Of a stretch of 39,377 nucleotides of DNA, positions 1 through 39,377 are shown piece by piece (the first letter of the stretch is position 1; each line of letters starts with the position of its first letter). Under the pieces are notes generated by a model. It searched no databases. It worked only from the letters and a program-made list of their open reading frames with translations, and had not been told where the DNA came from. A program made the translations under genes and the position numbers. The DNA is taken from assembly GCA_007694095.1 (NCBI GenBank), contig RECI01000142.1, forward strand, positions 1 to 39,377, in the 5' to 3' direction. The DNA comes from Balneolaceae bacterium. GTDB taxonomy: Bacteria > Bacteroidota > Rhodothermia > Balneolales > Balneolaceae.

Positions 1-40
1 CATTCTTCATTTATATTCCATCCTTTAACCAGGCTCCGGG

Positions 41-313
41 ATGGCTATAAAGATCACAAGAAATCCGAATCATAAACAAACCAGGCTTTCCGCATTTACA
101 GGAGGTGTTATCTGTTTTACACTTGCAGGGCTGGCTTTTTATGCCGCATTCGGGAGCGGTGAAATTTCAGGTGGAATCCCGTTTGCGCCCCAATCTTTGA
201 ACAGCTTTCTTGGAAAAGCAATGTTCGGCTTCGGCGGATTAATATGCGCGCTGTTTGGGTTTTTAGCCTTTTATGATGTATTTACACTGAAGAAAAAGAC
301 TCATGGCAAGTAA
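41..313 (+). CDS. Small two-helix membrane protein, unknown function
   Basis: A 90-residue protein not recognised as any family. It has a basic N-terminus (about residues 1-16), a hydrophobic helix at about 19-38, a Gly/Pro-rich loop, a second helix at about 58-79, and a Lys-rich tail (LKKKTHGK). This suggests an inner-membrane protein with both ends in the cytoplasm. The ATG at 41 is the first possible start and the frame is open to a TAA at 311-313. No strong Shine-Dalgarno site precedes it. It stands alone before a repeat element and a phosphatase gene, so context gives no clue to its role. Confidence 0.6.
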   Translation: MAIKITRNPNHKQTRLSAFTGGVICFTLAGLAFYAAFGSGEISGGIPFAPQSLNSFLGKAMFGFGGLICALFGFLAFYDVFTLKKKTHGK

Positions 314-385
314 GAATATAAATGATTGGTTCTGTACTGGTTTGTGAGTCGGTGCGATAAAAAAAGTGCATGATACAAGGATATA

Positions 386-450
386 ATTGCCACAGATGGC
401 ACAGAAGTACACAGAAAACATCTGTGTAAATCAGTGTAATCAGTGGCAAT
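386..450. repeat. 65-bp imperfect palindromic intergenic element, copy 1
   Basis: The element is bounded by the inverted ends ATTGCCAC (386-393) and GTGGCAAT (443-450). The interior is rich in CACAGA/TCTGTG-type words that can fold back on each other. A related element with the same ends lies at 18780-18845. Both sit between genes. Confidence 0.7.
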
Positions 451-467
451 AAAACATAATTATTCAA

Positions 468-1583
468 ATGCAGATGTTTTTTATAAAATTCCTGTCTTCA
501 ATCATGATTTTCATGAGCTTCGCACTGTTTTTTTACCAATTTGATACCGAAGAAAGGATCATTTTTTATCCTTCTTATGGGTATCTGGATGAAGAGGGTA
601 CGGAATGGGTGATACGGTTTCGTATCTATGTATATGAATATCGTCCGCGGTCACAGCGAACCGTTACAAGGTTTTTTAAAAGCTTTCGGGATTTAAATCA
701 GCACCAGGCAGAACTATTCAGTTCCCGAATAAAGGATTTTGTTGTGGACAGTGAATCACGCGAAGTGGTTCTGTTCCGGTTTGACCATGATCCTGAACGT
801 GAAGTTTTCACCCTGTTGAATAATGACGGAGAGCCGAAAAAAACGGATCTGAATGGAATGATGGAAGGGGAACTGCGGCTCCCGGTGCGTCGGGTGAATC
901 AACTTTTACAAAGCCAAAAACCCGATGATAGCTGGCTGAGCTTTCGTGCCGTATCTGCCGGCCATTCGGGTTACGGGATGGTGAAACTGGTGCCTCCGCA
1001 TGGATTATCAATAATCTCCGATATTGACGACACTGTAAAAATTACAGAACTGCCGGCTGGTTCATCCATAGTTATCAGAAATACTTTTTACAAGGAATAC
1101 ACGGCTGCACCCGGTATGGCAGAATTTTACCATGAATTTGGTGAGGATACGATGTTTCATTATGTAACGGGCTCTCCCTGGCAGCTATACAGGCCTCTTT
1201 CGGAATTTTTATTCAGTGATGAGGCCGGTTTTCCAAAAGGGACACTTCACATGAAAAGTGTAACCAAGAATTTTCTGAGTGTAAATACGTGGCGCGATTT
1301 GCGGGAACTTGTTATGAACGAAGATGTCACTTTCGATCAGAAAATCAGGCAGATTTCTCAAATCATGGAGCACTTTCCTGAGCGGGAATTTATTCTCATT
1401 GGCGACTCAGGTGAAGCCGATCCGGAAGTGTTTAGCGAAATCCGAAGGATGTTTCCCCGTCAGATTAAGGAGATTTATATCCGGGACGTGGTGAATGCGA
1501 GAGAGGAAGAACCGGAAAGGTTAAGCGGTATGAATATTATCCCCGCCCCTACAATTTTACCGGGTGTGTCACAATTCGATTGA
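468..1583 (+). CDS. App1-type (DUF2183) phosphatidate phosphatase-like protein
   Basis: A 371-residue protein with one N-terminal hydrophobic segment (about 4-24) that acts as an anchor or uncleaved signal. The C-terminal half is a HAD-like App1/DUF2183 domain: DIDDTVK (185-191) is the DxDxT nucleophile motif, VTGSPW (233-238) is the second HAD motif, and IGDSGEADPE (311-320) supplies the late acidic residues. Yeast App1 dephosphorylates phosphatidic acid and diacylglycerol pyrophosphate; for bacterial members the substrate is an assumption. The region at 30-175 is the beta-rich part usually found before the catalytic domain. The ATG at 468 is used, but ATG 474 is equally possible. It appears monocistronic. 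The family call is firm; the substrate is not. Confidence 0.85.
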   Translation: MQMFFIKFLSSIMIFMSFALFFYQFDTEERIIFYPSYGYLDEEGTEWVIRFRIYVYEYRPRSQRTVTRFFKSFRDLNQHQAELFSSRIKDFVVDSESREVVLFRFDHDPEREVFTLLNNDGEPKKTDLNGMMEGELRLPVRRVNQLLQSQKPDDSWLSFRAVSAGHSGYGMVKLVPPHGLSIISDIDDTVKITELPAGSSIVIRNTFYKEYTAAPGMAEFYHEFGEDTMFHYVTGSPWQLYRPLSEFLFSDEAGFPKGTLHMKSVTKNFLSVNTWRDLRELVMNEDVTFDQKIRQISQIMEHFPEREFILIGDSGEADPEVFSEIRRMFPRQIKEIYIRDVVNAREEEPERLSGMNIIPAPTILPGVSQFD

Positions 1584-1720
1584 TTCAGGAATGCTGTTGG
1601 ATTATAGCAGGGAAAACCTTTAAAATAAATGAATATTTTATCCGGGTTAAATCGCGACTTGGTCATTTTATATTTATGGGTTTTATATTAGAAATGGGGG
1701 AAATTTTATTTCCATAAATC

Positions 1721-3340
1721 ATGGCTCAAAAAATTTATAAAGCTGATGTTACAATCATCGGGAGCGGATTGGCCGGCATAGCTGCTGCCATTGAACTTCT
1801 GGATAACAACAAAAAAGTGCTGTTATTAGACCGCGATTCTGAAGAAGAATTTGGCGGTCTTGCCCGTTGGTCGTTCGGGGGTATTTGCATGATCGGTACC
1901 CCGGAACAGAAAAAAATGGGTATAAAAGATTCACCCGGGCTGGCATTATCAGATTGGACATCCTTTGCAGAATTTGAAGAAGATGCACTCTGGCCGAAAA
2001 GATGGGCAAAATATTACACTGAAAACTCCCTCGAACTGATTTACACCTGGCTGAAAAGGCGGTATGTCACATTTCTTGGTATGGTAAACTGGCCGGAACG
2101 GGGGTTGTATGTTCCGGGTAATTCAGTACCAAGGTGGCATATCACCTGGGGAACGGGGCACGGTTTGATTGAGGCACTGGCCCATCATGTAAAATTTCAC
2201 CCAAACCGGCAGAAACTTACACAAAAGTTTAACCACAGGGTTCTTGACCTGGATGTGATTAACGGAAAAGTTTCCGGATGCCATGGAGAAATTGAGCCAT
2301 CAGGAGAAGAGTTTGTAGCACAGTCTGATGCTGTTATAGTTGCAGCAGGGGGGATATGCGGTAACCTCGATCTCGTTCGAAAACACTGGTACAAGCCCTG
2401 GGGTGAGCCGCCAAAAAAATTGCTAACCGGTTCACACAAATATGCCGATGGAGCCATGCATGAAAAAGTGGAAAAACTGGGCGGGAATGTCACCCACCTG
2501 GAAAAACAGTTTCATTATGCTGCCGGGATTCATCATCCAAACCCGCGTATGCCCAATCACGGCCTCAGCCTCATACCTCCGAAATCGGCGCTTTGGGTTA
2601 ATGCTCATGGCAAACGAATAGGGCCTGTTCCGCTGATCACCGCTTATGATACCCGCTACCTTGTGGAGCAGGTTTCCAAACAGCCGGGACAATATTCGTG
2701 GCAGATATTAAACAGGAAAATCATGAACAGGGAATTGGCGGTATCGGGTTCCGAGTACATGACCGATTTCAGGGATAAGAAAAAATTGAAGGTCATTTCT
2801 TCGCTCCTTTTTGGGAACAAAAAACTTACAAAACGGCTGTTACATGAGAGCAAAGACTTTGTAACAGCACGTTCTGTTCAAGAGCTTGCAGAAAAAATGA
2901 ATGAACTGAACGGAGATAAATCGGTGGATGTGAACCTGCTGAAGGAAGAGATCCGGCAGTTTGATTCTAATATCGGCCGGGGGAAAAAATTTATGAATGA
3001 TGACCAGCTTCGGCGCATAGCCCACCTGAGGCAGTATATTGGCGACCGTTTACGTACATGCAATTTCACGAAAATTGATGACCGGTCTGCGTACCCCCTC
3101 ATTGCCATCCGTGAATTTATTTTGGCGCGAAAAAGCCTTGGAGGAATCCAGACCGATCTCGACAGCCGGGTGTTAACCCCGAACGGAACACCCATTCCCG
3201 GACTTTATGCAGCCGGGGAAGCTGCCGGTTTTGGTGGTGGCGGTATTCATGGGCTTCGTTCACTCGAAGGCACCTTTCTCGGCGGTTGTATCCTTACCGG
3301 GCGGGTGGCAGGCAGGGCGATTTCAGGCTCGGAATTTTAA
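1721..3340 (+). CDS. FAD-binding dehydrogenase (KstD / fumarate-reductase flavoprotein family)
   Basis: A 539-residue flavoprotein. The N-terminus has an ADP-binding fold, IIGSGLAGIAAA (GxGxxG at 14-19), with an acidic DRD at the end of the second strand. The C-terminus has the family's FAD-closing segment, LYAAGEAAGFGGGG followed by a GTFLGG stretch, around 497-525. This architecture is typical of 3-ketosteroid-dehydrogenase-like and flavocytochrome c-like proteins annotated simply as FAD-binding dehydrogenase. No haem motif and no signal peptide are seen, so it is probably cytoplasmic. Its stop is 12 bp before the ThDP enzyme at 3353, so the two are almost certainly co-transcribed and may act on one substrate. 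A steroid substrate should not be assumed, because no other steroid genes are present. Confidence 0.85.
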   Translation: MAQKIYKADVTIIGSGLAGIAAAIELLDNNKKVLLLDRDSEEEFGGLARWSFGGICMIGTPEQKKMGIKDSPGLALSDWTSFAEFEEDALWPKRWAKYYTENSLELIYTWLKRRYVTFLGMVNWPERGLYVPGNSVPRWHITWGTGHGLIEALAHHVKFHPNRQKLTQKFNHRVLDLDVINGKVSGCHGEIEPSGEEFVAQSDAVIVAAGGICGNLDLVRKHWYKPWGEPPKKLLTGSHKYADGAMHEKVEKLGGNVTHLEKQFHYAAGIHHPNPRMPNHGLSLIPPKSALWVNAHGKRIGPVPLITAYDTRYLVEQVSKQPGQYSWQILNRKIMNRELAVSGSEYMTDFRDKKKLKVISSLLFGNKKLTKRLLHESKDFVTARSVQELAEKMNELNGDKSVDVNLLKEEIRQFDSNIGRGKKFMNDDQLRRIAHLRQYIGDRLRTCNFTKIDDRSAYPLIAIREFILARKSLGGIQTDLDSRVLTPNGTPIPGLYAAGEAAGFGGGGIHGLRSLEGTFLGGCILTGRVAGRAISGSEF

Positions 3341-3352
3341 ACGATATTTGCA

Positions 3353-5086
3353 ATGAAAAAAACAGGTGCACAGCTTACTGTTTACGCCCTTGAACAGGTT
3401 GGGATAACCCATACATTCGGAATACCCGGTGTTCACAATACGGAGATTTATGACGAGCTGAACATTTCAAAAACCATAACCCCGGTGCTTGTAACCCATG
3501 AAGGCGGCGGCGCTTTTATGGCCGATGCCATCAGCCGCACAAGCAGTACCATCGGGTGTTTGATGATCGTGCCTGCTGCAGGGATTACCCATGCAATGAG
3601 CGGAATTGGTGAGGCGTATCTTGCCGGGATATCGATGCTGGTGATATCGGGAGGAATACGTACCGATACCGGCCGTGCATATCAGCTTCATGATCTGGAT
3701 CAGCATAAACTACTTTCCGGCATCACAAAAAAAAGCTGGAAAGTGGAATCTCACAAGGAAATCATCCCGGTTATATATGAGGCGTATAAAACCGCTATTT
3801 CCGGAGAGCCGGGCCCGGTTTTTGTAGAAATTCCCGTCAATATCCAGCTCTTCAGGGATGAAATTGATGAAATGCCTCTCTTCAGTTACACGAGAGAACT
3901 GCCGGAACCTGATGATGAATCTGTCAAAAAAGCGGCACAGTTTCTGACTAATGCAAAACGGCCGGGAATTTTTGCCGGTTGGGGAGCCGCAGGTGCAACA
4001 GAAAAGTTGATCCAAATTGCTGAATTGCTGGAAGCCCCTGTCGCCACGACATTGCAGGGGTTAAGCGTTTTTCCGGGAAATCACCCGCTGCACACGGGTA
4101 TGGGAATCGGGGAGTATGCGGTTCCGGCCTCCGAAAGGGCATTTGATGGGTGTGACTGCCTGCTGGCAATTGGTACCCGATTCGGGGAAATACCGACCGG
4201 CAGCTTCGGGATGAAGGTTCCGGAAACACTGATTCATATTGATATCAACCCGGACGTTTTCAACAAAAATTACCCAGCCGTCTGCACGATTCACGGTGAT
4301 TCCGGGGATGTTTTGACAAAACTGCTTGAAAAAATGGACAGACCGGCAACCGCTGACGAAAGGTCTGGAAAAATCCGTGAGATTATCCTCGCAGCAAAAC
4401 AGGAGTACCGTGAGGAATGGGAATCCGCTTCGGTTGATGACAAAGTGAACCCCGCCCTTTTTTTCCGGGAATTGAGAACCCTGCTTCGGGATGATGCAAT
4501 TGTAACCGTTGATGACGGCAACCACACGTTTCTAACAGCTGAACTATTCGAATGCAGGAAATCACGCCACCTTATTTCACCAACCGATTTTAACTGTATG
4601 GGCTATTGCGTTCCCGCTGCCATAGGTGCAAAAATTGCAAACCCGGATAAACAGGTTGTGGGTATTGCAGGCGACGGGGCTTTTTTAATGACGGGGATGG
4701 AGCTTATTACCGCGGCGACCCAAAAGGCCGGGGTTGTGATTTTTGTTTTTAATGATGGTGAGTTATCCCAAATCTCTCAAGGCCAGCAGATTCCCTATAA
4801 CCGGAAAGTGTGTACTTCCATTGGAAAGGTTCAGCTTGAAGCGATGGCAATGGCAACCGGAAGCCGGTATATCAGAATTAAAAACAATAAGGAACTGAAT
4901 GCCGGCATCACAGAGGCATTGTCTTTGGCAGGGCAAAACGAGCCTGTGGTGGTGGACGTAAACATCGACTACTCAAAAAAAACACGTTTTACGAAGGGAA
5001 TTGTAAAAACAAATCTCGGAAGGTTTCCCCTTTCCGAAAAAGTGAGATTCATTACACGGGCACTTAAACGGAAAATTACAGGGTGA
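3353..5086 (+). CDS. Thiamine-diphosphate enzyme, acetolactate-synthase-like
   Basis: A 577-residue ThDP-dependent enzyme with the three-domain layout of acetolactate synthase, pyruvate oxidase and related decarboxylases. The cofactor-activating Glu is E50 (HEGGGAFMADA). A middle Rossmann-like domain covers about 190-330. The Mg/ThDP motif begins with GDG at 440-442 and closes with N467 (VFND). No IlvN-type regulatory subunit and no other branched-chain genes are nearby, so a true IlvB role is unlikely. It follows the flavoprotein gene by 12 bp, and the pair looks like a two-gene catabolic operon for an unidentified 2-oxo acid or acyloin. The family is secure; the substrate is unknown. Confidence 0.85.
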   Translation: MKKTGAQLTVYALEQVGITHTFGIPGVHNTEIYDELNISKTITPVLVTHEGGGAFMADAISRTSSTIGCLMIVPAAGITHAMSGIGEAYLAGISMLVISGGIRTDTGRAYQLHDLDQHKLLSGITKKSWKVESHKEIIPVIYEAYKTAISGEPGPVFVEIPVNIQLFRDEIDEMPLFSYTRELPEPDDESVKKAAQFLTNAKRPGIFAGWGAAGATEKLIQIAELLEAPVATTLQGLSVFPGNHPLHTGMGIGEYAVPASERAFDGCDCLLAIGTRFGEIPTGSFGMKVPETLIHIDINPDVFNKNYPAVCTIHGDSGDVLTKLLEKMDRPATADERSGKIREIILAAKQEYREEWESASVDDKVNPALFFRELRTLLRDDAIVTVDDGNHTFLTAELFECRKSRHLISPTDFNCMGYCVPAAIGAKIANPDKQVVGIAGDGAFLMTGMELITAATQKAGVVIFVFNDGELSQISQGQQIPYNRKVCTSIGKVQLEAMAMATGSRYIRIKNNKELNAGITEALSLAGQNEPVVVDVNIDYSKKTRFTKGIVKTNLGRFPLSEKVRFITRALKRKITG

Positions 5087-5087
5087 C

Positions 5088-5143
5088 TTGAACACCGGAT
5101 GTTGAACACCGAACACCGAATGTTGAATAACGAATGTCGAAGT
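5088..5143. repeat. Degenerate 7-bp tandem array (about 8 units)
   Basis: Reading from 5088, every seven bases gives a related unit: TTGAACA, CCGGATG, TTGAACA, CCGAACA, CCGAATG, TTGAATA, ACGAATG, TCGAAGT. The period is exactly 7 bp although the units diverge. An array of similar units in the opposite orientation lies at 5267-5301. Confidence 0.75.
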
Positions 5144-5189
5144 GTTGCCCATCCCTGAATAGAACAAAATTACCGTCTGCTTTAGCTGA

Positions 5190-5336
5190 CGGATCCAAAA
5201 GCTAACATAAACCAAACCCCGAGTATCGAATTCTGAATGGGTGTCAATCCTGTCTCACCGCCCCCCCTTCGGCGTTCGATATTCAGTATTGGATATTCAA
5301 TATTTTTTGATCGGGAATTGGAACAGACAGCCCGGC
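5190..5336. repeat. Intergenic hairpin and inverted 7-bp array
   Basis: A small hairpin (CCGTC/GACGG arms, within about 5173-5193) precedes a C-rich run. Then come the heptamers CTTCGGC, GTTCGAT, ATTCAGT, ATTGGAT and ATTCAAT (5267-5301). Their reverse complements resemble the array at 5088-5143, so the two arrays face each other across about 120 bp. No gene is seen between 5087 and 5336. Confidence 0.6.
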
Positions 5337-8270
5337 CTAAAAACTTCCGAAATAGTACGTCACCTCATTTCGGGTTGGTTCCCAGCCAAACGAGATCCCA
5401 ATATCAAAAGCGAGGTTGCTTAGCCGGAAACGTGAACGGATACCTGCCCCAAAAACAGAACGGGATGCAGCCAGTAAGTCGGGTTCATTCAGGTCTGTAA
5501 CGGTTTGGGAAAATAATACGATGTAAATATTCGAGAGATAGACCGGCACAAGAAGACGGCCGTCATCGGGATATGTTAGTGGAATGGTATAACGTGTATT
5601 TAAGATTCCAACATTATTCGCCCCAATCAACGGAAAATCCGAAAAATTTTCCGAGAACTGGGAAAGAACATTAAAAACCGGGACATCAGTTTGAGTAAAA
5701 ATTTCACCGGATATTCGGAGTGATTGATTCCAGCGCGAAAGCGGGGACAAAAATGTGATAGCCCCGGCCCGCAGCCCTTTACGCTGTGTGAGGTTTCCGG
5801 TAATGGACAGGCGATTACTCTCTATCTGAATTTCATCACTGTTCAGTCCGTAACGGGCTTCAGCAAAAAGAACCAGCCCGCTGTTGGGTTGCATGTCACG
5901 TATAAACTGGCGTAACCTGAAATTGTAAACGGTACGGAAACCCAGTGTATGGCGTGTGCCAAACGAGGAAAGCGGGGTTGAGGTACTCTCTGCATCCAGA
6001 AAGCGAATCTGCGAAATAAAATATTGCGGTTCCAGTAAAAGTGAGGTAAACCGCACATTGCTTTCGAACCTGAGGCGTATGGGCACCTTAAAAGAGCCGC
6101 CCCTGGATTGTTGTAAAACCTGTATTCGTTCAGGTTCATTATTGTCTTCACTGGAATTATCATTCTCATTATTTTGAACCGGAAAACTGGTGAAAGTCGG
6201 CTCGTTGAATAATTCTGTTACAAAACCGGGGAAAAACCGCTGGTTCCGGTAGGTTAGATTGTACCATATTCTGTCAGCATAATGATTCAGGTCGGCAGAA
6301 TAGGATTGCCGGCTCATCAGGTCAACGCTTTCAAGATTTATCCCGATCCTGTCGAACCCTGCATCCGTTTCGTACACCGGCGCCCAAAATCGGGGTTTGA
6401 GCCACCCGGCTCCGGTTCGGTAGGGTTCCGGGTTCCAGTCAAAGAGGCCGGGATCAATATCCCGGTTCATAAGGGGACGCGCAAGAAGGCTTCCGGCAGA
6501 GGGTGAATACGACCATTCGGCACGGTCAACTTCACGGTTTAATGCCTGGTCACGATCAAGCAAAAAAAGGATTTGTTCATTCAACTCTTGTGCAATATAT
6601 GCAATGACACTGCCATCAGGTGAGTAGGATGCTTCGAATGCGTTGTAAAGGCTTTCGGTGATTTGTGTTACTTTTTCTGATGAATATTCATACTCATATA
6701 CATTCATAACCCCGGTGTGATCGCTCACAAAAAGAAATGTCTCGCCGGATGAATGCCAGGAGATATCAAAAATAGATCCGTTTGTAAAAACAATATCAGG
6801 ATGCCGGGCCATCAATTCATCTGTTTCGCTGATGTTTTCAAGCCATATCGCCTGCACCCCTTTTACCCTGCCGATTATTGCCGCCCGGGCGGGATTGACT
6901 GGATTGAGTTTAATTTGCACCACCGTAGCATTTTCCGGCATGGAAAATTCACGAAGCAGGGAGCCGGATGATGCATCCACGGAAACCAGCCGCATTTCTT
7001 CACCGGCAGTCTGAACGGCAAAAATTTCATTGGCTGACCATTCAGGCGAAAACACCCGTTTTTTTCGGGTTATACGATCGGATTTACCGGTGGTGAGATC
7101 AAGCCGGTGCAGGTCGCCCCGAAAGAGATTATCATAGAGCAGATCGGCATGATAACGCGAATAGATAAGCTCTGTGTTTTCGCCGGCGAGTGAAAAATGG
7201 TAATCCTGAGTAACGGACACTTCATACAATAGTTCAATCTTATCATCTGATGTATTGTATATGTAAAAACCGGTTGGCCTGTTACAGGAGCGTGCATAAA
7301 AAAGGAGGTTACTGTCATCGAGCCAGATCGGGCGGTTCAGACGTCTGCAGGCAGCATTGAATGGTACCTTTACCGACATTTCAGTGGTATTTGCACGAAG
7401 GGTGGACAAGCGGCCGGTTTCTTCTTCGCGGCGTGATTCAGTGAACCGGCGATACAGGCTTTTCGGCCAGTAACCGGTTGTATGGCGAAGTGCCGTTCCG
7501 AAGCCTAAAAACGGGTAGCGATAATGAAAATCTATAGATTGTTTCATGGCTTCATCTCCATATTCTCTTAGCAGCCAATGTGTAAACTCATAGCCGCCGA
7601 TATAGTGTCGGTCGAAAGGAGGCGTAAAATCGGTTACATGCAGCAGCTGCCCCATCGACCATTCATGCCGCGATTCAATCATGGAATGAAACTGGTTTCT
7701 GAAATAGGGATGGTTGCCCCGTCCGGAATTTGGTATGCTGCCATGGCTTTCGTAATGAACGGCAATTCCCTCAAAAACTCCCAGTGGCGCTGCGGAATGT
7801 ACGGAGCGTCTCACATCCGGAGAAAACAGGCCGAGAAATCGGGTAAATGAGCGGGGGTTACCGCTAAAATGCAATACATGGACAAGTTCGTGAGGCACCA
7901 CATGCTCAAGCCAGCTTCCGGTTTGTGGGTTCATACTTTTTCCGATACTAGGCGAAATTTCTACTTCAGAGCGGAAATTTAAAGGCGAAACAAACCCGTT
8001 TGAGAGGTCATTTTCCGGGTTCAGGATAAATGGAAAGTTTCGAATATTTCCGCCAACCAGGTGCTGGATATCATCATATTCACTTTCGAGTATGGCAAGA
8101 GTGCGCCAGGCTTCATTTTCGTAACGCTCAGGATATACCAGATGGAACCGTTCGGTTTTAACCTGCATCCAGTTTTGTCCCGGAACCCTGTATTGAGTAG
8201 AGTAGAACTGTGAAAAAGCCGGAGTCGTAATGATGAGGGTAATGAGCAGGGCCGGGAAGAAACGCAGCAT
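5337..8270 (-). CDS. Exported HELVH metallopeptidase / beta-propeller / C-terminal barrel protein
   Basis: A 977-residue protein. Residues 1-20 form a signal peptide ending AFSQ. A gluzincin-type peptidase domain carries HELVH (127-131), with a likely third zinc ligand E167 in VFEGIAVHYE. Residues about 290-620 contain repeated TolB/WD40-like blades (for example the SPEW and SPDGSVIAYI types). The C-terminal third (about 640-977) alternates aromatic beta-strands and ends with a Phe (YYFGSF), which is typical of an outer-membrane barrel. The expected place is the outer membrane, with the peptidase and propeller in the periplasm or outside. The gene starts 9 bp after the Nramp-family gene stops, so they share an operon. 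Substrate unknown. Confidence 0.8.
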   Translation of the reverse strand: MLRFFPALLITLIITTPAFSQFYSTQYRVPGQNWMQVKTERFHLVYPERYENEAWRTLAILESEYDDIQHLVGGNIRNFPFILNPENDLSNGFVSPLNFRSEVEISPSIGKSMNPQTGSWLEHVVPHELVHVLHFSGNPRSFTRFLGLFSPDVRRSVHSAAPLGVFEGIAVHYESHGSIPNSGRGNHPYFRNQFHSMIESRHEWSMGQLLHVTDFTPPFDRHYIGGYEFTHWLLREYGDEAMKQSIDFHYRYPFLGFGTALRHTTGYWPKSLYRRFTESRREEETGRLSTLRANTTEMSVKVPFNAACRRLNRPIWLDDSNLLFYARSCNRPTGFYIYNTSDDKIELLYEVSVTQDYHFSLAGENTELIYSRYHADLLYDNLFRGDLHRLDLTTGKSDRITRKKRVFSPEWSANEIFAVQTAGEEMRLVSVDASSGSLLREFSMPENATVVQIKLNPVNPARAAIIGRVKGVQAIWLENISETDELMARHPDIVFTNGSIFDISWHSSGETFLFVSDHTGVMNVYEYEYSSEKVTQITESLYNAFEASYSPDGSVIAYIAQELNEQILFLLDRDQALNREVDRAEWSYSPSAGSLLARPLMNRDIDPGLFDWNPEPYRTGAGWLKPRFWAPVYETDAGFDRIGINLESVDLMSRQSYSADLNHYADRIWYNLTYRNQRFFPGFVTELFNEPTFTSFPVQNNENDNSSEDNNEPERIQVLQQSRGGSFKVPIRLRFESNVRFTSLLLEPQYFISQIRFLDAESTSTPLSSFGTRHTLGFRTVYNFRLRQFIRDMQPNSGLVLFAEARYGLNSDEIQIESNRLSITGNLTQRKGLRAGAITFLSPLSRWNQSLRISGEIFTQTDVPVFNVLSQFSENFSDFPLIGANNVGILNTRYTIPLTYPDDGRLLVPVYLSNIYIVLFSQTVTDLNEPDLLAASRSVFGAGIRSRFRLSNLAFDIGISFGWEPTRNEVTYYFGSF

Positions 8271-8279
8271 GTTGTAGGT

Positions 8280-9542
8280 TTAATGAATGAACATCCAGTA
8301 AAGATAAATTAATGCAAATATTGTAAGAAAAAGAATTCCAGTAATACTAAGCCAGTATAACCATTTTCCCGGCCTGTAATGTTCGCTTACTTCCGGCTGA
8401 TGGATCAGTTTGTGGTTCATAAATGCGAGAACAGGGGCCATCAGAAATGAAAGAGTCGTGGCAAGGTCGATCAGAAAACGGAAACGGTCACCAAGTAAGA
8501 AAAGTAAAATGAGCGTTCCCGTACTTACGCCAACCAGCAGGTAAGCCATGAGGGAATCGGACTCCGGGCTGTTGGCCGACCTGTTTTTTTTAATGCTGAT
8601 AATATGATTCAAGACCCTCGGGTATGTATCGGTTACAGTTAGTGTGGTACTTAGCATGGTTGTAAATGCACAAATGGCGATAATATAATAAGCCCAGCCG
8701 CCCAAAGCCGTAGTGTACAGACTGATCAACTGTTGTGAAAATCCTGCTGCACTTGTTGCAAATTCCTCACCGGATCCGTACATCACTACAGCGCCCAGTG
8801 TAAGAAAACAAAGAGCTATAAGGGCAGCACCTATATACCCGAGATTAAAATCGAAAAGCACCTCGTTGAGTTTGGGTTTATAACCGGTTTGTTTCATTCG
8901 TTCCACCGACCAGATCGACTGCCAGGCTGCAGCGTCGATTGGAATGGGCATCCAGCCCATTAATGCGATCAGAAAAGCAACACCTGACACGGTCCATACA
9001 TCAGGCGCGAGTATATCCGGTTTAGGCTGATAACCGATATTCAGGAAAGCCAGAATCATAGCTGCAAGCGTCGAAAAAGCAAGAATAACCATCAGAACTT
9101 TTACAGCCCTGTCGAGCATCGAGTAGGTGTTTCGTGCAAGATAAATAACAGAAATAAAAAGTATGATAGCGCTCCAGAGCATCACCGGCAGGTGAATCCC
9201 GAATAAACTGGTGGCCAGGCTTGCCGTTACCATTGTTACAGCGGCATGCACGGCAAACATGGTGGAAATGGTAAAAATTGTGAAAATCCAGAATGCAACG
9301 GGGCTCATTTTCGAATAACCCTCGATCATATTTTTGCCTGTGGCAAGTGCATATCTCGGTCCAAATTCAAGAAATGGATATTTAAACAGATTGGCGAGTA
9401 TCACGGCCCAAATCAATGCAAATCCAAATTCGGCGCCGGCACGCGTTGATTGTACAAGATGCGAAACACCAATCGCTGCGGCAGCCATAATTAAGCCGGG
9501 GCCAAGACTGTTTTTAATTCCCTGTATAGAAGACGTAGTCAT
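8280..9542 (-). CDS. Divergent Nramp-family transporter lacking the DPGN motif
   Basis: A 420-residue, roughly 11-helix membrane protein. The N-terminal GPGLIMAAAAI segment is typical Nramp helix 1, but the metal-binding DPGN of MntH/DMT1 is replaced by GVSH (25-28). Helix 6 keeps Met-Pro (M198, P199 in GWMPIPIDAAAW). Canonical Nramp proteins use Asp and Asn of DPGN and the helix-6 Met to bind Mn2+/Fe2+. This protein is therefore Nramp-fold but probably has another substrate or coupling ion; NRAMP-related Mg2+ transporters are one precedent for changed sites. It is the first gene of a two-gene minus-strand operon with the HELVH protein. The ATG at 9542 starts an N-terminus consistent with the family. 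Confidence 0.8.
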   Translation of the reverse strand: MTTSSIQGIKNSLGPGLIMAAAAIGVSHLVQSTRAGAEFGFALIWAVILANLFKYPFLEFGPRYALATGKNMIEGYSKMSPVAFWIFTIFTISTMFAVHAAVTMVTASLATSLFGIHLPVMLWSAIILFISVIYLARNTYSMLDRAVKVLMVILAFSTLAAMILAFLNIGYQPKPDILAPDVWTVSGVAFLIALMGWMPIPIDAAAWQSIWSVERMKQTGYKPKLNEVLFDFNLGYIGAALIALCFLTLGAVVMYGSGEEFATSAAGFSQQLISLYTTALGGWAYYIIAICAFTTMLSTTLTVTDTYPRVLNHIISIKKNRSANSPESDSLMAYLLVGVSTGTLILLFLLGDRFRFLIDLATTLSFLMAPVLAFMNHKLIHQPEVSEHYRPGKWLYWLSITGILFLTIFALIYLYWMFIH

Positions 9543-9674
9543 TATTTTTTTTGGTGTTGTTTTTCTGAAAGAAATTCATTGAATTTAAACGTTAGGAAAC
9601 TTTATCGCGAATAGTGGAACCTTTGTAACTGTATTTTCTTTATTTTTAATAAAGCACATTATAACAATTAAAAT

Positions 9675-9679
9675 GGAGG
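9675..9679 (+). promoter_or_regulatory. Shine-Dalgarno site deciding the start at 9690
   Basis: GGAGG lies 10 bases before the ATG at 9690. It is one of only two strong Shine-Dalgarno sites I noticed in the window (the other serves the methyltransferase at 39248), so it is useful for start choice. Confidence 0.7.
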
Positions 9680-9689
9680 TTTGAACAGG

Positions 9690-10817
9690 ATGGTAAGCGA
9701 AAAAACAATCCATGAGCTCATCAATAAAAACGGTAAAACACTAGTCACCATAACCCTGCCAACCCATAAAAAAGGAGAAGAATCAAAACAAGACCCAATT
9801 CGATTTAAAAACCTGTTATCCGAGGCCGCCAGAATTATCGATGAAAAAGAGTCAAAAAACGGTTACTCCGATAAACTGTTGAAAAAAGCAAAAGAACTCC
9901 TCGACAAACCGTTGTTTTGGTCACATATGGACAACGGGCTGGCTGTTTATATATCAGATGATTCATTTGATATATATAAACTGCCTTACGATGTGGAGGA
10001 ACAGGTTTTTGTGAATGATCATTTTATGATTACACCTCTATTGCCCATGACCAGTATGGACGGTTCATTTTCCGTTCTTGCTGTAAGCAGGCAAAAAGTA
10101 CGTTTGCTGAGATGTACAAGAAATGAAGTGTTGGATATTACTCCCGCAGACATCCCTCTGTCTGTAAATGATTATCTTGAGATTGATCCAGAAAAGCAAC
10201 TTCAGTTCCACTCCGGTTCACATGGACAGAAAGCCGTCTATTTTGGGCATAACGCCAATGAAGAAGATAAAATGGTTGTGGTTGAGGTATTTTTCCGCGA
10301 AATCGAAAGGGAAATTACCAAATTTATGAAGCAGACAAATGACCCGCTTATCCTGATTGGTCTCACAGAAAACACTAACCTTTATAAAAAAGTAAATTCG
10401 TACAATCGCGTTGTAGATGATATTCTCAAACGCAACCCGGACGAACTCACAGATAAAGAGTTAAAAGACAGGGGCTGGGAAGCCATTCAGAAATATTTCT
10501 TGAGTGATATGTATAGCACACTCGAAAAATTTTCCGAAAATTCCAGTGATAAGGTTTCCAATAATCTTGGCGAAATTGTGGAAGCAACGGTAATGGGCAA
10601 ATCACATACCATTTTTATCTCGAAAGGTGAGAAAAAATGGGGTGTATATGATGCTGAAAATCACACTGTTCACTACAGCAATAAGCCGGGGAGCAATGAT
10701 GTTGAACTGCTCAACTGGCTATCTATTACCGCATTCAAAACCGGTAGCAGGGTATATGTTCTCCCAAAAGAAGAGATGCCGATTCGCTCTACGGTAGCAG
10801 CTGAGTTCAGGTTCTGA
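9690..10817 (+). CDS. baeRF-type bacterial release-factor homologue
   Basis: A 375-residue protein related to the bacterial archaeo-eukaryotic release-factor (baeRF) families, which resemble the eRF1/Pelota fold. Recognition rests on the N-terminal beta-strand ending in TLPTHKKGEE, the central LAVSRQKVRLLRC strand-turn and the C-terminal FKTGSRVYVLPKEEMP strand. The start is decided by a Shine-Dalgarno GGAGG at 9675-9679: the ATG at 9690 lies 10 bases downstream, whereas the in-frame TTG at 9681 would sit almost on it. Such proteins are suspected to act at the ribosome or on peptidyl-tRNA, but the role is unproven. It converges with the ribosome-linked ABC-F gene uup. No GGQ hydrolysis motif is seen. 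Confidence 0.7.
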   Translation: MVSEKTIHELINKNGKTLVTITLPTHKKGEESKQDPIRFKNLLSEAARIIDEKESKNGYSDKLLKKAKELLDKPLFWSHMDNGLAVYISDDSFDIYKLPYDVEEQVFVNDHFMITPLLPMTSMDGSFSVLAVSRQKVRLLRCTRNEVLDITPADIPLSVNDYLEIDPEKQLQFHSGSHGQKAVYFGHNANEEDKMVVVEVFFREIEREITKFMKQTNDPLILIGLTENTNLYKKVNSYNRVVDDILKRNPDELTDKELKDRGWEAIQKYFLSDMYSTLEKFSENSSDKVSNNLGEIVEATVMGKSHTIFISKGEKKWGVYDAENHTVHYSNKPGSNDVELLNWLSITAFKTGSRVYVLPKEEMPIRSTVAAEFRF

Positions 10818-10831
10818 AACGTACATGAAAA

Positions 10832-10866
10832 CATGAGCCGCCCGAAAAAAATTAAGGCGGCTCATG
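10832..10866. terminator. Bidirectional hairpin between convergent genes
   Basis: A perfect 11-bp stem (CATGAGCCGCC at 10832-10842, GGCGGCTCATG at 10856-10866) encloses a 13-nt A-rich loop. It sits in the 51-bp gap between the stop codons of the baeRF gene and uup. Neither side has a long T run, but position and stem strength fit a terminator serving both genes. Confidence 0.75.
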
Positions 10867-10868
10867 AA

Positions 10869-12758
10869 TTATTCCTTTTCTGCCATTTCCAGCCAGTCCA
10901 TCGTTTTCTCTTCGATCAGTTCGGTAAGTATTCCATATCGTTCCGATTTTTCCTGTAACTGATCCGGATTCAATTTTCCTTTATTTAGTTCTTCTAATAT
11001 CAATCGTTGTTCTGTTTCCAGGTTTTGGATCTCTTTTTCAAGTTTTTGAAATTCTTTTCTTTCATTGAAGGTGAGTTTGCTGCTCTCTTTTTTGGGATAG
11101 GTTTTCTTCTCTTTTTTTGATTCTGCCGAAGAACGTTCTTCCTTTTTACTTTCGGCTTCTTCCATTGCTTTCAGATTCCTGTATTCCATATATGTTCCGT
11201 GATGATCACGGATAACCCCTCCCCCCTCAAAGACAAAATAATGATCCACAAGTTTGTCCATAAAGAACCTGTCGTGCGACACAACGATGAGGCAGCCTCC
11301 GAAATCAAGTAAAAATTCTTCCAGTTTTTGCAGTGTAATCAGATCAAGATCGTTGGTTGGCTCATCCAGGATTAAAAAATTGGGGTTTTTGATCAGTACC
11401 ATCATCAGCCCGATTCTCCGTTTTTCACCGCCGCTGAGCTTATGAACGGGGGTATACTGCATTTCGGGAGTAAACAAAAAATGCTCCAAAAACCTGGAGG
11501 CAGTAACCTTGTTTCCGTCGGCCAATTCAATTACTTCTGCAACCTCTTTGATCACATCAATAACACGCAAGTTTTCATCAATCTGAATTCCATCTTGCCG
11601 GTAGTGGCTCATTTTAATGGTAGCCCCCGTTTTAACGGCACCTGAGTCGGGCGTTTCCTCCCCGGTAATGATTTTAAGAAATGTGCTTTTCCCGGTGCCA
11701 TTCTTTCCGATAATTCCGATTTTTTCCCCTTTTTGGAATGAATATGAAAAGTTATCCAGTATCACGATGTCTTGATAAGACTTCGAAACATGCTCCAGTT
11801 CCAATACCCGGCCGCCGATGCGTTTCATGGATACGTTCAATTCAATTTCACGGTTATCTACTGATTGTGAAGCCCTTTCTTTTGTTTCATAAAAGGCATC
11901 GATACGCGACTTTGACTTGGTGGTCCTGGCTTTGGGTTGCCGCCTCATCCATTCGAGTTCTTTTTTTAGAAGCTGGCCCGCTTTGGCAATCCCGGTTCTT
12001 TCAACAGCTTCCCTTTCAGTCTTTTTTTGCAGATAATAGCTGTAATTGCCTTTATGATGATAAAGTTTACCTCCATCCATTTCGATGATATGATTGCACA
12101 CGCGGTTGAGAAAATAACGGTCATGCGTAACCATGAAGAGTGTGAACGTACTTTTTGCCAGCCAGGCTTCGAGCCACTCAATCATTTCTACATCAAGATG
12201 ATTCGTTGGCTCATCGAGAATCAAGAGGTCTGGATTGTCGAGCAGTTTAAATGCCAGGGCCACCCTTTTTTTCTCACCGCCAGATAACGTTGAAATCTTC
12301 TGATCAAGGTTGTAAATATTAAGCCTGCCCAGAATTTGTTCCATTCTCTGCTCAAAATCCCAGGCGTTTGCAGCATCCATCGCGGCTGATGCTTTTTCAA
12401 ATGCATCCCGGGTTAACTCATTGTATTCATTTGCCTGGTTTTCAACGGCTATATCATATTGTTGAACGATCTGCATCAACTCTGAATTTCCTTCTGAAAT
12501 GTATTCCCGGATGGTGAGTTCGGGTTGCAGTTCCGGTTCCTGTTCAAGATATCCGGTTCGAATGCCGTTTTGAATCATCACCTCTCCCCCATCAGGCACC
12601 TCATTCCCGGCCAGTATTTTTAAAAGGGTAGATTTGCCGGTTCCATTGGGGGCAACAAGGGCTGTTTTATCTCCCTGGGACAGGCCAAATGTGATACCCT
12701 CAAATAGAGGTTTAAGCCCGTAGCTTTTGGTTAAATTTTCGCAGGTAAGGTAGGTCAT
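10869..12758 (-). CDS. uup: ABC-F family ATPase Uup
   Basis: A 629-residue protein with two ABC ATPase domains and no membrane segments. Walker A motifs are APNGTGKSTL and GKNGTGKSTF. Signatures are LSGGEKKRVAL followed by LDEPTNHLD, and LSGGEKRRIGL followed by LDEPTNDLD; the NDLD ending in the second domain is typical of Uup. The linker is charged, and residues after about 530 form a Lys/Glu-rich coiled coil like the DNA-binding C-terminal domain of E. coli Uup. ABC-F proteins act on ribosomes; Uup is also linked to precise transposon excision. The start is placed at ATG 12758 (MTYLTCENL), which matches the family. An upstream in-frame ATG at 12797 would add 13 unlikely residues. Confidence 0.92.
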   Translation of the reverse strand: MTYLTCENLTKSYGLKPLFEGITFGLSQGDKTALVAPNGTGKSTLLKILAGNEVPDGGEVMIQNGIRTGYLEQEPELQPELTIREYISEGNSELMQIVQQYDIAVENQANEYNELTRDAFEKASAAMDAANAWDFEQRMEQILGRLNIYNLDQKISTLSGGEKKRVALAFKLLDNPDLLILDEPTNHLDVEMIEWLEAWLAKSTFTLFMVTHDRYFLNRVCNHIIEMDGGKLYHHKGNYSYYLQKKTEREAVERTGIAKAGQLLKKELEWMRRQPKARTTKSKSRIDAFYETKERASQSVDNREIELNVSMKRIGGRVLELEHVSKSYQDIVILDNFSYSFQKGEKIGIIGKNGTGKSTFLKIITGEETPDSGAVKTGATIKMSHYRQDGIQIDENLRVIDVIKEVAEVIELADGNKVTASRFLEHFLFTPEMQYTPVHKLSGGEKRRIGLMMVLIKNPNFLILDEPTNDLDLITLQKLEEFLLDFGGCLIVVSHDRFFMDKLVDHYFVFEGGGVIRDHHGTYMEYRNLKAMEEAESKKEERSSAESKKEKKTYPKKESSKLTFNERKEFQKLEKEIQNLETEQRLILEELNKGKLNPDQLQEKSERYGILTELIEEKTMDWLEMAEKE

Positions 12759-12914
12759 TGTGTTTTTCTTTTGATGATGTTCAAATACAAATATCAATTT
12801 ATGTTGTTTTTAATCCGTAAGGGCCGGCCATGTTTTCATTCGGTGTTCAGGCTGCCGGGTACAAAATCCACGAAAGAAGTTTTGTTTATTGGCATGTTAC
12901 ATTATTTTGCTGTA

Positions 12915-12970
12915 CCAGCATCCAGCATCCAGCATCCAGCATCCAGCATCCAGCATCCAGCATCCAGCAT
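12915..12970. repeat. Perfect 7-bp tandem repeat, (CCAGCAT)8
   Basis: Eight identical CCAGCAT units run from 12915 to 12970, and a stray CCAGCAT occurs at about 13023. A hairpin with arms CTGACAG (12991-12997) and CTGTCAG (13010-13016) follows. The gap 12759-13092 between uup and the MFS gene holds only these repeats and probably the uup promoter; no gene is seen. Confidence 0.9.
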
Positions 12971-13092
12971 CTCGTGGCCAGAACGCAACGCTGACAGATC
13001 CGGAGGGTGCTGTCAGGTTGATCCAGCATCCACTCAAACTTTCACAGTATCAATAAGAATAACAGCATAATTATTGGATTGATATACGTGTT

Positions 13093-14346
13093 TTATTCTT
13101 TTTTAACAATCAGGCCAAATGCGATCCATATTGTTGTTGCTACAATCAGCGCTGTTGCACCAAAAGGTAGCCCGAAATAGACTGCAAATAGTGCTCCGCC
13201 CCATGTCGGTCCAATCATCCGGCCAAGCCCGGAGAGACCCTGGGAAGCACCCATGATTGCACCAACGTTATCGTCGCCTGCTTCTTTTGAAATCAGGCTG
13301 GTTATGGTAGGTGTGTTCAGGCTTTTGCCGAGAGCCATCAGGCCAAGAAATAGTGCAAGTGTAAGCATGTTTTGAGCTAATGGAATAAGGCCAAGCCCGA
13401 TAACCATAAGTATATTTCCTGTCATAAATAGTTTCTCTTCAGAAAACAGGGTTGTGAGCGGTTTGATGAGAAATCCCTGCACCACTACGGCAATGATGCC
13501 GATGTAAAAGAACTGGATTCCAACCTCTTCGGCTGTCATATTTAATTGTCCCTCGGCAAACAACGGAAAGGAGCTGTACAGGCTCGACTCCCCGAAGGAG
13601 AGCAGGAAAAAGCCGATAATCAGCGGGATTAGAAAACCACGGGAGGTCTTGTTTTTTTGATCTGAGAGAAGACGCCAGAATTGCGGAGTAAAAACACTTG
13701 GCCTGCGGAAACTTCCGGTGTGTTCTTTCGTGGTATCCACAGTTTCAGGCAACAAGAAAAGTACCATCAAAAAACTGCAGAAAGAGAGGAATGCGGCAAA
13801 AAAGCCGGGAAGGGCAAAACGGTTGTTACCCATCCACTCTGAAAATTGTGTGAATCCCGCACTGGCTACAAATTCATGAAATGCCGGATGGATGAGAGCC
13901 GTAGCCGTAGCCGGGCCAATGACAAACCCGATGCCAAATGCAGCTCCAATCAAACCCATCCCGCGTGCACGGTTTTCAGCATCGGTCACATCCGCAATAT
14001 ATGCCTGAGCAGTAGAAATGTTGCCGCCCATGGTTCCTGCCACGATTCTTGAGAAAAAGAGTACTCCAAGAGATTCAGCAAAACCAAAAATGATATAGGC
14101 AATCACGGCGCCGAACGTGCTGAGCAGCATAATGGGGCGGCGCCCGATTCGATCGCTCCAGCTTCCCCAAATTGGCGAAAAAATGAGCTGCATAAATGAA
14201 TAAACACTGTAAAGCAACCCGATCATAACGGCAGAAGCGGCAAATTCCTGCGCGTAGAAAGGGAGAAGTGGCAATACGATTCCAAACCCGAGAAGGTCGA
14301 TCATCACCACTAAAAAAACTGTTGCGAGCGCAGGTTTATTCATCAA
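13093..14346 (-). CDS. MFS drug-type efflux pump (TetA-like)
   Basis: A 417-residue major facilitator with about 12 hydrophobic helices. The N-terminal IDLLGFGIVLPLLPFYA segment and motif A, GSWSDRIGRRP (61-71), are typical of the TetA/Bmr drug:H+ antiporter branch. A charged loop of about 30 residues separates the two six-helix halves (around 205-235). The substrate cannot be told from sequence. It stands alone, transcribed toward the heptamer-repeat region. The start could be either Met of the MM pair. Confidence 0.85.
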   Translation of the reverse strand: MMNKPALATVFLVVMIDLLGFGIVLPLLPFYAQEFAASAVMIGLLYSVYSFMQLIFSPIWGSWSDRIGRRPIMLLSTFGAVIAYIIFGFAESLGVLFFSRIVAGTMGGNISTAQAYIADVTDAENRARGMGLIGAAFGIGFVIGPATATALIHPAFHEFVASAGFTQFSEWMGNNRFALPGFFAAFLSFCSFLMVLFLLPETVDTTKEHTGSFRRPSVFTPQFWRLLSDQKNKTSRGFLIPLIIGFFLLSFGESSLYSSFPLFAEGQLNMTAEEVGIQFFYIGIIAVVVQGFLIKPLTTLFSEEKLFMTGNILMVIGLGLIPLAQNMLTLALFLGLMALGKSLNTPTITSLISKEAGDDNVGAIMGASQGLSGLGRMIGPTWGGALFAVYFGLPFGATALIVATTIWIAFGLIVKKE

Positions 14347-14522
14347 ATAATTGGGTTATTAACAGACCGGTAAAGATATATGCTTCCTGTTAACATTTCA
14401 TTAAAAACATTCATAAGGCGAGTGACTCAAATTCCGCATGGATTTATCAGGTTTAATCATGTAACTTCTCCAACCCGTAACGAATCGAAAGGTTCAATTT
14501 ATCGTTTTTCATACATTTACTC

Positions 14523-17369
14523 ATGCATAACTACCGTTATCTCTTTTTATATAGATTTGTTTTTTTCTTTCTTGTATCTCTGCTAATTGCCGGATGCGCC
14601 CCCCAGCCCAGATATGAGTTACAGCCGGGCGACCGGATTGCAATTATCGGCAATTCTCTTGCCGATCGAATGCAGCATGATGGCTGGCTCGAAACGTACA
14701 TTCATGCAGCTCACCCGAACCATGAAATTGTTATCAGGAACCTGGGTTTTACTGGCGACAGGATAAATTACCGGCCTCGTGCCCATGAAGATTTTGGGGA
14801 TCCCGATCATCATTTAGCAAACGTACGGGCAAATGTTATTTTCGCTTTTTTCGGGTATAATGAATCATTTGATGATGATCCTGAAGAGTTTAAAAAACAT
14901 CTCAGGGAATGGATCAGCCATACACGCAGCCGTTCTTATGATGGCGAAAGCGTACCCGACATCGTTTTATTTGCTCCAATTGCCCATGAAAATCTGAATA
15001 ATCCGAATTTACCTGACGGAGCCGAAAATAATAGAAGGCTACATGATTATGCCCATGCGATGGAGGAAGTATCTGATGAAATGGATATCGTTTTTGTGGA
15101 TCTGTACCACATTTCGGAGGAATTATATAGCAAATCAGGTACACCTTTTACGATAAACGGGGTTCACTTGTCTGAATCCGGTAACCAGCGGATTGCCATG
15201 GCTATTGCCGAAAATTTGTTTGGGGGAATTCCGCGACGCAGCCGCAGCAGGGTTGATGCCATTCGTGAGGCAGTGCTGGACAAGAACTGGCACTGGCATA
15301 ACCGATACCGGGCAACCAGCGGCAATGATGTGTGGGGAAGCAGGGCCGAATTGCACGGGAACCGTGAAACCCTTCAGCATGAACTGATGATGCTGGACGT
15401 GATGACTTCCAACAGGGACCAAAAAATCTGGGCACGGGCAAAAGGCGGAGACCTTGCAGTAGATGACAGCAATGTACCGCTGCCCACCCCGATTCAAACC
15501 AACTTTGAAGGTGAAGCCAATTACCTTGGAGGTGAGGAGGCGATTGAAAAAATAACACTTGCAGAAGGCCTGGAGATAAACCTGTTTGCATCGGAAGAGA
15601 TGTTTCCCGAGTTGGTAAACCCGGTACAGATGCAGGTAGATACAAAAGGGAGGTTGTGGGTTGCTGCCTGGTCAACCTACCCCAAATGGGAGCCGCTCAA
15701 AGAGATGACCGACCGCCTGATGATTCTTGAAGATACCAATGGTGATGGTATAGCCGATAAGGCCACAACCTTTGCGAATATCCATAATCCCACCGGTTTC
15801 GAATTCTGGAACGGAGGGGTAATTGTAGTTTCCGCTCCTGATATTTTATTCCTTAAAGATACTACCGGTGATGATGTAGCCGATGTAAAAATCCGCCTGA
15901 TGGGGGCAATTGATTCGGCAGATACTCACCACACGGCAAACAATATTGTATATGGCCCCGACGGGTGGATTTATTACCAGCGAGGGGTGTTTCACCTCAG
16001 CAATGTGGAAACTCCGTGGCAAGCTCCGCATGAATCGGAAACATCCGGGCTATACCGTTTTAACCCGGGAACATTCCAGTTTGAATTTGTTGTGGAGAAC
16101 ATCTACAATCCTCATGGGATCAGTTTTGACCAGTGGGGATACCAGTTTATTACCGATGGCACACGTGGTGCGGCATACCAGGTTCATGTGGATCATGATG
16201 AAAACCGGTTTGCCAGCCGTCCACTGCTGAACCATACAATACGTCCTGTTCCGGGCAACCAGGTGCTTTCCAGTGATCATTTTCCCGATGAATTTCAGAA
16301 CAATTTGCTCATCTACAATGTGATCGGGTTTTTGGGAGCGAAACGATACGAACTGCAATACAATAACGGCGTGGTTTGGGGAGAAGAGATCGGCAATTTA
16401 TTTTACTCGGATGATCCCAATTTTCGACCAACTCACGGGGTAATCGGCAATGATGGGGCACTCTACATTAGTGACTGGCAAAATGCCATTATAGGGCATA
16501 TGCAGCACAATTTGCGTGACCCGATGAGAGATCAAACTCATGGCCGGGTTTACCGCATAACGGCTACAGGCCGCCCGTTATCTGAACCGGTTTCGATATA
16601 CGGTGAGCCGGTTCAGAATTTGCTGGATTTGCTTACTCATCCGGTACTTGGAGTGAGGCACCGGGTACGAATTGAACTGAGCGGCCGTGATACTGAGGAA
16701 GTTTTGGCTGCCGCAGAAAATTGGGTACAGCAATTTGACCATTCCAATCCGGATCATTCACTACCGCTACTGGAGGCTCTATGGGTACACCAGCAGCATA
16801 ACAGGCCCAATATGGAGCTTCTGGGAAGGGTTCTGAGTTCACCGGATGAGAATGCACGGGAAGCTGCCAGGCGGGTGGAATGGCACTGGAGTGATGCGGT
16901 TCGCGGGCGTATCCAGCAACATTCACACACTGAGCATCCCGCAGAAGAATCAGACGAAACCGCGCGAAACATTTACCTGGATTTAACCGGCACCGAGGTA
17001 GCGCAGCTTACCATTACAGCACTGGTCTCAGAAATGGTATTTGATGTGGCTCAATTTACCATCCGGGCCGGCCAGCCGGTTGTATTGACGGTTAATAACC
17101 CCGACTATATGCCCCATAACCTTCTGATCACCGAACCGGGCGCGGTAGATGAAGTATACAAAATGGCAATTGACCTCGGGGCAGCCGGTTTCGATAAACA
17201 ATTTGTTCCCGATTCACCAAAAGTGTTGCATGCTACACGGCTTTTGCAGCACAATCAAAACCAGGTATTAGAATTCATAGCACCAACCGAACCGGGTTTA
17301 TATCATTTTATCTGTACGTTCCCCGGTCACGGTCAACTGATGCGCGGAATCATGGAAGTTCTGGAATAA
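14523..17369 (+). CDS. Lipoprotein fusing SGNH module, sorbosone-dehydrogenase-like propeller and azurin-like cupredoxin
   Basis: A 948-residue protein with a lipoprotein signal (LLIAGC, Cys25). Residues about 38-240 form an SGNH/GDSL-type module: GNSLADRM, GYNE and a GVHLSESG block. The usual DxxH Asp is Asn (NGVH), so esterase activity is doubtful. Residues about 350-680 match membrane-bound dehydrogenase/DUF7133 propellers of the glucose/sorbosone dehydrogenase type. About 690-800 is a helical HEAT-like region. The C-terminus (about 830-948) is a type-1 copper domain whose ligands match azurin spacing: His865, Cys931, His936, Met940. No CxxCH haem motif is present, so copper probably replaces the cytochrome found in many relatives. 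Expected in the periplasm, anchored by lipid. The neighbouring ThuA lipoprotein suggests sugar oxidation. Confidence 0.85.
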   Translation: MHNYRYLFLYRFVFFFLVSLLIAGCAPQPRYELQPGDRIAIIGNSLADRMQHDGWLETYIHAAHPNHEIVIRNLGFTGDRINYRPRAHEDFGDPDHHLANVRANVIFAFFGYNESFDDDPEEFKKHLREWISHTRSRSYDGESVPDIVLFAPIAHENLNNPNLPDGAENNRRLHDYAHAMEEVSDEMDIVFVDLYHISEELYSKSGTPFTINGVHLSESGNQRIAMAIAENLFGGIPRRSRSRVDAIREAVLDKNWHWHNRYRATSGNDVWGSRAELHGNRETLQHELMMLDVMTSNRDQKIWARAKGGDLAVDDSNVPLPTPIQTNFEGEANYLGGEEAIEKITLAEGLEINLFASEEMFPELVNPVQMQVDTKGRLWVAAWSTYPKWEPLKEMTDRLMILEDTNGDGIADKATTFANIHNPTGFEFWNGGVIVVSAPDILFLKDTTGDDVADVKIRLMGAIDSADTHHTANNIVYGPDGWIYYQRGVFHLSNVETPWQAPHESETSGLYRFNPGTFQFEFVVENIYNPHGISFDQWGYQFITDGTRGAAYQVHVDHDENRFASRPLLNHTIRPVPGNQVLSSDHFPDEFQNNLLIYNVIGFLGAKRYELQYNNGVVWGEEIGNLFYSDDPNFRPTHGVIGNDGALYISDWQNAIIGHMQHNLRDPMRDQTHGRVYRITATGRPLSEPVSIYGEPVQNLLDLLTHPVLGVRHRVRIELSGRDTEEVLAAAENWVQQFDHSNPDHSLPLLEALWVHQQHNRPNMELLGRVLSSPDENAREAARRVEWHWSDAVRGRIQQHSHTEHPAEESDETARNIYLDLTGTEVAQLTITALVSEMVFDVAQFTIRAGQPVVLTVNNPDYMPHNLLITEPGAVDEVYKMAIDLGAAGFDKQFVPDSPKVLHATRLLQHNQNQVLEFIAPTEPGLYHFICTFPGHGQLMRGIMEVLE

Positions 17370-17376
17370 TTTTCCC

Positions 17377-17510
17377 CATGAACCTGCCAGAGTCCTTATG
17401 GACCTGGCAGAGTTCATGGGGGTTCGATAATAGTCCATATGGACCTGGCAGAGTTCATGCAGGTTCAATAGTAGTTCGCACAGGCCTGCCAAAGTTCATG
17501 CAGGTTTAGG
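17377..17510. repeat. 41-bp tandem repeat, about three copies
   Basis: A 22-bp core beginning TATGGACCTGG is identical at 17397-17418 and 17438-17459, with a degenerate copy at 17479-17500. The spacing is exactly 41 bp each time. A partial inverted relative (CATGAACCTGCCAG) precedes them at about 17378-17391. The gap 17370-17746 holds this repeat, the structured element at 17566-17642 and no recognisable gene. Confidence 0.85.
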
Positions 17511-17565
17511 CTGAGATTGATTCATGCCTTACATTATAAATTCTGATAATAAATGTCTAAAGATT

Positions 17566-17642
17566 TAAACCCAAAATTGTCATTGACCAATGACAATTTT
17601 GCCCGAAGGGCAAAAAAGGCCTGACGGCTTTTTTGGGTTAAA
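17566..17642. other. Compact multi-hairpin (cloverleaf-like) intergenic element
   Basis: A perfect 12-bp stem with a 4-nt loop (17573-17584 with 17589-17600) is followed by a small GCCC/GGGC hairpin (17601-17611). A third hairpin has A6/T6 arms extended by GCC/GGC (17612-17634). Outer arms AACCC (17568-17572) and GGGTT (17635-17639) can close the three into a cloverleaf of 72 nt. It could be a terminator array for the upstream gene, a small structured RNA or a mobile palindromic element. The stems are exact; the function is unknown. Confidence 0.7.
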
Positions 17643-17746
17643 ATTCAGGCACTAAATTTTGATTGTTTAACATTCATATATCCAACAGTAGTTTGGATCA
17701 ATCCCGTATTAATTACATCCAAAGTTCACAAAAAAAGATAACCGAT

Positions 17747-18727
17747 ATGAAATATCTCAATAAATACCCCTTTGTTATTATGCTTCTGATCTCTTTTACG
17801 GCTTGCGATTCGGATAGAACCCGTAATGCAGAAGTTCCAACGGGTCAGGCCGAAAACATTGATCGGGATACACCACACATTGTTTTTGTAACCGGGGATG
17901 AAGAATACCGTTCAGAGGAAAGTATGCCCATGCTGGCAAGAATTCTCGCCAACCGGTACGGATTCCGTGTTTCCGTGGCATATGCTGTAACAGACGGAGT
18001 CATCGATCCCAACCGACAGGATAATATAGAAGGCCTGGAAGCACTTCAAGATGCCGATATGATGGTTATGTACACCCGTTTCAGAAATATTCCGGATCAT
18101 CAGCTTCGTTATGTTCTCGACTTTGCGGAATCGGGAAAACCGATGGCCGGCTTCAGGACTTCAACACATGCATTCCAGTATGGCGAAGGCCACCCGAACC
18201 ACCATCTCGATTTTGAATGGCCGCAAAAGGTTTTTGGCCTGCCGTGGATCAGCCATTACGGCGGAAGAAACTCAACCGACGTATTTCTTCATGATGAGAA
18301 TGCTGACCACCCGATATTAACCGCGGTGGAACCGTTTCATGCAAGAAGCTGGCTTTATCATGCCACTACCCTGCTGGATAATGCCTTGCCGCTGTTGACC
18401 GGCCGTGCTGTTGAGGGCGCTGATCCGGGAGGTGATTACTTTGGTGATCCGTATGTAGTGGCATGGACTAATTTATATGAAGGTGAAAACGGGACAAGCC
18501 GTGTATTTTTTACAACACTGGGCCATCCCAGGGATTTTTTTGATGTTAATATGAGAAGGCTTTCAATACAGGGTATTTTCTGGGCTCTTGGCATGGAAGG
18601 TCAAATTCCGGATGAAGGATTGGATGTGGATTTTGTAGGTGAATACGATCCAAATCCGGCCGGTTTCGGTGAACAGTTTAAGCCCAACATTAGGCCTGAA
18701 GATATTCAATTGATTGTTGGACAATAA
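17747..18727 (+). CDS. ThuA-domain lipoprotein
   Basis: A 326-residue protein starting at ATG 17747, where a lipoprotein signal begins (LLISFTAC, Cys20). An in-frame ATG at 17663 would put 28 polar residues before the signal and is unlikely. The mature part, from about HIVFVTGDEEYRSEES (near residue 42), follows the ThuA (trehalose-utilisation) fold, a glutamine-amidotransferase-like domain without the catalytic Cys. ThuA proteins accompany sugar oxidoreductases, and here the neighbour is a sorbosone-dehydrogenase-like lipoprotein. Both are probably periplasmic and act on the same sugar or sugar-acid. The gene is followed by a terminator at 18748-18765. Confidence 0.85.
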   Translation: MKYLNKYPFVIMLLISFTACDSDRTRNAEVPTGQAENIDRDTPHIVFVTGDEEYRSEESMPMLARILANRYGFRVSVAYAVTDGVIDPNRQDNIEGLEALQDADMMVMYTRFRNIPDHQLRYVLDFAESGKPMAGFRTSTHAFQYGEGHPNHHLDFEWPQKVFGLPWISHYGGRNSTDVFLHDENADHPILTAVEPFHARSWLYHATTLLDNALPLLTGRAVEGADPGGDYFGDPYVVAWTNLYEGENGTSRVFFTTLGHPRDFFDVNMRRLSIQGIFWALGMEGQIPDEGLDVDFVGEYDPNPAGFGEQFKPNIRPEDIQLIVGQ

Positions 18728-18747
18728 CGAAATCTTTATTCGAATCC

Positions 18748-18765
18748 CGGGGGCTACCCCGTTTT
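18748..18765 (+). terminator. Rho-independent terminator after the ThuA gene
   Basis: A CGGGG/CCCCG stem with a 4-nt loop runs straight into TTTT. It begins about 20 bp after the ThuA stop codon. The stem is short but GC-only. Confidence 0.65.
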
Positions 18766-18779
18766 AAAACTCTAATTAT

Positions 18780-18845
18780 ATTGCCACAGATGACACTGAT
18801 TTTCACAGAGGGTTTTCTGTGTTTATCTGAGCCTTCTGTGGCAAT
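18780..18845. repeat. 66-bp palindromic intergenic element, copy 2
   Basis: Perfect 11-bp inverted ends, ATTGCCACAGA (18780-18790) and TCTGTGGCAAT (18835-18845), enclose CACAGAG and TTTCTGTG words that also pair. Size, ends and vocabulary match the element at 386-450. It lies between the convergent ThuA and symporter genes, where it could also help end transcription. Confidence 0.75.
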
Positions 18846-18853
18846 TAATAATA

Positions 18854-20233
18854 TTATAATCGATTTACTATAAATCTTTCGATGAATGCAACAGCAAGAT
18901 AAACACCAATTGAACAGAATAAAGAGAGAAGAAAAGCCCAGGACAGGTCAAAAATATAGGTAGCGGAAAGCCAGACAGACATTGCCGTTAATAGGGTTGC
19001 TCCTGCGGAAAACTTTCCTCCAATTTTTGTAAACAGCCCAAAAGTCACAATAGTAAAAATACCGGCTGTGCCAAATGCCGCGGCGTCCACAACAAGATCA
19101 TACACACCTTCCGCATTTGTGGCAATAAACCATGCCAGGATTCCAAAAAACACAACAAATATCCTTGCCCAACCCACTTTTCTGCTCTCTGCCATGTCGG
19201 GCCTGCTTTTTACAATAATATTATGGGAAACGAGAGATGAAGCAACAAGAAGTGCTGAATCAACGGTTGAAAGAATTGCAGAAACCAGTGCGCCTGCAAA
19301 AATGATATAAAGAACTGTTGGCATGTATATTTGCGCCATGATGGGTACGATCAGTTCACCATCTTCAAGCCCGGGAACCAGGTGAAGGCCAACAAGACCG
19401 ATAAAAGCAGGAATCATTCCAAAGCCGAGATACATGGATCCTGCTGCGATGGATGACCGTTTTGCCACTTCAGGAGACCTGGTGGCAATTACCCTGGCTA
19501 CAAGTTCATGTGCAACTACGGAACCACAGAGTGGTATTGCCCAAATGTCGATACGGTCGAGCAGAGAGGTGCCGGGCGGCTGGCGAAGGGTGAGCCTGTC
19601 GGGGTCAATGGAACTCCAGATTCCGGCAATGTCCGGAGTGTTGAACAGGACCAGAAAAAAGAGCGCAACAAGCCCAAAAATGAGGACAATTCCCTGTAGT
19701 AAATCGGTATACGCCACAGCCAACAGTCCGCCAAGCACAGTGTAAACAATCACAATAGTAGCTGCAATTGCTATTGCAATTTCGAGTTCCAGGCTTGATG
19801 ACGCTGTTAAAACCTGGCCGAACGCACGTATTTGCGCTGCTGCCCACATAAGCGTGGAAGGTATCATCATAAAAACGGCCAGTTTTTCCACCCCCGATGA
19901 AAAACGCTCCCGGAAAAGATCGGCCAGGGTGGTGAGTTTTCGTTTCCAGAGGGGGGCAGCAAAAACAAAACCCATCAAAACGAGGCATAACCCGAAACCA
20001 AACGGGTCTGCTGTACCTCCGGCAAGCCCGCCGCTGTATATGGCGCCGGATGCGCCGATTACACTTTCTGAGCCAAACCACGTGGCAAAAATAGTGAATG
20101 TACCCAAAACATAACCCAGCTGCCGCCCCGCCAACAGGTAGTCAATTTCTGTTTTGATATATCTTGAAACCCACCAGCCTATAACTAGCTGAACAGACAC
20201 GTACACAAAAATTCCAAGAAGAAGCCCGGTCAT
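18854..20233 (-). CDS. Sodium:solute symporter (SSS/SLC5 family)
   Basis: A 459-residue membrane protein with about 12-13 hydrophobic helices. Family features include the N-terminal WWVSRYIKTEIDYLLAGRQLG loop, the ATWFGSESVIGASG helix-1 break that forms part of the Na+ and substrate site, and the YTDLLQGIVL segment near residues 175-185. The central ISTVDSALLVASSLVSHNI stretch (near 315-335) matches the conserved Na+-site helix. Solute is not predictable; given the nearby dehydrogenase and ThuA lipoproteins, a sugar acid or related organic solute is a guess. It appears monocistronic. Confidence 0.88.
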   Translation of the reverse strand: MTGLLLGIFVYVSVQLVIGWWVSRYIKTEIDYLLAGRQLGYVLGTFTIFATWFGSESVIGASGAIYSGGLAGGTADPFGFGLCLVLMGFVFAAPLWKRKLTTLADLFRERFSSGVEKLAVFMMIPSTLMWAAAQIRAFGQVLTASSSLELEIAIAIAATIVIVYTVLGGLLAVAYTDLLQGIVLIFGLVALFFLVLFNTPDIAGIWSSIDPDRLTLRQPPGTSLLDRIDIWAIPLCGSVVAHELVARVIATRSPEVAKRSSIAAGSMYLGFGMIPAFIGLVGLHLVPGLEDGELIVPIMAQIYMPTVLYIIFAGALVSAILSTVDSALLVASSLVSHNIIVKSRPDMAESRKVGWARIFVVFFGILAWFIATNAEGVYDLVVDAAAFGTAGIFTIVTFGLFTKIGGKFSAGATLLTAMSVWLSATYIFDLSWAFLLSLFCSIGVYLAVAFIERFIVNRL

Positions 20234-20657
20234 TTACATGAAAGTTGATGTTTTGAAGATTAGAAGTCGGAATATAGTGATTGGGGAAAAAAATTTAACA
20301 AGAAACTGTACCGTATTTACAATTAAAAAATCGGTTCTGCAGGAAACGTTGTTTTTTTGTTATCAGCGATCCAGGATCATATTCCGCTATATTGGGTCAT
20401 AAATCCTCAGTAATCTGGTATACGTTGAAAGAAGTATTAGCTGAAAGCTGACGGCTTATAGCCCAGAGCTTTGTTGGCGATAAATCAATTAAAAACCAGT
20501 CCAATTCGTAACCCGCAACGTTTCCTGAAGTACCAAAGAATCTTTCTATTTAACACATACATAATGGTACTTAATCCTGAATTTTCTTAAATATTAATGA
20601 TAGGAATCGATTTGTTAGGCGCTATATATCAATTTCTATAAAATTCATCCTTTATGA
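20234..20657. other. Gene-free 424-bp divergent intergenic region
   Basis: AT-rich DNA between the divergent symporter and pyruvate-kinase-like genes. It must hold both promoters, but I could not assign a convincing -33/-7 pair. A short AGCTGA-AAGCTGA direct repeat with a GGCTTATAGCC palindrome occurs near 20440-20464. No open frame with coding character is seen. Confidence 0.5.
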
Positions 20658-22154
20658 GTGGAAATGGCAGAAACCGAAGATATCATACTCAGGCAGCAGA
20701 GAGATTTGTTAAAACGCTTGATATGGCTGCGGAACCAGGTTGAATGTGAAGGTGCTATCAGATTTAAAAAATGGGAATCCTGGATATATAGAGAGGAATT
20801 TATTGAAAGCGGGAAAAATCTTGCAAATTATCTTGCACTCAGAAAACACGATTTAAGGGTACTTCAGAGGGAGCTTTCACCACTTGGTTTATCTTCGCTT
20901 GGGAGGCTCGAATCGAAGGTTTTACCTTCTTTGGATGCTGTTATTGCATCACTTGCGAGAATTTCACAAAGCCCTAAATCAGAAAAATATCCACATCCGG
21001 CTAAGGAAAATATTCAGCTTGGCAAGAAACTTTTAAAGAAAAGATCTACCGAAATATTCGGTAAATCATCATCCCAAACCCGGATTATGGTAACTCTCTC
21101 CGGAGAAACCGCCGATCAGCCGAAGTTTATAGAAAACCTGGTAGCACGCGGGATGAATGTGGCACGTATAAATTGTGCACATGATGACAGGGAAACCTGG
21201 AAATCAATGATTCATTATGTTCGTGAAGCATCAGCGAATACTGGCAGTTCATGCCGCATTATGATGGACCTGGCCGGGCCGAAAGCCAGGATTACAGGGG
21301 TTGTTTTCCCGCAAAACCAAAAACGGGTATTTAGAGGAAATATGATACGTTTATCAGATAATCCGGGTGCAGGTAATGAATCTCAAATCTCAATTACGGT
21401 AAGCATACCACAAATTTTCAGTAAGCTGGTTGAGGGTCAGGAAGTTTGGATTGATGATGGAAAGATCGGTGCCCAGGTAGAAGAGCTTGCAGATGGCAGT
21501 TGTACTCTGAAGGTATTTCATGCAAGCCCGAAGGGGACAAAACTGAGTGATTCGAAAGGGATAAATTTTCCCGGAATAGACGTCGGCAGCGCTTTGAGTG
21601 ATGCTGATCTTGCCAACATACATTTTGTTGCAGAGAATGCAGATATGATTGGATATTCGTTTATACAGAAAGCCGCAGACCTTGACATGCTTGAAGCCGA
21701 ACTCTCCAACGTTGCTATTGACACATCACTTCTGCCGATTGTGGCAAAAATTGAAACGGAATTAGCGGTGCAGAACCTTCCTGAAATCATTGTTCGTGCT
21801 GCAGGCCGGCGCCCCCTTGCCATCATGATTGCAAGAGGTGATCTTGCCGTCGAAATCGGTTATGAACGCCTTGCAGAAATTCAGGAAGAAATCATGTGGC
21901 TGGCTGAAGCGGCACATATACCGGTTATCTGGGCAACACAGGTACTTGAAAGGCTTGTGAAAAAGGGAATTCGATCGAGAGCAGAAATTACGGATGCCGC
22001 CATGAGCGTGCGTGCAGAGTGTGTGATGCTGAACAAAGGCGCTTATGTTCTGGATGCAATAGAGATTTTGAGAGATCTGTATAAACGAATGCATCAGCAC
22101 CAGGAGAAAAAATCACCTCAGCTCCGGGCACTCAGAAGCTGGACTACCGAATAA
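20658..22154 (+). CDS. Pyruvate-kinase-like protein with N-terminal extension and no C-terminal domain
   Basis: A 498-residue protein. Residues about 1-135 are a helical extension of unknown function. From TRIMVTLSG (141) it follows pyruvate kinase: GMNVARINCAHDD (165-177) for RLNFSHG, MMDLAGPKARI (202-212) for the DTKGPEIRT region, catalytic-type K364 and metal ligand E366 in AKIET, IARGDLAVEIG (391-401), and ATQVLE (426-431). It stops soon after, without the roughly 130-residue C-terminal domain of classical enzymes. Two motifs deviate: the potassium-site Ser is Ala (CAHDD), and MLSGES becomes MLNKGA. It may be a potassium-independent or repurposed kinase. The start is GTG 20658 or ATG 20664. 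Confidence 0.8.
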   Translation: MEMAETEDIILRQQRDLLKRLIWLRNQVECEGAIRFKKWESWIYREEFIESGKNLANYLALRKHDLRVLQRELSPLGLSSLGRLESKVLPSLDAVIASLARISQSPKSEKYPHPAKENIQLGKKLLKKRSTEIFGKSSSQTRIMVTLSGETADQPKFIENLVARGMNVARINCAHDDRETWKSMIHYVREASANTGSSCRIMMDLAGPKARITGVVFPQNQKRVFRGNMIRLSDNPGAGNESQISITVSIPQIFSKLVEGQEVWIDDGKIGAQVEELADGSCTLKVFHASPKGTKLSDSKGINFPGIDVGSALSDADLANIHFVAENADMIGYSFIQKAADLDMLEAELSNVAIDTSLLPIVAKIETELAVQNLPEIIVRAAGRRPLAIMIARGDLAVEIGYERLAEIQEEIMWLAEAAHIPVIWATQVLERLVKKGIRSRAEITDAAMSVRAECVMLNKGAYVLDAIEILRDLYKRMHQHQEKKSPQLRALRSWTTE

Positions 22155-22227
22155 ATAAAACCAGACTGTGCCTCAAGCCTCTATTTACGAATGGGTTGAA
22201 TCGGTATTTCGTTGCCAGAATGCAGTA

Positions 22228-22259
22228 CTGTTGAATTGTTGAACTGTCGAATTGTTGAG
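22228..22259. repeat. 8-bp tandem array, (YTGTTGAA)4
   Basis: Four consecutive octamers (CTGTTGAA, TTGTTGAA, CTGTCGAA, TTGTTGAG) lie in the 292-bp gap before ileS. No T-box-like leader is seen in this gap. Confidence 0.8.
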
Positions 22260-22446
22260 AAATTCTGTCTATTGAAAATACGATTCCACAGTTGAACACT
22301 TCCAATATCTGTCTGATCCATTGATATGGTGTCTGAACCAATGAAAAAGGGCGATAAAAATCTAAACAGCCCAAAGTATTTTGATTGTGTAGGTTTTCGT
22401 ATATTTCAGGCTTATAACATTTTGAAAATGAACGACCGCGTTCTAA

Positions 22447-25400
22447 ATGGCAAAAAAATTTAAAGAAGTAAAACAACTGGCGTACCCCAAAGCAGAAGTT
22501 GAAATTCTGAATTGGTGGAAAGAGAAGAAGATTTTTGAAAGAAGTCTTGATTCAAGGGACGATGGTATACCTTTTACATTTTACGAAGGTCCGCCAACGG
22601 CAAATGGCAAACCGGGAATACATCACGTAATGTCCAGAACGGTTAAAGACCTTTTCTGTCGTTATAAAACCCTGAAAGGATTCAGAGTGGAACGAAAAGG
22701 CGGGTGGGACACCCACGGACTGCCGGTTGAAATTGAAGTGGAGAAAGAACTCGGGCTCGAAGGCCGTGCCCAGGTAGAGAAGTTTGGTCTCGCGGAGTAT
22801 AATGCCAAGTGCCGGGAGAGCGTTTTGAAATATAAACACCTGTGGGACGATCTTACCAGCAGAATGGGTTACTGGGTTGATCTTGAAAAACCTTACATAA
22901 CCTTCGAAAACGACTACATAGAATCGGTCTGGTGGGGCTTTAAACAGCTGTTCGACAAAGGCCTGGTTTATAAAGGGTATAAAATTCAGTGGTACTCGCC
23001 GGGAAGCGGAACCGTTTTATCTTCTCATGAAGTAAGCCTGGGGTACCAAGAAACCCAGGATCCCTCTATTTATGTAAAATTTCCGCTCGATGCTGATGAA
23101 AATGTATTTTTCCTTGCCTGGACCACTACTCCATGGACGATTATATCAAACATGGCGCTTGCAGTGAACCCGAAGCTGGAGTATGTGAAAATTCAGGTAA
23201 CGGAAGGTGAGAGAACAGAATACTATATTTTGGCGAAAGGCTGTCTTGATTCAGCAATAAAACATAGTTATGAAATTGTTGAAACGTACAAAGGGAGTGA
23301 CCTGCTGGGATGGGTTTACAAGCCAATATTTAATTATGCCCAGAAAGAGATTGAAAAGGAACTCGCCTGGAGAGTTATAGGGGCCGAATACGTAACAACA
23401 GAAGATGGAACCGGAGTGGTACATACCGCCCCGGCTTTTGGTGCCGATGACTTCGAAAATTGCAAAGATGCCGGAATCCCCATGTTTAATCCAATTGACA
23501 GGGAGGGCAGGTTTACTGCACAGGTACCGGATTTTGCAGGATTATGGTTTAAAGATGCTGATAAAGAAATTGTAAAGGCTATAAAGGAAAAAAATAGCAT
23601 GTACCACCATGAAACATACATGCATAATTATCCCTTCGACTGGCGAAAAGGTACACCACTGATGTCGTACCCGGTTGAGTCGTGGTTTATCCGAACTACT
23701 GAAGTAAAGGATAAAATGGTGGCATTTAATAAAAAGATTCATTGGAAACCAGAGAGTACAGGTACCGGACGCTTCGGAACCTGGCTCGAGAATAATGTTG
23801 ACTGGGCTGTATCGAGGCAACGATACTGGGGTACCCCCATTCCGATATGGGTAAGCAGCAAAGATCCTGACTATATAGAATGTATTGGCAGTGTGGAAGA
23901 ACTGCGGAAAAAAGCCGGTATCGATAAAGATGAAGAAATCGACCTTCATCGTCCGCATATAGACAAATACACCTGGAAATGCCCGAAAGGCGGTATTATG
24001 CAGCGAATTCCCGAGTTACTGGATGTATGGTTCGATTCCGGCGCCATGCCCTGGGCACAATGGCATTATCCGTTCGAAAATAAAACCAAATTCAAAAAAA
24101 GTTTTCCGGCAGATTTTATAGCTGAAGGAGTTGATCAAACACGTGGATGGTTTTATACCCTTCATGCCCTTGGAACGATGCTTTTTGATAAACCTGCCTA
24201 CCTGAATGTAGTCTCAAACGGGCTGGTTCTGGATGCAAAAGGCGAGAAGATGAGCAAAACCAAAGGCAACACGGTTGACCCAAATGAAGTGATCCAAAAT
24301 TATGGCGCCGACACCGTTCGGTGGTACATGATGACCAATTCCTCGCCCTGGGAAAATTTAAAATTCAGTGAATCCGGGTTGCAGGAGGTTCAGCGAAAGT
24401 TTTTTAATACCATTATTAATACATATTCGTTTTTTGCACTTTATGCAAATATCGATGGATTCCAGTACTCCGGTAAGCCTATTCACTGTTCAGACCGAAC
24501 AGAAATGGACCGCTGGATCATATCACGGCTCAATACTACCATTAAACGGGTAGATGAATTATATGAGCAGTATGAGCCTACAAAAGCTACCCGGGAAATT
24601 GAAAATTTTGTTGATGAGCTGAGCAATTGGTATATCCGCCGAAGCCGCCGTCGTTTCTGGAGGGAGGGCAAAAGCCTGGATAAAACGGCAGCATATCAAA
24701 CATTATTCGAATGTTTGATGAACCTGTCCAAAATTATGTCTCCGGTTGCACCGTTTATCAGCGAATGGCTGTATCAGAACCTGAATGATGTGGTAAAACA
24801 GGAAGAAATTTCTGTTCACATTTCATTTTATCCAAGTGTGGAAGAAACAGCGATTGACAGACAGCTTGAGCGCAGGATGGATGTCGCAAGGATAATCAGC
24901 TCAATCGTGCTGAGGGTGAGAAACCAGATTGATGTAAATGTTCGCCAGCCGCTTTCAAGAATAATACTGCCAATGAATAAGGAAGAAAGATTGGTTGTTG
25001 ATGCCGTGAAAGAGATTATTTTGGATGAAGTAAACGTTAAGAAAATAGAGTTCGTTGATGATGATTCCGGAATCGTTAGTAAAACGGCAAGGCCGAATTA
25101 CCCTGTTTTGGGTAAGCGTTTAGGCAAACAGATGAAAAATGTAGCTGCCAAAATCACCGGGCTTACTACGGAAGAAATCACCCGGATAGAAAATGAAGGA
25201 GCGTTTGATCTTCAAATCAGTGAAAATGAAAAAGTTCGAATCTCATCAAGCGAAATTGAAATTCAAAGAACCGGCTTGATGGGATGGTCTGTTGAAACAG
25301 AAAAAGGAATAACGGTAGCGGTCGATACCGAACTAACCCCTGAGCTGATCCTTGAAGGGTTATCACGTGAATTTGTGAACAGGATTCAAAATATGCGAAA

Positions 25401-25617
25401 AGAAGCCGATTTTGAGGTAACAGACCGAATTTTCATAGGTTTTGATGGATCTGATCAATTAAATGCCGCAGTTCAGTCAGCAATTGAAAATATTAAGACT
25501 GAAACTCTTGCGGAAGAGATAAGTACTACGTTACTTGAAGTATCAGACTTTGTTAAAACTTGGGAAATTGAAGGCGATGAGGTTGAAATCTCCATTCGCA
25601 GAACTATTAATAATTAA
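22447..25617 (+). CDS. ileS: Isoleucyl-tRNA synthetase, eukaryote-like type
   Basis: A 1056-residue class I synthetase that charges tRNA-Ile in the cytoplasm. The HIGH-equivalent is PPTANGKPGIHHV (49-61), and KMSKT is at 601-605. The editing domain between them (about 185-400) contains TTPWT and GTGVVHTAPAFG. A GGWDTHGLPVE motif and the W-rich AVSRQRYWGTPIP block before the KMSK loop are typical. The C-terminus lacks the four-Cys zinc module of E. coli-type IleS, and the length fits the longer clade often associated with natural mupirocin tolerance. That trait is known from the clade and not shown here. The DksA-like gene starts 12 bp later and lspA follows, an arrangement I recall as usual in Bacteroidota. 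Confidence 0.97.
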   Translation: MAKKFKEVKQLAYPKAEVEILNWWKEKKIFERSLDSRDDGIPFTFYEGPPTANGKPGIHHVMSRTVKDLFCRYKTLKGFRVERKGGWDTHGLPVEIEVEKELGLEGRAQVEKFGLAEYNAKCRESVLKYKHLWDDLTSRMGYWVDLEKPYITFENDYIESVWWGFKQLFDKGLVYKGYKIQWYSPGSGTVLSSHEVSLGYQETQDPSIYVKFPLDADENVFFLAWTTTPWTIISNMALAVNPKLEYVKIQVTEGERTEYYILAKGCLDSAIKHSYEIVETYKGSDLLGWVYKPIFNYAQKEIEKELAWRVIGAEYVTTEDGTGVVHTAPAFGADDFENCKDAGIPMFNPIDREGRFTAQVPDFAGLWFKDADKEIVKAIKEKNSMYHHETYMHNYPFDWRKGTPLMSYPVESWFIRTTEVKDKMVAFNKKIHWKPESTGTGRFGTWLENNVDWAVSRQRYWGTPIPIWVSSKDPDYIECIGSVEELRKKAGIDKDEEIDLHRPHIDKYTWKCPKGGIMQRIPELLDVWFDSGAMPWAQWHYPFENKTKFKKSFPADFIAEGVDQTRGWFYTLHALGTMLFDKPAYLNVVSNGLVLDAKGEKMSKTKGNTVDPNEVIQNYGADTVRWYMMTNSSPWENLKFSESGLQEVQRKFFNTIINTYSFFALYANIDGFQYSGKPIHCSDRTEMDRWIISRLNTTIKRVDELYEQYEPTKATREIENFVDELSNWYIRRSRRRFWREGKSLDKTAAYQTLFECLMNLSKIMSPVAPFISEWLYQNLNDVVKQEEISVHISFYPSVEETAIDRQLERRMDVARIISSIVLRVRNQIDVNVRQPLSRIILPMNKEERLVVDAVKEIILDEVNVKKIEFVDDDSGIVSKTARPNYPVLGKRLGKQMKNVAAKITGLTTEEITRIENEGAFDLQISENEKVRISSSEIEIQRTGLMGWSVETEKGITVAVDTELTPELILEGLSREFVNRIQNMRKEADFEVTDRIFIGFDGSDQLNAAVQSAIENIKTETLAEEISTTLLEVSDFVKTWEIEGDEVEISIRRTINN

Positions 25618-25629
25618 ACAATTAGGATC

Positions 25630-26034
25630 ATGACATCTTCAAAAGAAACGAAAAACGATGAACGCATCTCTCCATATAATGATGAAGAGCTTGAGTATTT
25701 CAAAAAAATTATTCTTAAAAAGCGTGATGAAGCCGAGCAAGAATTAACGACCCTGCAAAACCTGCTTCGCGAAAGCATGGAAAACGCATCGGATGAGTCT
25801 GCTTATTCATTCCATATGGCAGATGCCGGAACCGATGCCCAGGAAAGAGAAAAAACATACATGTTATTTAACCGTACCAAAAAGTTCGTACGCTATCTTG
25901 AACAGGCTTTGCAGCGTATTGAAAATAAAACATATGGCGTTTGCAAGGTGACAGGTAAAAAAATAGCAAAAGGGCGGCTCGAAGCTGTACCGCATACTCA
26001 GCTCAGCATTGAAGCAAAACTGAAACGAAGATAG
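25630..26034 (+). CDS. TraR/DksA-family protein without an intact zinc finger
   Basis: A 134-residue protein with a long helical hairpin (about 18-98) and the C-terminal YGVCKVTGKKIAKGRLEAVPHTQLSIEAK block of the DksA/TraR family. DksA binds the RNA polymerase secondary channel and helps ppGpp. Of the four zinc cysteines only C105 remains (CKVT for CxxC, LSIEA for LCIxC), so it cannot bind zinc in the usual way; I recall this degenerate form as common in Bacteroidota. The hairpin tip, MADAGTDA (63-70), keeps acidic residues. It lies between ileS and lspA with gaps of 12 bp on each side, which implies one operon. Confidence 0.85.
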   Translation: MTSSKETKNDERISPYNDEELEYFKKIILKKRDEAEQELTTLQNLLRESMENASDESAYSFHMADAGTDAQEREKTYMLFNRTKKFVRYLEQALQRIENKTYGVCKVTGKKIAKGRLEAVPHTQLSIEAKLKRR

Positions 26035-26046
26035 TCCGGAAAGTTT

Positions 26047-26727
26047 TTGACAGAAAGAACCAAAAAATTACTCGTCCTGTTTCTGCCGGCCATAAGTGTG
26101 TTGATACTCGACCAGGTCTCAAAGTACATGATCCGCACAAATCCCAGCCTGCACAGGCTTGACCTGATTGAAGGCTGGCTTGCATTCAACTTTACAAAAA
26201 ACCCGGGAATGGCTTTAGGTATGGATTGGCTTTCCACACCCACTATTAGTACAATTGCCATACTTGCCACAATAGGAATTCTATCCTACATACTTTATAC
26301 CCTTCAAAAAGCCAATCTAGCCTATCTTGCCTGTATGGGATTGATTATTGGCGGAGCACTCGGAAATATTACCGACCGCATATTTATGGGGATTGTAGGA
26401 GGTTATGGCGGAGTTCTTCATGGCCATGTTGTAGATTTTATCCATTTTAACCTTGTAATCGGTGATTGGCCGGTATTTCCATACATATTCAATGTAGCTG
26501 ATATGGCAATCAGTACATCAATTATCATTCTACTGATATTTCATAAAAGAATTATGCCTGTTCCGCACCAGGAATCATCACAAACGGAAGGTGATGCCCC
26601 GGGAATCAGCAACACCGATGCAACCGATACGGCAACCATTGAAAATGATCCGAGAAGAGAAGAAGTTATTGATGATGTGCAGCAGGTAGCTGAAGCTGGA
26701 AAAGAGCCAGGAAAAGAACAGTTTTAA
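26047..26727 (+). CDS. lspA: Lipoprotein signal peptidase II
   Basis: A 226-residue inner-membrane aspartyl protease that removes signal peptides from diacylated prolipoproteins. It has four hydrophobic helices (near 8-22, 65-83, 90-106, 147-164). The catalytic region has GNITDRIF (106-113), HVVDFIHF with D130, and FNVADMAIS with D152; D130 and D152 are the predicted catalytic pair. The start is TTG 26047, with no ATG in frame before the conserved region. The C-terminal tail after about 170 (some 55 residues, acidic and Thr-rich) is longer than in typical LspA of about 160-170 residues. The window encodes at least two likely substrates, the lipoproteins at 14523 and 17747. Confidence 0.95.
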   Translation: MTERTKKLLVLFLPAISVLILDQVSKYMIRTNPSLHRLDLIEGWLAFNFTKNPGMALGMDWLSTPTISTIAILATIGILSYILYTLQKANLAYLACMGLIIGGALGNITDRIFMGIVGGYGGVLHGHVVDFIHFNLVIGDWPVFPYIFNVADMAISTSIIILLIFHKRIMPVPHQESSQTEGDAPGISNTDATDTATIENDPRREEVIDDVQQVAEAGKEPGKEQF

Positions 26728-26734
26728 TTTAATC

Positions 26735-27958
26735 TTATTCCAGCATCAATCGTTTCAGAAAACCCTCCCTTGAAATGGGTTTATCAAGCTTTTCCTCGTG
26801 GTGATCAGTATCGATATGATCTAGCGGTACAGAAACTTCTTCTACAAGCTCAAGGCCAAAACTATTTAGTCCAACTCTTTTAACCGGGTTATTTGTAAGC
26901 AGCCGCAGTTTCCTCACCCCAAGTGCATGCAGGATCTGGGCACCAATCCCATAGTCACGGGAGTCCATTTTCGCACCCAGTCTTGTACGGATTTCACTTT
27001 TTGAAAGGCCATCATCTTGTAGTTTAATCGCTGTAATTTGATCGGTGACGTGATATTCACGACTCATTTGGTCCATGTACAATACAACCCCCTGGCCGTT
27101 ATTTTCCACCATTTTAAGGCACTGTTGTAATACTCCGGTTTTATCACTTCTCTTGCTACCAAAAATATCAGCAAGCGGAGTTGAAGAATGAACCCGTACA
27201 AGTACCGGTTCTTCGATATCCCAATTTCCCTTTGCGAATGCAAGGTGATGCTCCCCGGTCAGTTTTTCTTCAAATACATGGAGTTTGAATTCGCCATAAA
27301 TCGTAGGCATATTAACACTCATGATATTTTTCACGAGCGATTCATGCTTCATTCGGTAAGCTATCAAATCTTTGATGGTTACCAATTTCATGTCAAGTTT
27401 TTGAGACAAGGTGATGAGATCCGGAAGGCGGGCCATGTCACCATCATCATGCATGATTTCACAGATAATTCCTGCGGGAGCAAGTCCGGCAAGCCTTGCA
27501 AAATCAATTGCTGCTTCAGTGTGTCCGGCGCGGCGTAACACACCGCCATCCACACCTGTTAATGGAAATACGTGGCCGGGACGCCTGAAATCAGAAGGTT
27601 TTGCTTCGGGGTTAATCAGTTCTCGGATCGTATTGGCCCGATCGGGTGCAGAAATTCCCGTAGTGGTTTTACCTTTATGATCAACCGATATTGTAAATGC
27701 AGCTTCATCCGGATCAGCACCCTCTGAAACCATATAATCCAGTCTCAGTTCTGTCGCCCTCTGATTGGTGATAGGTACACAGACCAGGCCACGACCATGA
27801 ATTACCATCGTGTTAATCGCCTCCGGCGTGGCCTTTTCAGCAGCCATAAGAAAATCCCCTTCGTTCTCACGATCTTCATCATCAACTACGATGATAATTT
27901 TACCCGCCCTGATGTCCTCAATGGCTTCGGGTATGGTATGAAAAGGGGATTTTGGCAA
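26735..27958 (-). CDS. ribBA: RibBA: DHBP synthase with degenerate GTP cyclohydrolase II domain
   Basis: A 407-residue fusion. The N-terminal RibB domain (about 7-205) looks active: DDEDRENEGD (26-35) and RRAGHTEA (142-149) are intact, so it should make 3,4-dihydroxy-2-butanone 4-phosphate for riboflavin. The C-terminal RibA-like domain (about 210-385) retains the fold (DYGIGAQIL, LLTNNPVKRVGL) but has lost its catalytic signatures. The three zinc cysteines are replaced by T260, S271 and K273, and the RQEGRGIGL loop reads DQMSREYHV (296-304). GTP cyclohydrolase II activity is therefore unlikely, and a separate RibA or other enzyme is expected elsewhere. It is convergent with lspA with only 7 bp between stops. 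Confidence 0.93.
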   Translation of the reverse strand: MPKSPFHTIPEAIEDIRAGKIIIVVDDEDRENEGDFLMAAEKATPEAINTMVIHGRGLVCVPITNQRATELRLDYMVSEGADPDEAAFTISVDHKGKTTTGISAPDRANTIRELINPEAKPSDFRRPGHVFPLTGVDGGVLRRAGHTEAAIDFARLAGLAPAGIICEIMHDDGDMARLPDLITLSQKLDMKLVTIKDLIAYRMKHESLVKNIMSVNMPTIYGEFKLHVFEEKLTGEHHLAFAKGNWDIEEPVLVRVHSSTPLADIFGSKRSDKTGVLQQCLKMVENNGQGVVLYMDQMSREYHVTDQITAIKLQDDGLSKSEIRTRLGAKMDSRDYGIGAQILHALGVRKLRLLTNNPVKRVGLNSFGLELVEEVSVPLDHIDTDHHEEKLDKPISREGFLKRLMLE

Positions 27959-28058
27959 TGTGATGGTGATTTGTTAATGGTTTATTGTGTAATTGATGAT
28001 TTGGTTTTTAACAAAAAGTAATCTTTTACCTATTAACAATTAAACGATTAACAACGTT

Positions 28059-28376
28059 TTATTTCTTACCGGGATTCACATCAGTGATAGAGCTTTTTTG
28101 AAAACGGGCTTTAACACCGCTGTCGATCTCAAGGAGAACCGTTTCGTCATCAATGGAATTCACAACACCAATCATGCCTCCACCGGTAACCACTTTATCA
28201 CCCTTTTTCATTTCACTTACTTTCTTCTGAATCTCTTTCTGGCGCTTGGATTGCGGCCGGATGATGAAGAAATAGAATACAAAAAAGATGGCACCTAAAA
28301 ACAAAAGATTTATCATGGCACCGCCGCCATCACCATCGGGAGGGGCAAGGAGAAAATAGGTTGTCAGAAATGTCAT
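28059..28376 (-). CDS. yajC: Sec translocon accessory subunit YajC
   Basis: A 105-residue protein with one transmembrane helix (about 20-40) ending in FFIIRPQSKRQKE, the YajC hallmark. A soluble domain follows with KKGDKVVTGGGMIGVV and a VLLEIDSGVKARFQKSSI strand. YajC associates with SecDF in the inner membrane. No secD or secF is in the window. The Gly/Asp-rich segment before the helix (PPDGDGGGA) is common in the family. It lies 100 bp upstream of ribBA on the same strand. Confidence 0.95.
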   Translation of the reverse strand: MTFLTTYFLLAPPDGDGGGAMINLLFLGAIFFVFYFFIIRPQSKRQKEIQKKVSEMKKGDKVVTGGGMIGVVNSIDDETVLLEIDSGVKARFQKSSITDVNPGKK

Positions 28377-28730
28377 AAATTAATTATTGAAAAAATTATT
28401 ATTCAGCTTATAAAGATAGCGTATTTAGTGAGCTTGAGCAATTAAGAGGTAGAATACATGATGTTAGTTTAAAGACTAAATGGCTCAGTTATATTTTGGG
28501 AGATGGGATTTAACTGGGTAAGGTGTTCAGGTTTACAGTGGCAAGATACGGTATTCGGCAGCCCGGCTCGTGCAGCAGGCATACCCATACTGCACGATAC
28601 GGAAGGGATGTAGCGATTGGAAATGGAAAATACACCGATTAACCGGAATGCGGGTGTATTTTTCTGTTCTGGCAAGGCAGTATAAAAAAAGCACTTCGTC
28701 AATAATCAGGTCAGCAGGAATAAATATTAT
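28377..28730. other. Gene-free 354-bp region with a terminator-like hairpin
   Basis: A hairpin with arms AAATACACC (28628-28636) and GGTGTATTT (28653-28661), followed by TTC, could end transcription. Short open frames on both strands lack start signals and recognisable content. The yajC promoter should lie near 28377-28450 on the minus strand. Confidence 0.45.
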
Positions 28731-28931
28731 CTATCCTTTTTTTGTGGAAAGACCAACCGGGATGTAAAGAGGGCAGATTCCAACTGCACTGGTTAGAAGA
28801 AATACTGCGGCAAGAACTCCTAAAATAATGGCTGCGGTGCCGGAAAGCACACCAGTGAAATACAATACTGCAACAATAATCGCGATTATTGTTCTGATGA
28901 TTCGATCGGTGGAGCCCATGTTTTTTTTCAT
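28731..28931 (-). CDS. DUF2892 (YgaP-type) small membrane protein
   Basis: A 66-residue protein with two hydrophobic helices (about 11-29 and 32-50) and the family signature ending VGICPLYIPVGLST. The opening GSTDRIIRTIIAI is typical of DUF2892, which also forms the membrane part of rhodanese proteins such as YgaP. It carries one Cys (C53). It is the last gene of the minus-strand operon headed by the GntR regulator, 10 bp after the 35-residue membrane peptide. A role in sulfur metabolism follows from family fusions and context. Confidence 0.85.
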   Translation of the reverse strand: MKKNMGSTDRIIRTIIAIIVAVLYFTGVLSGTAAIILGVLAAVFLLTSAVGICPLYIPVGLSTKKG

Positions 28932-28941
28932 GCTGTTATCC

Positions 28942-29049
28942 TTATTGAAAAGTGAAATGTTGAGTTAAAAAGGTGGAAATGGCAACTATCAACAGACAAA
29001 CCGTACATACAATTATCAATTTAAACCATTTCGGTTTATCGTGGAACAT
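28942..29049 (-). CDS. 35-residue single-helix membrane peptide in the sulfide operon
   Basis: A short frame from ATG (29047-29049) to TAA (28942-28944). It reads MFHDKPKWFK, then a hydrophobic helix (LIIVCTVCLLIVAISTFL, about residues 11-28), then TQHFTFQ. It sits 11 bp after the DsrE-like gene stop and 10 bp before the DUF2892 start, filling that gap exactly. It has two membrane-embedded cysteines (C15, C18, spaced CxxC). The positive N-terminus suggests N-in topology. No known family is recognised. The case for a real gene rests on spacing, a positive-then-hydrophobic design and the operon context. Confidence 0.6.
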   Translation of the reverse strand: MFHDKPKWFKLIIVCTVCLLIVAISTFLTQHFTFQ

Positions 29050-29060
29050 GACGGGTGCTA

Positions 29061-29486
29061 TTAAAATGTGAAATACCGAACATTATCCTGTTTCATGTAA
29101 CCTGCAACCTCGGGAGGGCTTGCAATGGTAACCCCGGGGATAAGGTCAGACTCGGTAAAATTTCTATTTGGCAGAAAAATACCGCAAACTTCAACCGTAA
29201 TGTCACGTTCAATCAAGCCGGTTAAAAGTTGTTTCGGGGAGCGGTTAGAAGGCGCAAAAACTGGTGAAGTATACTCTACAATGGCAAGATTGCCTGCTTC
29301 ACCACAAAGCAATATTCGAACAGCCACATCCTGGTTCACAGACTGAGTGGCAAGAACCATGGCCATCATTTGCGTTTCAGCATCAGCGGTGGTAATTACA
29401 ACAAAAAGTTCATTACCGGGGCTGTTTTTTTGAAAATCAATTGTTCCAAAAAGTAAAATAACAGCTAAGATTGAAAATACTTTCAT
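29061..29486 (-). CDS. Exported DsrE-like sulfur-relay family protein
   Basis: A 141-residue protein with a hydrophobic N-terminus (about 1-15) that could be a signal peptide, followed by a DsrE/peroxiredoxin-like fold. ELFVVITTADAETQMMAMVLA and VAVRILLCGEAGNLAI are the first two beta-alpha units, and DITVEVCGIFLPNRN carries the conserved Cys (C101); a second Cys is C61. DsrE-type proteins carry persulfide sulfur on this Cys. It starts 15 bp after the GntR gene ends, so they are co-transcribed. A periplasmic persulfide carrier is the most natural guess. The family call is moderately confident because DsrE relatives diverge strongly. Confidence 0.75.
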   Translation of the reverse strand: MKVFSILAVILLFGTIDFQKNSPGNELFVVITTADAETQMMAMVLATQSVNQDVAVRILLCGEAGNLAIVEYTSPVFAPSNRSPKQLLTGLIERDITVEVCGIFLPNRNFTESDLIPGVTIASPPEVAGYMKQDNVRYFTF

Positions 29487-29501
29487 AATAAAATTGAATT
29501 G

Positions 29502-30287
29502 TTATGATTTAAAAACCGGGGCAAAATCTTTTAATGGCATATCGGTACCTGATTTATCTTCGGGTGACCTTTCAAGCGTCATTTCGTATAATACCTTGTC
29601 GTTGCGATAAAAACGTTTCTGATAATAAAGTGGCTTGTGCCCTATTGTAAATGAGAGCCTGTCAATTAAAAACAACGGCGTATGTTGTTCCACTTGCAGT
29701 TCAGCGGAAAGTTGCTCATCTGACGGAACGGCCGACATCCGGTAAGATCCTTTTATGACCGGAATATCGTATTCTTTTTCCAGTATTGAATAGATGGTTG
29801 ATACTTCAAGTTGTTTTTCATTTAGCAGCTGTCCGTAAAAAACCGGCAGCCATGTAATGTCGTATGCAACCGGAGAGCCGTTTCCCAGCCGCAGCCGGTC
29901 TATCCTGAGAACTTTACATCCGTTGTCGATATGCAGTATTTCGGCAAGCCAGTCGGGAGCATTTACAGCCCCGAAATGCTTAACCTCAGAAGAAGGCACT
30001 AATCCTGCCCTTGCCATATCTTCGTTAAAATCGGTTAATTTAACGAGGTTGTGTGTTGCCCTGCCGTCGCTTACAAAAGAGCCAAGGCCCTGGCAACGGT
30101 ATATGATGGATTCACTTTCTAAAGATTGCAATGCCCTGCGAATGGTTACACGGCTAACGTCAAACTTTTTTGCCAGGTCGTTTTCTGATGGCAATTTCTG
30201 TTCGGGCTTGAATATACCCTCATCAATCTGTTTTCTAAGCCATTGTGAGATTTGGCTGTGTCTTGGTATTCCTTCTTTAAGCATCAT
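29502..30287 (-). CDS. GntR/HutC-family regulator (UTRA domain), probable sulfide-operon repressor
   Basis: A 261-residue regulator. Residues 8-75 form a winged helix (LPSENDLAKKFDVSRVTIRRAL is the recognition region), and about 95-235 is a UTRA effector domain ending in LYYQKRFYRND. It heads the operon with the DsrE-like, 35-residue and DUF2892 genes and diverges from sqr. A palindrome between the two genes (30336-30351) recurs before the YeeE/YedE gene and is the predicted operator. Only two cysteines are present: C65 in the wing (RCQGLG, where relatives usually have a basic residue) and C124 in UTRA. A thiol or persulfide sensing mode is possible but unproven. The start may be either Met of MM. 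Confidence 0.88.
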   Translation of the reverse strand: MMLKEGIPRHSQISQWLRKQIDEGIFKPEQKLPSENDLAKKFDVSRVTIRRALQSLESESIIYRCQGLGSFVSDGRATHNLVKLTDFNEDMARAGLVPSSEVKHFGAVNAPDWLAEILHIDNGCKVLRIDRLRLGNGSPVAYDITWLPVFYGQLLNEKQLEVSTIYSILEKEYDIPVIKGSYRMSAVPSDEQLSAELQVEQHTPLFLIDRLSFTIGHKPLYYQKRFYRNDKVLYEMTLERSPEDKSGTDMPLKDFAPVFKS

Positions 30288-30303
30288 TTGAAATAATTTT
30301 TCT

Positions 30304-30334
30304 TAAATGTAATCAAAATAAGATCAATTATCAA
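30304..30334 (-). promoter_or_regulatory. Predicted promoter of the GntR-headed operon
   Basis: Read on the minus strand, TTG (30332-30334) is followed by 20 bp and TACATTTA (30304-30311), close to the FCB-group TTG-N19-21-TAnnTTTG pattern. The operator at 30336-30351 lies directly upstream, so autoregulation is plausible. Confidence 0.5.
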
Positions 30335-30335
30335 T

Positions 30336-30351
30336 ACTTGTAAATACATGT
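30336..30351. promoter_or_regulatory. Predicted GntR operator at the sqr promoter
   Basis: ACTTGT-AAAT-ACATGT is an inverted repeat with one mismatch in the 6-bp arms, extended by T/A on the outside. It overlaps the TTG of the sqr promoter, a position suited to repression. It matches the perfect site at 31707-31722. Confidence 0.65.
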
Positions 30352-30368
30352 AGGATTCTGTATTTTTG
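30338..30368 (+). promoter_or_regulatory. Predicted sqr promoter
   Basis: TTG (30338-30340), a 20-bp spacer and TATTTTTG (30361-30368) fit the -33/-7 consensus (TTG, TAnnTTTG) of Bacteroidota-type sigma factors exactly. This supports ATG 30396 as the sqr start over the TTG at 30366, which lies inside the -7 element. Confidence 0.7.
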
Positions 30369-30395
30369 TTGAAAAGAACTAAAATTTTTTGTGAT

Positions 30396-31655
30396 ATGGA
30401 TAATGTATTAACAAAATCAGGAAAAGAGATTCAGGAGGATATTGCAATTCCTTTTGCTGCTCATCATAAGTTTTTAATCGTTGGAGGCGGAACTGCGGGA
30501 ATAACTGTTGCAGCTCAGCTCCGAAACAAAATTAAAAATACAGATATAGCTATTATCGAACCTTCCGAGGTTCATTATTATCAGCCTATGTGGACGTTCA
30601 ACGGGGCCGGAGTTCTTAAAAAGGAGCGTTCAAAAAGATTAATGAAAGATGTAATACCGAAAGGTGTGGCCTGGATTCAGGATCGTGTAACTACCTTTTA
30701 TCCTGAAAAAAACCTGGTTAAAACTGCAGGCAACAGTTTCTATTCGTATGAGTACCTAGTGGTGGCCCCGGGAATCCAGACTGATTGGGATGCCATACCG
30801 GGACTTGCAGAGAATTTAGGTAAACATGGTATTTGCAGCATCTATTGTTACAGACATATCGACTATGTAGAGGAGTGCATTAAAAATACTAAAAAAGGAA
30901 ATGCACTTTTCACCCAGCCAAATACAAAATTTAAATGTGGCGGTGCCCCTCAGAAAATCATGTATCTCGCTTCAGATTTATGGAAAAAGAAAGGGATACT
31001 TGGCAATATCAATGTTCAATACACAACGGGTGGGTCAGTAGTTTTTGGCGTAAAAGAAGTAGCTGAAGCACTGAAACCGGTGATTGACAGGTACAGGATT
31101 CAACCTAAATTGCTGCATAATCTGAAAGCAATCAAAGCAGAAGAGAAAATTGCCGTATATGATATTTATAAAGACGGAAAACCGGCAGGGGAAGTTGAAA
31201 TACCTTATGAAATGCTCCATGTTACACCACCGCAAAGTTCACCGGACTTTATCAAAAGGAGTCCGCTTGCCGACGCAGAAGGCTGGGTGGATGTGGATAT
31301 GCACACATTACAGCATGCTAAATTTCCAAATATATTTTCTTTGGGAGATGCCGGCAGTACCCCAAATGCAAAAACTGGAGCAGCCATCAGAAAACAATCC
31401 AAAGTTGTAACAGGAAACCTGATTTCTCTTGAGAAGTATGGCCATCTTAATGAAAACCTTTCCTATGATGGCTATGGATCCTGCCCGTTAATTACCGGTA
31501 TCGGGAAATTGATACTTGCAGAATTCGGGTACGAAAATAAAATGTCACCATCGTTTCCATTTAACCAGATGAAAGAACGATGGACCATGTATCGCATGAA
31601 AAAAGATTTGCTCCCGATCATGTATTGGCACGGCATGCTGAAAGGAAGGGCTTAA
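30396..31655 (+). CDS. sqr: Sulfide:quinone oxidoreductase, mitochondrial (SQOR) type
   Basis: A 419-residue flavoprotein that oxidises sulfide to persulfide and passes electrons to quinone at the membrane. FLIVGGGTAGITVA (about 26-39) binds FAD. It resembles human SQOR along its length, for example EPSEVHYYQPMWT, PNTKFKCGGAPQKIMYL, YEMLHVTPP and YGSCPLITG. The two catalytic cysteines are C181 (KCGGAPQK) and C363 (SCPLITG). The C-terminal FPFNQMKERWTMYRMKKDLLPIMYW segment is the amphipathic membrane-docking region. The start at ATG 30396 is favoured because the upstream TTG overlaps the promoter. Divergent from the GntR gene; YeeE/YedE genes follow. Confidence 0.93.
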   Translation: MDNVLTKSGKEIQEDIAIPFAAHHKFLIVGGGTAGITVAAQLRNKIKNTDIAIIEPSEVHYYQPMWTFNGAGVLKKERSKRLMKDVIPKGVAWIQDRVTTFYPEKNLVKTAGNSFYSYEYLVVAPGIQTDWDAIPGLAENLGKHGICSIYCYRHIDYVEECIKNTKKGNALFTQPNTKFKCGGAPQKIMYLASDLWKKKGILGNINVQYTTGGSVVFGVKEVAEALKPVIDRYRIQPKLLHNLKAIKAEEKIAVYDIYKDGKPAGEVEIPYEMLHVTPPQSSPDFIKRSPLADAEGWVDVDMHTLQHAKFPNIFSLGDAGSTPNAKTGAAIRKQSKVVTGNLISLEKYGHLNENLSYDGYGSCPLITGIGKLILAEFGYENKMSPSFPFNQMKERWTMYRMKKDLLPIMYWHGMLKGRA

Positions 31656-31699
31656 ATTTTGTAAGAGATTATCATCAGGTAAGTGAGAAGATTTATAAA

Positions 31700-31733
31700 T
31701 TTGCTAACTTGTATTGACAAGTAGTTACATTTG
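31700..31733 (+). promoter_or_regulatory. Predicted promoter of the YeeE/YedE-dioxygenase operon
   Basis: TTTG (31700-31703) and TACATTTG (31726-31733) are separated by 22 bp, one longer than the usual spacer. The -7 element is a perfect TAnnTTTG. It lies 42 bp before the ATG at 31776, and the palindromic operator sits between the two elements. Confidence 0.6.
31707..31722. promoter_or_regulatory. Predicted GntR operator, perfect copy
   Basis: ACTTGT-ATTG-ACAAGT is a perfect 6-4-6 inverted repeat placed between -33 and -7 of the next promoter. With 30336-30351 it defines a shared operator, which is the main evidence for a common regulator. Confidence 0.7.
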
Positions 31734-31775
31734 TCTTATCTTTATTTCAGAAACAGTTAATAAAACCCATAAACT

Positions 31776-32339
31776 ATGTTAGACTTTTTATATCAACCCT
31801 GGCCCTGGTATGTAGCCGGCCCCATTATTGGGCTAACCGTGCCCGTTTTGCTGCTTATTGGTGGCAAGATGTTTGGAGTGTCAGCTAATCTGCGTCATGC
31901 ATGTGCAGCTTGCAATTTTGGCAACGTTGAATTTTTTAATTACGACTGGAAGTCGGCAGGAAAATGGAATTTCACTTTTTTAGCGGGATCGGTCTTGGGC
32001 GGTTTTTTAGGAGGGTATGTTTTTGCAAATCCGGAGCCGATTGCCCTGGCACAATCGACCATCACCGATTTGCAGGCACTTGGGATTCAGGATTTTAATG
32101 GCCTCGTGCCTGACGACCTGTTTACCTGGGGTTCACTCGGAACAGTACCAGGCCTCATCGTGCTTATTCTTGGAGGTTTTCTTGTAGGATTCGGGGCGCG
32201 CTACGCAGGAGGCTGTACCTCCGGCCATGCAATTTCCGGCTTGTCTGATCTTCAACTCGCATCACTTATTGCGGTGATCGGCTTTTTTATCGGAGGCCTG
32301 CTCATGACCTGGTTTATTTATCCAATCATTCTATCCTAA
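31776..32339 (+). CDS. YeeE/YedE-family transporter, first half
   Basis: A 187-residue protein with about five hydrophobic helices. It carries [10 protein letters not shown] (C43, C46) and [16 protein letters not shown] (C147), the conserved cysteine and SGH motifs of the YeeE/YedE family. TsuA-type members take up thiosulfate by passing it along membrane cysteines, and paired short versions (PmpA/PmpB-like) occur with sulfur-oxidation genes. The next gene, 14 bp on, encodes the other half, so the pair replaces one full-length protein. It is the first gene after the perfect operator. Transport of thiosulfate or a related sulfur species is inferred. Confidence 0.88.
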
Positions 32340-32353
32340 AAGAGGTATAACAC

Positions 32354-32779
32354 ATGAAATTTTCAGAATATTTAAAATATTTACTGATCGGCACGGCTTT
32401 CGGCTTTGTGTTGATAAAATCGGAAGTGGTATCCTGGTTCAGAATCCAGGAAATGTTTCGCTTTGATGCATTCCACATGTATGGAATCATTGGAGTAGCT
32501 GTAATCGTAGGCATCATATCCGTACAGATTATAAAACGCAACAACATGAAAGATGCCAACGGCAATCCCATCACCATTCCTCCCAAAGATGCATCACAGG
32601 TTAAACGATATCTGATAGGTGGTTCTATGTTTGGACTTGGATGGGCTCTGTTGGGTGCCTGCCCGGGGCCAATGTTTGCACTGTTGGGAAGCGGACTCAC
32701 CATCATGGCAGTTCCGATACTCGCAGCTCTTGCAGGTACGTATACATATGGCATCTTAAAAGATAAATTACCTCATTAA
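32354..32779 (+). CDS. YeeE/YedE-family transporter, second half (DUF6691-type)
   Basis: A 141-residue protein with four hydrophobic helices. FGLGWALLGACPGP (C103) and the closing AGTYTYGIL segment match the short partner of split YeeE/YedE transporters. It begins 14 bp after its partner with an AGAGG-like ribosome site. A loop of about 25 polar residues (about 60-84) separates helices two and three. It is presumed to form a heteromer with the product of the upstream gene in the inner membrane. Confidence 0.87.
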   Translation: MKFSEYLKYLLIGTAFGFVLIKSEVVSWFRIQEMFRFDAFHMYGIIGVAVIVGIISVQIIKRNNMKDANGNPITIPPKDASQVKRYLIGGSMFGLGWALLGACPGPMFALLGSGLTIMAVPILAALAGTYTYGILKDKLPH

Positions 32780-32832
32780 TAAATAACCTATTTAACGAAT
32801 ATTAATAATCAAAAAACAAAACATAAATAATC

Positions 32833-34239
32833 ATGTATTTCAAACAATTCTTTGACGATAAATTAGCACAATATGCATACCTGATCGGTTGTCAGGCAAA
32901 CGGAACTGCTGTAGTGATAGACCCAATGAGGGACATTGATCAGTACATCGATGCGGCAGCAAAAGAAAATCTTACCATTGTTGCTGCCACAGATACTCAT
33001 ATTCATGCTGACTATATATCAGGGCTTCGTGAATTTGCAGAGCGAGGTGTAAAAGTCTATGCATCAGATGAAGGTGATAAAGACTGGAAATATGAGTGGC
33101 TTATCAACAGTGATTACGATTATGAGCTGATGAAAGACGGTGACGAGTTTAAAATCGGCAATATCACCATTAAGGCATGGCACACACCCGGACACACACC
33201 GGAGCATCTCACATTTTTGATAACAGATGGTGCTGCCGCAAATGAGCCAATGGGTATGGCAACAGGCGATTTTGTATTTGTAGGTGACCTTGGACGCCCG
33301 GACCTGCTTGAGTCTGCCGCAGGAATGGCCAATGTAATGGAGCCTTCCGCAAGAACATTATATAAAACCGTTGAAGAGTTCAAAAAAATGCCGGAATATA
33401 TGCAAATTTGGCCCGGACACGGAGCAGGAAGTGCATGCGGAAAAGCTTTGGGTGCCATTCCCGAAACAACTGTAGGTTACGAATTGAGATACAATAACTC
33501 ATTAAAATCAGCGACTTCGGAAGACAGCTTTGTGAAGTTTATTCTCGAGGGACAGCCCGAGCCACCTCTCTATTTTGCAAGAATGAAAAGGGATAATAAA
33601 ATCGGCCCTGCAATAATTGGTGGATTGCCAAAAGCAAAAAGGCTCACAATTAAAGAACTTGGTAATGCAGCTGTAAAAGAAGGGGCTGTAATATTGGATA
33701 CACGAGAAAGAAATGAGTATGCGGCAGGTCATGTGCCAGGCTCACTCCTTTCACCTCTGAACAAGCAATTTAATACGGTTGCTGGATCATACATTACAGA
33801 AGAGGAGGAGATCTATCTTGTCGTAGAAGAACACAATGTAGTTGAAGCTATTCGAGACCTCTACAATATCGGACTTGACAATGTTAAAGGGTACGTTAAT
33901 GCTAGAGACCTCCAGATTTATAAATCACAGGGAGGAAAAATGGATGCACTTGAGGTGACGAATTTTGATGCCGTTAAAAATCTCGGTGAGAATGATGCCA
34001 TACTTGATGTAAGAAAAGGTTCTGAGTATGAGGAATTCCATCTGGAAGGGGCACTGAATTTTGCTCATACCCGATTGCTTCCAAATATGAAAGAACTTCC
34101 AAAAGAGAAGAAGTTTTATGTTCACTGCCAGTCAGGCGGACGGTCAGCAGTTGCGGCAGCATTATTGAAACGCAACGGTTTTAACGTTGCATTGATTGAC
34201 GATGAAGTAGAAAAAGTAAAATTGGCAGTTACTGCATAA
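32833..34239 (+). CDS. Persulfide dioxygenase-rhodanese fusion (ETHE1/CstB type)
   Basis: A 468-residue cytoplasmic enzyme. Residues 1-250 are a metallo-beta-lactamase fold of the persulfide dioxygenase kind: H56 (THIHAD), H121 (PGHTPEH) and D146 (TGDF) are the predicted iron ligands. Residues about 270-360 form a rhodanese-like domain with no Cys in its active-site loop (YLVVEEHNVVEA), so it is structural. Residues about 375-468 form a second rhodanese with C432 in HCQSGGRS. This order matches CstB of Staphylococcus aureus, which turns persulfides plus sulfite into thiosulfate. It follows the YeeE/YedE pair by 53 bp and is followed by a terminator. It should consume the SQR product. Confidence 0.92.
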   Translation: MYFKQFFDDKLAQYAYLIGCQANGTAVVIDPMRDIDQYIDAAAKENLTIVAATDTHIHADYISGLREFAERGVKVYASDEGDKDWKYEWLINSDYDYELMKDGDEFKIGNITIKAWHTPGHTPEHLTFLITDGAAANEPMGMATGDFVFVGDLGRPDLLESAAGMANVMEPSARTLYKTVEEFKKMPEYMQIWPGHGAGSACGKALGAIPETTVGYELRYNNSLKSATSEDSFVKFILEGQPEPPLYFARMKRDNKIGPAIIGGLPKAKRLTIKELGNAAVKEGAVILDTRERNEYAAGHVPGSLLSPLNKQFNTVAGSYITEEEEIYLVVEEHNVVEAIRDLYNIGLDNVKGYVNARDLQIYKSQGGKMDALEVTNFDAVKNLGENDAILDVRKGSEYEEFHLEGALNFAHTRLLPNMKELPKEKKFYVHCQSGGRSAVAAALLKRNGFNVALIDDEVEKVKLAVTA

Positions 34240-34263
34240 AAACCTGCCTGCTTTAAATATATG

Positions 34264-34311
34264 AATCACAGAATCCCTCTCCCGAACGGGTTGAGGGATT
34301 TGGTGATTTTT
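34264..34311 (+). terminator. Rho-independent terminator after the dioxygenase gene
   Basis: AATCAC (34264-34269) and AATCCCTC (34272-34279) pair with GAGGGATT (34293-34300) and GTGATT (34303-34308) around a 13-nt loop, then a T run (34307-34311). It begins 24 bp after the stop and separates the first operon from the SulP gene. Confidence 0.8.
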
Positions 34312-34411
34312 CCACGCTGGAAAATTAATTCATAAGGCAATACAAATGGCTGGTCAGAGATGTATTTGCGTCATTTTTCAGCCAGCTTATCTCATTATTT
34401 GATAGAACTCA

Positions 34412-36133
34412 TTGAATAAACCAGACATCCATATTACTTCAATTTTTCCAATTCTGGGTTCACTTAGAACGTATAGTAAACATGATTTTAAGGGAGATCT
34501 GAATGCCGGGGTTACAGTTGGAATAATGCTAATACCACAAGGTATGGCTTATGCCTTAATTGCCGGATTGCCACCACAATACGGCCTTTACGCAGCACTA
34601 ATACCATTATTGATATATGCAATGCTGGGTACCTCCCGTCACCTGGGTGTTGGTCCGGTTGCATTGATTGCCTTACTGATTGCCTCAGCAGTAGCACCTA
34701 TTGCAGAATCACCGGAAGAATACATCACGTTAAGTATCCTGCTAACACTAATGATAGGCAGTATGCAATTCCTGTTAGGTCTGTTTCGGATGGGCTTTTT
34801 GGTGAATTTATTGTCACATCCGGTTTTATCCGGTTTTGTATCAGCTGCTGCAATTATTATTGGTTTCAGCCAGCTCCATCATTTGCTTGGTATTGATTCT
34901 GTTACCGGTGGTTTGCATGAAATGATCCTTGGAATTGCGGTACAGTATTCAGAAATGAAGCCTCTTTCACTTGCAATCGGAGGAGGAGCAATTGCAATGA
35001 TTCTCATATTAAAAAAGAAATTACCGTCATTTCCCGGCTCGGTATTGGCAGTAATTGCCGGTATTGCATTTATATATTTAACCAATCTTCAGGAAAAGGG
35101 AATTGCGATTGTAGGTGAAATTTCGGTAGGACTCCCTGCATTTGTTATTCCTGAGATTGAATGGCAAACTATAGTAAACCTGATGCCTATGGCTGTTGCC
35201 ATCGCACTTGTGGCATTTATGGAGGCTATTGCTGTCGCCAAATCGGTGCAACAAAAATCAAAAGAATATAAAGTAGATCCCAATCGGGAATTAGTGGCAT
35301 TAGGCGCTGCCAATATCGGAGGTGCTTTTTTCCAGTCTTTTCCGGTTTCCGGCAGTTTTTCCAGAACAGCCATTAATTATGAATCTGGCGCAAAAACAGG
35401 ATTAGCAGGGATAATCAGCGCCGGTATTGTTGGATTAACGCTTTTATTTCTGACGCCTCTGTTCTACTATCTTCCAAATGCAATTCTTTCAGCAATTATT
35501 ATAGTTGCAGTAATTGGACTTATAGATTTCTGGCAAATGAAGAGGCTTTGGAAGCTGGGTCACTATGATCGTTATATGATGATCGCCGCTTTTGCGGGCA
35601 CGTTGTTTATCGGTGTTAAAGAGGGAATTCTTCTTGGGGTCACTCTTTCCGTTATTATGCTGTTGTATCGATCTGCAAGGCCAAATCATGTGGTTATTGG
35701 CCGGATTCCCGGAACTTCTGTTTACCGTAACATTGAACGCTATCAAACCGAAAACAACCCTGATACATTGATTTTCCGGTTTGATGCGCCGCTTCATTTC
35801 GCCAATGCAGAATACTTCAGGCAAAAAGTAAATGAATTAATCAATATCAACCCTGGTATTACCTGTCTCATTCTTGACCTGAAGGGAGTAAATGAAATTG
35901 ATACAACCGGACTTGATGAACTGATTGAAACAATAAAGGATGTGGAAGAAAAAAAGGTATTGGTAAAGCTGACAGAAGTAAAAGCACCGGTAAGGGATCT
36001 GATGAATCGCGGGTCACACAACAAGGAAGACTGGACGTTTTACATGAGTATAGAGGATGCCGTGCGGTCTTTAAATGGTGGAAATACTTCATCGGAAAAT
36101 GGCGGGTATACCATTCACATTGATACGAAATAA
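34412..36133 (+). CDS. SulP-family anion transporter with STAS domain
   Basis: A 573-residue protein. The membrane part (about 30-430) opens with GDLNAGVTVGIMLIPQGMAYALIAGLPPQYGLYAA, the SulP signature, and continues through about 12-14 helices. A cytoplasmic STAS domain (about 445-555) carries LILDLKGVNEIDTTGLDEL. SulP carriers move sulfate, bicarbonate or other anions. The start is TTG 34412; no better start is in frame. It is followed 14 bp later by an SLC13 permease, so the two form an operon. In this context transport of sulfate, sulfite or thiosulfate is likely, perhaps export of oxidation products, but direction is unknown. Confidence 0.92.
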   Translation: MNKPDIHITSIFPILGSLRTYSKHDFKGDLNAGVTVGIMLIPQGMAYALIAGLPPQYGLYAALIPLLIYAMLGTSRHLGVGPVALIALLIASAVAPIAESPEEYITLSILLTLMIGSMQFLLGLFRMGFLVNLLSHPVLSGFVSAAAIIIGFSQLHHLLGIDSVTGGLHEMILGIAVQYSEMKPLSLAIGGGAIAMILILKKKLPSFPGSVLAVIAGIAFIYLTNLQEKGIAIVGEISVGLPAFVIPEIEWQTIVNLMPMAVAIALVAFMEAIAVAKSVQQKSKEYKVDPNRELVALGAANIGGAFFQSFPVSGSFSRTAINYESGAKTGLAGIISAGIVGLTLLFLTPLFYYLPNAILSAIIIVAVIGLIDFWQMKRLWKLGHYDRYMMIAAFAGTLFIGVKEGILLGVTLSVIMLLYRSARPNHVVIGRIPGTSVYRNIERYQTENNPDTLIFRFDAPLHFANAEYFRQKVNELININPGITCLILDLKGVNEIDTTGLDELIETIKDVEEKKVLVKLTEVKAPVRDLMNRGSHNKEDWTFYMSIEDAVRSLNGGNTSSENGGYTIHIDTK

Positions 36134-36147
36134 CTAATATAGCAGCA

Positions 36148-37941
36148 ATGGAAATCGAAATTATCATCGTTCTTGTAATCATGACCTTTACCATCTTTAT
36201 GCTGGTAACGGAACTGGTGCGTATAGACGTAACCGCTATCCTTACGATGCTGGCTCTTAGCTGGAGCGGAATTTTAACCAGCAACGAAGCATTGTCGGGT
36301 TTTTCGAGCAATGCCGTGGTTGCCATGATAGCCGTAATGATTTTAGGTGAAGGAGTGGCTAAAACCGGTATGATGTCACGATTTTCGAAGTGGCTGCTAA
36401 AACGTGTAGGTACTAAAAAAAATACAGTCCTTGGTTCTCTTTCACTTTCCGTGGGAACTCTATCGGGAGTGATTCAGAACATTGGTGCAGCAGCTCTCTT
36501 TTTGCCAAGCATTATTGATATTGCCCGGCGGATTCGTGTTTCTGCTTCTGAACTGATTATGCCAATCGGGTTTATGGCAATTATTGGAGGTACGCTTACC
36601 ATGGTCGGCTCAGGTCATCTCATTTTGACAAATGATTTGCTGGAAAGCGCAAATCTTGAGCCTTACGGCCTTTTTGCCGTTACCCCGGTTGGTGTTGCAC
36701 TATTGGTGGCAGCAATTTTGTTTTTTCTTTTCTTCGGAAAAGTGTTTTTACCCCAGGGATCCGCTGATGGAAAACTTGAACCCACCGAACAAGAAAAAGT
36801 AATTGAGGCATTTAACCTTAAAAAGGATATCCGATACTTTAGGATTGGAAGTAAAAGCACAATAAAGGATAAAACGGTTGAAGATTCAGGAATATGGAGC
36901 GTATACGATATCAACATACTTGCCTTGTCTCATGATAAACATGCCGATTATGCACCATGGCGTGAAACGGTTTTTAATGAAGGGCAAATTATGGCGCTCT
37001 ATGGTGATTCAGGGAAAGTGGAAAAATTCGCAGAGGATTATGAGCTTGAGCCCGAAAAAAATCATCCCATGTTTGCAGGGTTGGATGATCCCGATGAGTC
37101 AGGCTTTGTAGAGGTGATTGTTCCTCCGCGTTCAGAACTTACAGGCCAGAGCATCCGTCAGTTTTCCATGAGGAAAAGATACGCAGTTGAGCCGATTATG
37201 TTATTCAGCGACGGGGAACGAATTGAAGGAGATTTCTCCGATCATAAAATAAAAGCAGGGGATATCTTTATTATCTATGGCCCGTGGAATCATATCAAGA
37301 TGCTTCAAAGTACCGATCCGTTTGTGGTTGCCACTCCATTTTCAGTGGAAACCAAATATCCATCAAAAACCTGGCAGGCAGCCGGGAGTTTCCTGCTTGC
37401 GATTGTACTTGCGATGAGCGGTTTCTCAATTTCCATATCCTTTTTGACCGGCGCAATGGTAATGGTACTTACCAGGGTGATGAGTATACAGGAAGCGTAC
37501 AAAGCTATAGAATGGAAGGTTGTATTTCTGCTTGTAGGGCTGATACCACTCGGAATTGCCATGCAAAACAGCGGTACTGCAGAATTTTTGGCAGAAAGTG
37601 TGATGATTGTAGTTGAAGGCAGCCATTTGATGATTCTTTTATTCACAGTAGCTATTCTTGCAACAGGTTTTTCACTGGTGATGTCGAATGTTGGCGCTGT
37701 TGTAGTGTTGGCCCCTCTTGTGGTAAGCATCGGGCTTCTTGCAGGTGTTGATCCCAGGCCCCTTGTTTTGCTTGCAGCAGTAAATGCCGGAAATTCATTT
37801 ATACTGCCCACTCACCAGGTAAATGCGTTGATGATGACTGCCGGTGGATACAAAACCCGTGATTATTTTAAAGCCGGAGGAGGTATGACGATCGTTTTTC
37901 TCGTAGTTTCCGTTCTGTTTTTTTACTACACGTTCTTTTAA
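36148..37941 (+). CDS. SLC13-family permease with RCK_C (TrkA-C) domains
   Basis: A 597-residue protein. Helices occupy about 1-200 and 405-597, and between them lie two TrkA-C/RCK_C modules (about 210-300 and 310-395; VYDINILALSHDKHADYAPW and the second GDIFIIYGPW). Family motifs include GVIQNIGAAALFLP and, in the second half, SNVGAVVVLAPL. SLC13/DASS permeases carry dicarboxylates or sulfate; those with internal RCK_C domains are often placed with sulfate uptake (SAC1/SLT-like), but the substrate here is unproven. Two unrelated anion carriers in a row suggest opposite directions or different sulfur oxyanions. A small rhodanese gene follows after 48 bp. Confidence 0.9.
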   Translation: MEIEIIIVLVIMTFTIFMLVTELVRIDVTAILTMLALSWSGILTSNEALSGFSSNAVVAMIAVMILGEGVAKTGMMSRFSKWLLKRVGTKKNTVLGSLSLSVGTLSGVIQNIGAAALFLPSIIDIARRIRVSASELIMPIGFMAIIGGTLTMVGSGHLILTNDLLESANLEPYGLFAVTPVGVALLVAAILFFLFFGKVFLPQGSADGKLEPTEQEKVIEAFNLKKDIRYFRIGSKSTIKDKTVEDSGIWSVYDINILALSHDKHADYAPWRETVFNEGQIMALYGDSGKVEKFAEDYELEPEKNHPMFAGLDDPDESGFVEVIVPPRSELTGQSIRQFSMRKRYAVEPIMLFSDGERIEGDFSDHKIKAGDIFIIYGPWNHIKMLQSTDPFVVATPFSVETKYPSKTWQAAGSFLLAIVLAMSGFSISISFLTGAMVMVLTRVMSIQEAYKAIEWKVVFLLVGLIPLGIAMQNSGTAEFLAESVMIVVEGSHLMILLFTVAILATGFSLVMSNVGAVVVLAPLVVSIGLLAGVDPRPLVLLAAVNAGNSFILPTHQVNALMMTAGGYKTRDYFKAGGGMTIVFLVVSVLFFYYTFF

Positions 37942-37989
37942 TACCTTGGTAAGTCCACAGCAGAATTTAGAAAAGACGGAATCAAAAAT

Positions 37990-38385
37990 ATGAAACAACT
38001 AAGTTTAATCATTATAATTGCAACAACAGGATTCATTATGTTTAACATTTTTTCAAAAACAACCGAAGTCAATGTCAGTATTGATCATTTCAAAGAAATG
38101 ATTGAAAAAGAGCGCGGCATTGTGATTGATGTAAGAACCAAACAGGAGTACAATGCCGGCCATTTAAAAATCACAGATGCCCAGTATGACTTTCTGAACG
38201 GAGAGTTTCAGGATCAGATCGAAAACTTTGATAAAAACAAAACCTATTATCTATACTGCCGGACTGGTAACAGGAGTGGACAGGCAGCACGCATTATGCA
38301 AAATGAAGGTTTTAAAAATGTATTTAATGTGGGTGGATTTGAAGAACTTGCCGAAGCAGGTTTTGATGCAAACATGAGTGAATAA
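37990..38385 (+). CDS. Small membrane-anchored rhodanese
   Basis: A 131-residue single-domain rhodanese with an N-terminal hydrophobic helix (about 4-20) that anchors it or acts as a signal, which would place it in the periplasm. VIDVRTKQEYNAGHL (45-59) is the CH2A motif, and the active-site loop is CRTGNRS with C90. Rhodaneses accept sulfane sulfur from thiosulfate or persulfides. It is downstream of the SLC13 gene and likely in the same transcript, ending at the hairpin 38389-38415. Confidence 0.88.
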   Translation: MKQLSLIIIIATTGFIMFNIFSKTTEVNVSIDHFKEMIEKERGIVIDVRTKQEYNAGHLKITDAQYDFLNGEFQDQIENFDKNKTYYLYCRTGNRSGQAARIMQNEGFKNVFNVGGFEELAEAGFDANMSE

Positions 38386-38388
38386 ACG

Positions 38389-38415
38389 AATTATCGGACT
38401 GCAACCCCGATAATT
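38389..38415. terminator. Hairpin after the rhodanese gene
   Basis: A perfect 9-bp stem, AATTATCGG (38389-38397) with CCGATAATT (38407-38415), has a 9-nt loop. There is no T run, so it may be a weak terminator or an mRNA-stabilising structure. Confidence 0.55.
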
Positions 38416-38479
38416 TGAAAGAAAATCAAATAACAGCCGAAAGGTAAACCCGTTACGGCACTTCACTTTTATTAATTTG

Positions 38480-38665
38480 ATGAAAGAAATACCGGAATCA
38501 GTATATCAGGAAATAGAACAGGCTATAGGTAGTGATCAAAGTGTGGTGGGTATTGATGCGAAGAAAACTCACATCATTATTATACACATGTTGAAACAGA
38601 TTCAAGAAAAGCTTGAATCGCTGGAACAACGTGTGAATCAACTTGAGAACCGATTTAACGGATAG
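38480..38665 (+). CDS. 61-residue coiled-coil protein, unknown function
   Basis: A small soluble protein starting at ATG 38480 (a TTG directly before it is in frame). The first half includes a short strand (KTHIIIIHML). The second half is a heptad coiled coil (LKQIQEKLESLEQRVNQLENRF), which suggests oligomerisation. No family is recognised. Its last 11 bp overlap the end of the convergent methyltransferase gene. Confidence 0.55.
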   Translation: MKEIPESVYQEIEQAIGSDQSVVGIDAKKTHIIIIHMLKQIQEKLESLEQRVNQLENRFNG

Positions 38666-39248
38666 CCACACCCCTTATTACCATTGCTTTACCCTGATGA
38701 AATTCGCCTTCCTGCAGCATAATTTCTTCTTCCTGCAGATAGGTAATGTTCAAGTCATCCAGTAGTTTTTGTATCTGAGGGATGGTGTAAAGACGGTTCA
38801 AAGATTTTGGCCCGCCTGACCTGCGGCCGAGTTGTTTTTCTGAATAACATTCCATAAAAAAGGTGCCGCCCTTTTTTAGTGATTTAAGTACTTTCTGCAT
38901 TACGGTTTCAAACAATTTTGAATCCAGTTGTACATAAATAAGTGCAGCTGCATTGTATGTATCTTCGGGTATCACCGCATTTTCAAGATTATCAACGATG
39001 TATTGGATTTCCACGTTGTGATCAACAGCCAGTCTGTTTGCCTTTATCTGTGCTTTTACGCTGAAATCGACAGCGGTAACCTCCCATCCCCTTTTAGCAG
39101 CATAAACAGCATTTCTTCCCTCACCTTCTCCGGGTAATAACAATTTACCGGGGCTTAACCGGTCAATCTGGCTTTTAAAAAACTTATTGGGCTTAATACC
39201 ATAACCATAATCATACAAAGAATAGCGTTGATTCCAGAATTCCTGCAT
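38655..39248 (-). CDS. TehB-like SAM-dependent methyltransferase
   Basis: A 197-residue class I methyltransferase. The SAM-binding loop is LLLPGEGEGRNAVYAA (about 36-51), followed by VTAVDFS with the acidic ribose ligand. GGTFFMECYS is the late strand. It resembles the TehB/thiopurine-type small-molecule methyltransferases that act on tellurite, selenite or thiols; in this cluster a volatile-thiol or chalcogen detoxifying role is a guess. The start is ATG 39248 because GGAGG (39256-39260) lies 7 bp upstream; an in-frame ATG at 39311 would add 21 residues unlike the family. Convergent with, and overlapping by 11 bp, the coiled-coil gene. Confidence 0.85.
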   Translation of the reverse strand: MQEFWNQRYSLYDYGYGIKPNKFFKSQIDRLSPGKLLLPGEGEGRNAVYAAKRGWEVTAVDFSVKAQIKANRLAVDHNVEIQYIVDNLENAVIPEDTYNAAALIYVQLDSKLFETVMQKVLKSLKKGGTFFMECYSEKQLGRRSGGPKSLNRLYTIPQIQKLLDDLNITYLQEEEIMLQEGEFHQGKAMVIRGVAIR

Positions 39249-39255
39249 AACATTT

Positions 39256-39260
39256 CCTCC
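39256..39260 (-). promoter_or_regulatory. Shine-Dalgarno site deciding the methyltransferase start
   Basis: GGAGG on the minus strand lies 7 bp before the ATG at 39246-39248. Confidence 0.7.
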
Positions 39261-39348
39261 TGTGTCTGTTTTATAATAGTAAAATACATTTTTTTCAATC
39301 AATCGCCTCAAGAACTGTTTTATAAATATGGTTCCTCCACAAAATTAA

Positions 39349-39377
39349 GTGAAAAGTGAAAAGTGAAAAGTGAAAAG
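39349..39377. repeat. 7-bp tandem array, (GTGAAAA)4, running off the window
   Basis: Four perfect GTGAAAA units (39349-39376) plus the first base of a fifth are seen before the window ends, so the true length is unknown. Confidence 0.85.

Follow-up and report, generated by a model that had tools for sequence, protein, structure and literature searches.

Does the short gap between a DsrE-like gene and a DUF2892 gene, set in a sulfide operon, hold a gene of its own, and if so, with which neighbour does its product work? We addressed this question in a contig of 39,377 nucleotides from a Balneolaceae bacterium (RECI01000142.1, assembly GCA_007694095.1); this whole stretch is called the window here. 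The initial annotation had placed in the gap a 35-residue membrane peptide with a CxxC motif, and had given no strand. The frame is present on the minus strand, where it runs from ATG to TAA (29049 to 28942) and translates to MFHDKPKWFKLIIVCTVCLLIVAISTFLTQHFTFQ, 35 residues including C15 and C18, and the plus strand of the same interval is interrupted by a stop. The claimed spacings are exact: 11 bp separate the stop of the DsrE-like gene from the peptide gene, and 10 bp separate the peptide gene from the ATG of DUF2892. The two neighbours are also as claimed, each being matched by a Pfam model. The features concerned are as follows.

28942 to 29049, minus strand: gene for a predicted 35-residue CxxC single-pass membrane microprotein, supported by homologues and purifying selection
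28996 to 29007, minus strand: codons of C15-x-x-C18 (TGT ... TGT), from the sequence and from TGT/TGC exchange in relatives
28731 to 28931, minus strand: DUF2892 / YgaP-like transmembrane protein of 66 residues, the constant partner gene (PF11127, E=3.4e-21)
29061 to 29486, minus strand: DsrE-like protein of 141 residues with an N-terminal hydrophobic segment (PF02635, E=3.2e-6)
29502 to 30287, minus strand: GntR/UTRA transcriptional regulator, the first gene of the leftward cluster (PF00392, 2.3e-19; PF07702, 1.9e-29)

The leftward cluster has the order GntR/UTRA regulator, DsrE-like protein, peptide and DUF2892 protein. The divergent rightward genes encode an SQR-like oxidoreductase, two YeeE/YedE-type (Sulf_transp) proteins, a metallo-beta-lactamase/rhodanese fusion, a permease assigned by inspection to the SulP type, and a rhodanese.

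In a first survey, the DsrE-like protein served as the anchor in 59 related genomes, and the adjoining gap was translated. The equivalent gap in three relatives (G011, G003 and G006) encodes a 33-residue homologue, and P6, W8, K10, V14, C15 and C18 are invariant across the four sequences from the window and these relatives. DsrE-anchored loci without an intact DUF2892 gene were also without the peptide, and at four loci the DsrE-like gene is followed directly by DUF2892, with no peptide. A profile built from the four gap sequences found more members independent of position, and at the newly matched loci the short frame lies 9-40 bp before DUF2892. Considering that homologues occur in the gap of the relatives and in many other genomes, the frame is more than a product of chance. 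For five separate species pairs, counted by the Nei-Gojobori method, the pooled pN/pS was 0.34; column shuffles, which break the frame, averaged 0.78, and none of the 1000 gave a value as low; the differences at the first, second and third codon positions numbered 50, 21 and 69. The cysteine codons exchange TGT and TGC between relatives while the cysteine is retained, and this retention, together with the low pN/pS, shows selection on the protein. By these sequence comparisons, the 35-residue frame is a real gene, conserved at the protein level under purifying selection. The comparison of the same gap in relatives, proposed as a check by the initial annotation, thus came out in favor of the gene: length, helix and cysteines are conserved and the codon substitutions show purifying selection, the stops or frameshifts in close relatives that were to speak against it were not found, and some relatives are cleanly without the gene.

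The peptide of the window carries K5, K7 and K10 within its first ten residues, and its most hydrophobic 19-residue segment covers residues 11-29 (Kyte-Doolittle mean 2.76). C15 and C18 therefore fall within the predicted helix, close to its N-terminus, which agrees with the earlier description of a Lys-rich start, a single hydrophobic helix and a CxxC placed within the membrane. Among 43 aligned members, the CxxC cysteines are invariant (43/43), Lys or Arg stands five residues before the first Cys in 42, Leu or Phe occupies -4 in 41, Ile or Leu occupies +4 in 36, and Gln or Glu occupies +15 in 32; Val is mostly found at -1, and the other helix positions are mostly free to vary among hydrophobic residues. 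In the working alignment A5, the row of the G094 member is missing one Trp close to the N-terminus, and its core is correct. Ahead of the CxxC the members carry a mean net charge of +2.2, which falls to about 0 behind it. Considering this drop and the Lys-rich N-terminus, the positive-inside rule would place the N-terminus of the peptide in the cytosol.

Homologues of 28-35 residues were found at more than 50 loci, which are spread over Bacteroidota, Nitrospirota and Pseudomonadota, and the peptide of the window shows what defines this family, namely a length of 28-35 residues, one hydrophobic helix and the invariant CxxC. Profile A2 gave 29 credible matches at E<1e-5 in 394 Bacteroidota genomes. 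The peptide was found in 6/349 Pseudomonadota genomes and in 6/118 genomes of the phylum to which the Nitrospiria genome belongs. In a named set of 80 loci anchored on DUF2892, it is present in 17 and absent in 63, and the loci that bear it include Gracilimonas, Aureisphaera, Lentiprolixibacter, Robiginitalea, Saprospiraceae, Nitrospiria and a Muproteobacterium. Five pseudomonadotan genomes (L258-L262) hold a stand-alone member (e.g. MDKTMALKLLLACILCLSLITGAVFLFQWLTS) in varied contexts, not adjoining DUF2892, and the genomes with stand-alone members hold four or five PF11127 genes elsewhere. A candidate at L189 (G199) was rejected, being the signal segment of a cytochrome-like protein.

No sequence family of Pfam, NCBIfam, PHROGs or PDB fits the peptide. 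The earlier word "unannotated" is supported to the extent that no Pfam or NCBIfam model matches the peptide. Pfam, NCBIfam and PHROGs also gave weak matches (E>0.002) to SecE, DUF5326 and other models, each involving one or two members, and we set these aside as generic helix similarity. Profile searches of the PDB gave only chance matches for the peptide and no match for DUF2892. Among plasmids, 12 carry DUF2892; the two inspected have no annotated peptide gene upstream of it, and searches made directly with the peptide found no real match. In the papers on DUF2892 and YgaP, the passages naming these mention no such gene, subscription literature and current annotations lying outside this search. 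Accordingly, the peptide family, its linkage to DUF2892 and its invariant intramembrane CxxC appear to be undescribed, and membrane-protein partners consisting of one small helix are, as a kind, already well known.

CydX, KdpF and AcrZ are small subunits with a single helix, whose genes lie next to those of larger membrane proteins. The peptide resembles them in its size class (about 30-50 residues), its one helix and the position of its gene beside a membrane-protein gene, but it differs in having no family or PDB match, in its invariant intramembrane CxxC, and in a presumed partner of only 66 residues. The DUF2892/YgaP-like domain is likewise a small membrane protein with a Lys-rich N-terminus and a conserved helix-end cysteine, and it is linked to the peptide. 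However, PF11127 proteins have two helices and an MKKNMGxxD signature, whereas the peptide has one helix and a CxxC and gave no match to PF11127 (YgaP-like_TM). The CxxC dithiol is shared with thioredoxin-like proteins, but a single helix of 35 residues cannot form the thioredoxin fold. At four Flavobacterium loci (L104, L112, L121 and L155), a different small membrane protein with spaced cysteines is encoded about 25-30 bp upstream of DUF2892. This protein, of the DUF6132 type, has about 65 residues and a GC..GTC.IT motif and, by inspection, is not homologous to the peptide.

The constant neighbour of the peptide is DUF2892. In 28 of the 29 strong Bacteroidota matches (E<1e-5), the start of a DUF2892 gene on the same strand lies 44-242 bp beyond the centre of the match, and 13 of these 28 are non-seeds of the profile. 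Among the best 30 matches, 15 are non-seeds, and 13 of these 15 are placed upstream of DUF2892, for which chance would be about 5e-5 per match. In the exception, G094, the peptide gene follows a gene of the Crp family and faces an SQR-like gene, and DUF2892 is on another contig. Among the genomes that belong to another phylum or whose peptide does not adjoin DUF2892, seven were checked, and all seven have PF11127 genes. The gap between the two genes is 9-40 bp in most loci, and three loci (L215, L217 and L220) have 4-bp overlaps; this spacing suggests that the peptide and DUF2892 may be co-translated. No natural fusion of the two was found among 138 DUF2892 copies. Three in-frame CxxC extensions of DUF2892 were considered as fusions and rejected, as they look like non-coding read-through. 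The proposal that the peptide recruits neighbouring proteins is supported in part, DUF2892 being its constant neighbour; it is not supported for DsrE, which adjoins the peptide in only four Rhodohalobacter-group species.

A short frame close upstream, sometimes with a 4-bp overlap of the DUF2892 start, would also be expected of a leader peptide, translated only to control DUF2892 expression, with the two Cys codons serving, for instance, to sense the supply of cysteine. Such a peptide would act only in cis and its sequence would be largely dispensable, but we found a conserved Lys, a conserved hydrophobic helix and C-terminal Gln/Glu, exchange between TGT and TGC, purifying selection, and stand-alone members with no DUF2892 following. 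The leader role is disfavoured on these grounds, and we regard it as very improbable. The linkage to DUF2892 fits equally a structural or stabilising helix, whose cysteines would serve only for packing or for disulfide-linked dimerisation, and small subunits like CydX, KdpF and AcrZ commonly stabilise their larger neighbours. However, the cysteines are invariant while other helix positions vary, which suggests chemistry over packing, and we consider a purely structural role to be unlikely.

DUF2892 itself was found in 246/296 sampled Bacteroidota genomes. Most DUF2892 loci are without the peptide, including that of R. halophilus (L086), where the GntR gene is followed by DUF2892 with no peptide between them; DUF2892 must therefore work without the peptide there. 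On the DUF2892 tree, which is too short to resolve the number of peptide gains, the peptide label changes 19 times; the tree is poorly resolved, but at least five of these changes are forced by well-supported branches, indicating repeated gain or loss of the pairing. Three further observations concern DUF2892. At L005, the DsrE-like gene is followed by a truncated DUF2892 remnant (..FPLCPIYLPAGLSINK) and no peptide, so that in this relative the pair appears to have decayed. In Robiginitalea sediminis (L137), about 1 kb separates two DUF2892 genes, and the peptide is upstream of one only. A second cysteine, located in the C-terminal tail, is present in 13/17 peptide-linked DUF2892 proteins and 15/63 others (L080-L159; Fisher p=1e-4, relatedness uncorrected); the copy in the window is without it.

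In the initial annotation, the sulfide setting had led to the proposal that the membrane cysteines relay sulfur in a persulfide operon. In this explanation, the CxxC would take persulfide sulfur from the DsrE-like protein or from SQR/rhodanese proteins and pass it on. The window is consistent with it, as are about a dozen related loci, since the peptide stands there beside genes for GntR, YeeE/YedE, persulfide dioxygenase-rhodanese, SulP and sometimes SQR proteins; GntR and the sulfide island were found beside the peptide at 13 loci (one duplicate species included) of Rhodohalobacter and its relatives. However, the DsrE neighbour is confined to the four species mentioned above, and no constant linkage to DsrE, SQR, rhodanese or persulfide dioxygenase was found outside the Rhodohalobacter-type island. 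In the named set, rhodanese genes are near 1/17 peptide-bearing and 26/63 peptide-less DUF2892 genes (Fisher p=0.008, relatedness uncorrected), and dioxygenase genes are near 2/17 and 22/63, respectively, so that both are rarer where the peptide is present. In addition, the DsrE-like protein of the window (29061-29486, minus strand) begins with MKVFSILAVILLFG, a signal- or anchor-like segment, which suggests an exported DsrE-family protein. With this signal-like hydrophobic N-terminus, it may lie on the opposite side of the membrane.

Elsewhere, the neighbours of the peptide are varied. Crp-family regulators were found near it by clustering at 7 loci, a CopA-like P1B ATPase, assigned by inspection, lies immediately before the peptide-DUF2892 pair at two Balneolaceae loci (L198/G235 and L203/G184), the peptide at L200 (G188) follows a permease and a heavy-metal RND component of an efflux cluster, and other peptide loci have unrelated neighbour genes. 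Because of these varied neighbours and the lower frequency of rhodanese genes, the sulfide setting is local, and the peptide is not specific to sulfide operons. The earlier tie to DsrE and persulfide chemistry is not supported, and a sulfur relay of this kind seems improbable. The CopA-like ATPases and the permease with the RND component would suit a soft-metal site, in which the CxxC and the DUF2892 cysteine bind Cu(I) or another metal and hand it to transporters or shield it from them. However, metal genes occur in one Balneolaceae branch only and most loci have none, and this site is, in our estimate, quite unlikely.

What is described of the DUF2892 domain itself bears on the choice. DUF2892 corresponds to the membrane part of E. 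coli YgaP, in which a cytosolic rhodanese domain is followed by the two helices M114-V135 and L142-G160 (PMC4730233). The YgaP dimer contact is through TMH2, which ends with C159, a residue close to the SCN- binding site. This residue would correspond by position to the conserved Cys-Pro of DUF2892, which is C53-P54 at the end of TM2 in the window. Three other papers report a DUF2892 gene (Dsui_0042) that is up about tenfold in sulfide oxidation and whose deletion is mild (PMC5358917), one in the NnrR regulon that shares an operon with trxC (PMC6710368), and one within a microoxia-induced cluster (PMC5295598). Considering these reports on DUF2892 genes and the predicted cytosolic-side position of the CxxC, we favor an accessory single-pass subunit of DUF2892 that adds a dithiol near the DUF2892 cysteine, and give this explanation about an even chance of being correct. 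Weighing against it are the lack of any fusion among the 138 copies, the many DUF2892 loci that do without the peptide, the stand-alone members and G094, and the repeated gain or loss of the pairing.

Beside the observed gene, family, conservation and linkage, we infer for this accessory subunit a physical complex with a topology, a chemistry (thiol/persulfide or metal) and a physiological role as follows. The Lys-rich N-terminus would be cytosolic, and the single helix would begin just after the conserved Lys (K10 in the window). The CxxC would then occupy the first and second turns of the helix, in the cytosolic leaflet, and the peptide would add a third helix and a dithiol beside C53 of DUF2892. 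The resulting membrane-embedded thiol site could serve in persulfide transfer, disulfide redox or soft-metal binding, and may be used under sulfide, low-oxygen or metal stress. A bolder version, which we offer only tentatively and would not expect to hold in full, is a three-helix peptide-DUF2892 thiol module whose CxxC faces the Cys-Pro in the cytosolic leaflet, which moves sulfane sulfur or electrons at the membrane in answer to sulfide, nitric oxide, low oxygen or copper, and which was recruited repeatedly across phyla.

In summary, a gene of about 30 codons that is conserved across phyla can escape every curated family model. Repeated reports describe an induction of DUF2892 by sulfide, by signals of denitrification or at low oxygen, and an overlooked gene for a probable CxxC partner offers a concrete handle on its function.
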